IMG/VR virus record: IMGVR_UViG_3300017742_000036
Coordinates: 1 to 37,286 of that record
Direction: 5' to 3' (one strand)
DNA length: 37,286 nt
From: a virus
A model generated the notes under the pieces. That model was not told the DNA's origin and made no database searches. It saw nothing but the letters and a program-made list of their open reading frames with translations. Positions 1 to 37,286 of the stretch are shown piece by piece. Every line of letters starts with the position of its first letter. Positions within the stretch are counted from its first letter, which is position 1. The translations under genes were made by a program, and so were the position numbers.

Positions 1-123
1 CATCTAAACGGCAGAATACGCAGAATCCTATACTGGCCATATTCGTCTGACCGTCTCTAACATATCTCTATAACCAATGGCACTCAATCTATCCACACTG
101 ACTTCCAGCGCGACATCTGGTGA
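1..123. repeat. Contig-end direct repeat, left copy (circular closure)
   Basis: These 123 bases are identical to 37164-37286. The first 60 bases duplicate the last codons and stop of the fibre gene at 35406-37223, and bases 77-123 are the start of the next fibre gene. Removing one copy gives continuous genes across the junction, with a 16-base gap between the two fibre genes. The simplest reading is an assembly overlap of a circular or circularly permuted molecule. It is unlikely to be the true terminal repeat, because it falls inside a structural operon. Confidence 0.95.
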
Positions 124-3100
124 CGTTCTAGCAGAAGCCCTGACGACCGCTGACTTCCTTGAGAACGTCCCAGTGTTACGCAATCTCTCGCGGAATTCCA
201 ACAAAGGCGGCGATGCGAAACAAGATGTGGCCCTAAACCAGCCTAAAGCGTTGCCGCTGGATGCTAATGGAAAAGGCTATCTGTATCTGTGTGGTGTTAG
301 TGGAAACTATGCGAGCGTTCCTGACCCACTTGGTTCACTGGGGGATTTCACAATGCAGATTGACGGGCTTAATGCTGGGGCTGTTCGTCCAGATACTTTA
401 AGCACTCTTATTTCCCAGTATGATAACAGCAGTGGGTTCGATGCGTCCTTTATTTTAAGGATTAATACGGATGGGACACTCAATTTAGTGTTGTACACAA
501 CTGCTGGAAGTGAATCTCTTACAAGTTCAGCGGTTCCTGCTAATACTGCCGGAATACAAGTTAAACGTGTCGGAACTATTGTAGAATATTTAATTGATAC
601 AGGCTCGGGTTTTAATATTCACGACACTGATACAAGTAATGGAATATCTTTAAGTAATGCTTCTTGCGATGTTCAAATTGGTGTGGCTAATACTGTCACT
701 TCTCGGCTTAAAGGTAAAATTTCTCGTGCCATCATCTGGGACAACGGAACACAAGCAGGAGACCCAGTTCTAGACGTAGACTTCACGGCCACCAACATTC
801 GCCACGGTGACACCAAGTTCAAATGCGCGACTGGTCAGGTCATAACAATCAACCAGTCCGGCAACGACCCAGCCACGGTTATCAAGAAGAGTGTCTTGCG
901 GTTCGATGGTGTTAACGATGGGCTTCAAGGTCTCTTTGCTAATAACATAAACAGCGGCTATATGTTTGCAGCTTTCAGTGTGCTTGGAGATGGCGGTGAC
1001 GATTATGGTCGCATATTTGGAGCTAACATAAATGGAGGCTTTGACTACCAAAACACCGGCTTCGCACTTCGCCGTTTAGTCTCAACGGAAACTTTGAACT
1101 TAAGGTATTCTGGCGGTTGGGGTGAAACTCATCAAAATCTTTTTGACGATGACCGTGGGGATTTGCTATTCGAATCTCGCCTTGCACCTAGCTCGCAAAA
1201 AAGTAAAGTCAACGATGCAGATGGAAACAATGGTGTGACCACACTTCCCGACACCGGTGTTGCTGCAACGGAATATTCTATTTCATCAGATTCTACTGGT
1301 GGTTCCAATCTCGCCATCGACCTAGAATACCTTGCATTATTCCCTGCGACCATCACCGACGCCCAAGCTGACTCAGTTCGTAATTATATTAATAATAGGA
1401 ACAACGTGTTTAGTCTCATTGACTCACAAGGCTACTATTTCTTTGACCCGCAGATTTTCCCTATCGTTGACCCTGCTGCCTTTGTTTCTTACTGGAACGG
1501 TAATATTGTTGGTTCAGATAATACACTTAACGCTTCTGTTAGCCAATCTACAGTCAACGACCAGCCGACACGGGATGGCTACAAGGTTACATTTAACGAC
1601 AACGCTGACCACCTTGTGGTTGCAAGTCCACTGTCAGGAGGGCAAGCAGGCTGGCAAATCGTAGGCACGTCACTCGGAACCTTTGCGTATCGCGTGAATG
1701 CCAATGCGGTCACTGAGTTGAATCTTTTGGGTAACTTTGGTAGCACGTTCCGCAAAACTGGTGATTTGTATGGTATTATACTTTTGCCCGAATCGGCAAG
1801 TTCTGCTGACATTGAGTCGGCGAGGAAACTCTTAACTGACAGAGGTGCTTCCGACGGCGACATAATCGGTATTTCTTTTTCATACGCATGGCTAGACCGA
1901 ACCGACATTGTTGAATTTAAATCTATAAGACTTTCTAATACCATTAACTTTACAAGCGCATGGCATAACTCGACTTCACTCAGTTCATTTGGGGCCATTG
2001 ACGCCAGCAACGGCTCAAACTTCTCGTCCGCATGGCGAGGCACTTCTGCCCTAACGTCATTCCCAAGCGGCGCAAAGCTCGGCACGGAGGCGACCAATGT
2101 GAACTTTACGAGCGCATGGCAGTCTAGTGGGCTTACAAGTTTTCCTGCGTTGGATTTAAGCACTGGCAGCAACTTTGCCAATTCGTTCACTTCGTCAGCT
2201 TTAACTTCATTTCCCGCTGGCATAAAAATGGGAACAGCAGCCACCGGAGACGTTCAGTTTACAGATACATGGAGAGACACTACGCTGAGTTCTTTCCCTG
2301 CTTTAGACCTCGGAAATGGTAAATTTTTTAATGGGGCGTGGAGAGATTGCGATGAACTGACCTCGTTCCCCTCAGACATAAAACTTGGCACCAATAAAAC
2401 AGGACTGGCATTTCCAGACACATGGCGAGGTAGCGGTCTTGCAAGTTTTCCTGCTCTTGACCTTAGCACTGGCGCCTTCTTTAATTCTGCATGGCAAGGC
2501 TGCTCGTCCCTAACGTCATTCCCAGCTGGCGCAAAGCTCGGCACGAGCGCAAGCAATGTGAACTTTAGCGGCGCATGGCGGCAAAGTGGACTCACTTCAT
2601 TCAGCACTCCGTTACCTACAGCAGACATTCTTGTAGCTTCTTGGCGTGACTGTTCTTCAATGACTAGTTTTTCTGTCGCAGAATTACCGTTAGCAACCGA
2701 CTCAAGACAATCATTTTTAAACTGTGATTTTTCTACTTTTTCAACAGAGATTCCCAAGTCAAAAGCTTTTCAATATTGCTGGTCTGGATGTTCCTCACTC
2801 ACAGACTTCTCGGCTGATGTCCTTGCTAACTGGAATCCTGTAAGTCTTTACGATAGTGTCTTTGATGAAACATGGGCCAACTGCACGTCACTCACCGCTC
2901 AATCGGTCGAGAACATTCTTGTCTCCATCGACGCATCTGGCAAATACGCAACGACTAACGGAGCATCTGGTGGTTCTGCTTTGGCTGACGCTGGTATCGA
3001 CATCGACTACAACACAGCCACTGGCACACCAGCATACTCTACACTTGCTTCACTCAAGGCCAAAGGCTGGAGCATCATTGTTAACAACGTAACACTTTAA
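77..3100 (+). CDS. Large tail-fibre/adhesin protein with LamG-like modules and BspA-type repeats
   Basis: This 1007-aa protein probably forms a receptor-binding fibre. Residues about 70-235, 270-440 and 480-600 look like three beta-rich LamG/concanavalin-like modules; the first ends in a GKISRAIIW strand typical of such folds. From about residue 622 to 910 there are about twelve repeats of 22-25 residues with a core of the type F-x-x-x-W-x-x-C/S-x-x-L-T-S-F-P. This is the pattern of BspA-like (DUF285-type) leucine-rich repeats found in bacterial surface proteins and some phage fibres. There is no T7 gp17-type N-terminal tail-binding domain that I recognise. It follows another fibre gene by 16 bases and lies upstream of the portal gene. 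No Shine-Dalgarno sequence precedes the ATG. Stretches near 400-760 are more AT-rich than the neighbouring replication genes, which fits module exchange. The fibre role is inferred. Confidence 0.75.
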   Translation: MALNLSTLTSSATSGDVLAEALTTADFLENVPVLRNLSRNSNKGGDAKQDVALNQPKALPLDANGKGYLYLCGVSGNYASVPDPLGSLGDFTMQIDGLNAGAVRPDTLSTLISQYDNSSGFDASFILRINTDGTLNLVLYTTAGSESLTSSAVPANTAGIQVKRVGTIVEYLIDTGSGFNIHDTDTSNGISLSNASCDVQIGVANTVTSRLKGKISRAIIWDNGTQAGDPVLDVDFTATNIRHGDTKFKCATGQVITINQSGNDPATVIKKSVLRFDGVNDGLQGLFANNINSGYMFAAFSVLGDGGDDYGRIFGANINGGFDYQNTGFALRRLVSTETLNLRYSGGWGETHQNLFDDDRGDLLFESRLAPSSQKSKVNDADGNNGVTTLPDTGVAATEYSISSDSTGGSNLAIDLEYLALFPATITDAQADSVRNYINNRNNVFSLIDSQGYYFFDPQIFPIVDPAAFVSYWNGNIVGSDNTLNASVSQSTVNDQPTRDGYKVTFNDNADHLVVASPLSGGQAGWQIVGTSLGTFAYRVNANAVTELNLLGNFGSTFRKTGDLYGIILLPESASSADIESARKLLTDRGASDGDIIGISFSYAWLDRTDIVEFKSIRLSNTINFTSAWHNSTSLSSFGAIDASNGSNFSSAWRGTSALTSFPSGAKLGTEATNVNFTSAWQSSGLTSFPALDLSTGSNFANSFTSSALTSFPAGIKMGTAATGDVQFTDTWRDTTLSSFPALDLGNGKFFNGAWRDCDELTSFPSDIKLGTNKTGLAFPDTWRGSGLASFPALDLSTGAFFNSAWQGCSSLTSFPAGAKLGTSASNVNFSGAWRQSGLTSFSTPLPTADILVASWRDCSSMTSFSVAELPLATDSRQSFLNCDFSTFSTEIPKSKAFQYCWSGCSSLTDFSADVLANWNPVSLYDSVFDETWANCTSLTAQSVENILVSIDASGKYATTNGASGGSALADAGIDIDYNTATGTPAYSTLASLKAKGWSIIVNNVTL

Positions 3101-3104
3101 AATA

Positions 3105-3428
3105 ATGAATGACGCAACTCATCTATTCTTCCGCTTCAGCAACGAAGCTTCCTACGAGACACTCACGACCGCTAGTAACACCGCAAGGAACCTACCAGAC
3201 GAACAAAGCGAACGGTGGTTGGCATTGTGGGGTAACACTTTCTTAGACCCTGAGACCAACAGCGACAGGTTGTATTGTGTGAAACGCAGTGGCATCCTTG
3301 AGTCCGATAACTTTGACCTAGAGGGCATCGAAGAGATTAACCTTGAGACATACCTACAACGCCTAAGCTGGGAGCCACCTATCGAAGAAGACCTAGAGCT
3401 TCTCGACGAACTAGAACTGATAGACTAA
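3105..3428 (+). CDS. Hypothetical protein upstream of portal
   Basis: This 107-aa acidic protein is not recognised. It is rich in Glu, Asp and Leu, especially in the last 40 residues, and has no membrane segment or signal peptide. It begins a few bases after the fibre gene. Its stop overlaps the next start as TAATG, so the two are probably translated together. Its position between fibre and portal genes suggests a virion or assembly role, but nothing in the sequence proves it. Confidence 0.75.
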   Translation: MNDATHLFFRFSNEASYETLTTASNTARNLPDEQSERWLALWGNTFLDPETNSDRLYCVKRSGILESDNFDLEGIEEINLETYLQRLSWEPPIEEDLELLDELELID

Positions 3429-3766
3429 TGGACGAACAACAAGAACCACTTACAGACATCGAACAGTCACGAGCTGACACAGGGTTTCGTTATTACGTAG
3501 TGCAGCCCGACGAACTCTACACGGGACTTGTTGCAGCCGTAGACTCAGACCGTGGCTATCCGAACAAGCAAGGCACAACGATCACCGGACTTCCACCTGT
3601 TGAAAGCCTGGCTGAAGCTACTGATGGTAGTGGACGACTTATAGCCATCGACTGCTGGAGATTCACCGCTAACGATGACGCGATGCTTGAGGGTTCCGAG
3701 GGCGTCCAAGAGCTTACTCAGTTAGAGTTCTTGTCGATCAAGCCTGAGCCTGAGGAAATTATTTAA
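3428..3766 (+). CDS. Hypothetical protein immediately before portal
   Basis: This 112-aa acidic protein has no recognised domain. Its start overlaps the preceding stop (TAATG). It ends in a Glu/Pro-rich tail and lies 12 bases before the portal gene. The end of the gene and the gap form an 18-base A/T-only run (3756-3773). A role in head-tail assembly or fibre attachment is possible from context only. Confidence 0.75.
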   Translation: MDEQQEPLTDIEQSRADTGFRYYVVQPDELYTGLVAAVDSDRGYPNKQGTTITGLPPVESLAEATDGSGRLIAIDCWRFTANDDAMLEGSEGVQELTQLEFLSIKPEPEEII

Positions 3767-3778
3767 TATTATACCTTT

Positions 3779-5329
3779 ATGAAATTCACCACTGCCCAAG
3801 CGGTCTACACAAGCCTCGAAGGACACCGCTATCAATACCTAGATCGCGCACGGTCCTGCTCGAAGCTCACGTTACCCTACGTCATGCCCGACGAAGGCCA
3901 CGGACCACACAGCAGACTAGACACACCTTTTCAGGGCGTTGGGGCTCGCGGAGTAAATAACCTCGCCTCTAAATTACTGTTAGCACTCCTTCCGCCTAAC
4001 GCCCCGTTTTTCCGATTGAACATCGACAGTTACGCCCTGGCTAACGAAGGGGCACCTGAAGAGTTGATCTCTGAGATCGAAGAGACACTCCAGAAAGTCG
4101 AAGAGTCAGTCATGGATGAGATTAGTCGCGAGGCGTATCGCACAGCGATTCACTCAGCGCTTAAACACCTGATTATCACAGGGAATGTCATGCTGTATCT
4201 TCCTGACGAAGGGGGTATCCGGGTGTTCCACTTAGATCGCTTTGTCGTCGATAGAGACCCAATGGGCAACGTGACCCACATCGCTACCAAAGAGAACATC
4301 AGTTACGACGTGCTCGATGAAGACATCAAGGCCCAGATTGCAACTAACGGCGGACAGCCGACCGATGAGGTTCACTTGTATACTGCTGCTTGTCGCGATG
4401 GTGATGAATTTATTATATATCAAGACATTAACGGTGTCGCACTGGAGAGCTCAGGGGCACGAGTTAACAAAGCGAAGAACCCGTTTATACCGCTGAGGTT
4501 CTCACGGATCGACGGTGAAAGCTATGGACGTGGATACGTCGAGGAATACTTAGGTGACCTACAGTCACTTGAAGGACTCTCACGGGCAATCCTTGAGGGT
4601 TCTGCTGCGGCGGCTAAGGTTATGTTCTTGGTTAATCCTAATGGCACCACGCGTGCTCGGACACTCGCAGAAGCCCCGAGTGGCGCGATAGTCCAGGGTA
4701 ACGCTGCGGACGTAACGACCTTACAGCTCAACAAGATCGCAGACTTCAGGACCGCTGAGTCGTCGATTAAGGTTATTGCTGACAGGCTCGGCGCTGCCTT
4801 CTTGTTAACCTCGAATGTCGTAAGACAAGCTGAGCGTGTTACTGCAGAAGAGATCAGGATGTTATCCCAAGAGCTTGAGTCAGCGTTAGGTGGTTTATAT
4901 TCATTATTATCAAACGAGATGCAGTTGCCATTTGTTAACAGACTGATGGACGTAATGAAGAGCAAGAAGAAGCTCCCTGCGTTACCTAAGGACATTGTTA
5001 ACCCAGTGATCATCACCGGGGTCGAGGCGTTAGGACGAGGGAACGACTTACAGAAACTTGACTTGTTCTTGGCAGGCGCTGCGCAAGTCGTAGGCCCCCA
5101 GGCGATCGCTGAGTTCGTCAATGTGAGCCAGTATTTCCAGAGACGTGCGACAGCGTTAGGCATCAAGACTGCAGGACTTGTTAAAGACGAGCAGCAGATC
5201 CAAGCTGAACAACAGCAGGCCCAACAGATGGCCATGATGCAGCAAGTAGCCCCACAAGGCGTCAAGGCACTCGGCGACCAAGCTTTAGAACAACAAAGGC
5301 AACAAGGAGTAGAAGAACCCACTGAATAA
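3779..5329 (+). CDS. Portal (head-tail connector) protein, T7 gp8 homologue
   Basis: This 516-aa protein matches the T7 head-tail connector family in length (T7 gp8 is 536 aa). The N-terminal block reads RARSCSKLTLPYVMPDEGH, then GVGARGVNNLASKLLLALLPP, closely paralleling T7 gp8. It forms the dodecameric ring at the unique capsid vertex through which DNA enters and leaves. The last 50 residues are Gln-rich. The start is the first in-frame ATG after a 12-base AT-rich gap with no Shine-Dalgarno sequence. The scaffold gene follows directly, as in T7. Confidence 0.97.
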   Translation: MKFTTAQAVYTSLEGHRYQYLDRARSCSKLTLPYVMPDEGHGPHSRLDTPFQGVGARGVNNLASKLLLALLPPNAPFFRLNIDSYALANEGAPEELISEIEETLQKVEESVMDEISREAYRTAIHSALKHLIITGNVMLYLPDEGGIRVFHLDRFVVDRDPMGNVTHIATKENISYDVLDEDIKAQIATNGGQPTDEVHLYTAACRDGDEFIIYQDINGVALESSGARVNKAKNPFIPLRFSRIDGESYGRGYVEEYLGDLQSLEGLSRAILEGSAAAAKVMFLVNPNGTTRARTLAEAPSGAIVQGNAADVTTLQLNKIADFRTAESSIKVIADRLGAAFLLTSNVVRQAERVTAEEIRMLSQELESALGGLYSLLSNEMQLPFVNRLMDVMKSKKKLPALPKDIVNPVIITGVEALGRGNDLQKLDLFLAGAAQVVGPQAIAEFVNVSQYFQRRATALGIKTAGLVKDEQQIQAEQQQAQQMAMMQQVAPQGVKALGDQALEQQRQQGVEEPTE

Positions 5330-5331
5330 AA

Positions 5332-6102
5332 ATGGCAGAACTACAAACGAGCGAGACCGTTGAACCGTCCGTTCAAGAACAAGCAGCTGTTGACTCTACG
5401 GACTCAATGGCACAGGCCTGGGATGATAACCAGGAACAACTAGCGCAACAGCTAGGACAACAAGAAGACACACCGCAACCTGACCGCCCTGAGTGGTTAC
5501 CTGAGAAGTTCTCGAGCGTCGAGGACATGGCGACTGCCTACCAGGAACTAGAGAGCAAGCTTGGGAACCCTGAGGCTACACCAGAGCCTGAAGGTGAACA
5601 ACCTGAGTCTGTCAGTGCTATCAACGCAGCCACTGATGAGTTCATGGAGTCCGGTAAGTTAAGCGATGAGACCTTTGAGGCCTTAGAGAAATCTGGGTTA
5701 CCAAAGCAACTTGTCGAGTCTTACATTGCAGGACAACAGGCAATCGCTGACACACAGGCTAACGAAGTCTATGGGTCTGTTGGTGGTCAAGAAGGTTACC
5801 AAGCGATGGCTGAATGGGCCACAGAGAACCTAGACGAAGGTTCACTTGATGCGTTTAACCAGATCGTTGAGACTGGCACTGTTGAGCAAGCTAAGGTGGC
5901 AGCACAAGGCTTGTATTCACAGTTCCGTGCTGCTAGCGGGGGAGCCCCTAAGTTAGTCCAGGGTCAAACCAATGGGCAGGCTGTTGTTCCCTTTACGTCT
6001 TCGGCTATGGTGTCGCAGGCCATGAGTGACCCGCGTTACAAGCAGGACCCAAGTTACCAAGCTGAAGTTCACCGCAGACTCTCTGTGTCTGACATCCTAT
6101 AA
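5332..6102 (+). CDS. Capsid scaffolding protein, T7 gp9 homologue
   Basis: This 256-aa protein is very acidic and Gln/Glu-rich in its N-terminal half, typical of scaffolding proteins. Its C-terminus (F-T-S-S-A-M-V-x-Q-A-M-S-D-P-R-Y, then basic RRLSVSDIL) matches the conserved capsid-binding end of T7-like scaffolds. It directs prohead assembly and leaves before or during packaging. It follows the portal by two bases. In T7 the major capsid gene comes next, but here about 2.1 kb of small genes, including a lysis cassette, are inserted before the capsid gene. Confidence 0.93.
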   Translation: MAELQTSETVEPSVQEQAAVDSTDSMAQAWDDNQEQLAQQLGQQEDTPQPDRPEWLPEKFSSVEDMATAYQELESKLGNPEATPEPEGEQPESVSAINAATDEFMESGKLSDETFEALEKSGLPKQLVESYIAGQQAIADTQANEVYGSVGGQEGYQAMAEWATENLDEGSLDAFNQIVETGTVEQAKVAAQGLYSQFRAASGGAPKLVQGQTNGQAVVPFTSSAMVSQAMSDPRYKQDPSYQAEVHRRLSVSDIL

Positions 6103-6121
6103 TAATAATAATAATAAACCC

Positions 6122-6307
6122 ATGAACCTAATCAACTACATCGTAGACAACAAAGACACCCTCATTAGCACACTTACGGCTATCGTTGCAGCAGCATCAG
6201 CTATCGCAGCGTTAACACCGACACCTGCTGACGACGGTTGGGCAGCGAAACTCTACAAGGTCGTTGATTGGCTCGCTCTTAACGTAGGGAAAGCCAAAGA
6301 CAAATGA
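6122..6307 (+). CDS. Small membrane protein, putative holin
   Basis: This 61-aa protein has one clear hydrophobic segment at about residues 13-34 (Ala/Ile/Leu-rich), then a Pro/Asp turn, an amphipathic stretch containing VVDWLALNVG, and a Lys-rich end. This is the shape of small phage holin-like proteins of the 'ALTPTP...DWLALN.GKAK' type. The ATG at 6122 was preferred to the upstream in-frame ATG at 6026 because the latter lies inside the scaffold gene and would put non-conserved sequence before the membrane segment. The stop overlaps the next start (ATGA). The adjacent lipoprotein and amidase genes support a lysis role. Confidence 0.65.
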   Translation: MNLINYIVDNKDTLISTLTAIVAAASAIAALTPTPADDGWAAKLYKVVDWLALNVGKAKDK

Positions 6308-6489
6308 TTGGGTCTATCGTTAGATTACTTATAGCCTTCCCGTCACTGGGGAGGCTTTTTCTTTCTATAAGAGATGAATACACTAAAGAGCTTGCTAATC
6401 GCAGGCACACTCGTAATCGCATCCTTATCAACAACTGGGTGCACGACTCTGAGGCCAAGCCGGATACCCGAGATGATCCAGAGGCTTGA
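6304..6489 (+). CDS. Small membrane-associated protein, possible inner-membrane spanin-like (Rz-type) protein
   Basis: This 61-aa protein has an N-terminal hydrophobic stretch (about residues 2-20) and then a strongly charged helical region rich in Arg, Lys and Glu. Its start overlaps the stop of the holin-like gene (ATGA), and the lipoprotein gene at 6374 begins inside it in another frame. That nested layout is characteristic of Rz/Rz1 spanin pairs. However, it is much shorter than typical Rz proteins (about 130-150 aa), so it might instead be an unrelated small membrane protein. A terminator-like hairpin (6334-6362) is encoded within it. Confidence 0.55.
   Translation: MIGSIVRLLIAFPSLGRLFLSIRDEYTKELANRRHTRNRILINNWVHDSEAKPDTRDDPEA
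6334..6362 (+). terminator. Intragenic terminator-like hairpin in the lysis cassette
   Basis: An 8-bp stem (6334-6341 with 6348-6355, one G-U pair) with a 6-base loop is followed by TTTTTCTTTCT. The shape is that of a Rho-independent terminator. It lies inside the 61-aa reading frame at 6304-6489 and just upstream of the lipoprotein gene, so it may attenuate lysis-gene expression or be a coding coincidence. Confidence 0.45.
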
Positions 6490-6571
6490 TACCCATGACT
6501 TTGACAAAGAGGAGAAACAAACGATCTCTGCGTTACTTCACTACATTAACTACCTAGAGAATGAGTTGTAG
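6374..6571 (+). CDS. Small lipoprotein, possible outer-membrane spanin-like (Rz1-type) protein
   Basis: This 65-aa protein starts with a signal peptide: a Lys at residue 5, a hydrophobic core at about residues 7-18, and a lipobox LSTTGC with the acylated Cys at residue 23. The mature part is about 43 aa with an amphipathic C-terminal helix. It begins out of frame within the preceding 61-aa gene and ends beyond it, and it overlaps the amidase start by 11 bases. The nested position and lipoprotein signal suggest the outer-membrane half of a spanin complex. The mature part is not obviously Pro-rich like lambda Rz1, so this remains an inference. Confidence 0.65.
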   Translation: MNTLKSLLIAGTLVIASLSTTGCTTLRPSRIPEMIQRLDTHDFDKEEKQTISALLHYINYLENEL

Positions 6572-7205
6572 AGCATGGTTTACTGATGACGCACAGTTAC
6601 CCCCGGCTGACCCAGTGTTAGCCATATGTGTCGGCCACAGTCGATACAATGACATGGGCGCTGTTGCGTGTGACGGAGAGACCAACGAGTGGACGTATAA
6701 CCTACAGGTCGCTAAGTCTATCAAAGAAGAACTTGATGACGCTGGTGTTCCCTCAGTGATTGTCCACGAGTATACCGGAAACAATTACGCAGAGTCTATG
6801 GAGAACCTGAGTGCTGATCTCAAGGCCCTCAAAGTTAACGCTGCGATCGAACTACACTTTAACGCGGCGACACCTGCGGCACATGGCAGCGAGATGCTCT
6901 ACTGGTATAAGTCTAAGAAGAGCGAGAAGTTAGCCAAGTGCCTCCAGGATCAAGTAGTGAATACCTTCGGTGTCAAAGACCGAGGGGCTAAACCGAAGAC
7001 AGCGAAGAGCCGAGGAGCTAAGTTCCTAAGGGAAACGCATTGCCCTGCCGTGATCACTGAGCCGTTCTTTGGCTCCAACGAAGAAGACTGGGAGATGTTT
7101 AAAGACAGCTTTGACACCTTAGGTTCTTCTTTGGCAAAAGGATTTATTAATTATTATAACAATGAAAAGACAGGGAGTCAGTCTCAGGAAAGAACACAAG
7201 TCTAA
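6561..7205 (+). CDS. N-acetylmuramoyl-L-alanine amidase (Amidase_3 type), endolysin
   Basis: This 214-aa protein resembles zinc-dependent Amidase_3 enzymes, which cut the bond between N-acetylmuramic acid and L-alanine in peptidoglycan. Likely metal ligands are His26 in VGHSR, a Glu at 40 or 43, and His99 in AIELHFN; Glu167 in ITEPFFG is the likely catalytic Glu. No signal peptide is visible, so it should need the holin-like protein to reach the wall. It is a different family from T7 gp3.5 (Amidase_2), and no lysozyme gene is present between endonuclease I and primase where T7 has one. Control of RNA polymerase by lysozyme, as in T7, is therefore not expected by homology. Confidence 0.88.
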   Translation: MSCRAWFTDDAQLPPADPVLAICVGHSRYNDMGAVACDGETNEWTYNLQVAKSIKEELDDAGVPSVIVHEYTGNNYAESMENLSADLKALKVNAAIELHFNAATPAAHGSEMLYWYKSKKSEKLAKCLQDQVVNTFGVKDRGAKPKTAKSRGAKFLRETHCPAVITEPFFGSNEEDWEMFKDSFDTLGSSLAKGFINYYNNEKTGSQSQERTQV

Positions 7206-7401
7206 GAAGGGAGGCCTCACAGAAAAAGGCCGTAAGTATTACAACAGTAAGACTGGGAGTAAACTTAAGAAACCTCAGCCTGGTGGTGGTCCCCGTAAGA
7301 GATCGTTCTGTGCACGCATGAGCGGCGTTAAGGGCCCTATGAAAGACGCTAAGGGACGCCCTACACGCAAAGCGTTAGCACTAAGGCGCTGGAAATGTTA
7401 A
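7162..7401 (+). CDS. Small basic protein, DUF6321-like
   Basis: This 79-aa protein is about one third Lys/Arg. It carries the pattern KKGGLTEKGRKYYN, then KRSFCARMSGVKGPM, then PTRKALALRRWKC, which I recognise as the DUF6321 type seen in many aquatic phages. Its function is unknown to me; nucleic-acid binding or a virion role is plausible. It starts 44 bases inside the amidase gene in another frame. The ATG is preceded by an 18-base A/T-only run (7142-7159). Confidence 0.8.
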   Translation: MKRQGVSLRKEHKSKKGGLTEKGRKYYNSKTGSKLKKPQPGGGPRKRSFCARMSGVKGPMKDAKGRPTRKALALRRWKC

Positions 7402-7463
7402 AGATTATGTATAATAAAAACAAAGTTAAACGAAAAGGCCTTCGCATCAAAAAGAAGAAGTGA
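7395..7463 (+). CDS. Tiny Lys-rich peptide (22 aa), tentative
   Basis: An open frame of 22 codons (an alternative ATG at 7407 gives 18 aa) overlaps the end of the DUF6321-like gene. It encodes a peptide in which about half the residues are Lys or Arg, ending in four Lys. It lies in a run of genes encoding similarly basic proteins. There is no clear ribosome-binding site. It could be a real micro-gene or spacer sequence. Confidence 0.3.
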   Translation: MLKIMYNKNKVKRKGLRIKKKK

Positions 7464-7489
7464 AAGAACAAGTAACCTTCAGTTGAAGC

Positions 7490-7648
7490 ATGGCTAAAAT
7501 ATGTCCTAAAGGAATCGCATGGGCTAAGCGCACGTTCGATAAGTATCCGAGCGCTTACGCTAACATGGCGGCATCGAAATACTGCAAAGACCCTAACTAC
7601 GGTAAGGGCAAGCGGTCTAAACTTAAAATCAAAAAGAAACGTGGGTGA
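7490..7648 (+). CDS. Small basic two-Cys protein (52 aa)
   Basis: This 52-aa gene starts at an ATG after a 26-base gap. It encodes a compact basic protein with Cys5 and Cys32 and the pattern WAKRTFDKYPSAYAN...ASKYCKDP, followed by a Lys-rich tail. I have seen this pattern in small proteins of other tailed phages next to DUF6321 genes, but know no assigned function. Its stop overlaps the GTG start of the next gene in an 8-base overlap. Confidence 0.75.
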   Translation: MAKICPKGIAWAKRTFDKYPSAYANMAASKYCKDPNYGKGKRSKLKIKKKRG

Positions 7649-7892
7649 ACTAGCAAACTGGCGAAAGCAGAACTGGGTCCGAATAGGCACCGACGGTAAA
7701 ATCAAAGGACCATGCGGAACCTCAAAGAACAAGAAAAATCCAGACAGATGTCTTCCATCATCGAAAGCGAAAAGCCTAAGTCAGACACAGAGAGCCTCCA
7801 CTGCACGCAAGAAGAAACGTGCTGGTGCGAAGGGGAAGCAGTTTGTTGCAAACACCCCTGCTGCCCGTGTGAAGCTGCGGATCAAGAAATAG
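7641..7892 (+). CDS. Small basic protein with PCGTSKNKKNPDRC motif (GTG start)
   Basis: This 83-aa Lys/Arg-rich protein contains W-x-R-I-x-T-D-G-K-I-K-G-P-C-G-T-S-K, then N-P-D-R-C-L-P and a R-K-K-K-R-A-G-A-K-G-K-Q-F-V stretch, a pattern recurring in small phage proteins of unknown role. The only sensible start is GTG at 7641, which overlaps the previous stop by eight bases, so translation is probably coupled. It is the third or fourth basic protein in a row and may act with them, for example on DNA or in the virion. Confidence 0.72.
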   Translation: MGELANWRKQNWVRIGTDGKIKGPCGTSKNKKNPDRCLPSSKAKSLSQTQRASTARKKKRAGAKGKQFVANTPAARVKLRIKK

Positions 7893-8107
7893 AGCTTGAA
7901 GACATCGCTAGGGTCGTCTTTTTGGACCACGCGCAAGACTTAGGGAAGCCCCTGGTCTGCACTGTCTACGGAGTCATTGAGCATATAGATAAAACATTTA
8001 TTAATATTACATCGTGGCATCCGACATACGAAGACGACGATGACACCAACAGAACCACTTATACTATCATCAGGAGCTGCATAAGACAGCTAGATGTATT
8101 TAACTAA
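7712..8107 (+). CDS. Acidic hypothetical protein before capsid; start uncertain
   Basis: The frame is open for 131 codons from ATG 7712. The part downstream of 7892 (IELEDIARVVFLDHAQ and onward, about 72 residues) looks like a real protein. The first 60 codons overlap the preceding basic-protein gene in another frame and encode an unusual Cys-rich string, which may be only a shadow. No ATG or GTG lies between 7749 and 7921 in this frame, and the nearest alternative is TTG at 7922. Either the long overlap is real, or translation begins at a non-standard codon near the preceding TAG. Confidence 0.55.
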   Translation: MRNLKEQEKSRQMSSIIESEKPKSDTESLHCTQEETCWCEGEAVCCKHPCCPCEAADQEIELEDIARVVFLDHAQDLGKPLVCTVYGVIEHIDKTFINITSWHPTYEDDDDTNRTTYTIIRSCIRQLDVFN

Positions 8108-8242
8108 AATTTTCCCTGAGTCTAACAAACCGAAGTAACTAGACTAGTAACCACCAAGCCCGATGCGTCGGACAACTTGCGGCGAACAGTAGAAACTAAA
8201 GTCCACAGACGAAAGAAACCAAAACTATAACTATAACTTATT
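8108..8242. promoter_or_regulatory. Leader upstream of major capsid gene
   Basis: This 135-base non-coding stretch precedes the most highly expressed late gene. It holds a perfect ACTAG-A-CTAGT palindrome (8138-8148) and a tandem CTATAA-CTATAA (8225-8236) just before the start. A phage promoter would be expected here by analogy with the T7 phi10 promoter, but I see no exact copy of the ACTATAGGT motif found in the early control regions. No Shine-Dalgarno sequence is visible before the ATG. Confidence 0.35.
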
Positions 8243-9334
8243 ATGGCACTATCTAATAATCCCACCATTCCGGGTAAGGTGAATGGCACTGGGGCACGCA
8301 CTGCACCTGCTGGCGCTTTGTCAGCTGACGCAGCGTTGTTCCTTAAAGTATTCAGCGGTGAGATTCTCACTGCGTTCAACGAAACGAACGTAGCTAAAGA
8401 CCTCATCATGACTCGCACTATCTCTAGTGGTAAATCTGCTCAGTTCCCTGTCACAGGTAACGCTGACGCCAAGTATCACAAAGCCGGGGACGACCTCCTG
8501 GGCTCTGGTAACTACTTGTCTCAGATTGCTCACAACGAGAAAGTAATCAACATCGACGACATGCTTGTCGCTTCGTCTCTGATTCCACGCATTGATGAAC
8601 TGAAGAATCACTATGACCTTCGTTCTATCTACTCTGCCGAGCTTGGTAAAGCCCTCGCTAAGCGCATGGACCTTCAGATCCTTAAGACATTGTTCGCTGC
8701 TGGTCTCACCACCACTGCTAACTACACTGGAGGACCTACAGGAACTGAGCTTATCGGAGCAGACACTATGACTGCTGGAGGACTTGTTGAAGCTCTCTTT
8801 GAGTGTGCACGCACCCTTGATGAAAAAGAAGTCCCATCAGAGGACCGCTTTGCTATCTTGACTCCTCTTCAATACTACAAGCTGCTTACTGCTGACAACG
8901 TAGCAATCAACAAGGACACCTCAGGTGGCTCTGCTGATTCTGCTAAAGGTAGCATCGCTGAAGTTGCAGGAATCAAGCTCTACAAGAGTCCACACCTTGA
9001 AGGAGTCCAAGTCGGCGCCTTGAACGGTGATGACGCAAACGTAGCGAACTCGCCATTTGAGAACACCGCTGTTAACAACGACGACGCTGGTTACAACGGT
9101 GACCTCACAGGCCTTGCGCCTACGCAGTCAGGTTCTGACGTTGGTAATGTCGGCTTCGTTGCTGGACACTCGTCTGCTGTTGGTTGCGTTAAGCTTCTCG
9201 ACCTTGCGACTGAGTCTGAGTATCTGATTGAACGTCAGTCTACTCTCTTTGTTGCTAAGTATGCAATGGGCCTCGGCGTTCTTCGCCCTGAGTCTGCTGT
9301 TGTGGTTAACACCACTTCATCTGCTGCTAGCTAA
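8243..9334 (+). CDS. Major capsid protein, T7 gp10A homologue
   Basis: This 363-aa protein (T7 gp10A is 344 aa) has the T7-type HK97-fold signature: an N-terminal block with ALFLKVFSGEILTAFNETN, then TRTISSGKSAQFP, a GDDLLGSG loop, and IPRIDELKNHYDLRSIYSAELGKALAKRMD. It builds the icosahedral shell. The gene ends in tandem stops (TAA TAG), and I see no slippery site for a gp10B-like frameshift product. It is followed by a terminator and then by tail tube A, as in T7. Confidence 0.97.
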   Translation: MALSNNPTIPGKVNGTGARTAPAGALSADAALFLKVFSGEILTAFNETNVAKDLIMTRTISSGKSAQFPVTGNADAKYHKAGDDLLGSGNYLSQIAHNEKVINIDDMLVASSLIPRIDELKNHYDLRSIYSAELGKALAKRMDLQILKTLFAAGLTTTANYTGGPTGTELIGADTMTAGGLVEALFECARTLDEKEVPSEDRFAILTPLQYYKLLTADNVAINKDTSGGSADSAKGSIAEVAGIKLYKSPHLEGVQVGALNGDDANVANSPFENTAVNNDDAGYNGDLTGLAPTQSGSDVGNVGFVAGHSSAVGCVKLLDLATESEYLIERQSTLFVAKYAMGLGVLRPESAVVVNTTSSAAS

Positions 9335-9351
9335 TAGCACACACTAAATTC

Positions 9352-9391
9352 ATGCCTCGTCCTCATTAAGTTGGGGACGGGGTATTTTTTC
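9352..9391 (+). terminator. Rho-independent terminator after capsid gene
   Basis: CCTCGTCC (9355-9362) pairs with GGACGGGG (9375-9382) through an 8-bp stem with one G-U pair and a 12-base loop, followed by TATTTTTTC. It sits where T7 has its main phage-polymerase terminator (T-phi), directly after the capsid gene. It probably lowers transcription into the tail genes. Confidence 0.87.
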
Positions 9392-9408
9392 ATTTTATTA
9401 ATATTATT

Positions 9409-9999
9409 ATGCCACTCACTACAGAACTCGAAGCTGTCAATACGATGCTGAGCACCATAGGTGAAAGCCCCGTGACTCAGATCACTGTCACTACCTCACT
9501 GCCTATCTCTGCGGTCACCGCGATCACTGTGTTAGACGAAGTTAGTCGCGAGGTTCAGTCAGAGGGATGGCACTTCAATACGGTCAATAAGCAGACGCTT
9601 AGCCCTAACAGTAGCGATGAGATTGTTCTCGCGGCTGACATTATGCACGTAGATACCCTAGATCACTCTAAGGACATTGTGCAACGCGGCGGTAAACTGT
9701 TTAACCGTGAAGACAACACCTTTACTTTCACAAGTGACATTGACGTCAGGTTGATGTTCCTTTTAGATTTCACTGATCTCCCTGAACAAGCACGGAGATA
9801 CATCACACTCAAAGCCTCAAGGGTCTTCCAGGCACGCACCGTCGGGTCTCAGGAGCTTGAGCAACAGATCCTACGGGATGAACTCAAAGCACGCTATAAC
9901 CTCGAAGAAGCCGATGGCCAAGGAGCCGACAGGACTATCTTTGATAACTATGACGTTGCGTCTTGCCTCGGGGTCAACCGAAACTACGACATTCTCTAA
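9409..9999 (+). CDS. Tail tubular protein A, T7 gp11 homologue (adaptor)
   Basis: This 196-aa protein is the same length as T7 gp11. It carries the family pattern AVNTMLSTIGESPV at the N-terminus, then LDEVSREVQSEGWHFNT, and LPEQARRYITLKASRVFQ in the middle. It forms the ring joining the portal to the nozzle. The gene is preceded by a 19-base A/T-only run and no Shine-Dalgarno sequence. Its stop overlaps the tail tube B start (TAATG). Confidence 0.95.
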   Translation: MPLTTELEAVNTMLSTIGESPVTQITVTTSLPISAVTAITVLDEVSREVQSEGWHFNTVNKQTLSPNSSDEIVLAADIMHVDTLDHSKDIVQRGGKLFNREDNTFTFTSDIDVRLMFLLDFTDLPEQARRYITLKASRVFQARTVGSQELEQQILRDELKARYNLEEADGQGADRTIFDNYDVASCLGVNRNYDIL

Positions 10000-12926
10000 T
10001 GCCATTAATCAATACATCATTACCAAACCTTATCCAAGGGGTTAGCCAGCAGCCTGACGCCACACGGTTCTCGGGACAATGCGACGAACAGGTTAACTTC
10101 ATGAGCAGTGTTGTTGATGGATTAACAAAACGCAACGGCACTAGGTTTGTTCAAAGACTAGGTGCTCCTGGTCTTACTCTTTCGGAAGATAGCTTTATTC
10201 ACTTTATCAACAGAAGTGAAACTGAGCGATACGTATTGCTACACGATGGCGCTAAGATCTACGCTTACAATGTCCTCAGTGGGGACGAGGCGACTATCAA
10301 CGGAGTCTCAGGAGGACTATTAACAGCGTTCTCTTACCTAGACATCCCATCGTCGGTCGGAACCCCCCGTAGTCTTCTTAGGGCCTCTACTGTTTCTGAC
10401 GGCACCTTTCTTGTTAACCGTTCTAAGACAGTAGCGACAGACCAATCGTCTCGTGCCCCTGACTTAGACAAAGAAGCGCTGATTTTTATTAAGCAAGGAG
10501 ACTACGAAAAGAAATACGCGGTAGACCTTACTTATTCTACTACGTCGCCAGTCGCTGCACAGGTAAACCTTACATATAGCAGGACGAGCAACAGGGGGAA
10601 CTCACGATACGTGTTAACATCCGTCGGCTCTATTGCTAATGGTGGACAAGGGTATACTAACGGCCAAACTTATACTGTTGTTAGTTTCCCTAGTACTTAC
10701 AGCTCAAAGGTTGTTAGGACTATAGGTGACGTGGATGCAACTCTAGTCGTAGGCGTTACAAACGCAGCAACAGGAGTAGTTACTTCCGCTTCAGTTGGGA
10801 ACATAGGGCCTGCACTGAGCATCGGAGCCAATGAAAACGTAGGAGATACTATTTCAATAACAGTTACACTGGAACTAGGGGAAGCTGTGGCTACAGCAGG
10901 GACAGCTACTAGTAATGTGTCTATAACTTCAGGACCATCCACAGGCACTACTCCAGCAGTGAACGCAGACACTTCAGTTATTGCAGGCTTATTAAACACT
11001 GCGCTTACCTCTCCGCTTGGTTCTGATTTTTCTAAAACCATCAACGGAAACCTCATTGTCTTGACCAGAGCATCAAACAAAGGAGACTTTGAGATCCGAG
11101 GCCACGACGGTCTCGGCGACGGCGCACTCGGCGTTGTCTATAAGGAAGTCGGTTCGATTACTGACTTACCACTCTACGCTAAAAATGGCTTTATCGTTAA
11201 AGTCCGGGGAGACCAAGAGTTATCTGCTGACGACTACTACGTTAAGTTTGAGACAACCGACGGACAAGACATAGGGAACGGTGCGTGGGTCGAGACGTTC
11301 GCGCCTGGACAACTTAGGAGTTACGATAATTCCACGCTGCCTCGATTAATTATTAATACATCATTAAACAAGTTTGAGATCAATGAGATCAAAACGGCCC
11401 CTAAGTTTGTAGGCGATGAGATCTCTAATCCGTTCGCTTCGTTTGTCGGTAAGAACATACAGAACAGTGTGTTCTTCAAGAACCGCTTAGGGTTTATCTG
11501 TGAAGGCAACGTGATACTCTCAGAGGCGGGACTAGGCGCACGTAATAGCTCAGGGGACTTTGAGTATAACTTTGGACGGACCACTGTCACAACCCTTCTC
11601 GACTCAGACCCGATTGACGTCATTGTTGAGGCGCAGCGTGTCGTTAGTCTTACTGCAGCCGCTACGTCCCAAGAGAACCTCATACTGTTCTCAAATAACG
11701 GACAGTTTGTTCTCAAAGGCGAAGACCTACTGACACCTAAGACGGTCTCAGTGAAGCCTATTACTAACTTTGAATACAACGATGAGACCGACCCTGTGTC
11801 TGTCGGTTCATATATTTATTATCCATTTGACTTAGGGAACCACACAGGTATCCGAGAGTTTTCGCTCAACAAGACCACTGACGTCTATGAGTCCAACGAG
11901 ATCACTGAGCAAGCTCCTCGGTATATTCCTAAGGACATTACGTATTTCTCTGGGTCGCTCTCACAGAACCTACTGGGCGTCTTGTCCAAAGACGAAGACC
12001 AGTCTCTTTACATGTATCGTTACTTCTTTAGCGAGAACAAGAAGGTTCTGAGCTCATGGTTTAAGTGGGACTTTAACATGAAGATACGAGGCTTTGAGTT
12101 TATTGACTCAACGCTTTACTTGATTGTCGCTAACCCCACAACAAACATTCCCTCTATAGTTAGTGTGCCTTTGAACTTTGACGGAGAAGACGAAGGGCTT
12201 GCGACTTACACAGCTAACGGATCTGCGTTAACCACATCAATCGCAACAACACCTGAGGACAATGTCACTCACTTAGACATGCGTATTCCAGCAATAATCT
12301 ACAATGATCAGGTGAAGTTTCCTACGTTTACCGCCGGTAGCACTAAGCCTCTTAGAGAAAACATTAGCACATTTGTAGTTGGAGGTACATCCTATAGTCC
12401 CTACTTAGCTGCCTCTGATATTAAGGTATACACTGACAGGGGTGTAAATATACCAGTGACAGTTACTACTTCCGGCGGTGTTACTTCGCTCGCCGTGACC
12501 ACCACAGGCGTATGGGATGACTACACGTCGGTCTGGGTAGGCTATGAGTTCACCAGTGCCTACACGTTCTCTGAGCAGATCTTTAAGGCCCAGGCAGGAC
12601 AAGCTCGGACACCTAACGCTTCGGCTAAGCAGTTCATCAAGAACCTATCGCTTTACCACACGCAAACTTCAGACTATAAGATCAAGGTGACACCAGACAA
12701 GCGCAACACGTATACTAACGAGTTTCCTGAGTCGTTCACGTCGTCTGGTGGTTCTTTACAGATTTTACGCACTGAGCTCAAAGACGGATTCTTCAGGGCC
12801 CCCGTGTTTACCTCTAGTGAAAACGTAGAGATCAAGCTGGAGAACGATGGGGCTAAGCCTAGTAACTTCCAGTCCGCTGAGTTCGAAACCTTTGTGCACA
12901 CACGGTCAAGTCGATATGGAGCCTAG
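9999..12926 (+). CDS. Tail tubular protein B, T7 gp12 homologue (nozzle), enlarged
   Basis: The start at ATG 9999 overlaps the gp11 stop and gives the canonical N-terminus (S-x-x-N-L-I-Q-G-V-S-Q-Q-P-D-A-T-R). An upstream in-frame ATG at 9963 lies inside gp11 and was rejected. The 975-aa protein is longer than T7 gp12 (794 aa). Much of the extra length seems to be a Thr/Ser/Val/Gly-rich beta-type insertion at about residues 190-330. The C-terminus keeps the expected mix of beta strands and ends FETFVHTRSSRYGA. It forms the tail nozzle. It overlaps the gp13-like gene by 11 bases. Confidence 0.93.
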   Translation: MPLINTSLPNLIQGVSQQPDATRFSGQCDEQVNFMSSVVDGLTKRNGTRFVQRLGAPGLTLSEDSFIHFINRSETERYVLLHDGAKIYAYNVLSGDEATINGVSGGLLTAFSYLDIPSSVGTPRSLLRASTVSDGTFLVNRSKTVATDQSSRAPDLDKEALIFIKQGDYEKKYAVDLTYSTTSPVAAQVNLTYSRTSNRGNSRYVLTSVGSIANGGQGYTNGQTYTVVSFPSTYSSKVVRTIGDVDATLVVGVTNAATGVVTSASVGNIGPALSIGANENVGDTISITVTLELGEAVATAGTATSNVSITSGPSTGTTPAVNADTSVIAGLLNTALTSPLGSDFSKTINGNLIVLTRASNKGDFEIRGHDGLGDGALGVVYKEVGSITDLPLYAKNGFIVKVRGDQELSADDYYVKFETTDGQDIGNGAWVETFAPGQLRSYDNSTLPRLIINTSLNKFEINEIKTAPKFVGDEISNPFASFVGKNIQNSVFFKNRLGFICEGNVILSEAGLGARNSSGDFEYNFGRTTVTTLLDSDPIDVIVEAQRVVSLTAAATSQENLILFSNNGQFVLKGEDLLTPKTVSVKPITNFEYNDETDPVSVGSYIYYPFDLGNHTGIREFSLNKTTDVYESNEITEQAPRYIPKDITYFSGSLSQNLLGVLSKDEDQSLYMYRYFFSENKKVLSSWFKWDFNMKIRGFEFIDSTLYLIVANPTTNIPSIVSVPLNFDGEDEGLATYTANGSALTTSIATTPEDNVTHLDMRIPAIIYNDQVKFPTFTAGSTKPLRENISTFVVGGTSYSPYLAASDIKVYTDRGVNIPVTVTTSGGVTSLAVTTTGVWDDYTSVWVGYEFTSAYTFSEQIFKAQAGQARTPNASAKQFIKNLSLYHTQTSDYKIKVTPDKRNTYTNEFPESFTSSGGSLQILRTELKDGFFRAPVFTSSENVEIKLENDGAKPSNFQSAEFETFVHTRSSRYGA

Positions 12927-13383
12927 TAGGACTTACGGAGACTGTTCGATCGTCCAGGCGGCGATACACCATGTCCATGAGCTCAAAGATAACCTGAGGC
13001 CCCACGATGCCCTAGAGTGCACACTCCTAGGCAGCACGCCAAAGAAAGCCTTAATGTTAGCCTTAACGACCGACAGGTCAACTTACACGGCGCTCGATGG
13101 AGACAAGAAGCCGTTCGCTATGTTCGGCTCAGGGCCTACTGAGAACGGTGGTTATATCTGGATGCTTGGAACGCCGGATGTCACTAAGCACCGTAGGCAC
13201 TTCATAAGAGCATCGCGTGACTGGGTGCAATATATCTCTAAGCCCTTTGGGGTCACCTCTAATGTGGTGCTCAAAGACAACAAGATGGCCATACGTTGGC
13301 TCAAGTTCTGTGGCGCTAAGTTTCTACGCGAAGTAGAGATCTCGTCTCAGGCTTTTTACGAATTTATTATTACAACTAAATAA
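12916..13383 (+). CDS. gp13-like protein (GNAT-like fold, DUF2833 type)
   Basis: This 155-aa protein lies where T7 gene 13 (138 aa) lies. It looks GNAT-acetyltransferase-like: a central GYIWMLGTPDVTKHRRHFIR block and a C-terminal VVLKDNKMAIRWLKFCGAKF block resemble the acetyl-CoA-binding and end strands of that fold. T7 gp13 belongs to DUF2833 and is needed for virion maturation. ATG 12916 was chosen because it overlaps the gp12 stop by 11 bases, while the upstream in-frame ATG at 12847 would overlap by 80. Acetyl transfer itself is not established. Confidence 0.82.
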   Translation: MEPSRTYGDCSIVQAAIHHVHELKDNLRPHDALECTLLGSTPKKALMLALTTDRSTYTALDGDKKPFAMFGSGPTENGGYIWMLGTPDVTKHRRHFIRASRDWVQYISKPFGVTSNVVLKDNKMAIRWLKFCGAKFLREVEISSQAFYEFIITTK

Positions 13384-13389
13384 ACTACT

Positions 13390-14037
13390 ATGTGTTTACC
13401 ATTAGCATTCGGTGCAGCAGGTTCTGCGCTACTCGGCGGAAAAGTGGCCGCTACGTCGCTATTAGCGAAGTCCGTAGGGACAGCTTCTATACTCGGTCCG
13501 ATAGCCCAGGGTATGCTGAGTTTCGGCGCACAGGCCCAACAAGCCCGTATGCAAGCCGAAGCACAGAAACGAGCGTCGATCGCTGAGAACGCACGATACA
13601 TGGCGCAGATCTCGGCGACACGTCAACAGCAAGCCGCTGATGCACTCAGGGTAGCCCAAGAGGTCCAGCAGGCAAACAGGGCGAGCATGGAGGCCATGGC
13701 GAGAAAACAAGTGGCCGCAGGGGCCGCAGGTATCAGCACTGAGTCTGCGAGCTACCTGGCTGAGATGAGAGACCTAGAGAGACAAGTAGCTGAGCATAGT
13801 TTTGCCTTTGAGCAACGTCAGACCCTGGCTGACCAGTCGTATGAACTTAAAGCTCGTGACCTGGGACTCCAGACTCAACAGAATTTTATTAATATTAATA
13901 GACCGATTGACCAACCAGACTTCTTAGGGACAGCCTTGACGTCGGCACTTGGAAGCCTCGAATCTTACTCAAAGGCAAAGAACCGCGAGCTTACAATCGG
14001 AAAGCAGGCGCCAGGAATAACAGAAACAACCGGATAA
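13390..14037 (+). CDS. Internal virion protein B, T7 gp14 homologue
   Basis: This 215-aa protein (T7 gp14 is 196 aa) has a hydrophobic Gly/Ala-rich N-terminus, a long Ala/Gln/Arg-rich helical middle, and the typical R-K-Q-V-A-A-G-A-A-G-I-S block at about residues 106-117. In T7 the protein is ejected into the outer membrane to form the pore of the DNA-ejection channel. The stretch encoding FININR is a 19-base A/T-only island (13882-13900). Confidence 0.9.
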   Translation: MCLPLAFGAAGSALLGGKVAATSLLAKSVGTASILGPIAQGMLSFGAQAQQARMQAEAQKRASIAENARYMAQISATRQQQAADALRVAQEVQQANRASMEAMARKQVAAGAAGISTESASYLAEMRDLERQVAEHSFAFEQRQTLADQSYELKARDLGLQTQQNFININRPIDQPDFLGTALTSALGSLESYSKAKNRELTIGKQAPGITETTG

Positions 14038-14042
14038 ACTAG

Positions 14043-17000
14043 ATGACACCACAAGAACTTCTCCAACAACAACGCCGTCAGCAGGTCGATTTTAACTTAT
14101 CGTTGCCTAGTGTTACCTCGCGTGAAATACAGGCAGGACAGTATTCGGTGGCGGTCCAACGGACACCCAAGGCCGAACAGACGACGCTAGGACGCCTCGC
14201 AGATGCCTTAGGTAAAGTCAACCCGATCATCGCGAAATACGGTGACGCCCAGATCGCAGAGAACGAAAGACAAATCTTAGATGTCCAGCAGCAAATCGCG
14301 AGCATGGACCCTGCCGAAAAAGAGAAACTGTTGGCACGCCCAGAAGCCGAAGTGAACCTCTCTAAGGCCTTCAGGGACGACTACGAGCTTAACCCTGTAG
14401 CAACCTACCGCGCCAAGATGTTGTTGGGCGCAGAGAAGAACGTGGAGTTTAACGCAGTGCTCACTGAGCGCATCGAAGAGTTCAAGACTAAGTTTCTTAG
14501 AGAAGAAGGAGACAAGCCGAGTTACAGTCAGATCAGTGAAGCGATCAATGAGATCACCGACGACTACCTAACGAACGACCCGACTCTCAGTGCAAACGCT
14601 ATTATGCGGACCGGGTTCTTACAGGAAGCCTCTGTTAATATTAATAAATTAAAACAGACGTTACCTTCAGCTATGGCCGAAGAGCATAAACAAGAAGTGC
14701 TCATGCCGAACTTAGCGAGCTCACTGGCCCGGACGTATAAACCACAGGACGGAACAGACCTAGTGAGACTTAAGAGTCAATGGGACAATTTTAGTAGCAG
14801 TTTGTCCCGCTCAGAACAGATAAAGGTCATCGATTCGGCGCTCGGTATCCTTAACTTCGACAGCGGCACCAAGGAACTAAACGACGGCATTGCGTTCCTT
14901 GAGGACATGAGAGACGCAGGGGTAACCATTGGTAACCAAGCGATCGACTCAGCGTCTGGTAACCCCTTAGGCGAAAGCTTTTACTCGACGAAAATAGACG
15001 ATCTTAAAGAGATGGCGCTTAAGGTGCGGAACAAAGAGAAAGCAGAGGCTTTATCTAAAGCTAACGATTATGAGATGAGCATGAAGAAGCGTTTCGCTAA
15101 GGCTGCAGACGACAATTACAGTAGCGAAGAGCCTTATGTCCTTGATATTCTTGAGAAAGAAGAGGCATACATAAAATCTTTAGACGTAAGTGACTTTGAA
15201 GAAGCAGAAAGGTTAAAAGGGTTAGACAGGGCTTATGTCAACGGGTTCAAAGAGCTAAACGACGACATCGATGAAATGGAGTCAGCAGCAGACAGTGGTA
15301 AGTCTGGGGTTTCAGTGTCAGAAGTCAAAGGAGACTTCAGATCCACCTTAGTAAAGACAGTTCTTAACGAACTAGAAGCCGGAACATTCAAAGGTGTAGA
15401 TGTTAAAGAGGCACTAATCGTTGCTGGGGGAGACGAGAAAGCAATAGACTCATATAAAGACGTTGACTATGATATAATAGGTCTAGGACCCGAGCTCCGT
15501 CGCATTGAAAACAAATACCTCCAGTTATACAAAGATAAACGATCCTATGCCATAGACAAGATAGCGCGTCTAAAGCCAGGCGAAGAGTTAACACTACCTG
15601 ACTCCACTGAATCATTTAGTATCGGTGAAAACGATAATATTAAAAATAAGAGGAATGCTATACTGGCTGAATACATGACCTCACTTACGGCGGGGATTAT
15701 TAACGACTCTAAAGTGGAGTTGCTAGACACTATCAAAAAAGAAAAAGAGGATAAGGCCGCTGAACAGAAAGAGCAAAAAGAAGAAACAGCGCGAGTCCAA
15801 AAGGAAAAAGAGGAGCGCGAAGCGAGGACAGTGAAAACCAAAGATTCTATAGCTAAATCAAGCGAAATGATCAGCGTTGCTGGTGATAATACTTTTTCGT
15901 TTAAGAGACTTATAGGAACAGCTTTTAAAGAACAGGCCGTATCCATAGCGCCCTTTAATGTTTTTAGGGCCTATGAAAAGACACCGTTTAAAATGTCGGA
16001 TCTCTACGATGCAGTAGAGCACACTATTAAATACAATCCGAATTCACCTGAAGATATGCAGGTGATTATAGACGATATATCAGAGATATACACTGAAGCC
16101 GTTCCTACTATACGAAGAAACCTGGCTAAAACTAAAGAATTACAACGTAAAAGGTTTAATCCTAACGATGCTGTTGGGCAGCGATTTGCAAAAGAGCGCA
16201 TGAAAATCACTGACAACGTATTGAGAGCACGGCGTTTATTCCAAGGATACACTTACGATGAAGTTATAAAAGCAGTAAGCAACGGGGAAGGAGAACCAGG
16301 GTATCTATCGGAAGGCGTGGTTCTGCGAAATCCTAAAGAATTTTTTAGGTTTGAGTTTTCGGGGCTAGGAGCGCCAGGGCCGTATCAACCTAGCGTGTTA
16401 GAATACAAAGCAAAAGCGATGCTAAAAGACGCCACTGATGAGCAGATAGTTGAACTAGCGGGAATTCTAGGGTTAGAGCCCGAGAGAATTAAAGGGTCCC
16501 AGAAGAGGCGCAGCGATTACATCCTAAACAAGAAACCTAAGAAAGCTAAAGAGCCAGAGGTTAAGCCTGAAGTTAAGCCAGAGGTCACACCAGAGGTTAA
16601 GCCTAAGGTTACACCAGCGGTTACACCTAAAGCTCGCCCACCTATCCGAACAACGGCTGAACTTAAGAAAGAACAGGAAGAACAACTAGAGTTGAATCTC
16701 GATGAACCTATAAAGACTGATCCTACAGTAGAAGCTAAAGTAACAGGAACTAAAGGTAACATTTCGATCTACTCACCTCAAAAAGGAGGCGATAAGATGG
16801 AAGGCGGATACCCGTCGTCACGTCCAGGGCCTGATGGGAAGTTTTTAGTTCGAACCGTTCAAGAGTATGCTGAGGGTAAGTATGATTACATAACACTCGC
16901 AGGGAATCCAGCTTTCTATAATAAAGAATATGTTATACCTGCTCTTCCTTATAAAGATCCTAAGACTGGCGAGAAAAAGACATTCAATAACGTAAGGGCT

Positions 17001-17237
17001 ATTGTCCACGATACGGGTGAGATGTTTAAAACAGCACCAGAATTCCGCTTTGATATTCCGCTTGGTAAAGACTTAAAAAGGGAGGAAATGGAAGATTATG
17101 AACTTCTTCTTAACACGAACGGAATATCATATATCCCGGCTGTTGAGCCTAGAGATTCAGAACCTGTAGACGCAGACGACAACCTGTCAGATGACGGAGC
17201 GTTAAAAGGCACCGGGCTTCTACCTCGAATAAATTAA
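14043..17237 (+). CDS. Internal virion protein, T7 gp15 homologue, with C-terminal 3D-like domain
   Basis: This 1064-aa protein follows gp14 and precedes the gp16 homologue, as T7 gp15 (747 aa) does; gp15 is ejected to build the periplasmic tube. The first 750 residues are mostly helical. At about residues 836-862 there is a linker of repeated E/K-V-K/T-P units. After it, residues about 906-1020 form a separate domain with Y-S-P-Q-K-G-G-D-K-M-E-G-G-Y, then ITLAGNPAFYNKEY, and VRAIVHDTGEMF...FRFDIPLG. That resembles the 3D/double-psi-barrel domain of cell-wall lytic proteins, with Asp residues in VHDTG and RFDIP. This part is absent from T7 gp15 and may cut peptidoglycan during DNA entry. The family call is by position and composition; the domain call is an inference. 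Confidence 0.82.
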   Translation: MTPQELLQQQRRQQVDFNLSLPSVTSREIQAGQYSVAVQRTPKAEQTTLGRLADALGKVNPIIAKYGDAQIAENERQILDVQQQIASMDPAEKEKLLARPEAEVNLSKAFRDDYELNPVATYRAKMLLGAEKNVEFNAVLTERIEEFKTKFLREEGDKPSYSQISEAINEITDDYLTNDPTLSANAIMRTGFLQEASVNINKLKQTLPSAMAEEHKQEVLMPNLASSLARTYKPQDGTDLVRLKSQWDNFSSSLSRSEQIKVIDSALGILNFDSGTKELNDGIAFLEDMRDAGVTIGNQAIDSASGNPLGESFYSTKIDDLKEMALKVRNKEKAEALSKANDYEMSMKKRFAKAADDNYSSEEPYVLDILEKEEAYIKSLDVSDFEEAERLKGLDRAYVNGFKELNDDIDEMESAADSGKSGVSVSEVKGDFRSTLVKTVLNELEAGTFKGVDVKEALIVAGGDEKAIDSYKDVDYDIIGLGPELRRIENKYLQLYKDKRSYAIDKIARLKPGEELTLPDSTESFSIGENDNIKNKRNAILAEYMTSLTAGIINDSKVELLDTIKKEKEDKAAEQKEQKEETARVQKEKEEREARTVKTKDSIAKSSEMISVAGDNTFSFKRLIGTAFKEQAVSIAPFNVFRAYEKTPFKMSDLYDAVEHTIKYNPNSPEDMQVIIDDISEIYTEAVPTIRRNLAKTKELQRKRFNPNDAVGQRFAKERMKITDNVLRARRLFQGYTYDEVIKAVSNGEGEPGYLSEGVVLRNPKEFFRFEFSGLGAPGPYQPSVLEYKAKAMLKDATDEQIVELAGILGLEPERIKGSQKRRSDYILNKKPKKAKEPEVKPEVKPEVTPEVKPKVTPAVTPKARPPIRTTAELKKEQEEQLELNLDEPIKTDPTVEAKVTGTKGNISIYSPQKGGDKMEGGYPSSRPGPDGKFLVRTVQEYAEGKYDYITLAGNPAFYNKEYVIPALPYKDPKTGEKKTFNNVRAIVHDTGEMFKTAPEFRFDIPLGKDLKREEMEDYELLLNTNGISYIPAVEPRDSEPVDADDNLSDDGALKGTGLLPRIN

Positions 17238-17265
17238 ATAATATTAAACACAACGTAACACACTT

Positions 17266-20200
17266 ATGGCCACAGAAGACAGCTTAATGCCACCAAACGA
17301 AGAAGAAGACGACTTGTTCCTCGATATTGTTAAAGCTCCATTCCGGGGTATTGAAGGCGCAGTGCAAGGAGTCTACAATTTCGTAGACTATGCTACCGGA
17401 GATTTTCTCCCAGACTATGACCAGCGGGGGCTTGGACGTTCATCAACGATGGCCGGGGGTATTGTAGAAGGTATCTCTCAGTTTATCACTGGGTTTATTC
17501 CTGTTGCGGGAGTGCTAGGTAAAGCAGGTCAGGTGGTTAAAGCTAGGAAGATGTTTGGTAGTGACGTCGCAAAACAACTACTGAAACGAGGCAACCAGAT
17601 CCCTGCGAAACAAATGGCAGCGATCAATAAGACATCCAAGAAAGCCTCGTTCGCTAAGAACTACGCGGCTGGTGTCGGTGCAGACTTCCTGGCGTTCAAC
17701 GGACAAGAAGAACGATTGAGTAACTTCCTGTATCAGTATGAAATGTTCCAGAATCCGGTCACTGAGTATCTTAAGGCTACCGGAGACGAGACGGAAATTG
17801 AAGGTCGCTTCAAGAACGTTTTGGAGGGTATGTTTATTGAGATTGCTGCTACGCCTCTGTTAATCCCGTTCTTTAAGAGTATTAAATTAATAAAAAATAG
17901 AGGGAAGCTAGTGGCCGCGGGGATGGACCCTGAGGAAGCTACTGAACAAGCATTGTCAAAGTCTGACCTGACACAAGACGAGCTGTTCAGTGCAAACGAA
18001 ATAGAAGCCCCTAAGGCAAAGCGCCCAGGTAGTAAAGTCAAAGGAGAAGAGGAGCCTGATATTGAAGCAGAGAAAATTGAAGACGAGCCTGACGAACCTA
18101 GTGGCTTTGATGGCCTAGATCAACAAGAGTTTCAATTTAGGCTCGACGCTGACTCAGAGAAATCTCTTGGCTTTGCTAATACGCCACTCAGAGACGGACA
18201 GAAATTAAACCCAGAGGCCGAAGCAAAAGCAACAAAGCTTAACAGAGCACTAGCCCAAGACATAAGCGTAGGCGGTAAGCAAGCGCTGATGAGTAACATA
18301 AGGCTCGTGTCGTCTGAAAGTGACTTATTGCCTCTTGTTCGTGCATTGTCTACCAACCAGACGCTTGAGGCTATCGAAAAGGGAACGCTCAAAAAGACAA
18401 CTGAGAAAGATATTCTCCAAGAGTCAATGGATCTCTCGGATGCGCTTGGTGGCAATAAGAACTCTATTGAGGCTGAGTATAAAAAGCTAAAGGCACGCGG
18501 AGATCAATACGCTGATCAGTTCAACAAGGACCAGATGGCTATTAAATATTTAAATAATACATTAGCACGCAAAGCCCATGACCTTGCTATTGAAACCCGA
18601 GGGTTAACCAAAGGAACCGACGCCTACGATGAGAAGTTCACTGAGATGCTCTTCCACCTTAATCTTACTAATGCCTCACAGAACCTGTTTGCACAGTTTG
18701 GACGCACTGCTTCACTAGGAATGCTCCAGCGTAAATACATGTATAAACAAATCAAAGGCAAGAAGATCGACCCACTGCCTGACAAGCTGACCCCACAAGA
18801 CATCGCTAAGTTCCGCGATCATCGCTTGGGTAGCATGAGCGACGAGAAACTCTTGGACCTCGTGGCCAACGCTAAGACCGGAGACGACATAGAGCACGGA
18901 CTCAATAAGATCGCTAAGGGCGGACTAGGCAGCAACATGATGAACATGGTGCAAGAATACTGGATGAATTCACTGCTCTCAGGTCCTACTACACAACTAG
19001 TTAACTTGATTGGCTCTGCGGTAACTTATGCCGTAGGGACCGTCGAGAGAACCCTAGGCAGCGCGTTGTCAGGTAACTTTGCGCTCACTCGCGCTACCCT
19101 ACAGTATTCGTTTAGTATGCAAGCCGTCGCCGATGCTTTCAAGTTGTCAGCACGAGCCCTAAAGAACGGAGAGGCCATCTCGATCCCCGAGGCAAGGCTA
19201 TTTGACGACAGAGCGAGCGCGCGTAAAGCTATTAGTTATTCTCCTCCAGGGGGTGATAATGCTATATCAAGCACCTTTAACTTCTTGGGGGAAGTAGTGC
19301 GACTACCATCGAGGGGACTCGTGGCTGGCGATGAGTTTTTCAAGGCGTTCAACTACCGAGCTTACGTTCAACAAGAGTTAGCAGCCGAAGCAATCCAGAA
19401 AGGACTCAGGGGCAAAAACCTATCTAAGTATGTTGCAGATAGAGTCCAAGGTTACACCACTGAGACCGGAAGGATCTTCAATGAGGCAGGCATTAGGCGC
19501 GACGCAGAGCTCAAAGCTGACGAGATGGATCTAAAGTTTGAAGAACGACAGAACTTTATCGAAAAGGAAGTCGCTAAGTCTACCCAGCAGCCTTTTGTTT
19601 TACCTGATGGCACAGAGCTCAGCTTCAAAGACCGGGGCGTCTTGACTGCTAAGGCAGAGCAGATGGCGAAAATCAACACGCACACTCAGGACTCACAGAA
19701 CAGCGTGTCAAACATGTTGTCTATGTTAACGCAGAAACACCCAACGCTTAAGTTTGTGATTCCGTTTGTGCGCACACCGACGAACCTGTTGACCTACGGT
19801 ATCTCTCGGTCTCCCTTTGGATCTCTACAGGTCCTAAGTAAAGACTTTAGGGCCAAGCTTAGGAGCCCTGACGCTACAGTGCGGGCCGAGACACGAGGAC
19901 GACTGGCTACCTCAGTGACCACCACGGCTGCCTTGCTGTATTTCTTACAGAGCGGTAAAGGCCAAGGGCTCATCACAGGCTATGGCCCTAAGAACAAAGA
20001 GCAACGAGAGTCATGGGAGATGAACAACCAACAGTATTCGATTAAAATCGGAGACAAGTGGGTAAGTTACAACAGACTCGACCCGATCGCTACGATCCTC
20101 GGCGTTGTCGCTGACATCAACGAAGCACAGACATACAACGAGCTCGACGACGGGGACCTTGAGAAAGTCTTTAGCGTTGCGGCCCTTGCGTTCTCAAACA

Positions 20201-20928
20201 ACATCACGTCTAAGTCTTATGTCCAGGGCCTTGATAACCTCTTTGATTTCTTGAAGTTCAAAGACCCAGTGCGAGACGCAGAGAAGTTCCTCGGTAGCAT
20301 CGCCGGAGGCTTTGTGCCTAACGTGATCAACCAGTCACTTAACTACGAAGAAGACAGACCACTACGTGAAGCCCGTGGGATCATTGACCGTATGATCAAA
20401 CGGACACCCGCTGGGGGTAACTTACCTCCGAGGCGTAATATGCTCGGTGAAGTCATGACGGTCCCGAGTAGCGGGGGTGTCGCTGGTGTTATTAATCCAT
20501 TATACATCAAAGAAGACCCGAAGAACGTAGTTGAATATGAGCTTTCTAACCTTAGGTCTGGCTTCAGACAACCATCGCGGTTCTTGAGGCCTGGCGTTGA
20601 AGAGTTAGATATGAAAGAATATTATAACCCAGAGACTGGCCAACAGTCTTACGATAGGTTCTTAGAGCTCGTCGGGACCTCAACGATCCGGGGTAAGACA
20701 CTGCGACAACGCCTAGAAACCATGTTCAACAGTAAAGAGTATGCGGCGTTACCAGAGGCAGATCTCAAAGACGAAACAGGGAGCGACAGCCCTAGAGTTG
20801 CCGCAGTGCGACGTATGATCAGGGCCTACAGGGGCGTAGCGAAATCAAAGATGCTCAAAGAAAACCCAGAGCTCCGCATGCGCGAGGCCGAAGCGATACA
20901 GAAAGCACGCGCAGCCAGAACACAATAA
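17266..20928 (+). CDS. Internal virion protein, T7 gp16 homologue (ejectosome)
   Basis: This 1220-aa protein is similar in size to T7 gp16 (1318 aa) and occupies the same place. Residues about 560-770 (NMVQEYWMNSLLSGPTTQLVN and following) form a region I associate with large ejected virion proteins of marine T7-like phages. T7 gp16 begins with a lytic transglycosylase domain, but I find no SLT-type motif here, and the first 200 residues have hydrophobic Gly/Ala stretches instead. Two A/T-only islands (17880-17899 and 18540-18559) fall inside the gene. It ends in an Ala/Arg/Glu-rich helix, and its stop overlaps the next start (TAATG). Confidence 0.85.
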   Translation: MATEDSLMPPNEEEDDLFLDIVKAPFRGIEGAVQGVYNFVDYATGDFLPDYDQRGLGRSSTMAGGIVEGISQFITGFIPVAGVLGKAGQVVKARKMFGSDVAKQLLKRGNQIPAKQMAAINKTSKKASFAKNYAAGVGADFLAFNGQEERLSNFLYQYEMFQNPVTEYLKATGDETEIEGRFKNVLEGMFIEIAATPLLIPFFKSIKLIKNRGKLVAAGMDPEEATEQALSKSDLTQDELFSANEIEAPKAKRPGSKVKGEEEPDIEAEKIEDEPDEPSGFDGLDQQEFQFRLDADSEKSLGFANTPLRDGQKLNPEAEAKATKLNRALAQDISVGGKQALMSNIRLVSSESDLLPLVRALSTNQTLEAIEKGTLKKTTEKDILQESMDLSDALGGNKNSIEAEYKKLKARGDQYADQFNKDQMAIKYLNNTLARKAHDLAIETRGLTKGTDAYDEKFTEMLFHLNLTNASQNLFAQFGRTASLGMLQRKYMYKQIKGKKIDPLPDKLTPQDIAKFRDHRLGSMSDEKLLDLVANAKTGDDIEHGLNKIAKGGLGSNMMNMVQEYWMNSLLSGPTTQLVNLIGSAVTYAVGTVERTLGSALSGNFALTRATLQYSFSMQAVADAFKLSARALKNGEAISIPEARLFDDRASARKAISYSPPGGDNAISSTFNFLGEVVRLPSRGLVAGDEFFKAFNYRAYVQQELAAEAIQKGLRGKNLSKYVADRVQGYTTETGRIFNEAGIRRDAELKADEMDLKFEERQNFIEKEVAKSTQQPFVLPDGTELSFKDRGVLTAKAEQMAKINTHTQDSQNSVSNMLSMLTQKHPTLKFVIPFVRTPTNLLTYGISRSPFGSLQVLSKDFRAKLRSPDATVRAETRGRLATSVTTTAALLYFLQSGKGQGLITGYGPKNKEQRESWEMNNQQYSIKIGDKWVSYNRLDPIATILGVVADINEAQTYNELDDGDLEKVFSVAALAFSNNITSKSYVQGLDNLFDFLKFKDPVRDAEKFLGSIAGGFVPNVINQSLNYEEDRPLREARGIIDRMIKRTPAGGNLPPRRNMLGEVMTVPSSGGVAGVINPLYIKEDPKNVVEYELSNLRSGFRQPSRFLRPGVEELDMKEYYNPETGQQSYDRFLELVGTSTIRGKTLRQRLETMFNSKEYAALPEADLKDETGSDSPRVAAVRRMIRAYRGVAKSKMLKENPELRMREAEAIQKARAARTQ

Positions 20929-21077
20929 TGAACTCAACGTATGCACCGTCACTAGTTGGCGTAACAGGGCTCCTCGGGGCCATCACCCTTGAAAGTGTTA
21001 ACACCTCGATCGCTATTTGCGTCGGGGTCACCACGCTTACATATTTAATAATAAAAATAAGAAAGGAACTAAAGTAA
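20928..21077 (+). CDS. Small membrane protein, class II holin-like (T7 gp17.5 position)
   Basis: This 49-aa gene starts at the ATG overlapping the gp16 stop. The protein has two hydrophobic stretches (about residues 9-19 and 26-43) and a basic end (KIRKELK). T7 has its holin gene 17.5 just before the small terminase, where this gene lies. With the other holin-like protein at 6122, the genome may have two membrane lysis proteins, for example a holin and a pinholin or antiholin. The call rests on size, hydropathy and position. Confidence 0.65.
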   Translation: MNSTYAPSLVGVTGLLGAITLESVNTSIAICVGVTTLTYLIIKIRKELK

Positions 21078-21078
21078 C

Positions 21079-21315
21079 ATGGACCGCTCAGATAAACTAT
21101 ATGAACTCCAGGACCTATTGATCGAAGAGTTTTTACTCAGGGTCAAATCAGGAGAGGCATCCACGGCTGACCTATCGACGGTCAGACAGTTCCTCAAGGA
21201 CAACAACGTGTCCGCCGTGGCCACCGAAAGCTCACCACTCCACGAACTAGTCAACGCCTTGCCGTTCCACGACGATAACGTAGACCGAATTGTAAACATG
21301 GCGTCCAATGAGTAG
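21079..21315 (+). CDS. terS: Small terminase subunit (DNA maturase A), T7 gp18 homologue
   Basis: This 78-aa protein (T7 gp18 is 89 aa) has the family pattern of a helical N-terminus followed by SGEASTADLSTVRQFLKDNNV. The small subunit recognises concatemeric DNA and regulates the large subunit. It is preceded by AAGGA about 11 bases before the ATG, one of the few plausible Shine-Dalgarno sequences in the late region. It overlaps the HNH-like gene by eight bases. Confidence 0.9.
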   Translation: MDRSDKLYELQDLLIEEFLLRVKSGEASTADLSTVRQFLKDNNVSAVATESSPLHELVNALPFHDDNVDRIVNMASNE

Positions 21316-21532
21316 AAACTACAAGAGCGAATACGCTAACTACCACGCTAAGCCGAACCAAAAGAAACGCCGAGCCGGACGCAATGCCGCACGGAGACTC
21401 ATGGCTCGCAAGCTGGGACTCAGCAAAATCAAAGGGCGCGACGTCGATCACAAAGACCGAAACCCAAGGAACAACGCTGCGTCTAACCTACGGCTCCAAA
21501 AGAAAAGCCAAAACAGATCACGAAATGGCTGA
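21308..21532 (+). CDS. Small HNH-endonuclease-like protein between terminase subunits
   Basis: This 74-aa, strongly basic protein carries DVDHKDRNPRNNAASNLRL followed by K-x-S-Q-N-R-S. That is the compact HNH pattern V-D-H-x-D-x-N-P-x-N-N-x-x-x-N-L-R found in phage homing and packaging-associated HNH proteins. It overlaps the small terminase by eight bases at its start and the large terminase by eight bases at its end. HNH proteins encoded next to terminases assist cleavage and packaging in several other phages, and the tight coupling here suggests a packaging role more than a selfish insertion. Confidence 0.82.
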   Translation: MSRNYKSEYANYHAKPNQKKRRAGRNAARRLMARKLGLSKIKGRDVDHKDRNPRNNAASNLRLQKKSQNRSRNG

Positions 21533-23192
21533 CCTAAGGCAACTCAAAGACTTCAGGAACTTTCTCTACCTAGTGTGGAAACAACTTAACCTACCTGAAC
21601 CAACTCAAATACAATATGAAATCGCGGATTACATGCAGCACGGAGATAAACGAGCAGTTATCCAAGGCTTTCGAGGCGTCGGTAAAAGCTGGATTTGCTC
21701 TGCTTATGTTGTCCACCAGTTGCTCCTCGATCCCTCAAAGAACATACTTGTTGTCTCTGCTTCAAAGACTAGAGCAGATGACTTCTCAACTTTTACTCTT
21801 AGGCTTATCCATGAGATGCCACTCCTTAAGCATCTTATACCCCAGGACAAACAACGATTCTCCAAGATCTCGTTTGACGTCGGGCCAGCCCCAGCGTCAC
21901 ACGCCCCGTCCGTTAAGTCCCTGGGTATCACATCTCAACTGACCGGGTCTCGTGCTGACATTATTGTGGCCGATGACGTCGAGGTCCCTAATAACTCGGC
22001 GACCCAGATGATGCGAGACAAGCTCGGAGAACAAGTCAAAGAGTTCGATGCGATCATTAAGCCCCTCGACGACTCCAAGGTAATCTTTCTAGGAACACCA
22101 CAGTGCGAAGACACGATATACCGACAGCTAACCGAGCGTGGCTACCAGACCCGCGTCTGGCCTGCGCAGTATGTCACCCCAGACCAGAACATGAAGCGAT
22201 ACGATGGTCACATCGCTGAGTGTTGTATTAATATTGATAATAAAGGAAAGTCAACAGAGCCACTCCGGTTCTCTGATGTGGATCTTGCAGAACGTAAAGT
22301 ATCCTATGGGTCTGCAGGTTACGCCTTACAGTTTATGCTCGATTCGAACCTCAGTGATGTCGAAAAGTATCCACTCAAGATCTCAGATCTGATTGTGATG
22401 TCGTTGGACACTGAGCTTGCCCCAGAACGACTAGTGTGGGCCAAAGACCCGGACCTAGAGTGGGACGGATCGATCCCCAATGTCGGCATGACTGGCGATA
22501 GGTTCTACAGGCCTATGAAGACCCTGGGTAAACACATAGAATACACAGGGACCGTTATGTCTATCGACCCGTCAGGACGAGGTAAAGACGAGACAGGCTA
22601 CGCGGTAGTCAAAATGTTAAACGGGTATCTTTATGTCACAGCGGCTGGTGGAGTCCAGGGAGGATACTCAGAGGAAACACTCAAGTTTCTCTCTATGACC
22701 GCCAAAGAACACAAGGTCAACGAGATTGTTGTAGAGTCTAACTTCGGTGACGGCATGTTCGTCGAGTTACTTAAACCTGTGTTGCGCAAAGTCCACGCTT
22801 GCACAATCGAAGAGGTGAGACACAGCACACAGAAAGAAAAACGTATAATCGATACGCTAGAGCCAGTGATGACTGGGCATAAGCTGGTGGTTGATCCTAA
22901 GGTCATCCAGAACGACTACGAGACTAGCCAGGTGTATCCTAAAGACCACGCTCTAAAATACCAGTTGATCTACCAGCTCACACGTATAACACGAGATCGC
23001 GGCGCTGTGACCCATGACGACCGCTTAGACGCGCTTTCGATGGCTGTTGGTTACTGGAGTCAGCAAATGGCCCAAGACGCGTCAGAACGCATCCTAGAGC
23101 GAAAAGACGACGATATACGAAAAGAGCTACAGAAACACGCCGAGGCTTACTTTAAGATCCGCCGCGGGGGCGCCAATATTCTCACTTGGTAA
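21525..23192 (+). CDS. terL: Large terminase subunit (DNA maturase B), T7 gp19 homologue
   Basis: This protein powers DNA packaging and cuts the concatemer. The ATG at 21525 gives 555 aa (T7 gp19 is 586 aa) and the expected N-terminus; an earlier in-frame ATG at 21384 lies inside the HNH-like gene. The ATPase domain has a Walker A motif GFRGVGKS (residues 48-55) and Walker B IIVADDVE (146-153). The RNase H-like nuclease domain has an Asp in MSIDPSGRGKDETGYAV (about 345), a Glu in IVVESNFGDG, and an Asp in THDDRLDAL (about 497). It is the last gene before the left-end control region. Confidence 0.97.
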   Translation: MADLRQLKDFRNFLYLVWKQLNLPEPTQIQYEIADYMQHGDKRAVIQGFRGVGKSWICSAYVVHQLLLDPSKNILVVSASKTRADDFSTFTLRLIHEMPLLKHLIPQDKQRFSKISFDVGPAPASHAPSVKSLGITSQLTGSRADIIVADDVEVPNNSATQMMRDKLGEQVKEFDAIIKPLDDSKVIFLGTPQCEDTIYRQLTERGYQTRVWPAQYVTPDQNMKRYDGHIAECCINIDNKGKSTEPLRFSDVDLAERKVSYGSAGYALQFMLDSNLSDVEKYPLKISDLIVMSLDTELAPERLVWAKDPDLEWDGSIPNVGMTGDRFYRPMKTLGKHIEYTGTVMSIDPSGRGKDETGYAVVKMLNGYLYVTAAGGVQGGYSEETLKFLSMTAKEHKVNEIVVESNFGDGMFVELLKPVLRKVHACTIEEVRHSTQKEKRIIDTLEPVMTGHKLVVDPKVIQNDYETSQVYPKDHALKYQLIYQLTRITRDRGAVTHDDRLDALSMAVGYWSQQMAQDASERILERKDDDIRKELQKHAEAYFKIRRGGANILTW

Positions 23193-23214
23193 TTCGTAAC
23201 GCCTATAATGTAGG

Positions 23215-23223
23215 ACTATAGGT
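23215..23223 (+). promoter_or_regulatory. ACTATAGGT motif, candidate phage-polymerase promoter core
   Basis: This exact 9-mer also occurs at 23327-23335 and 26293-26301, all in early control regions, and once inside the gp12 homologue (near 10726). It resembles the initiation part of T7-family promoters (ACTATAGG). The bases further upstream are not well conserved between copies, so the promoter call is tentative. Confidence 0.35.
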
Positions 23224-23295
23224 AAAACAATAAGCGATATTAACTAATGTAAGAACAAAAACCAATGATTTTATATGGATGGGGGAAATACAGTA

Positions 23296-23325
23296 TTGAC
23301 AAGGGTAGAAATGTCCCCCTATAGT
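23296..23325 (+). promoter_or_regulatory. Host-type sigma70 promoter
   Basis: A consensus -35 TTGACA (23296-23301) is followed after 18 bases by TATAGT (23320-23325), five of six matches to the -10 consensus. Transcription would start near 23332 and read the small gene at 23427. It would suit host RNA polymerase acting right after infection. Confidence 0.8.
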
Positions 23326-23326
23326 A

Positions 23327-23335
23327 ACTATAGGT
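23327..23335 (+). promoter_or_regulatory. ACTATAGGT motif, second copy
   Basis: This copy lies directly downstream of the host-type -10 box, with the context GTAACTATAGGT shared with the copy at 26293. Initiation by the phage polymerase here would nearly coincide with the host start site. Confidence 0.35.
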
Positions 23336-23426
23336 TAACTAAAGTCAGTAATTAGTGATAATAACAATATTGAATATTACACTAAAGTTAGTCTATAGTT
23401 AGACTCTAAGTTAACTCTAAGTAACT

Positions 23427-23645
23427 ATGGCCAAAGATTTACAAAGCGTCACTGCTATCCTCGGAGAACATTTTGAAAACTATGTGATCCTAGTGGCTGA
23501 CTCTAAGCACAGCTGCAAGATCATCTTTGATAACCACTTTGCCGCTAAAGGACTCGTCAGTGTCGCAAAGAATACTATTGACGATAGCCTTGGTTCTGGT
23601 ATGAACTGCTTCGAGATCGACTTCGGTCCACTTTCAGATGACTGA
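23427..23645 (+). CDS. Hypothetical early protein (72 aa)
   Basis: This 72-aa protein is acidic to neutral with no membrane segment and is not recognised. It has alternating hydrophobic strands in its first half (ENYVILVADS, then SCKIIFDNHF). It stands alone between the strong host-type promoter and a terminator, which fits an immediate-early transcript made by host polymerase. Products in this position in T7-like phages often act on host functions, but nothing in this sequence says which. Confidence 0.65.
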   Translation: MAKDLQSVTAILGEHFENYVILVADSKHSCKIIFDNHFAAKGLVSVAKNTIDDSLGSGMNCFEIDFGPLSDD

Positions 23646-23690
23646 CGGTTAGTCTCATAATGCTTCTTTTGCATTCGTTGTTCCATTAGG

Positions 23691-23730
23691 CAGGGCTCTT
23701 AGTTAACGCTGGGGGCCCTGTTCTATTTTT
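23691..23730 (+). terminator. Rho-independent terminator
   Basis: CAGGGCTC (23691-23698) pairs with GGGCCCTG (23713-23720) through eight base pairs including one G-U, with a 14-base loop, and is followed by TTCTATTTTT. It ends the transcript of the 72-aa gene and possibly late read-through from the terminase gene. Confidence 0.87.
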
Positions 23731-24026
23731 GGTAAAAATATCTGACACCCCTTATATAACGCAACAGTTCGCCGCGATTCCCCAGGGTAGGCCTAGCAGC
23801 TGACCAAGCGAACATTGTTCAAAGACTCAGCGATTTCTTTTTGTCAGCTGGGAGCGTCTGCATCACCAGTAATACGCGAGGGGTGCCAGGGTAGACAATG
23901 AGTGATCACTAGGTCGCGCGCTGGGAGGCACTAGGTAGTCAGTGAGTGATCGCCGGGTGTCATCGTCAGGGTGTGTTTGTCATTGTGCGGGTGTTTTTAC
24001 GTTTTGATAGGCCAGCGATTACTCAG

Positions 24027-24087
24027 GGATAACAGAGGGATAACAGAGGGATGACTATGGATAACAGAGGGATGACAGGAGGATGAC
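24027..24087. repeat. Six helically phased GGAT(A/G)AC boxes
   Basis: GGATAAC or GGATGAC begins at 24027, 24038, 24049, 24059, 24070 and 24081, with spacings of 11, 11, 10, 11 and 11 bases. The first three and the fourth are embedded in GGATAACAGAG-type units. Spacing of one DNA turn puts all boxes on the same face of the helix, as expected for a cooperative protein-binding array. Its position upstream of the early operon and near the presumed genome ends suggests a packaging, replication or regulatory site. Confidence 0.8.
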
Positions 24088-24233
24088 CGATCGCTAACTA
24101 AAAACACCAATGCAACCGACCGTCACCAAATGACAACCGAGCGCTAAATAAACTTGAGAAAAAGCTGGAAGAACAAAAGAAAGATCCTAGTATGACAACC
24201 AATGGCACTTGATGCCATCACCAAAAAAGCAAT

Positions 24234-24431
24234 ATGGAAAACACAATAGATCAGGTCATGCGTGACCTACAGATAGCCCGCAAAAGACACGCGGATGCCG
24301 CAGATAAACTTGAATTCGAGATCACTAGAGCAATTGGGCTCTTGATGGATATTCAAGGCGAACGCGATCACATGGAGTTGCCACGCCAAGCAACACTAGA
24401 TTTCACTGTCATAGAGAGGGGGAACAAGTGA
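24234..24431 (+). CDS. Early hypothetical helical protein (65 aa)
   Basis: This 65-aa protein is not recognised. It is largely alpha-helical with heptad-like hydrophobic spacing (residues about 5-45) and could form a coiled coil. It opens the early operon, and its stop overlaps the GTG start of a tiny membrane peptide (GTGA). A clear Shine-Dalgarno sequence is missing. Its function is unknown; the position suggests an early host-directed or regulatory protein. Confidence 0.65.
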   Translation: MENTIDQVMRDLQIARKRHADAADKLEFEITRAIGLLMDIQGERDHMELPRQATLDFTVIERGNK

Positions 24432-24499
24432 ACTTCTTTATTGTGATAATCATCGTCATCATGTGGTCAGCAATCGCAACTCTAATCATTAACCAGTAA
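24428..24499 (+). CDS. 23-residue single-span membrane peptide (GTG start)
   Basis: GTG at 24428 overlaps the preceding TGA stop (GTGA), and the TAA stop overlaps the next ATG (TAATG), leaving no unused base on either side. The 23-residue product has a short N-terminal Asn-Phe, a core rich in Ile/Val/Phe/Met (about residues 3-21), and Asn-Gln at the end. It reads as one transmembrane helix with almost nothing else. Such peptides often modulate membrane proteins or cause membrane stress. The exact double coupling makes a real gene likely despite its size. Confidence 0.6.
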   Translation: MNFFIVIIIVIMWSAIATLIINQ

Positions 24500-25119
24500 T
24501 GAAAACAACAGCGAAAACAAAGAGCTCTGTTATTGTTGGCAACCTTAGAGCATGGCGAGCCCTAGCGACACCAGAAGACATCAACGCCGGGATCGTATGG
24601 TATAACGAAGCACACCAAGTCGCTCAGGAGATCTCTACTATCATTGGGGGAACTGTCTGGCAAGGCGCTGCAGTGATCAGCGCGTTGTCACCTATGAACA
24701 CATGGGAAGGCAACAAGCACAACGCAATCGAGCTAGCTAAATGTTGGGCCCTTGGTGGTTCAATAGGTGACGTTTCGGTCTCTACGTTCAATGCGAACAA
24801 GCGTAAAGCATGGGAAATATTAAATAATAATCCCAAAGCGCTTAACCAAGAGTCGCGGAAAACGTGGAGCTTCGCCAAGACGATCGAGCTCAAAGAGCGC
24901 GCTCAGTGTGTCGTTATTGATCGCTGGCACTTGAGAGCATGTTTGACACGTTCTAAGACACGCCGTGATCAACTAGGCGAGTCTGTAGGAATTCCACAGT
25001 ATGACCGCATAGAGCGCCTAACGATGAACGAAGCAGCTAAACTAGGAGAAGCGCCTTGTGTTTATCAAGCGATCATTTGGTGCACTATCAAGCGCCATTG
25101 GGAAGGGGGTTCTAAGTGA
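24499..25119 (+). CDS. Conserved phage protein, DUF7178-like
   Basis: This 206-aa protein resembles a family (DUF7178) found in many phages, with W-Y-N-E-A-H at about residues 34-39, AAVISALSPMNTWEGN at about 57-72, VVIDRWHLRACL at about 139-150, and VYQAIIWCTIKRHW near the end. The conserved Ser-Pro, Trp, Asp and His positions suggest an enzyme or nucleic-acid-binding protein, and the helical layout recalls base-excision glycosylases, but I cannot assign an activity. It is the largest gene in the early operon. Its stop overlaps the next GTG start (GTGA). Confidence 0.75.
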   Translation: MKTTAKTKSSVIVGNLRAWRALATPEDINAGIVWYNEAHQVAQEISTIIGGTVWQGAAVISALSPMNTWEGNKHNAIELAKCWALGGSIGDVSVSTFNANKRKAWEILNNNPKALNQESRKTWSFAKTIELKERAQCVVIDRWHLRACLTRSKTRRDQLGESVGIPQYDRIERLTMNEAAKLGEAPCVYQAIIWCTIKRHWEGGSK

Positions 25120-25550
25120 AGCTAACTAATGATCAACTAGAAGCTGCAGCGATCGCTGCCGAAGAATGGCCGAAGCATTACCAAGCGACTATAGCTCTTT
25201 ACACCAAGGACCTAACATGGCCAGATACTGCCGAAGATGAAGCTAATAGATGGAAATGCGCGCGCAAATGGGGCTTACCTGTTGGCGCTTGGTGACCAGC
25301 TGTTTCCGCTTGTGTCTCTGTATGGGACACCGAAGAAACGAAAACGTTTTTAGAAGACGCTGAGCTTGCTGGATACGAAGAGCTAGAAACACCGGACACG
25401 GTGAGACAGCAGGAGATGCACGATGAGCTCTTTGCTGCTCTGCACACGCTCCAAGCTATCGCACCGGATTACACAAGGATCATTGATCAACCGGGGAACG
25501 CCAAGCTCGTAGCTTCTAAATTTAGAGAATATAAGACTAATGAAGATTAA
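25116..25550 (+). CDS. Early protein frame interrupted by an in-frame UGA (59 + 84 codons)
   Basis: GTG at 25116 overlaps the preceding stop and opens a 59-codon frame (MKLTNDQLEA... to GAW) ending in TGA at 25293-25295. The same frame then runs open for 84 more codons to TAA at 25548-25550, and this second part looks like genuine protein (for example ELFAALHTLQAIAPDY). No ATG, GTG or TTG occurs in frame in the first 100 bases after the TGA; the first are GTG near 25401 and ATG near 25419. The next base after TGA is C, a leaky context. Possible explanations are programmed readthrough, a nonsense mutation that splits an old gene, or a sequence error. The function is unknown. Confidence 0.6.
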
Positions 25551-25701
25551 CAAGAAAGGAAGGCCTCGCGATTCTTTTGGGTTCCCTCTCGCGCTTAATT
25601 GGAACATTGTCCTAGACAACCAAGCACAAGGAAAACCACTGACACAAGGCGCCTACATTATCACCAACAACAACAACCAAACAACAAAAAAGCAAAAATG
25701 A
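25540..25701 (+). CDS. Early hypothetical small protein (53 aa)
   Basis: This 53-aa gene begins inside the end of the preceding frame (11-base overlap), and its stop overlaps the next start (ATGA). The protein has a basic N-terminus (MKINKKGRPR), a central LALNWNIVLDN segment and an Asn/Gln/Lys-rich tail. I do not recognise it. The coupling on both sides and the purine-rich AAGAAAGGA nearby support translation. Confidence 0.55.
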   Translation: MKINKKGRPRDSFGFPLALNWNIVLDNQAQGKPLTQGAYIITNNNNQTTKKQK

Positions 25702-25985
25702 AAAAGACAGAAAAAACAAAAGACCAGAAACGACACGACGACAAGATGCTAGCTTTCGCGCTATCGCGAGCACACACTAGTGCATTCGAGGTAGTCATGG
25801 AGTTTAAAGAGTATTACCAAATGAACGAATGCGACATCACTGCTATTCCTTCTGGTGTCGTGTCGCAAATCATGGGAATACACGATTGCGAGATAAACAG
25901 AGCTCACAACAGGAAGGCGCAAAAATACGTAGGCGAACAATGGGAAGAAGACACAACGCCACTCAGCGCTTACGATGATCTCTAA
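25698..25985 (+). CDS. Early hypothetical protein (95 aa), last gene of early operon
   Basis: ATG 25698 overlaps the previous stop (ATGA); the upstream in-frame ATG at 25599 would lie inside the previous gene. The 95-aa protein has a Lys-rich start, a helical middle (MLAFALSRAHTSAFEVVMEF) and an acidic end. A central segment (ITAIPSGVVSQIMGIHDCEINRAHNRK) could be a helix-turn-helix, which would make it a candidate small regulator. It is followed after 27 bases by a terminator. Confidence 0.65.
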   Translation: MKKTEKTKDQKRHDDKMLAFALSRAHTSAFEVVMEFKEYYQMNECDITAIPSGVVSQIMGIHDCEINRAHNRKAQKYVGEQWEEDTTPLSAYDDL

Positions 25986-26012
25986 TTGATCCACACAAAA
26001 CAACCATAAAAC

Positions 26013-26046
26013 AAGCCCCTTGGATTGATTCCTTGGGGCTTTTCTT
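26013..26046 (+). terminator. Rho-independent terminator ending the early operon
   Basis: AAGCCCC (26013-26019) pairs with GGGGCTT (26035-26041), with two further G-C pairs inside a small internal loop, and is followed by TTCTTT. It separates the early operon from the RNA polymerase unit. Confidence 0.82.
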
Positions 26047-26107
26047 TGGTCAAAAACCGATCGCTTGAACACTACTCAAAAGTCAGCACACCGCCCTACT
26101 ATCATCA

Positions 26108-26146
26108 GCGTGCCCGTAAATTTCTAGGCGTGCCCGGAAAGTTCAT
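26108..26146. repeat. Imperfect 20-bp direct repeat (two copies)
   Basis: GCGTGCCCGTAAATTTCTA at 26108-26126 is repeated as GCGTGCCCGGAAAGTTCAT at 26128-26146. The 20-bp period is about two helical turns, as for operator pairs. It lies between the early terminator and the promoter of the RNA polymerase unit. Confidence 0.6.
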
Positions 26147-26292
26147 TAACAATAAATAATATTACTAATGTGAAATAGTAGACTAAGAGTAGACTTAGAG
26201 TCACCTTTCTGAAGAAGCTATTGTTGTCCATAGTGTAATAATAATATTTGTTTTAACTAATAAGGAATATCACTAGTCGATCACTAAGTGTA

Positions 26293-26301
26293 ACTATAGG
26301 T
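26293..26301 (+). promoter_or_regulatory. ACTATAGGT motif, third copy
   Basis: This copy shares the context GTAACTATAGGT with the copy at 23327 (GTGTAACTATAGGT here). It lies about 65 bases upstream of the first gene of the RNA polymerase unit and could allow the phage polymerase to transcribe its own gene. Confidence 0.35.
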
Positions 26302-26331
26302 GTGTCGGGGCGGGGGTCGTCAAGAATAAAA

Positions 26332-26360
26332 TTGACAATATTAGCGTTTTTACCTAAAAA
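26332..26360 (+). promoter_or_regulatory. Host-type sigma70 promoter candidate for the RNA polymerase unit
   Basis: TTGACA (26332-26337) is followed after 17 bases by TAAAAA (26355-26360), four of six matches to the -10 consensus. The -35 box is perfect and the -10 box weak. The -10 box lies only about five bases before the ATG at 26366, so a transcript from it would start inside the 43-aa reading frame and could serve only the polymerase gene. Confidence 0.4.
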
Positions 26361-26365
26361 CAGCC

Positions 26366-26497
26366 ATGTTGGACACTGAAAAAGACATGGAAAGAAGGTT
26401 AATACGAGATGAGCTAAAGATGCTCGCCCAGACAATCAAGAGAATCAAGGCTCGCCAAGCGAAACTCAGAGCACTACTAAAAGATGACACCAAATGA
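26366..26497 (+). CDS. 43-aa helical protein overlapping RNA polymerase gene
   Basis: ATG 26366 opens a 43-codon frame whose stop lies 14 bases inside the RNA polymerase gene. The product is highly charged and helical (KDMERRLIRDELKMLAQTIK...), with regular Leu/Ile spacing suggesting a coiled coil. The overlap suggests translational coupling with the polymerase. It might be a regulator or simply a leader that sets polymerase translation; I do not recognise the family. Confidence 0.5.
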   Translation: MLDTEKDMERRLIRDELKMLAQTIKRIKARQAKLRALLKDDTK

Positions 26498-28922
26498 AGA
26501 GATCAAGGCGCTTACCCAGGAAGATCTTAACCAAGACATGGTTGACCTTGGCGTTGGTCGTTACCGTAATCGAGTGGAATCTGCGAAGGGCCGCGAAGCA
26601 GAAAGCGAAACGAAATACGGACAGAGGTTAATCCGGGGTGGTTTGCCTGCGTTTACCAAGGCGATCGACGAGATGGTCGCGGGGTGGGACAACAGGAACA
26701 GTGCGCTCTGGCAGTTGTCTTTGCGTGACATGAAGCCCTCAGTGATCGGCTTTATTGTTATCAAGGCGGTCCTCGACTCGATTACCTTGAAGAAAAACAT
26801 GGCGTCTGTGAGTCACTTTGTTGGTTCGCGTGTCGAAGACCAGCACCGCTGTGATTTCCTAGTGCGCAACAACGAGGCCAAAGGGGAAGGCATTGTGTTA
26901 GGTGCCCAGAAACGCCGAGGTGGCCTTAGTTCACAACGACGGCACATCAAGAGCTCGATGCGTAACGAAGCGTCAAAAGGCCTCATGCCGGACTATGACG
27001 ACTGGAGGCGCCGCGACAAGTTATCGTGTGGTTTAACCTTGGTAGAACTGTTGCGTCATGTCACTGGTCTTGTTGAGTATGTATATATATTAGAAAAAGC
27101 AGGCAAGAAGCCAACACGCTACGTTACTGCCTCTAAGTCTACCTTTGACTGGATTGAGAACTACAACGACAGCAAAGAGCTCTTTGAGCCGTTCTGGTTG
27201 CCCACTGCCGACGCACCGTTGCCTTGGCGTTCTATCTGGGAAGGTGGTTACGACACTGCAGGCACAGCGTTACCAAAGCTACCGTTTATCAAGACGTCTA
27301 ACATGGACTTCTTGCGAGACAACGAGACCCGCCACGTCGAGACGCCAATGGAAGCGTGCAATCTGATCCAGGGGACACCGTGGGTAGTGAACCCGAAGGT
27401 CCTTGGGGTCGCACAGTGGGCCTGGGGTAACAACGTAGAGATCGGTGCGTTACCGTCCAAAGAAGACGAGGTGATCCCTGACGTTCCTAACGACTTCCAC
27501 GATGACGAAGAGGTAAACCGGAAGTGGCGCCGTATGGCCGCTGGGATCTACTCGCGCAATGCCAGCACCAAGTCCAAGCGCCTGCTCACCAGCAAGATTA
27601 TCTACACAGCCGAGAAGCTCAGTGCCTCTCGGTTTTTCTATCCGAGTCACTGTGACTTTCGGGGTAGAGTATATAATATATCATCGTCTTTGAGTGTCAT
27701 GGGGAACGACCTGTGCCGTGGGTTACTACAGTTTGCCCGGAGTGAGCGCGTGGCCAACGACAACGACGCCAAGTGGCTTGCTGTTGCTGGGGCAAACGCC
27801 TGGGGTAACGACAAGGTCACGCTGGCCGAGCGTTGGCACTGGGCCCAGAAGTTCACCGAGCGAGCCATGCGCATCGCCAGGGACCCACGCCAAGACCTCA
27901 CCTGGACCAAAGCTGACAAGCCTTGGGTTTTCTTGGCGTGGTGCTTCGAGTGGGCCGAATACAAGACACACGGTAAAATTAACTCGACGTTACCAGTGAA
28001 CCTCGATGCCTCCAACAATGGCCTACAGATTCTCTCGATGTTAACCAGAGATCCGTATGGCATGAAGGCCACCAATGTTTTACCGACAGACAGTCCAGAA
28101 GACATCTATGGTGTTGTTGCAGAGAATGCCCTGGCGTCACTCAAGGCCGACGGGGGTGACCTAGCGCGCGCCTGGGTGAACTTTGGTATCGATAGGCGCA
28201 CCTGCAAAAGACCTGTAATGTGCTATTCATATGGGCTCACTCCGTATTCTAATCGTGCATATATTAATGAATGGTATGACGAACAAATCCACGGGAAGAA
28301 ACGAGAGAAGCCGTTCAGTGACGACGTGAGATACCAAGCGATCCAACTGTTAGCCACGCATGTCTGGCAGGGCATTGAGTCGGTCTTAGAGAAACCTAAG
28401 CAGTGTATGGATTGGTTCCAAGCGTGCGCCAAGCTCATCGCTGATCAAAACAAAGCGCTGTCTTGGGTGTCACCGACAGGTTTCCCGGTGCACCAAGAAT
28501 ACTACAAAGTCCACAACCAGCAGGTAAATACATATATATCAGGCAAAGCGACGTGCGTTAAGTTCCGCGAGGACGACGACACGTTGATCAGTAGGCGTCG
28601 CATGGTCAACGGTGCATCACCTAACGTCGTCCATAGCCTAGACGCAGCAGCGCTCCACGAGACTGTTGTTCGGTGTAACAAAGAGCACGGAATCTACGAC
28701 TTTTCGTTTATCCATGACAGCTATGGCACCCACGCAAACAAGTGTGACCAACTTTCTTCAACTTTACGTGAAGTTTTTGTTGACTTCTTTTCGCGAGACC
28801 TATTAAGTGAATGGCGAAGTCAGTTACAGGAACAACACCCAGAGCTAGATTTCCCAGTGCCGCCAGAGTTTGGTGACGCTGAGATCAAACAAATTAAGGA
28901 GTCAACATACTTCTTTGCATAA
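26484..28922 (+). CDS. Single-subunit DNA-directed RNA polymerase, T7 gp1 homologue
   Basis: This 812-aa enzyme (T7 RNA polymerase is 883 aa) transcribes middle and late phage genes. Motif A is NLDASNNGLQ with the catalytic Asp at about residue 507. Motif B is DRRTCKRPVMCYSYG at about 570-584, including the catalytic Lys. Motif C is FIHDSYGTHA with the second catalytic Asp at about 745, preceded by NVVHSLDAAALH. The segment matching the T7 specificity loop (between PTGFPVHQEY and NGASPN) differs from T7, so promoter recognition should differ too. The N-terminal domain is shorter than in T7. Confidence 0.97.
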   Translation: MTPNEEIKALTQEDLNQDMVDLGVGRYRNRVESAKGREAESETKYGQRLIRGGLPAFTKAIDEMVAGWDNRNSALWQLSLRDMKPSVIGFIVIKAVLDSITLKKNMASVSHFVGSRVEDQHRCDFLVRNNEAKGEGIVLGAQKRRGGLSSQRRHIKSSMRNEASKGLMPDYDDWRRRDKLSCGLTLVELLRHVTGLVEYVYILEKAGKKPTRYVTASKSTFDWIENYNDSKELFEPFWLPTADAPLPWRSIWEGGYDTAGTALPKLPFIKTSNMDFLRDNETRHVETPMEACNLIQGTPWVVNPKVLGVAQWAWGNNVEIGALPSKEDEVIPDVPNDFHDDEEVNRKWRRMAAGIYSRNASTKSKRLLTSKIIYTAEKLSASRFFYPSHCDFRGRVYNISSSLSVMGNDLCRGLLQFARSERVANDNDAKWLAVAGANAWGNDKVTLAERWHWAQKFTERAMRIARDPRQDLTWTKADKPWVFLAWCFEWAEYKTHGKINSTLPVNLDASNNGLQILSMLTRDPYGMKATNVLPTDSPEDIYGVVAENALASLKADGGDLARAWVNFGIDRRTCKRPVMCYSYGLTPYSNRAYINEWYDEQIHGKKREKPFSDDVRYQAIQLLATHVWQGIESVLEKPKQCMDWFQACAKLIADQNKALSWVSPTGFPVHQEYYKVHNQQVNTYISGKATCVKFREDDDTLISRRRMVNGASPNVVHSLDAAALHETVVRCNKEHGIYDFSFIHDSYGTHANKCDQLSSTLREVFVDFFSRDLLSEWRSQLQEQHPELDFPVPPEFGDAEIKQIKESTYFFA

Positions 28923-28953
28923 AACCTAAAACAAAACTAGAAAGAAAAAGACA

Positions 28954-29547
28954 ATGAGTAATAAACTAATCGTAACACCCGAAGGAGAAGCACTATACCC
29001 GCATCTCCATGAGCCAGACTACAAGTTCAACACTGGGGGTGTTTACCAGGTGAGACTGGTGCTGACTGAAGCAGAGTGGAACGCTATGAAAAGCGACTAC
29101 GACGAACTGTATGACGCTGAGTATGCCAAAGCGGCTGAGAAGGCCAAAGGTAAACTCAAGAAAGACCCTTCGACACCGTTTAGACAAAGCGACGCGGGTT
29201 TTTACATTATGGCCAAGCAGGTCGCCCAGCGTCAAACCCGTGACAAAGGTGTTATTAATTTTAATGTAGCTTGTTGCAATTCTACAGGTAAAAAAATAAA
29301 GATGCCACAGGTTGGCACTGGGTCTCGCATCAAGTTAGCACTAGAGCCTCATGTCTGGGTTGTCAGTGGTAAGTTTGGGGTGAGCCTTCGCTTACGATCT
29401 GTCCAGATTATTGAGCTAATTGAATACGGATCTAAAGATTCGATCTTCGGTTCAGTCGAGGGCGGGTTCGATGGCGGTGAGGATTTCACCACAGAACTAC
29501 ACGATGAGGAGACACAGGGCAAAGAGAACGGGGATTTTTCGTTCTAG
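28954..29547 (+). CDS. Single-stranded DNA-binding protein, T7 gp2.5 homologue
   Basis: This 197-aa protein (T7 gp2.5 is 232 aa) has an OB-fold-like beta core (for example YQVRLVLTEAEW near residues 31-42 and IKLALEPHVWVV near 125-136) and an acidic C-terminal tail ending in an aromatic residue (DFSF). In T7 the acidic tail with terminal Phe binds DNA polymerase and primase-helicase. It coats single-stranded DNA in replication and recombination. Its end overlaps the endonuclease gene by 44 bases. Confidence 0.92.
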   Translation: MSNKLIVTPEGEALYPHLHEPDYKFNTGGVYQVRLVLTEAEWNAMKSDYDELYDAEYAKAAEKAKGKLKKDPSTPFRQSDAGFYIMAKQVAQRQTRDKGVINFNVACCNSTGKKIKMPQVGTGSRIKLALEPHVWVVSGKFGVSLRLRSVQIIELIEYGSKDSIFGSVEGGFDGGEDFTTELHDEETQGKENGDFSF

Positions 29548-29899
29548 ACTAGAAAAGCGTGTGGCCTCGGCCCTTGAAGGGGCTGGGGTCAACTACTCTT
29601 ACGAGAGCCAAAAGCTCAAGTATCTGAGGCCGCAGACTTACACGCCTGACTTCGTGTTGCCTAATGGCATCATGTTAGAAGTCAAGGGTTACTTTGAGGG
29701 CTCAGACCGCACCAAACACTTACTTGTTCGTGAGCAAAATCCTGACGCAGATGTTCGTTTTGTATTCCAGAATGCAAACACGACGCTCAACAAGAACAGT
29801 AAGACGACCTATGGTCAGTGGTGCGATGATAATGGCTTTGAGTGGTGTGACGCAAAGAGCAAGATACCAAACGAATGGATCAACTTACCTCCGCCTTGA
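29504..29899 (+). CDS. Endonuclease I (Holliday junction resolvase), T7 gp3 homologue
   Basis: ATG 29504 gives a 131-aa protein (T7 gp3 is 149 aa) beginning MRRHRAKRTGIFRSRLEKRV. The catalytic set of the family is present: Glu17, Asp49 in YTPDF, and Glu59/Lys61 in LEVKGYF, matching T7 E20, D55, E65 and K67. The enzyme cuts branched DNA, helps degrade host DNA and resolves recombination intermediates before packaging. It overlaps the single-strand binding protein gene and the primase gene. Confidence 0.95.
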   Translation: MRRHRAKRTGIFRSRLEKRVASALEGAGVNYSYESQKLKYLRPQTYTPDFVLPNGIMLEVKGYFEGSDRTKHLLVREQNPDADVRFVFQNANTTLNKNSKTTYGQWCDDNGFEWCDAKSKIPNEWINLPPP

Positions 29900-31479
29900 C
29901 GCATCAGCCTTGCCCGGACTGTGGCAGCAGCGATGCATTAACTATAAATACTGACGACTCCACTAAGTGTTATGCTTGTGGAGTTTTTCGTGCCGGGAAT
30001 GGAACACCGAGAACAATGGAAAATATAATAAATAATAATAATAATGACTTTATCGACGGGGAATACACTGCGTTAGAGTCTAGGGGTATCGACGAGGCTA
30101 CTTGCCGTCGTTTCAGATACCAAGTAGGCCACCTTAACGGTAAGCCTTGTCACATCGCAAACTACTACGACCTGCCGGGCCAGAAGATCGCCCAGAAGTA
30201 TCGCTTCGCAGGTAAAGACTTTCGATGCGCCGGAAAGCCCGATCATTTCTTCGGGCAGCACCTGTGGGCTAACCCAGTGCCAGGCTTTAAGCTTGTCGTA
30301 ACCGAAGGAGAAATCGACGCGATGTCTGTGGCAGTAGCCCAGGGCGGTGAGTTCCCTGTGGTGAGCCTTGGCGCTGGCGCTCAGTCTGCCAAGTCGATGT
30401 TCAAGAAACACTTTGACTGGCTCTCTGGTTTCCAGGAGGAGATCTTGATGTTCGACATGGACGAGAGTGGGCGCAACGCCGTCGAAGAGGTTGCCCATAT
30501 GTTACCTGCGGGTAAGTGTAAGGTTGCTCACCTGCCACACAAAGACGCCAACGAGTGTCTTATTGAAGGCAAAAAGTCTGCGATTATCGGTGCGATCTTT
30601 AGCGCTAAAGTCTGGCGCCCTGACGACATCTTGTCTGGCGTAGAGCTCTACGAGAAGATCGCCGAGCACCACGAGGTCGAGGCTTTAGATTATCCGTTCT
30701 CCGGGCTCAACAGGATCACACACGGACTTCGCCAATCTGAGATTGTGACGCTCTGTGCAGGAAGCGGTATCGGCAAGTCACAGGTTTGCCGGGTGATCAC
30801 GCACCACCTAATGAAAACTACTGACAAGCGCATTGGCTACATCGCGCTCGAAGAGTCAGTCGAGAAGACAGCCTTGAGCATCATCGGTCTTGAGATGGGC
30901 AAGTGTTTACACTTAGAACCGTTTGAACGCGACGACGCCTTCAAGGATGCCTTTGATGCGACAGTAGGTAGCGGTCGTTTTTACGTCTATGATCACTTCG
31001 GTAGCCTTGCGTCAGACAGTCTGCTCAACCGGATTCGCTTCATGATCAAAACCTACGACGTTGACTTTGTTGTTCTCGACCATATCAGTATTGTTGTCTC
31101 GGGCATAGGTGACGGCGACGAGCGTAGGCTTATCGATAACACAATGACCGCACTGCGCTCTCTTGTCGAAGAGACCAAGGTTGCGTTGTTACTCGTGAGT
31201 CACCTTAAGCGTCCTGAGGGCCGAGGTCACGAAGAAGGACGAGCAGTTAGCCTGGCGGACCTTAGGGGCTCCCAAGCCATAGCTCAACTGTCAGACATGG
31301 TCCTGGGACTGGAAAGGTCGCAGCAAGCCGAAGACCCAGAGGACCGCAACAAGACAACCGTGAGGGTCCTGAAGAACCGTTTTAGCGGGGAGACAGGCGT
31401 GGCGTGTTCGTTGGCTTACGACAAGGACACAGCGCGACTCACTGAAACCCACGTCATGGACACCACTAACCCATTTTAA
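29875..31479 (+). CDS. Primase-helicase, T7 gp4 homologue
   Basis: This 534-aa protein (T7 gp4A is 566 aa) combines both activities. A zinc-binding module uses Cys13, Cys16, Cys32 and Cys35. The Toprim primase domain has VTEGEIDAM at about 141-150 and FDMDESGR near 193. The RecA-like helicase has Walker A AGSGIGKS at about 295-302, Walker B DFVVLDH at about 397-403, a LLLVSHLKRP segment, and an Arg finger region near VRVLKNRFSGETG. A run of five Asn after the zinc module comes from a 26-base A/T-only island (30020-30045), the longest in the genome. No lysozyme gene separates it from endonuclease I as in T7. Confidence 0.96.
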   Translation: MDQLTSALTHQPCPDCGSSDALTINTDDSTKCYACGVFRAGNGTPRTMENIINNNNNDFIDGEYTALESRGIDEATCRRFRYQVGHLNGKPCHIANYYDLPGQKIAQKYRFAGKDFRCAGKPDHFFGQHLWANPVPGFKLVVTEGEIDAMSVAVAQGGEFPVVSLGAGAQSAKSMFKKHFDWLSGFQEEILMFDMDESGRNAVEEVAHMLPAGKCKVAHLPHKDANECLIEGKKSAIIGAIFSAKVWRPDDILSGVELYEKIAEHHEVEALDYPFSGLNRITHGLRQSEIVTLCAGSGIGKSQVCRVITHHLMKTTDKRIGYIALEESVEKTALSIIGLEMGKCLHLEPFERDDAFKDAFDATVGSGRFYVYDHFGSLASDSLLNRIRFMIKTYDVDFVVLDHISIVVSGIGDGDERRLIDNTMTALRSLVEETKVALLLVSHLKRPEGRGHEEGRAVSLADLRGSQAIAQLSDMVLGLERSQQAEDPEDRNKTTVRVLKNRFSGETGVACSLAYDKDTARLTETHVMDTTNPF

Positions 31480-33282
31480 ATGATGAACACAGCAGTATTT
31501 GACATAGAGACCAACGCGATCGGCAACTGGAATACCCTAGAGGGACTAGAGGTTGTGCATTGCATTGTCATCATGGACAACGAAGGGACCCACCGCTATC
31601 GCAACAACGGTGAGTGTAATAATATTAATGAAGCACTAGAGAGATTATCTAAGGCTGACTGTTTGGTCGCACACAATGGCATCGGGTTCGACCTTCCGGC
31701 CCTGCGTAAAATGTATGGCTTTGAGCACCCTACTATCATCGACACGATGGTCTTGGGTAGACTCAACCACCCAGACCGTAAACGCGAAGACTGGAACGAA
31801 GCGAAGCTCCCTACGTTTTTGCGCGGGTCGCACTCGTTGAAGTCCTGGGGTATGCGCTTGGGTGTCCACAAAGACGAACACGGTGCCACCGAGACCTGGG
31901 AACACTGGAGCCAAGAGATGGAAGACTACTGTGTCCAGGACGTGGTGGTCAACGAGGCCCTCTTTGCTTACCTCATGAAAGACCGGACGCACACTGACCA
32001 AGACCTCGTGCTTGAGATGGACTTTGCGCGGGCCATAAGAACCCAAGAAGAAAATGGGTTTCCGTTTGACGTCGAGGGGGCCAACAAGCTCCTCAGTAAA
32101 CTAGTGACAAGGCGTGCTGAACTTGACGGCGAACTACAGCACACGTTCCCGCCACGCGTAGTCGAAACTAAGCGCCCTTGGTGGGTAACCCCTGATGGCA
32201 AGAAGTGGCTAACAAAGAAAGAGGCGAACGAAGCGGGACACAAGGACGTCAAGAAAGGCGAGATGCGAACCAAAGAAGTTCCGTTTAACCCACAGAGCCG
32301 CGATCAGATCTCAGAGCGCCTCATCGAAGACGGTTGGAAGCCTGAGTGTTTCGAGGGTAAGCGCCCTGCGATCAACGAGGCAGTGCTTCGTGGGATCGAC
32401 ACACCCCAGAGCCTAAAGTTACTAGAGTATCTGTTGGTTGCTAAACGCCTCGGTCAGTTAGCCGAAGGTAAAAACGGTTGGCTCAAGCTTGTTAATAATA
32501 ATAATATTTATGGCTCAGTGAACACAGGTGGGACCGTCAGTGGCCGCTGTAGCCATCAGTCGCCGAATGTCGCACAGTGTCCTTCGGTTTCCGCTGAATA
32601 CGGCTACGAGTGCCGTGCGCTGTTCACTGCTCCTCCAGGGCGTGTCCTTGTGGGTTGTGACGCTTCGGGGCTTGAGTTGCGAATGTTAGCCGCTTACCTG
32701 CACAAGATCGACGACGGGCGCTACACCAACGAGATCCTAAGTGGTGACGTGCACACAGCGAACCAAGAGGCCGCAGGCTTGCCTGACAGAAACGCAGCGA
32801 AACGCTTCATCTACTGCCTAATCTACGGCGGGTCAGACTCGAAGATCGGAGAGGTCGTCGATGGGACCGCCCAGGATGGCAGCAGGCTCAAGGCTCAGTT
32901 TTTCAAACAGATGCCAGCGATCAAGAGGTTACGCGAGGCCGTCAAAGACAAAGTAGAAGGCTTTGGTTTTCTCAAAGGACTCGACGGTCGCACACTGCCC
33001 TGTAGGTCCCCGCACTCGGCTGTTAATCTTTTGTTACAGTCAGCCGGGGCGATATGCATGAAGCAAGCACTGGTGCACTTTGTCAACGACATGGCCGGAG
33101 AAGACTACACGCTCCACGCTAACGTCCACGATGAGGTCCAGTTTAGTTGCCCTCCAGAAAAAGCAGACGAATACGGCCAGCGCTTTGTCAATGCTATCAT
33201 CAAAGCTGGTGAAACCTTTGGTCTCCTGTGCCCACTAGACGGAGAATACAAAGTCGGAAACAACTGGGCTGAAACACACTAA
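31480..33282 (+). CDS. DNA polymerase I family, T7 gp5 homologue
   Basis: This 600-aa enzyme (T7 gp5 is 704 aa) copies the phage genome. The N-terminal 3'-5' exonuclease has FDIETN near residues 6-11, VAHNGIGFDLPAL near 63, and YCVQDVVVN near 149. The polymerase domain has motif A GCDASGLELRMLAAY near 392, motif B NAAKRFIYCLIYGG near 437-450 with the Tyr of the O-helix that favours dideoxynucleotide acceptance in T7, and motif C NVHDEVQFSC near 548. A 20-base A/T-only island (32492-32511) lies just before the palm domain. Thioredoxin dependence cannot be judged. Confidence 0.96.
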   Translation: MMNTAVFDIETNAIGNWNTLEGLEVVHCIVIMDNEGTHRYRNNGECNNINEALERLSKADCLVAHNGIGFDLPALRKMYGFEHPTIIDTMVLGRLNHPDRKREDWNEAKLPTFLRGSHSLKSWGMRLGVHKDEHGATETWEHWSQEMEDYCVQDVVVNEALFAYLMKDRTHTDQDLVLEMDFARAIRTQEENGFPFDVEGANKLLSKLVTRRAELDGELQHTFPPRVVETKRPWWVTPDGKKWLTKKEANEAGHKDVKKGEMRTKEVPFNPQSRDQISERLIEDGWKPECFEGKRPAINEAVLRGIDTPQSLKLLEYLLVAKRLGQLAEGKNGWLKLVNNNNIYGSVNTGGTVSGRCSHQSPNVAQCPSVSAEYGYECRALFTAPPGRVLVGCDASGLELRMLAAYLHKIDDGRYTNEILSGDVHTANQEAAGLPDRNAAKRFIYCLIYGGSDSKIGEVVDGTAQDGSRLKAQFFKQMPAIKRLREAVKDKVEGFGFLKGLDGRTLPCRSPHSAVNLLLQSAGAICMKQALVHFVNDMAGEDYTLHANVHDEVQFSCPPEKADEYGQRFVNAIIKAGETFGLLCPLDGEYKVGNNWAETH

Positions 33283-33286
33283 AGAT

Positions 33287-34003
33287 ATGAAATTAATAAT
33301 AGACGGAGATATGTTCCTTTACCGCGCCTCGTTCTCTACTGAGGTTGAAATTAAGTGGGACGAAGACACATGGACACTACACTCTAGCGAGAAGGAATCA
33401 CAGCACAGCTTTGACTCTTGTCTTATGAGTGTGGTCAACAAGCTCGACAAAGACGCAGTGTTTATCCTCGCGTTCTCAGACACCGAGAACTACCGCTACG
33501 ATATATTCCCTAATTATAAATCAAACCGGAAAAACACGCGTAAACCTCTAGGCCTAAAAGCTCTACGCTCATGGGCCATTGAGTCCTACGATTCCCGTGT
33601 GTTCCCGCGGCTTGAGGCTGACGACGTGTGCGGCATCATGGCCACTGAAGACCCGACCTTTGTGGCGGTCAGTGGTGACAAAGACTTCGGGACCTTACCG
33701 ATCACCTGGTATAACATGTTGCGAGACGAGATGCGCAGTGTCACCCCTGAAGAAGCCGACAAGTTCCACCTCATCCAGACACTCGCAGGTGACCCGACCG
33801 ACGGCTACATGGGCGTCAAAGGGATCGGCACTAAGACCGCCGAGAAGATCCTAGAGAAAGACGGATACAACTGGGAAACGGTGGTGGCGACCTACGAGAA
33901 AGCAGGGCTCACCGAAGACGACGCACTGGTCACCGCCAGGCTCGCCAGGATACTCCGCGCCTCTGACTACGATGGCGTTGACATTAAACTGTGGACACCA
34001 TGA
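33287..34003 (+). CDS. 5'-3' exonuclease, FEN family, T7 gp6 homologue
   Basis: This 238-aa protein (T7 gp6 is 300 aa) has the FEN/PIN nuclease pattern: IDGDMFLYRA at the N-terminus, YKSNRKNTRKP near 76-86, LEADDVCGIM near 109, SGDKDF near 129, and a helix-hairpin-helix GVKGIGTKTAEKIL near 176-189. It removes RNA primers and degrades host DNA for nucleotide supply. It follows DNA polymerase by four bases, and its stop overlaps the next start (ATGA). Confidence 0.95.
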   Translation: MKLIIDGDMFLYRASFSTEVEIKWDEDTWTLHSSEKESQHSFDSCLMSVVNKLDKDAVFILAFSDTENYRYDIFPNYKSNRKNTRKPLGLKALRSWAIESYDSRVFPRLEADDVCGIMATEDPTFVAVSGDKDFGTLPITWYNMLRDEMRSVTPEEADKFHLIQTLAGDPTDGYMGVKGIGTKTAEKILEKDGYNWETVVATYEKAGLTEDDALVTARLARILRASDYDGVDIKLWTP

Positions 34004-34317
34004 GACACCTACTGATCCTAAGTGAAACTATGAGACGCGCTGGTGTCACGACGTTCTACCGGGCGAGCCTGTGTATCGCTGTGTTCGAGCGGCCAGGCAT
34101 TGAGAACAGCCTTTTGGCTCGACTCATGGGCCTTAGCGGTGAGAACATCACAGCGGCCATGCGTTATCTCGCTAAGCACAACTTGATCCACAAAGACACA
34201 GTCATTACGTCAGACAAGAAGCGTATTAATAAATATTATCCCACACCGTATCTAAAAGACACCCTAGTTAACTTAGAGCACGACCTAAAGAACCACTACC
34301 ATGAACAAACAAAATAA
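34000..34317 (+). CDS. Winged-helix-like small protein, putative regulator
   Basis: ATG 34000 overlaps the exonuclease stop and gives 105 aa; an in-frame GTG at 33991 is less likely. The middle reads GIENSLLARLMGLSGENITAAMRYLAKHNLIHKDTVI, which has the layout of a winged helix: two helices, a recognition helix and a wing. It could be a MarR-like DNA-binding protein acting on phage or host promoters. There is no ligand domain. A 16-base A/T-only island lies near the end. Confidence 0.68.
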   Translation: MRHLLILSETMRRAGVTTFYRASLCIAVFERPGIENSLLARLMGLSGENITAAMRYLAKHNLIHKDTVITSDKKRINKYYPTPYLKDTLVNLEHDLKNHYHEQTK

Positions 34318-34663
34318 TAGCGTGTTACCTGACTCAGGGGAACGCAGTGAATTCGACACGGGAGCCGTGCGTGACGCCATGATCGGCAAGGGAATGCCTA
34401 GTTGTATTCCTGTTGCTGCTCTCCAGGCTGTATCGCGTCGCTTCGAAGACGGTGCCACCAAGTATGGCAAGGACAACTGGCGCAAAGGCATCCCTTTGTC
34501 TCGGTATGTTGACAGCTTGTATCGCCACTTGTGGTCGTTTATGCAGGGAGACCTCAGCGAAGACCACAGTGGGGCGGTCATTTGGAATGCAATGTGTCTT
34601 GTAGAGACGCGCAAAATGATCGACAACGGTGATTTACCAGAACACCTAGACGATCTTTCTTGA
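34301..34663 (+). CDS. MazG-like dNTP hydrolase (DUF5664, dATP/dGTP diphosphohydrolase type)
   Basis: This 120-aa protein matches the DUF5664 family: RRFEDGATKYGKDNWRKGIP, then a central YVDSLYRHLWSFMQGD, and EDHSGAVIWNAMC. Glu, Asp and His residues in these helices form the likely Mg-binding site of an all-alpha NTP pyrophosphatase fold. Related phage enzymes hydrolyse dATP or dGTP and adjust the nucleotide pool. It overlaps the preceding gene by 17 bases. Confidence 0.85.
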   Translation: MNKQNNSVLPDSGERSEFDTGAVRDAMIGKGMPSCIPVAALQAVSRRFEDGATKYGKDNWRKGIPLSRYVDSLYRHLWSFMQGDLSEDHSGAVIWNAMCLVETRKMIDNGDLPEHLDDLS

Positions 34664-34666
34664 CTC

Positions 34667-34879
34667 ATGAGCTTATATGAAAACACCGAGCACTGGCCTA
34701 CAGTGCCGTTGAGTTTGCTTGAAGCTATCGAAAAGGCATATCCAAAGCGAGACTTTGGGCCTACTACACCTCTGAGGCATCTCGACCACCACTATGGACA
34801 GCGCTCGGTTGTTACGTTTCTCCGCACTGTTCACGAAGAACAAAACAAGAATATTCTCAATACCAACCTAAGACAATAA
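34667..34879 (+). CDS. Small phage protein with VPLSLLEAIEKAYP motif
   Basis: This 70-aa protein has a pattern (W-P-x-V-P-L-x-L-L-E-A-I-E, later GQRSVVTFLRTVHEEQN) that recurs in small proteins of tailed phages next to structural genes. I know no assigned function. It starts three bases after the nucleotide hydrolase gene and closes the replication-associated block. Confidence 0.72.
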   Translation: MSLYENTEHWPTVPLSLLEAIEKAYPKRDFGPTTPLRHLDHHYGQRSVVTFLRTVHEEQNKNILNTNLRQ

Positions 34880-34882
34880 GCC

Positions 34883-35080
34883 ATGTGTATGTCAGCCCCT
34901 AAGATGCCTGAAATTCCTAAACCTCCGGCACCCCCACCGCCGCCCACCAAGGTCGCACAGAAAGCTCTTAGCCCGGTCAGACAACAACGTAAAACTAAGG
35001 CATCACGTCGTTCTCCACTTACAATCCCTCGTTCTTCAATTAGCACACCTAAAGGAGGAGCGGGGGTTAATTATTCATAA
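34883..35080 (+). CDS. Pro-rich virion protein, T7 gp7.3-like C-terminus
   Basis: This 65-aa protein has an N-terminal Pro run (residues about 11-21), a basic middle, and a C-terminus of the form S-P-L-T-I-P-R-S-S...G-G-A-G-V-N-Y. T7 gp7.3, a tail-assembly virion protein encoded just upstream of the portal, ends in the similar L-S-V-A-R-S-S-G-G-G-I-N-I. Many T7-like and cyanophage genomes have such a short Pro-rich protein. The match is short, so the call is by motif and position. Confidence 0.62.
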   Translation: MCMSAPKMPEIPKPPAPPPPPTKVAQKALSPVRQQRKTKASRRSPLTIPRSSISTPKGGAGVNYS

Positions 35081-35100
35081 ATATATACTAAACAGAAACC

Positions 35101-35403
35101 ATGCCTGAAATTACAAGAATCGGAACTGTGTCTCGCAATGTGACCAGCGCCGCTGATATCGACATGACTTGGAATGGAAGCTCTGGAATGTTTGCTGTCA
35201 TTGGCACATTCGGATCTGCCCAAATCAAGCTCCAGCACAAGATCGCTGATTCTTATGTTGATATTGGTGAAGACGTAACGTTCACTGACGATGGCCAAGC
35301 ACTGTTCACGACGTCCTCGAAAGAGCTCAAAGTTGACCTTAGTGCTGCGCCTACCAACGTAGACATCATCGTCGCTCCTGTCGCTGATAACAAAGCATTC
35401 TAA
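35101..35403 (+). CDS. Hypothetical small structural protein (100 aa)
   Basis: This 100-aa protein appears all-beta, with alternating polar and hydrophobic residues, few charges and an Ala-Pro-rich end (NVDIIVAPVADNKAF). It has no signal peptide. It lies between the gp7.3-like gene and the first fibre gene, suggesting a fibre-associated, head-decoration or assembly role. I do not recognise the family. Confidence 0.7.
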   Translation: MPEITRIGTVSRNVTSAADIDMTWNGSSGMFAVIGTFGSAQIKLQHKIADSYVDIGEDVTFTDDGQALFTTSSKELKVDLSAAPTNVDIIVAPVADNKAF

Positions 35404-35405
35404 TA

Positions 35406-37223
35406 ATGTCTCTAACCCGACCACTCACGCGTCCGCTTACTAGGGCTCTTAGCCAATCGGAGCTAACCCAAAAACTTGGAGGGGGCTTTAGCATATTTGC
35501 GCTAAACCCTTACCTTTTGTTTGACGCGCGTGACTCGATGGTCGGGACCCTGGAGAACCCAACGCTCGACTTGAACCCGGCGTTACCTGAGACCCTCGAC
35601 GTTATCACAGCGACCCGCGCAGGAACCGCGACTTACACAGATGTCAACGGTAACATAGCGCAAGCCCCAGCGAACACGGTGCGCGTTGACCAGACACAGG
35701 GAGCCGAGTTGACTCCGACGAAGTTTCAGAACATTGGGCAGACTGACTTTGCTAATTCATATTGGTTTGCCCGTGGCTTCACTAAGGTAGGGGCTGTAGA
35801 TGGCCCGCTTGGTTACACTGGATATGAGTTCGCTGAAAATAACACTAATTCAAACCCCGGTATCCTTCCCTACACTAATTTATCAGATGGGTCACCTAAG
35901 ACTTTTAGCGTTTGGCTAAAGGCAAGCAGTCCAGTTTCTATTGCGCTCGCCACAACGGGTAGCGTTAAGACTTCTACAATTAATGTAACTACGGAATGGC
36001 AGTTCTTCCAATGCACCGATAGTACCAACGGCGGTTCCGGCCCACACATCGGAGGTTTTTCAACAATCACGCAGGGTTCTGGGATTACTCTCTTCGCCGC
36101 AATGCCACAGTTTGAAGAAGGCACAACCGCGAGTGACTTCGTGGCGAACACAACGGGCAGCCCGAAGTTTATCACAGGTCCTACCTTTGGCCCACGAGTG
36201 CCGATGATTCTGGTGGAGCCGAGTGCGACGAATAGCTTTCTGTATTCACAACCAACATCTGCATTAGCTTTTGGTGGTGGTGGAATTAGAACATTTGATG
36301 CAGCGACTGCGCCTAACGGAGAAACTGAAGCATTTAGAATTACTAATAACGGCACTAGCGGAAATCATAATTATAGAGCAACTAGTTCCATAACTTTTGG
36401 TTCTGACTCTATGGTTCTGTCTGTATGGGCAAAGGCAGGTTCGGGCGGTAATAATTATTTTACGTGGTCTTTTCAAAATCTTGGCGGAGCAGTTGTTAGA
36501 GCTGGATTTAAGCTGGAAGGCGATGGTGAAACGCAAATCATTACCAATGGGAATGGTGGTCATACATTACAAATAGAAACATACCCTGATGGTTGGTATA
36601 GATGTATCATTATCGGCAATACTCAATCTTCTGGAACAACAACTCAATTTCTGTATACTGTGTCTGGATATACTGAACATTCTAGTATTGCTGGAGGTTC
36701 AGTTTTACTTTGGGGTTTTCAAGTCGAGAGCGGAAGTGTCGCCACGTCCTACATACCCACATCAGGTTCCACCGTGACGCGAGCCGCTGACGACCTTGAG
36801 ATTTCCGGCAGTGCCTTTAGTGATTTCTTTAATGCAACTGAGGGGACGGTTTATGCTGAGTTTCTTTATGACCACGACCAGACGTCAAAATATGTTTATA
36901 GCATAAGTGAAACAGGCAATAATGAAATTCGCTCTCAAATATTGTCGTCATCATTAAGGAATCGTTACGTTGTCAATAGTTCTAATGTGGCTAATCTTGA
37001 AAAATCAGGAATTTTAAGGGGTTCTCTAAATCGGTCGGCGTTTAGTTATAAAACTAACAATTTTAGACTTAACCTCAACGGCACTACTGACTCCGAACAG
37101 CTTTCAGGCACGGCGAGTATAAATCCGGTCAGGCTTAGTGTCGGTAATCGGTCACTTGGTAACCATCTAAACGGCAGAATACGCAGAATCCTATACTGGC
37201 CATATTCGTCTGACCGTCTCTAA
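35406..37223 (+). CDS. Tail-fibre/adhesin protein with carbohydrate-binding-like and LamG-like modules
   Basis: This 605-aa protein starts with repeated P-L-T-R units (residues about 4-14), common at the ends of phage fibre proteins. Two similar beta-sandwich modules follow, each with a FSVWLKA or LSVWAKA strand and ending in a F-E-E-G-T-x-A-S-D or V-E-S-G-S-V-A-T-S-Y-I-P-T turn. These resemble carbohydrate-binding modules in phage fibres. The last 140 residues look like a LamG domain ending RIRRILYWP. It is probably a receptor- or polysaccharide-binding fibre. The segment 36280-37160 is AT-richer than the gene's start, hinting at recombination of the binding end. The gene is complete in this window. 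Confidence 0.78.
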   Translation: MSLTRPLTRPLTRALSQSELTQKLGGGFSIFALNPYLLFDARDSMVGTLENPTLDLNPALPETLDVITATRAGTATYTDVNGNIAQAPANTVRVDQTQGAELTPTKFQNIGQTDFANSYWFARGFTKVGAVDGPLGYTGYEFAENNTNSNPGILPYTNLSDGSPKTFSVWLKASSPVSIALATTGSVKTSTINVTTEWQFFQCTDSTNGGSGPHIGGFSTITQGSGITLFAAMPQFEEGTTASDFVANTTGSPKFITGPTFGPRVPMILVEPSATNSFLYSQPTSALAFGGGGIRTFDAATAPNGETEAFRITNNGTSGNHNYRATSSITFGSDSMVLSVWAKAGSGGNNYFTWSFQNLGGAVVRAGFKLEGDGETQIITNGNGGHTLQIETYPDGWYRCIIIGNTQSSGTTTQFLYTVSGYTEHSSIAGGSVLLWGFQVESGSVATSYIPTSGSTVTRAADDLEISGSAFSDFFNATEGTVYAEFLYDHDQTSKYVYSISETGNNEIRSQILSSSLRNRYVVNSSNVANLEKSGILRGSLNRSAFSYKTNNFRLNLNGTTDSEQLSGTASINPVRLSVGNRSLGNHLNGRIRRILYWPYSSDRL

Positions 37224-37286
37224 CATATCTCTATAACCAATGGCACTCAATCTATCCACACTGACTTCCAGCGCGACATCTGGTGA
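37164..37286. repeat. Contig-end direct repeat, right copy (circular closure)
   Basis: This is the exact second copy of bases 1-123. Bases 37240-37286 repeat the first codons of the fibre gene that starts at 77, so they are not a separate truncated gene. Confidence 0.95.

Follow-up and report, generated by a model that had tools for sequence, protein, structure and literature searches.

An early gene of a T7-like phage carries an in-frame UGA codon that is almost certainly recoded, and the most probable outcome, to which comparison of related sequences leads us to give a chance of roughly three in four, is that this UGA (residue 60) specifies selenocysteine (Sec), inserted by the SelB/tRNA-Sec machinery of the host. 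We infer both the identity of the inserted residue and the presence of Sec machinery in the host. The gene lies in a window of 37,286 nt, by which we mean the whole stretch of DNA analysed (IMG/VR record IMGVR_UViG_3300017742_000036). This 37.3-kb virus record is a T7-like podovirus by gene content, with genes for head-tail connector, capsid, tail, internal virion, terminase, single-subunit RNA polymerase, SSB, helicase-primase and DNA polymerase, and the UGA gene sits in the early region with the terminase on one side and the RNA polymerase on the other. The nearest phage by terminase is the uncultured MedDCM-OCT-S45-C18 (Ayaqvirus, 71%), followed by roseophages and pelagiphages at ∼60%; in AP013544 (Ayaqvirus), the closest phage with an annotation, nothing annotated from the terminase to the RNA polymerase corresponds to the cassette.

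A previous, sequence-only reading had described a GTG-initiated frame (25116) that reaches TGA (25293-25295) after 59 codons and then stays open for another 84 codons to TAA (25548-25550), and all of these elements were confirmed (Table 1). The start is preceded by a G-rich, SD-like stretch, and its GTG (25116-25118) overlaps the TGA (25117-25119) of the upstream DUF7178 gene, while the 3′ end of the frame shares 11 nt with the next gene (ATG at 25540), which is the operon-style overlap recognized before. The lack of a start codon for ∼100 bases past the TGA also held, the first in-frame start being GTG 25401 (codon 36 of the downstream half). Moreover, the C following the TGA, to which attention had been drawn earlier, is present here and belongs to a wider context, in that UGA is followed by CC(A/T)GC in every copy of the gene.

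Table 1. Features of the UGA gene and its surroundings (window coordinates), and the hairpin of each clade
Feature	Position	Strand	Description
Upstream neighbour gene, DUF7178 family (PF23802, phrog_3842)	24499..25119	+	synteny anchor
Full-length gene, almost certainly recoded, putative selenoprotein	25116..25550	+	144 residues, UGA = residue 60; basis: ORF and translation, homologues, AlphaFold2
Upstream half	25116..25292	+	59 codons, GTG start
In-frame UGA, putative selenocysteine codon	25293..25295	+	context UGA-CCA-GC
Downstream half	25296..25547	+	84 codons, the first two being the invariant Pro-Ala
Hairpin, SECIS-like	25312..25330	+	GUGUCUC-UGUAU-GGGACAC; nt +17 to +35 after UGA, loop at +24
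Downstream neighbour gene, 53 aa	25540..25701	+	ATG at 25540
Hairpin, clade A			GUGUCUC-UGUAU-GGGACAC
Hairpin, clade B			UUCGUGC-UGGAU-GCACGGA
Hairpin, clade C			UUUUCGC-UGGAU-GCGAAGA
Hairpin, clade D			UCCGCGC-AGGAU-GCACGGA; one C.A mismatch

Homologues were sought with the DUF7178 neighbour as an anchor and then with a DNA pattern, which yielded at least 10 contigs besides the window and L005 (= L001, IMGVR_UViG_3300001450_007343). At least 12 IMG/VR contigs, the window included, have this gene with TGA at one and the same codon; they come from about ten metagenomes and fall into four clades, namely A (window and L005), B (L006, L008, L009, L010 and L024), C (L015, L017 and L019) and D (L225 and L276, found by the DNA pattern among the matches listed). 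The L005 protein, with the same TGA, is 81–83% identical to that of the window (83% in the downstream half), and the window protein shares 23–31% identity with clades B, C and D; proteins of clades B and C are ∼43% alike and those of B and D ∼70%. Clade D combines a clade B-like N-terminal half with a more diverged C-terminal half. When 24 related records were screened with a profile (HMM), 11 proved to hold a full-length copy, always with a single internal TGA, and one a truncated copy, the other 12 having none; in the 11 full-length copies and the window the stop at the site is always UGA and never UAG. In several records without the UGA gene, the DUF7178 gene directly adjoins the 53-aa gene, and hence the cassette as a whole is gained or lost. 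Across 84,980 bacterial and archaeal genomes, querying with the aligned proteins gave no homologue, and the combined UGA-plus-hairpin pattern gave only chance hits among the matches listed; the phage and plasmid records searched held no homologue.

The slot 3′ of the DUF7178 gene behaves as a swap site, which holds a UGA gene of clade A, B, C or D, or none, in otherwise similar phages (L006, L008, L015, L017 and L225 compared with L007, L012, L013 and L023). DUF7178 proteins themselves (24499-25119 in the window) occur across actinophages, cyanophages and roseophages, and the product is called ‘glycosylase’ in some records.

Selection acts on both sides of the UGA. For pairs with enough changes to estimate, dN/dS was 0.03–0.14 in the upstream half and 0.05–0.18 in the downstream half; the window and L005 gave 0.14 and 0.18, respectively, and the downstream half gave 0.05–0.14 within the other clades. 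This purifying selection bears out the earlier impression that the second half is protein-like. In tblastn comparisons between clades a single segment spans the UGA, with E about 1e-25 for B and C and about 1e-10 for A and C. Moreover, the Pro-Ala directly after the UGA is invariant, while its third bases vary (CCA/CCT and GCA/GCC/GCG/GCT), which shows that selection acts at the protein level immediately after the UGA, ahead of any potential start, and hence that ribosomes read through it. Within clade A, synonymous sites near the UGA were conserved with only modest significance (p = 0.03). Recoding had been one of the options first considered, with a conserved UGA and a conserved downstream protein named as its mark, and this is the pattern observed, so that option is now strongly supported.

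A hairpin downstream of the UGA, which is new relative to the sequence-only reading, was found in all 12 copies. It starts exactly 17 nt after the UGA and has a 7-bp stem and the loop [U/A]G[G/U]AU (Table 1). Between clades, 5 of the 7 pairs show two-sided changes, and 98% of cells are paired; the covariation score was 0.721 compared with 0.264 ± 0.077 in shuffles, none of 500 shuffles reached it, and sliding the partner strand gave at most 0.27. RNAalifold recovered the same helix unaided. The closing C-G pair and the G, A and U of the loop are invariant, and this includes the wobble A in Gly/Val codons. Published constraints on bacterial SECIS (bSECIS) elements comprise a loop of 3–9 nt, a stem of 4–16 bp, an MFE of at most −7.5, a G in the first two loop positions that is mostly followed by G or U, and a spacing of 16–37 nt between UGA and loop (PMC13188914, Figure 2). 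Ten of the 12 copies, the window included, fit every one of these constraints, having an uninterrupted stem of 7–10 bp, a spacing of 23 nt and an MFE between −8.8 and −11.8 kcal/mol; the two clade D copies fit except for the one mismatch, their local MFE being −8.3. Among the 1343 TGA triplets in the window, only 14 (∼1%) fit this model. Because a complete 7/7 stem is not rare in synonymous recodings with amino acids held fixed for clades A (22%) and C (61%), compared with 3% for both B and D, the weight rests on covariation between clades and not on the stem of a single sequence. No match was obtained from Rfam.

AlphaFold2 predicted the full-length protein as one domain in both clades modelled (clade A, pLDDT 84.8 and pTM 0.82; clade C, pLDDT 84.1 and pTM 0.82), and in the model residue 60 takes the N-cap position of a short helix preceded by a small beta-hairpin. 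The conserved features of the upstream half are AAxA, WP, C48 and WxLP, and the UGA falls within the best-conserved motif, C-x3-W-x-L-P-x4-U-P-A, the invariant Cys of which is 12 residues upstream of the UGA. Profiles from Pfam, PHROGs, NCBIfam and PDB sequences gave no family for the protein, and Foldseek and VIA-align gave no trusted fold, the best Z being 4.2 over helical bundles. NiSOD was matched repeatedly at Z about 3 and was rejected as merely a common helical arrangement; neither fold nor sequence linked the protein to a known redox enzyme. Our best guess is that the protein may have a redox role in early infection, because of the chemistry of Sec, the early gene position, the predicted placement of residue 60 and the invariant Cys.

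In the proposed mechanism, the ribosome would first translate the 59 codons up to the UGA, and the hairpin, with its loop beginning 24 nt after the UGA, would serve as a bacterial SECIS element. Its [U/A]G[G/U]AU loop would be bound by host SelB carrying Sec-tRNA(Sec), which would compete with release factor 2 to place Sec at the UGA, and the product would be one ∼144-residue protein with Sec at residue 60. We favour Sec because UGA is the only stop used, because the hairpin has the geometry and loop of a SECIS, and because the UGA lies in the best-conserved motif with a Cys 12 residues upstream. In marine bacterial communities the use of Sec is comparatively common (PMC5029168). Against Sec may be set the clade D mismatch, the observation that the phage showed no Sec factor, the frequency of complete stems among synonymous recodings in clades A and C, the modest synonymous conservation within clade A, the failure of fold and sequence to link the protein to a known redox enzyme, and the fact that no Cys-containing homologue was found among the matches listed, when Cys homologues exist for almost all known selenoproteins (PMC12013277). 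However, we take the missing Cys forms to be uninformative rather than contrary, because no homologue with Trp or any other sense codon at the site was found among the matches listed either.

The chief rival to Sec insertion is generic readthrough, in which a near-cognate tRNA, probably tRNA-Trp, would decode the UGA under stimulation by the UGA-C context and the hairpin, giving products of 59 and 144 aa. The UGA-C context in all copies, the hairpin 3′ of the UGA and the conservation of both halves would all be expected from it, but it would need neither bSECIS spacing nor a conserved G[G/U] loop, both of which are present, nor would it account for the exclusive use of UGA where UAG is never used. 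Moreover, because the UGA falls in the best-conserved motif inside one compact predicted domain, the short form would be a mere fragment, and we therefore regard such readthrough as unlikely. The programmed readthrough proposed earlier thus stands as far as recoding is concerned, but we consider Sec insertion likelier than a short and a long form of the RNA-phage type, given the motif, the single predicted domain and the covarying SECIS-like hairpin. A different way to express both halves would be termination at the UGA followed by reinitiation, the halves then being two small genes that overlap or are coupled. Clades B, C and D do have an ATG 3–5 codons after the UGA with a GGAGG/GGTGG stretch just before it, but reinitiation cannot be the general mechanism because clade A has no in-frame start for 36–41 codons, though that stretch is conserved. 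In addition, Pro and Ala, encoded between the UGA and these ATGs, never change although their wobble bases do, the two halves are predicted to fold as one domain, and the cassette is present or absent as a whole, all of which make reinitiation very improbable.

Two further explanations were considered, and we give each of them a negligible probability. A nonsense mutation, a pseudogene or a sequencing or assembly error would look alike if a lone in-frame stop were seen in one contig, and the sequence-only reading had accordingly listed both a gene split by mutation and a sequence error; both are refuted, since at least 12 contigs, drawn from about ten metagenomes and belonging to four divergent clades, have the identical TGA, and since each half, the downstream one included, is under purifying selection. 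Alternatively, UGA could be a sense codon throughout the genome of the phage or its host (code 4 or 25), with which one in-frame UGA would agree. However, ten large genes of the phage contain no internal stop in 7947 codons, which shows that UGA is not reassigned in the phage; TGA terminates the preceding DUF7178 gene, and the clade D copy of the UGA gene itself ends with TGA.

Selenocysteine insertion, the reading we prefer, would place the gene beside the bacterial bSECIS selenoproteins such as E. coli FdhF, with which it shares an in-frame UGA followed by C, one UGA per gene, and a hairpin immediately downstream within the coding region with G[G/U] in a small apical loop at a spacing of 23 nt. 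The SECIS of fdhF has a bulged U and is SelB-dependent, and the phage hairpin is without a bulged U. Unlike those selenoproteins, the present one would be encoded by a T7-like phage and belong to an unrelated protein family with no Cys homologues known. The coat/A1 gene of Q-beta likewise is a phage gene with a short UGA-ended ORF extended in frame, but here a covarying hairpin stands at a fixed distance, the UGA splits a single predicted domain, the phage is a dsDNA T7-like one, and nothing implies an abundant short protein on its own. Natural Sec use has been tied to phages only via tRNA gene calls in the open-licence literature (PMC6145125): Basilisk-like Bacillus phages carry a tRNA-Sec gene call, and no selenoprotein was shown there. 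They share the link between phage and selenocysteine with the present case, which differs in having a selenoprotein-like gene and no tRNA. Eukaryotic viruses do encode selenoproteins, for example the glutathione peroxidases of poxviruses (PMC8310308), which likewise are viral proteins relying on the Sec machinery of the host, as we propose here, but which differ from the phage gene in SECIS type and position, in having clear cellular homologues and in having eukaryotic hosts. In one experiment, T7 was propagated with an engineered Sec code (PMC8923235). Of the metalloprotein and selenoprotein families in marine metagenomes, most are stated to have no viral members or very few, a few metalloproteins being the exception (PMC9402790). 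A phage selenoprotein has not, as far as the open-licence literature shows, been reported before, and such absence is no proof.

We lean towards a phage-only selenoprotein family, an early gene of T7-like marine phages that would be made only in Sec-inserting hosts and would have no cellular Cys counterpart. Bacterial selenoproteins are well catalogued. If the reading is right, we know of no earlier phage selenoprotein family, and this one would break the rule that selenoproteins occur alongside Cys forms; automatic annotation would truncate such genes at the UGA and thereby hide them. It would also mean that some phages depend on the selenium metabolism of the host, with an early-region virus gene using the 21st amino acid, and would give a clue to the hosts, which should encode selB. 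No host was found via tRNAs or kin genomes, and the window holds no tRNA or suppressor gene. The UGA gene offers a compact, testable candidate SECIS element with a natural set of variants.

Several minor features of the surroundings were observed. The non-coding interval between terminase and early genes contains short near-tandem repeats (24018-24087), variants of ATAACAGAGGGATGACA, and a cluster of the same type occurs in the relative L001 at about 1521-1591; perhaps it is a replication origin or control region. A terminator-like repeat, AAGCCCCTTGGATTGATTCCTTGGGGCTT, lies 5′ of the RNA polymerase gene in an intergenic segment (about 25985-26176) that is nearly identical to that of L001, and the neighbouring genes diverge more. 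Finally, in the terminase frame of L001 a 2-base insertion close to the 3′ end (about 599-606, compared with about 23062-23065 in the window) shifts the last ∼40 codons, and this is either a sequence error or a real frameshift.
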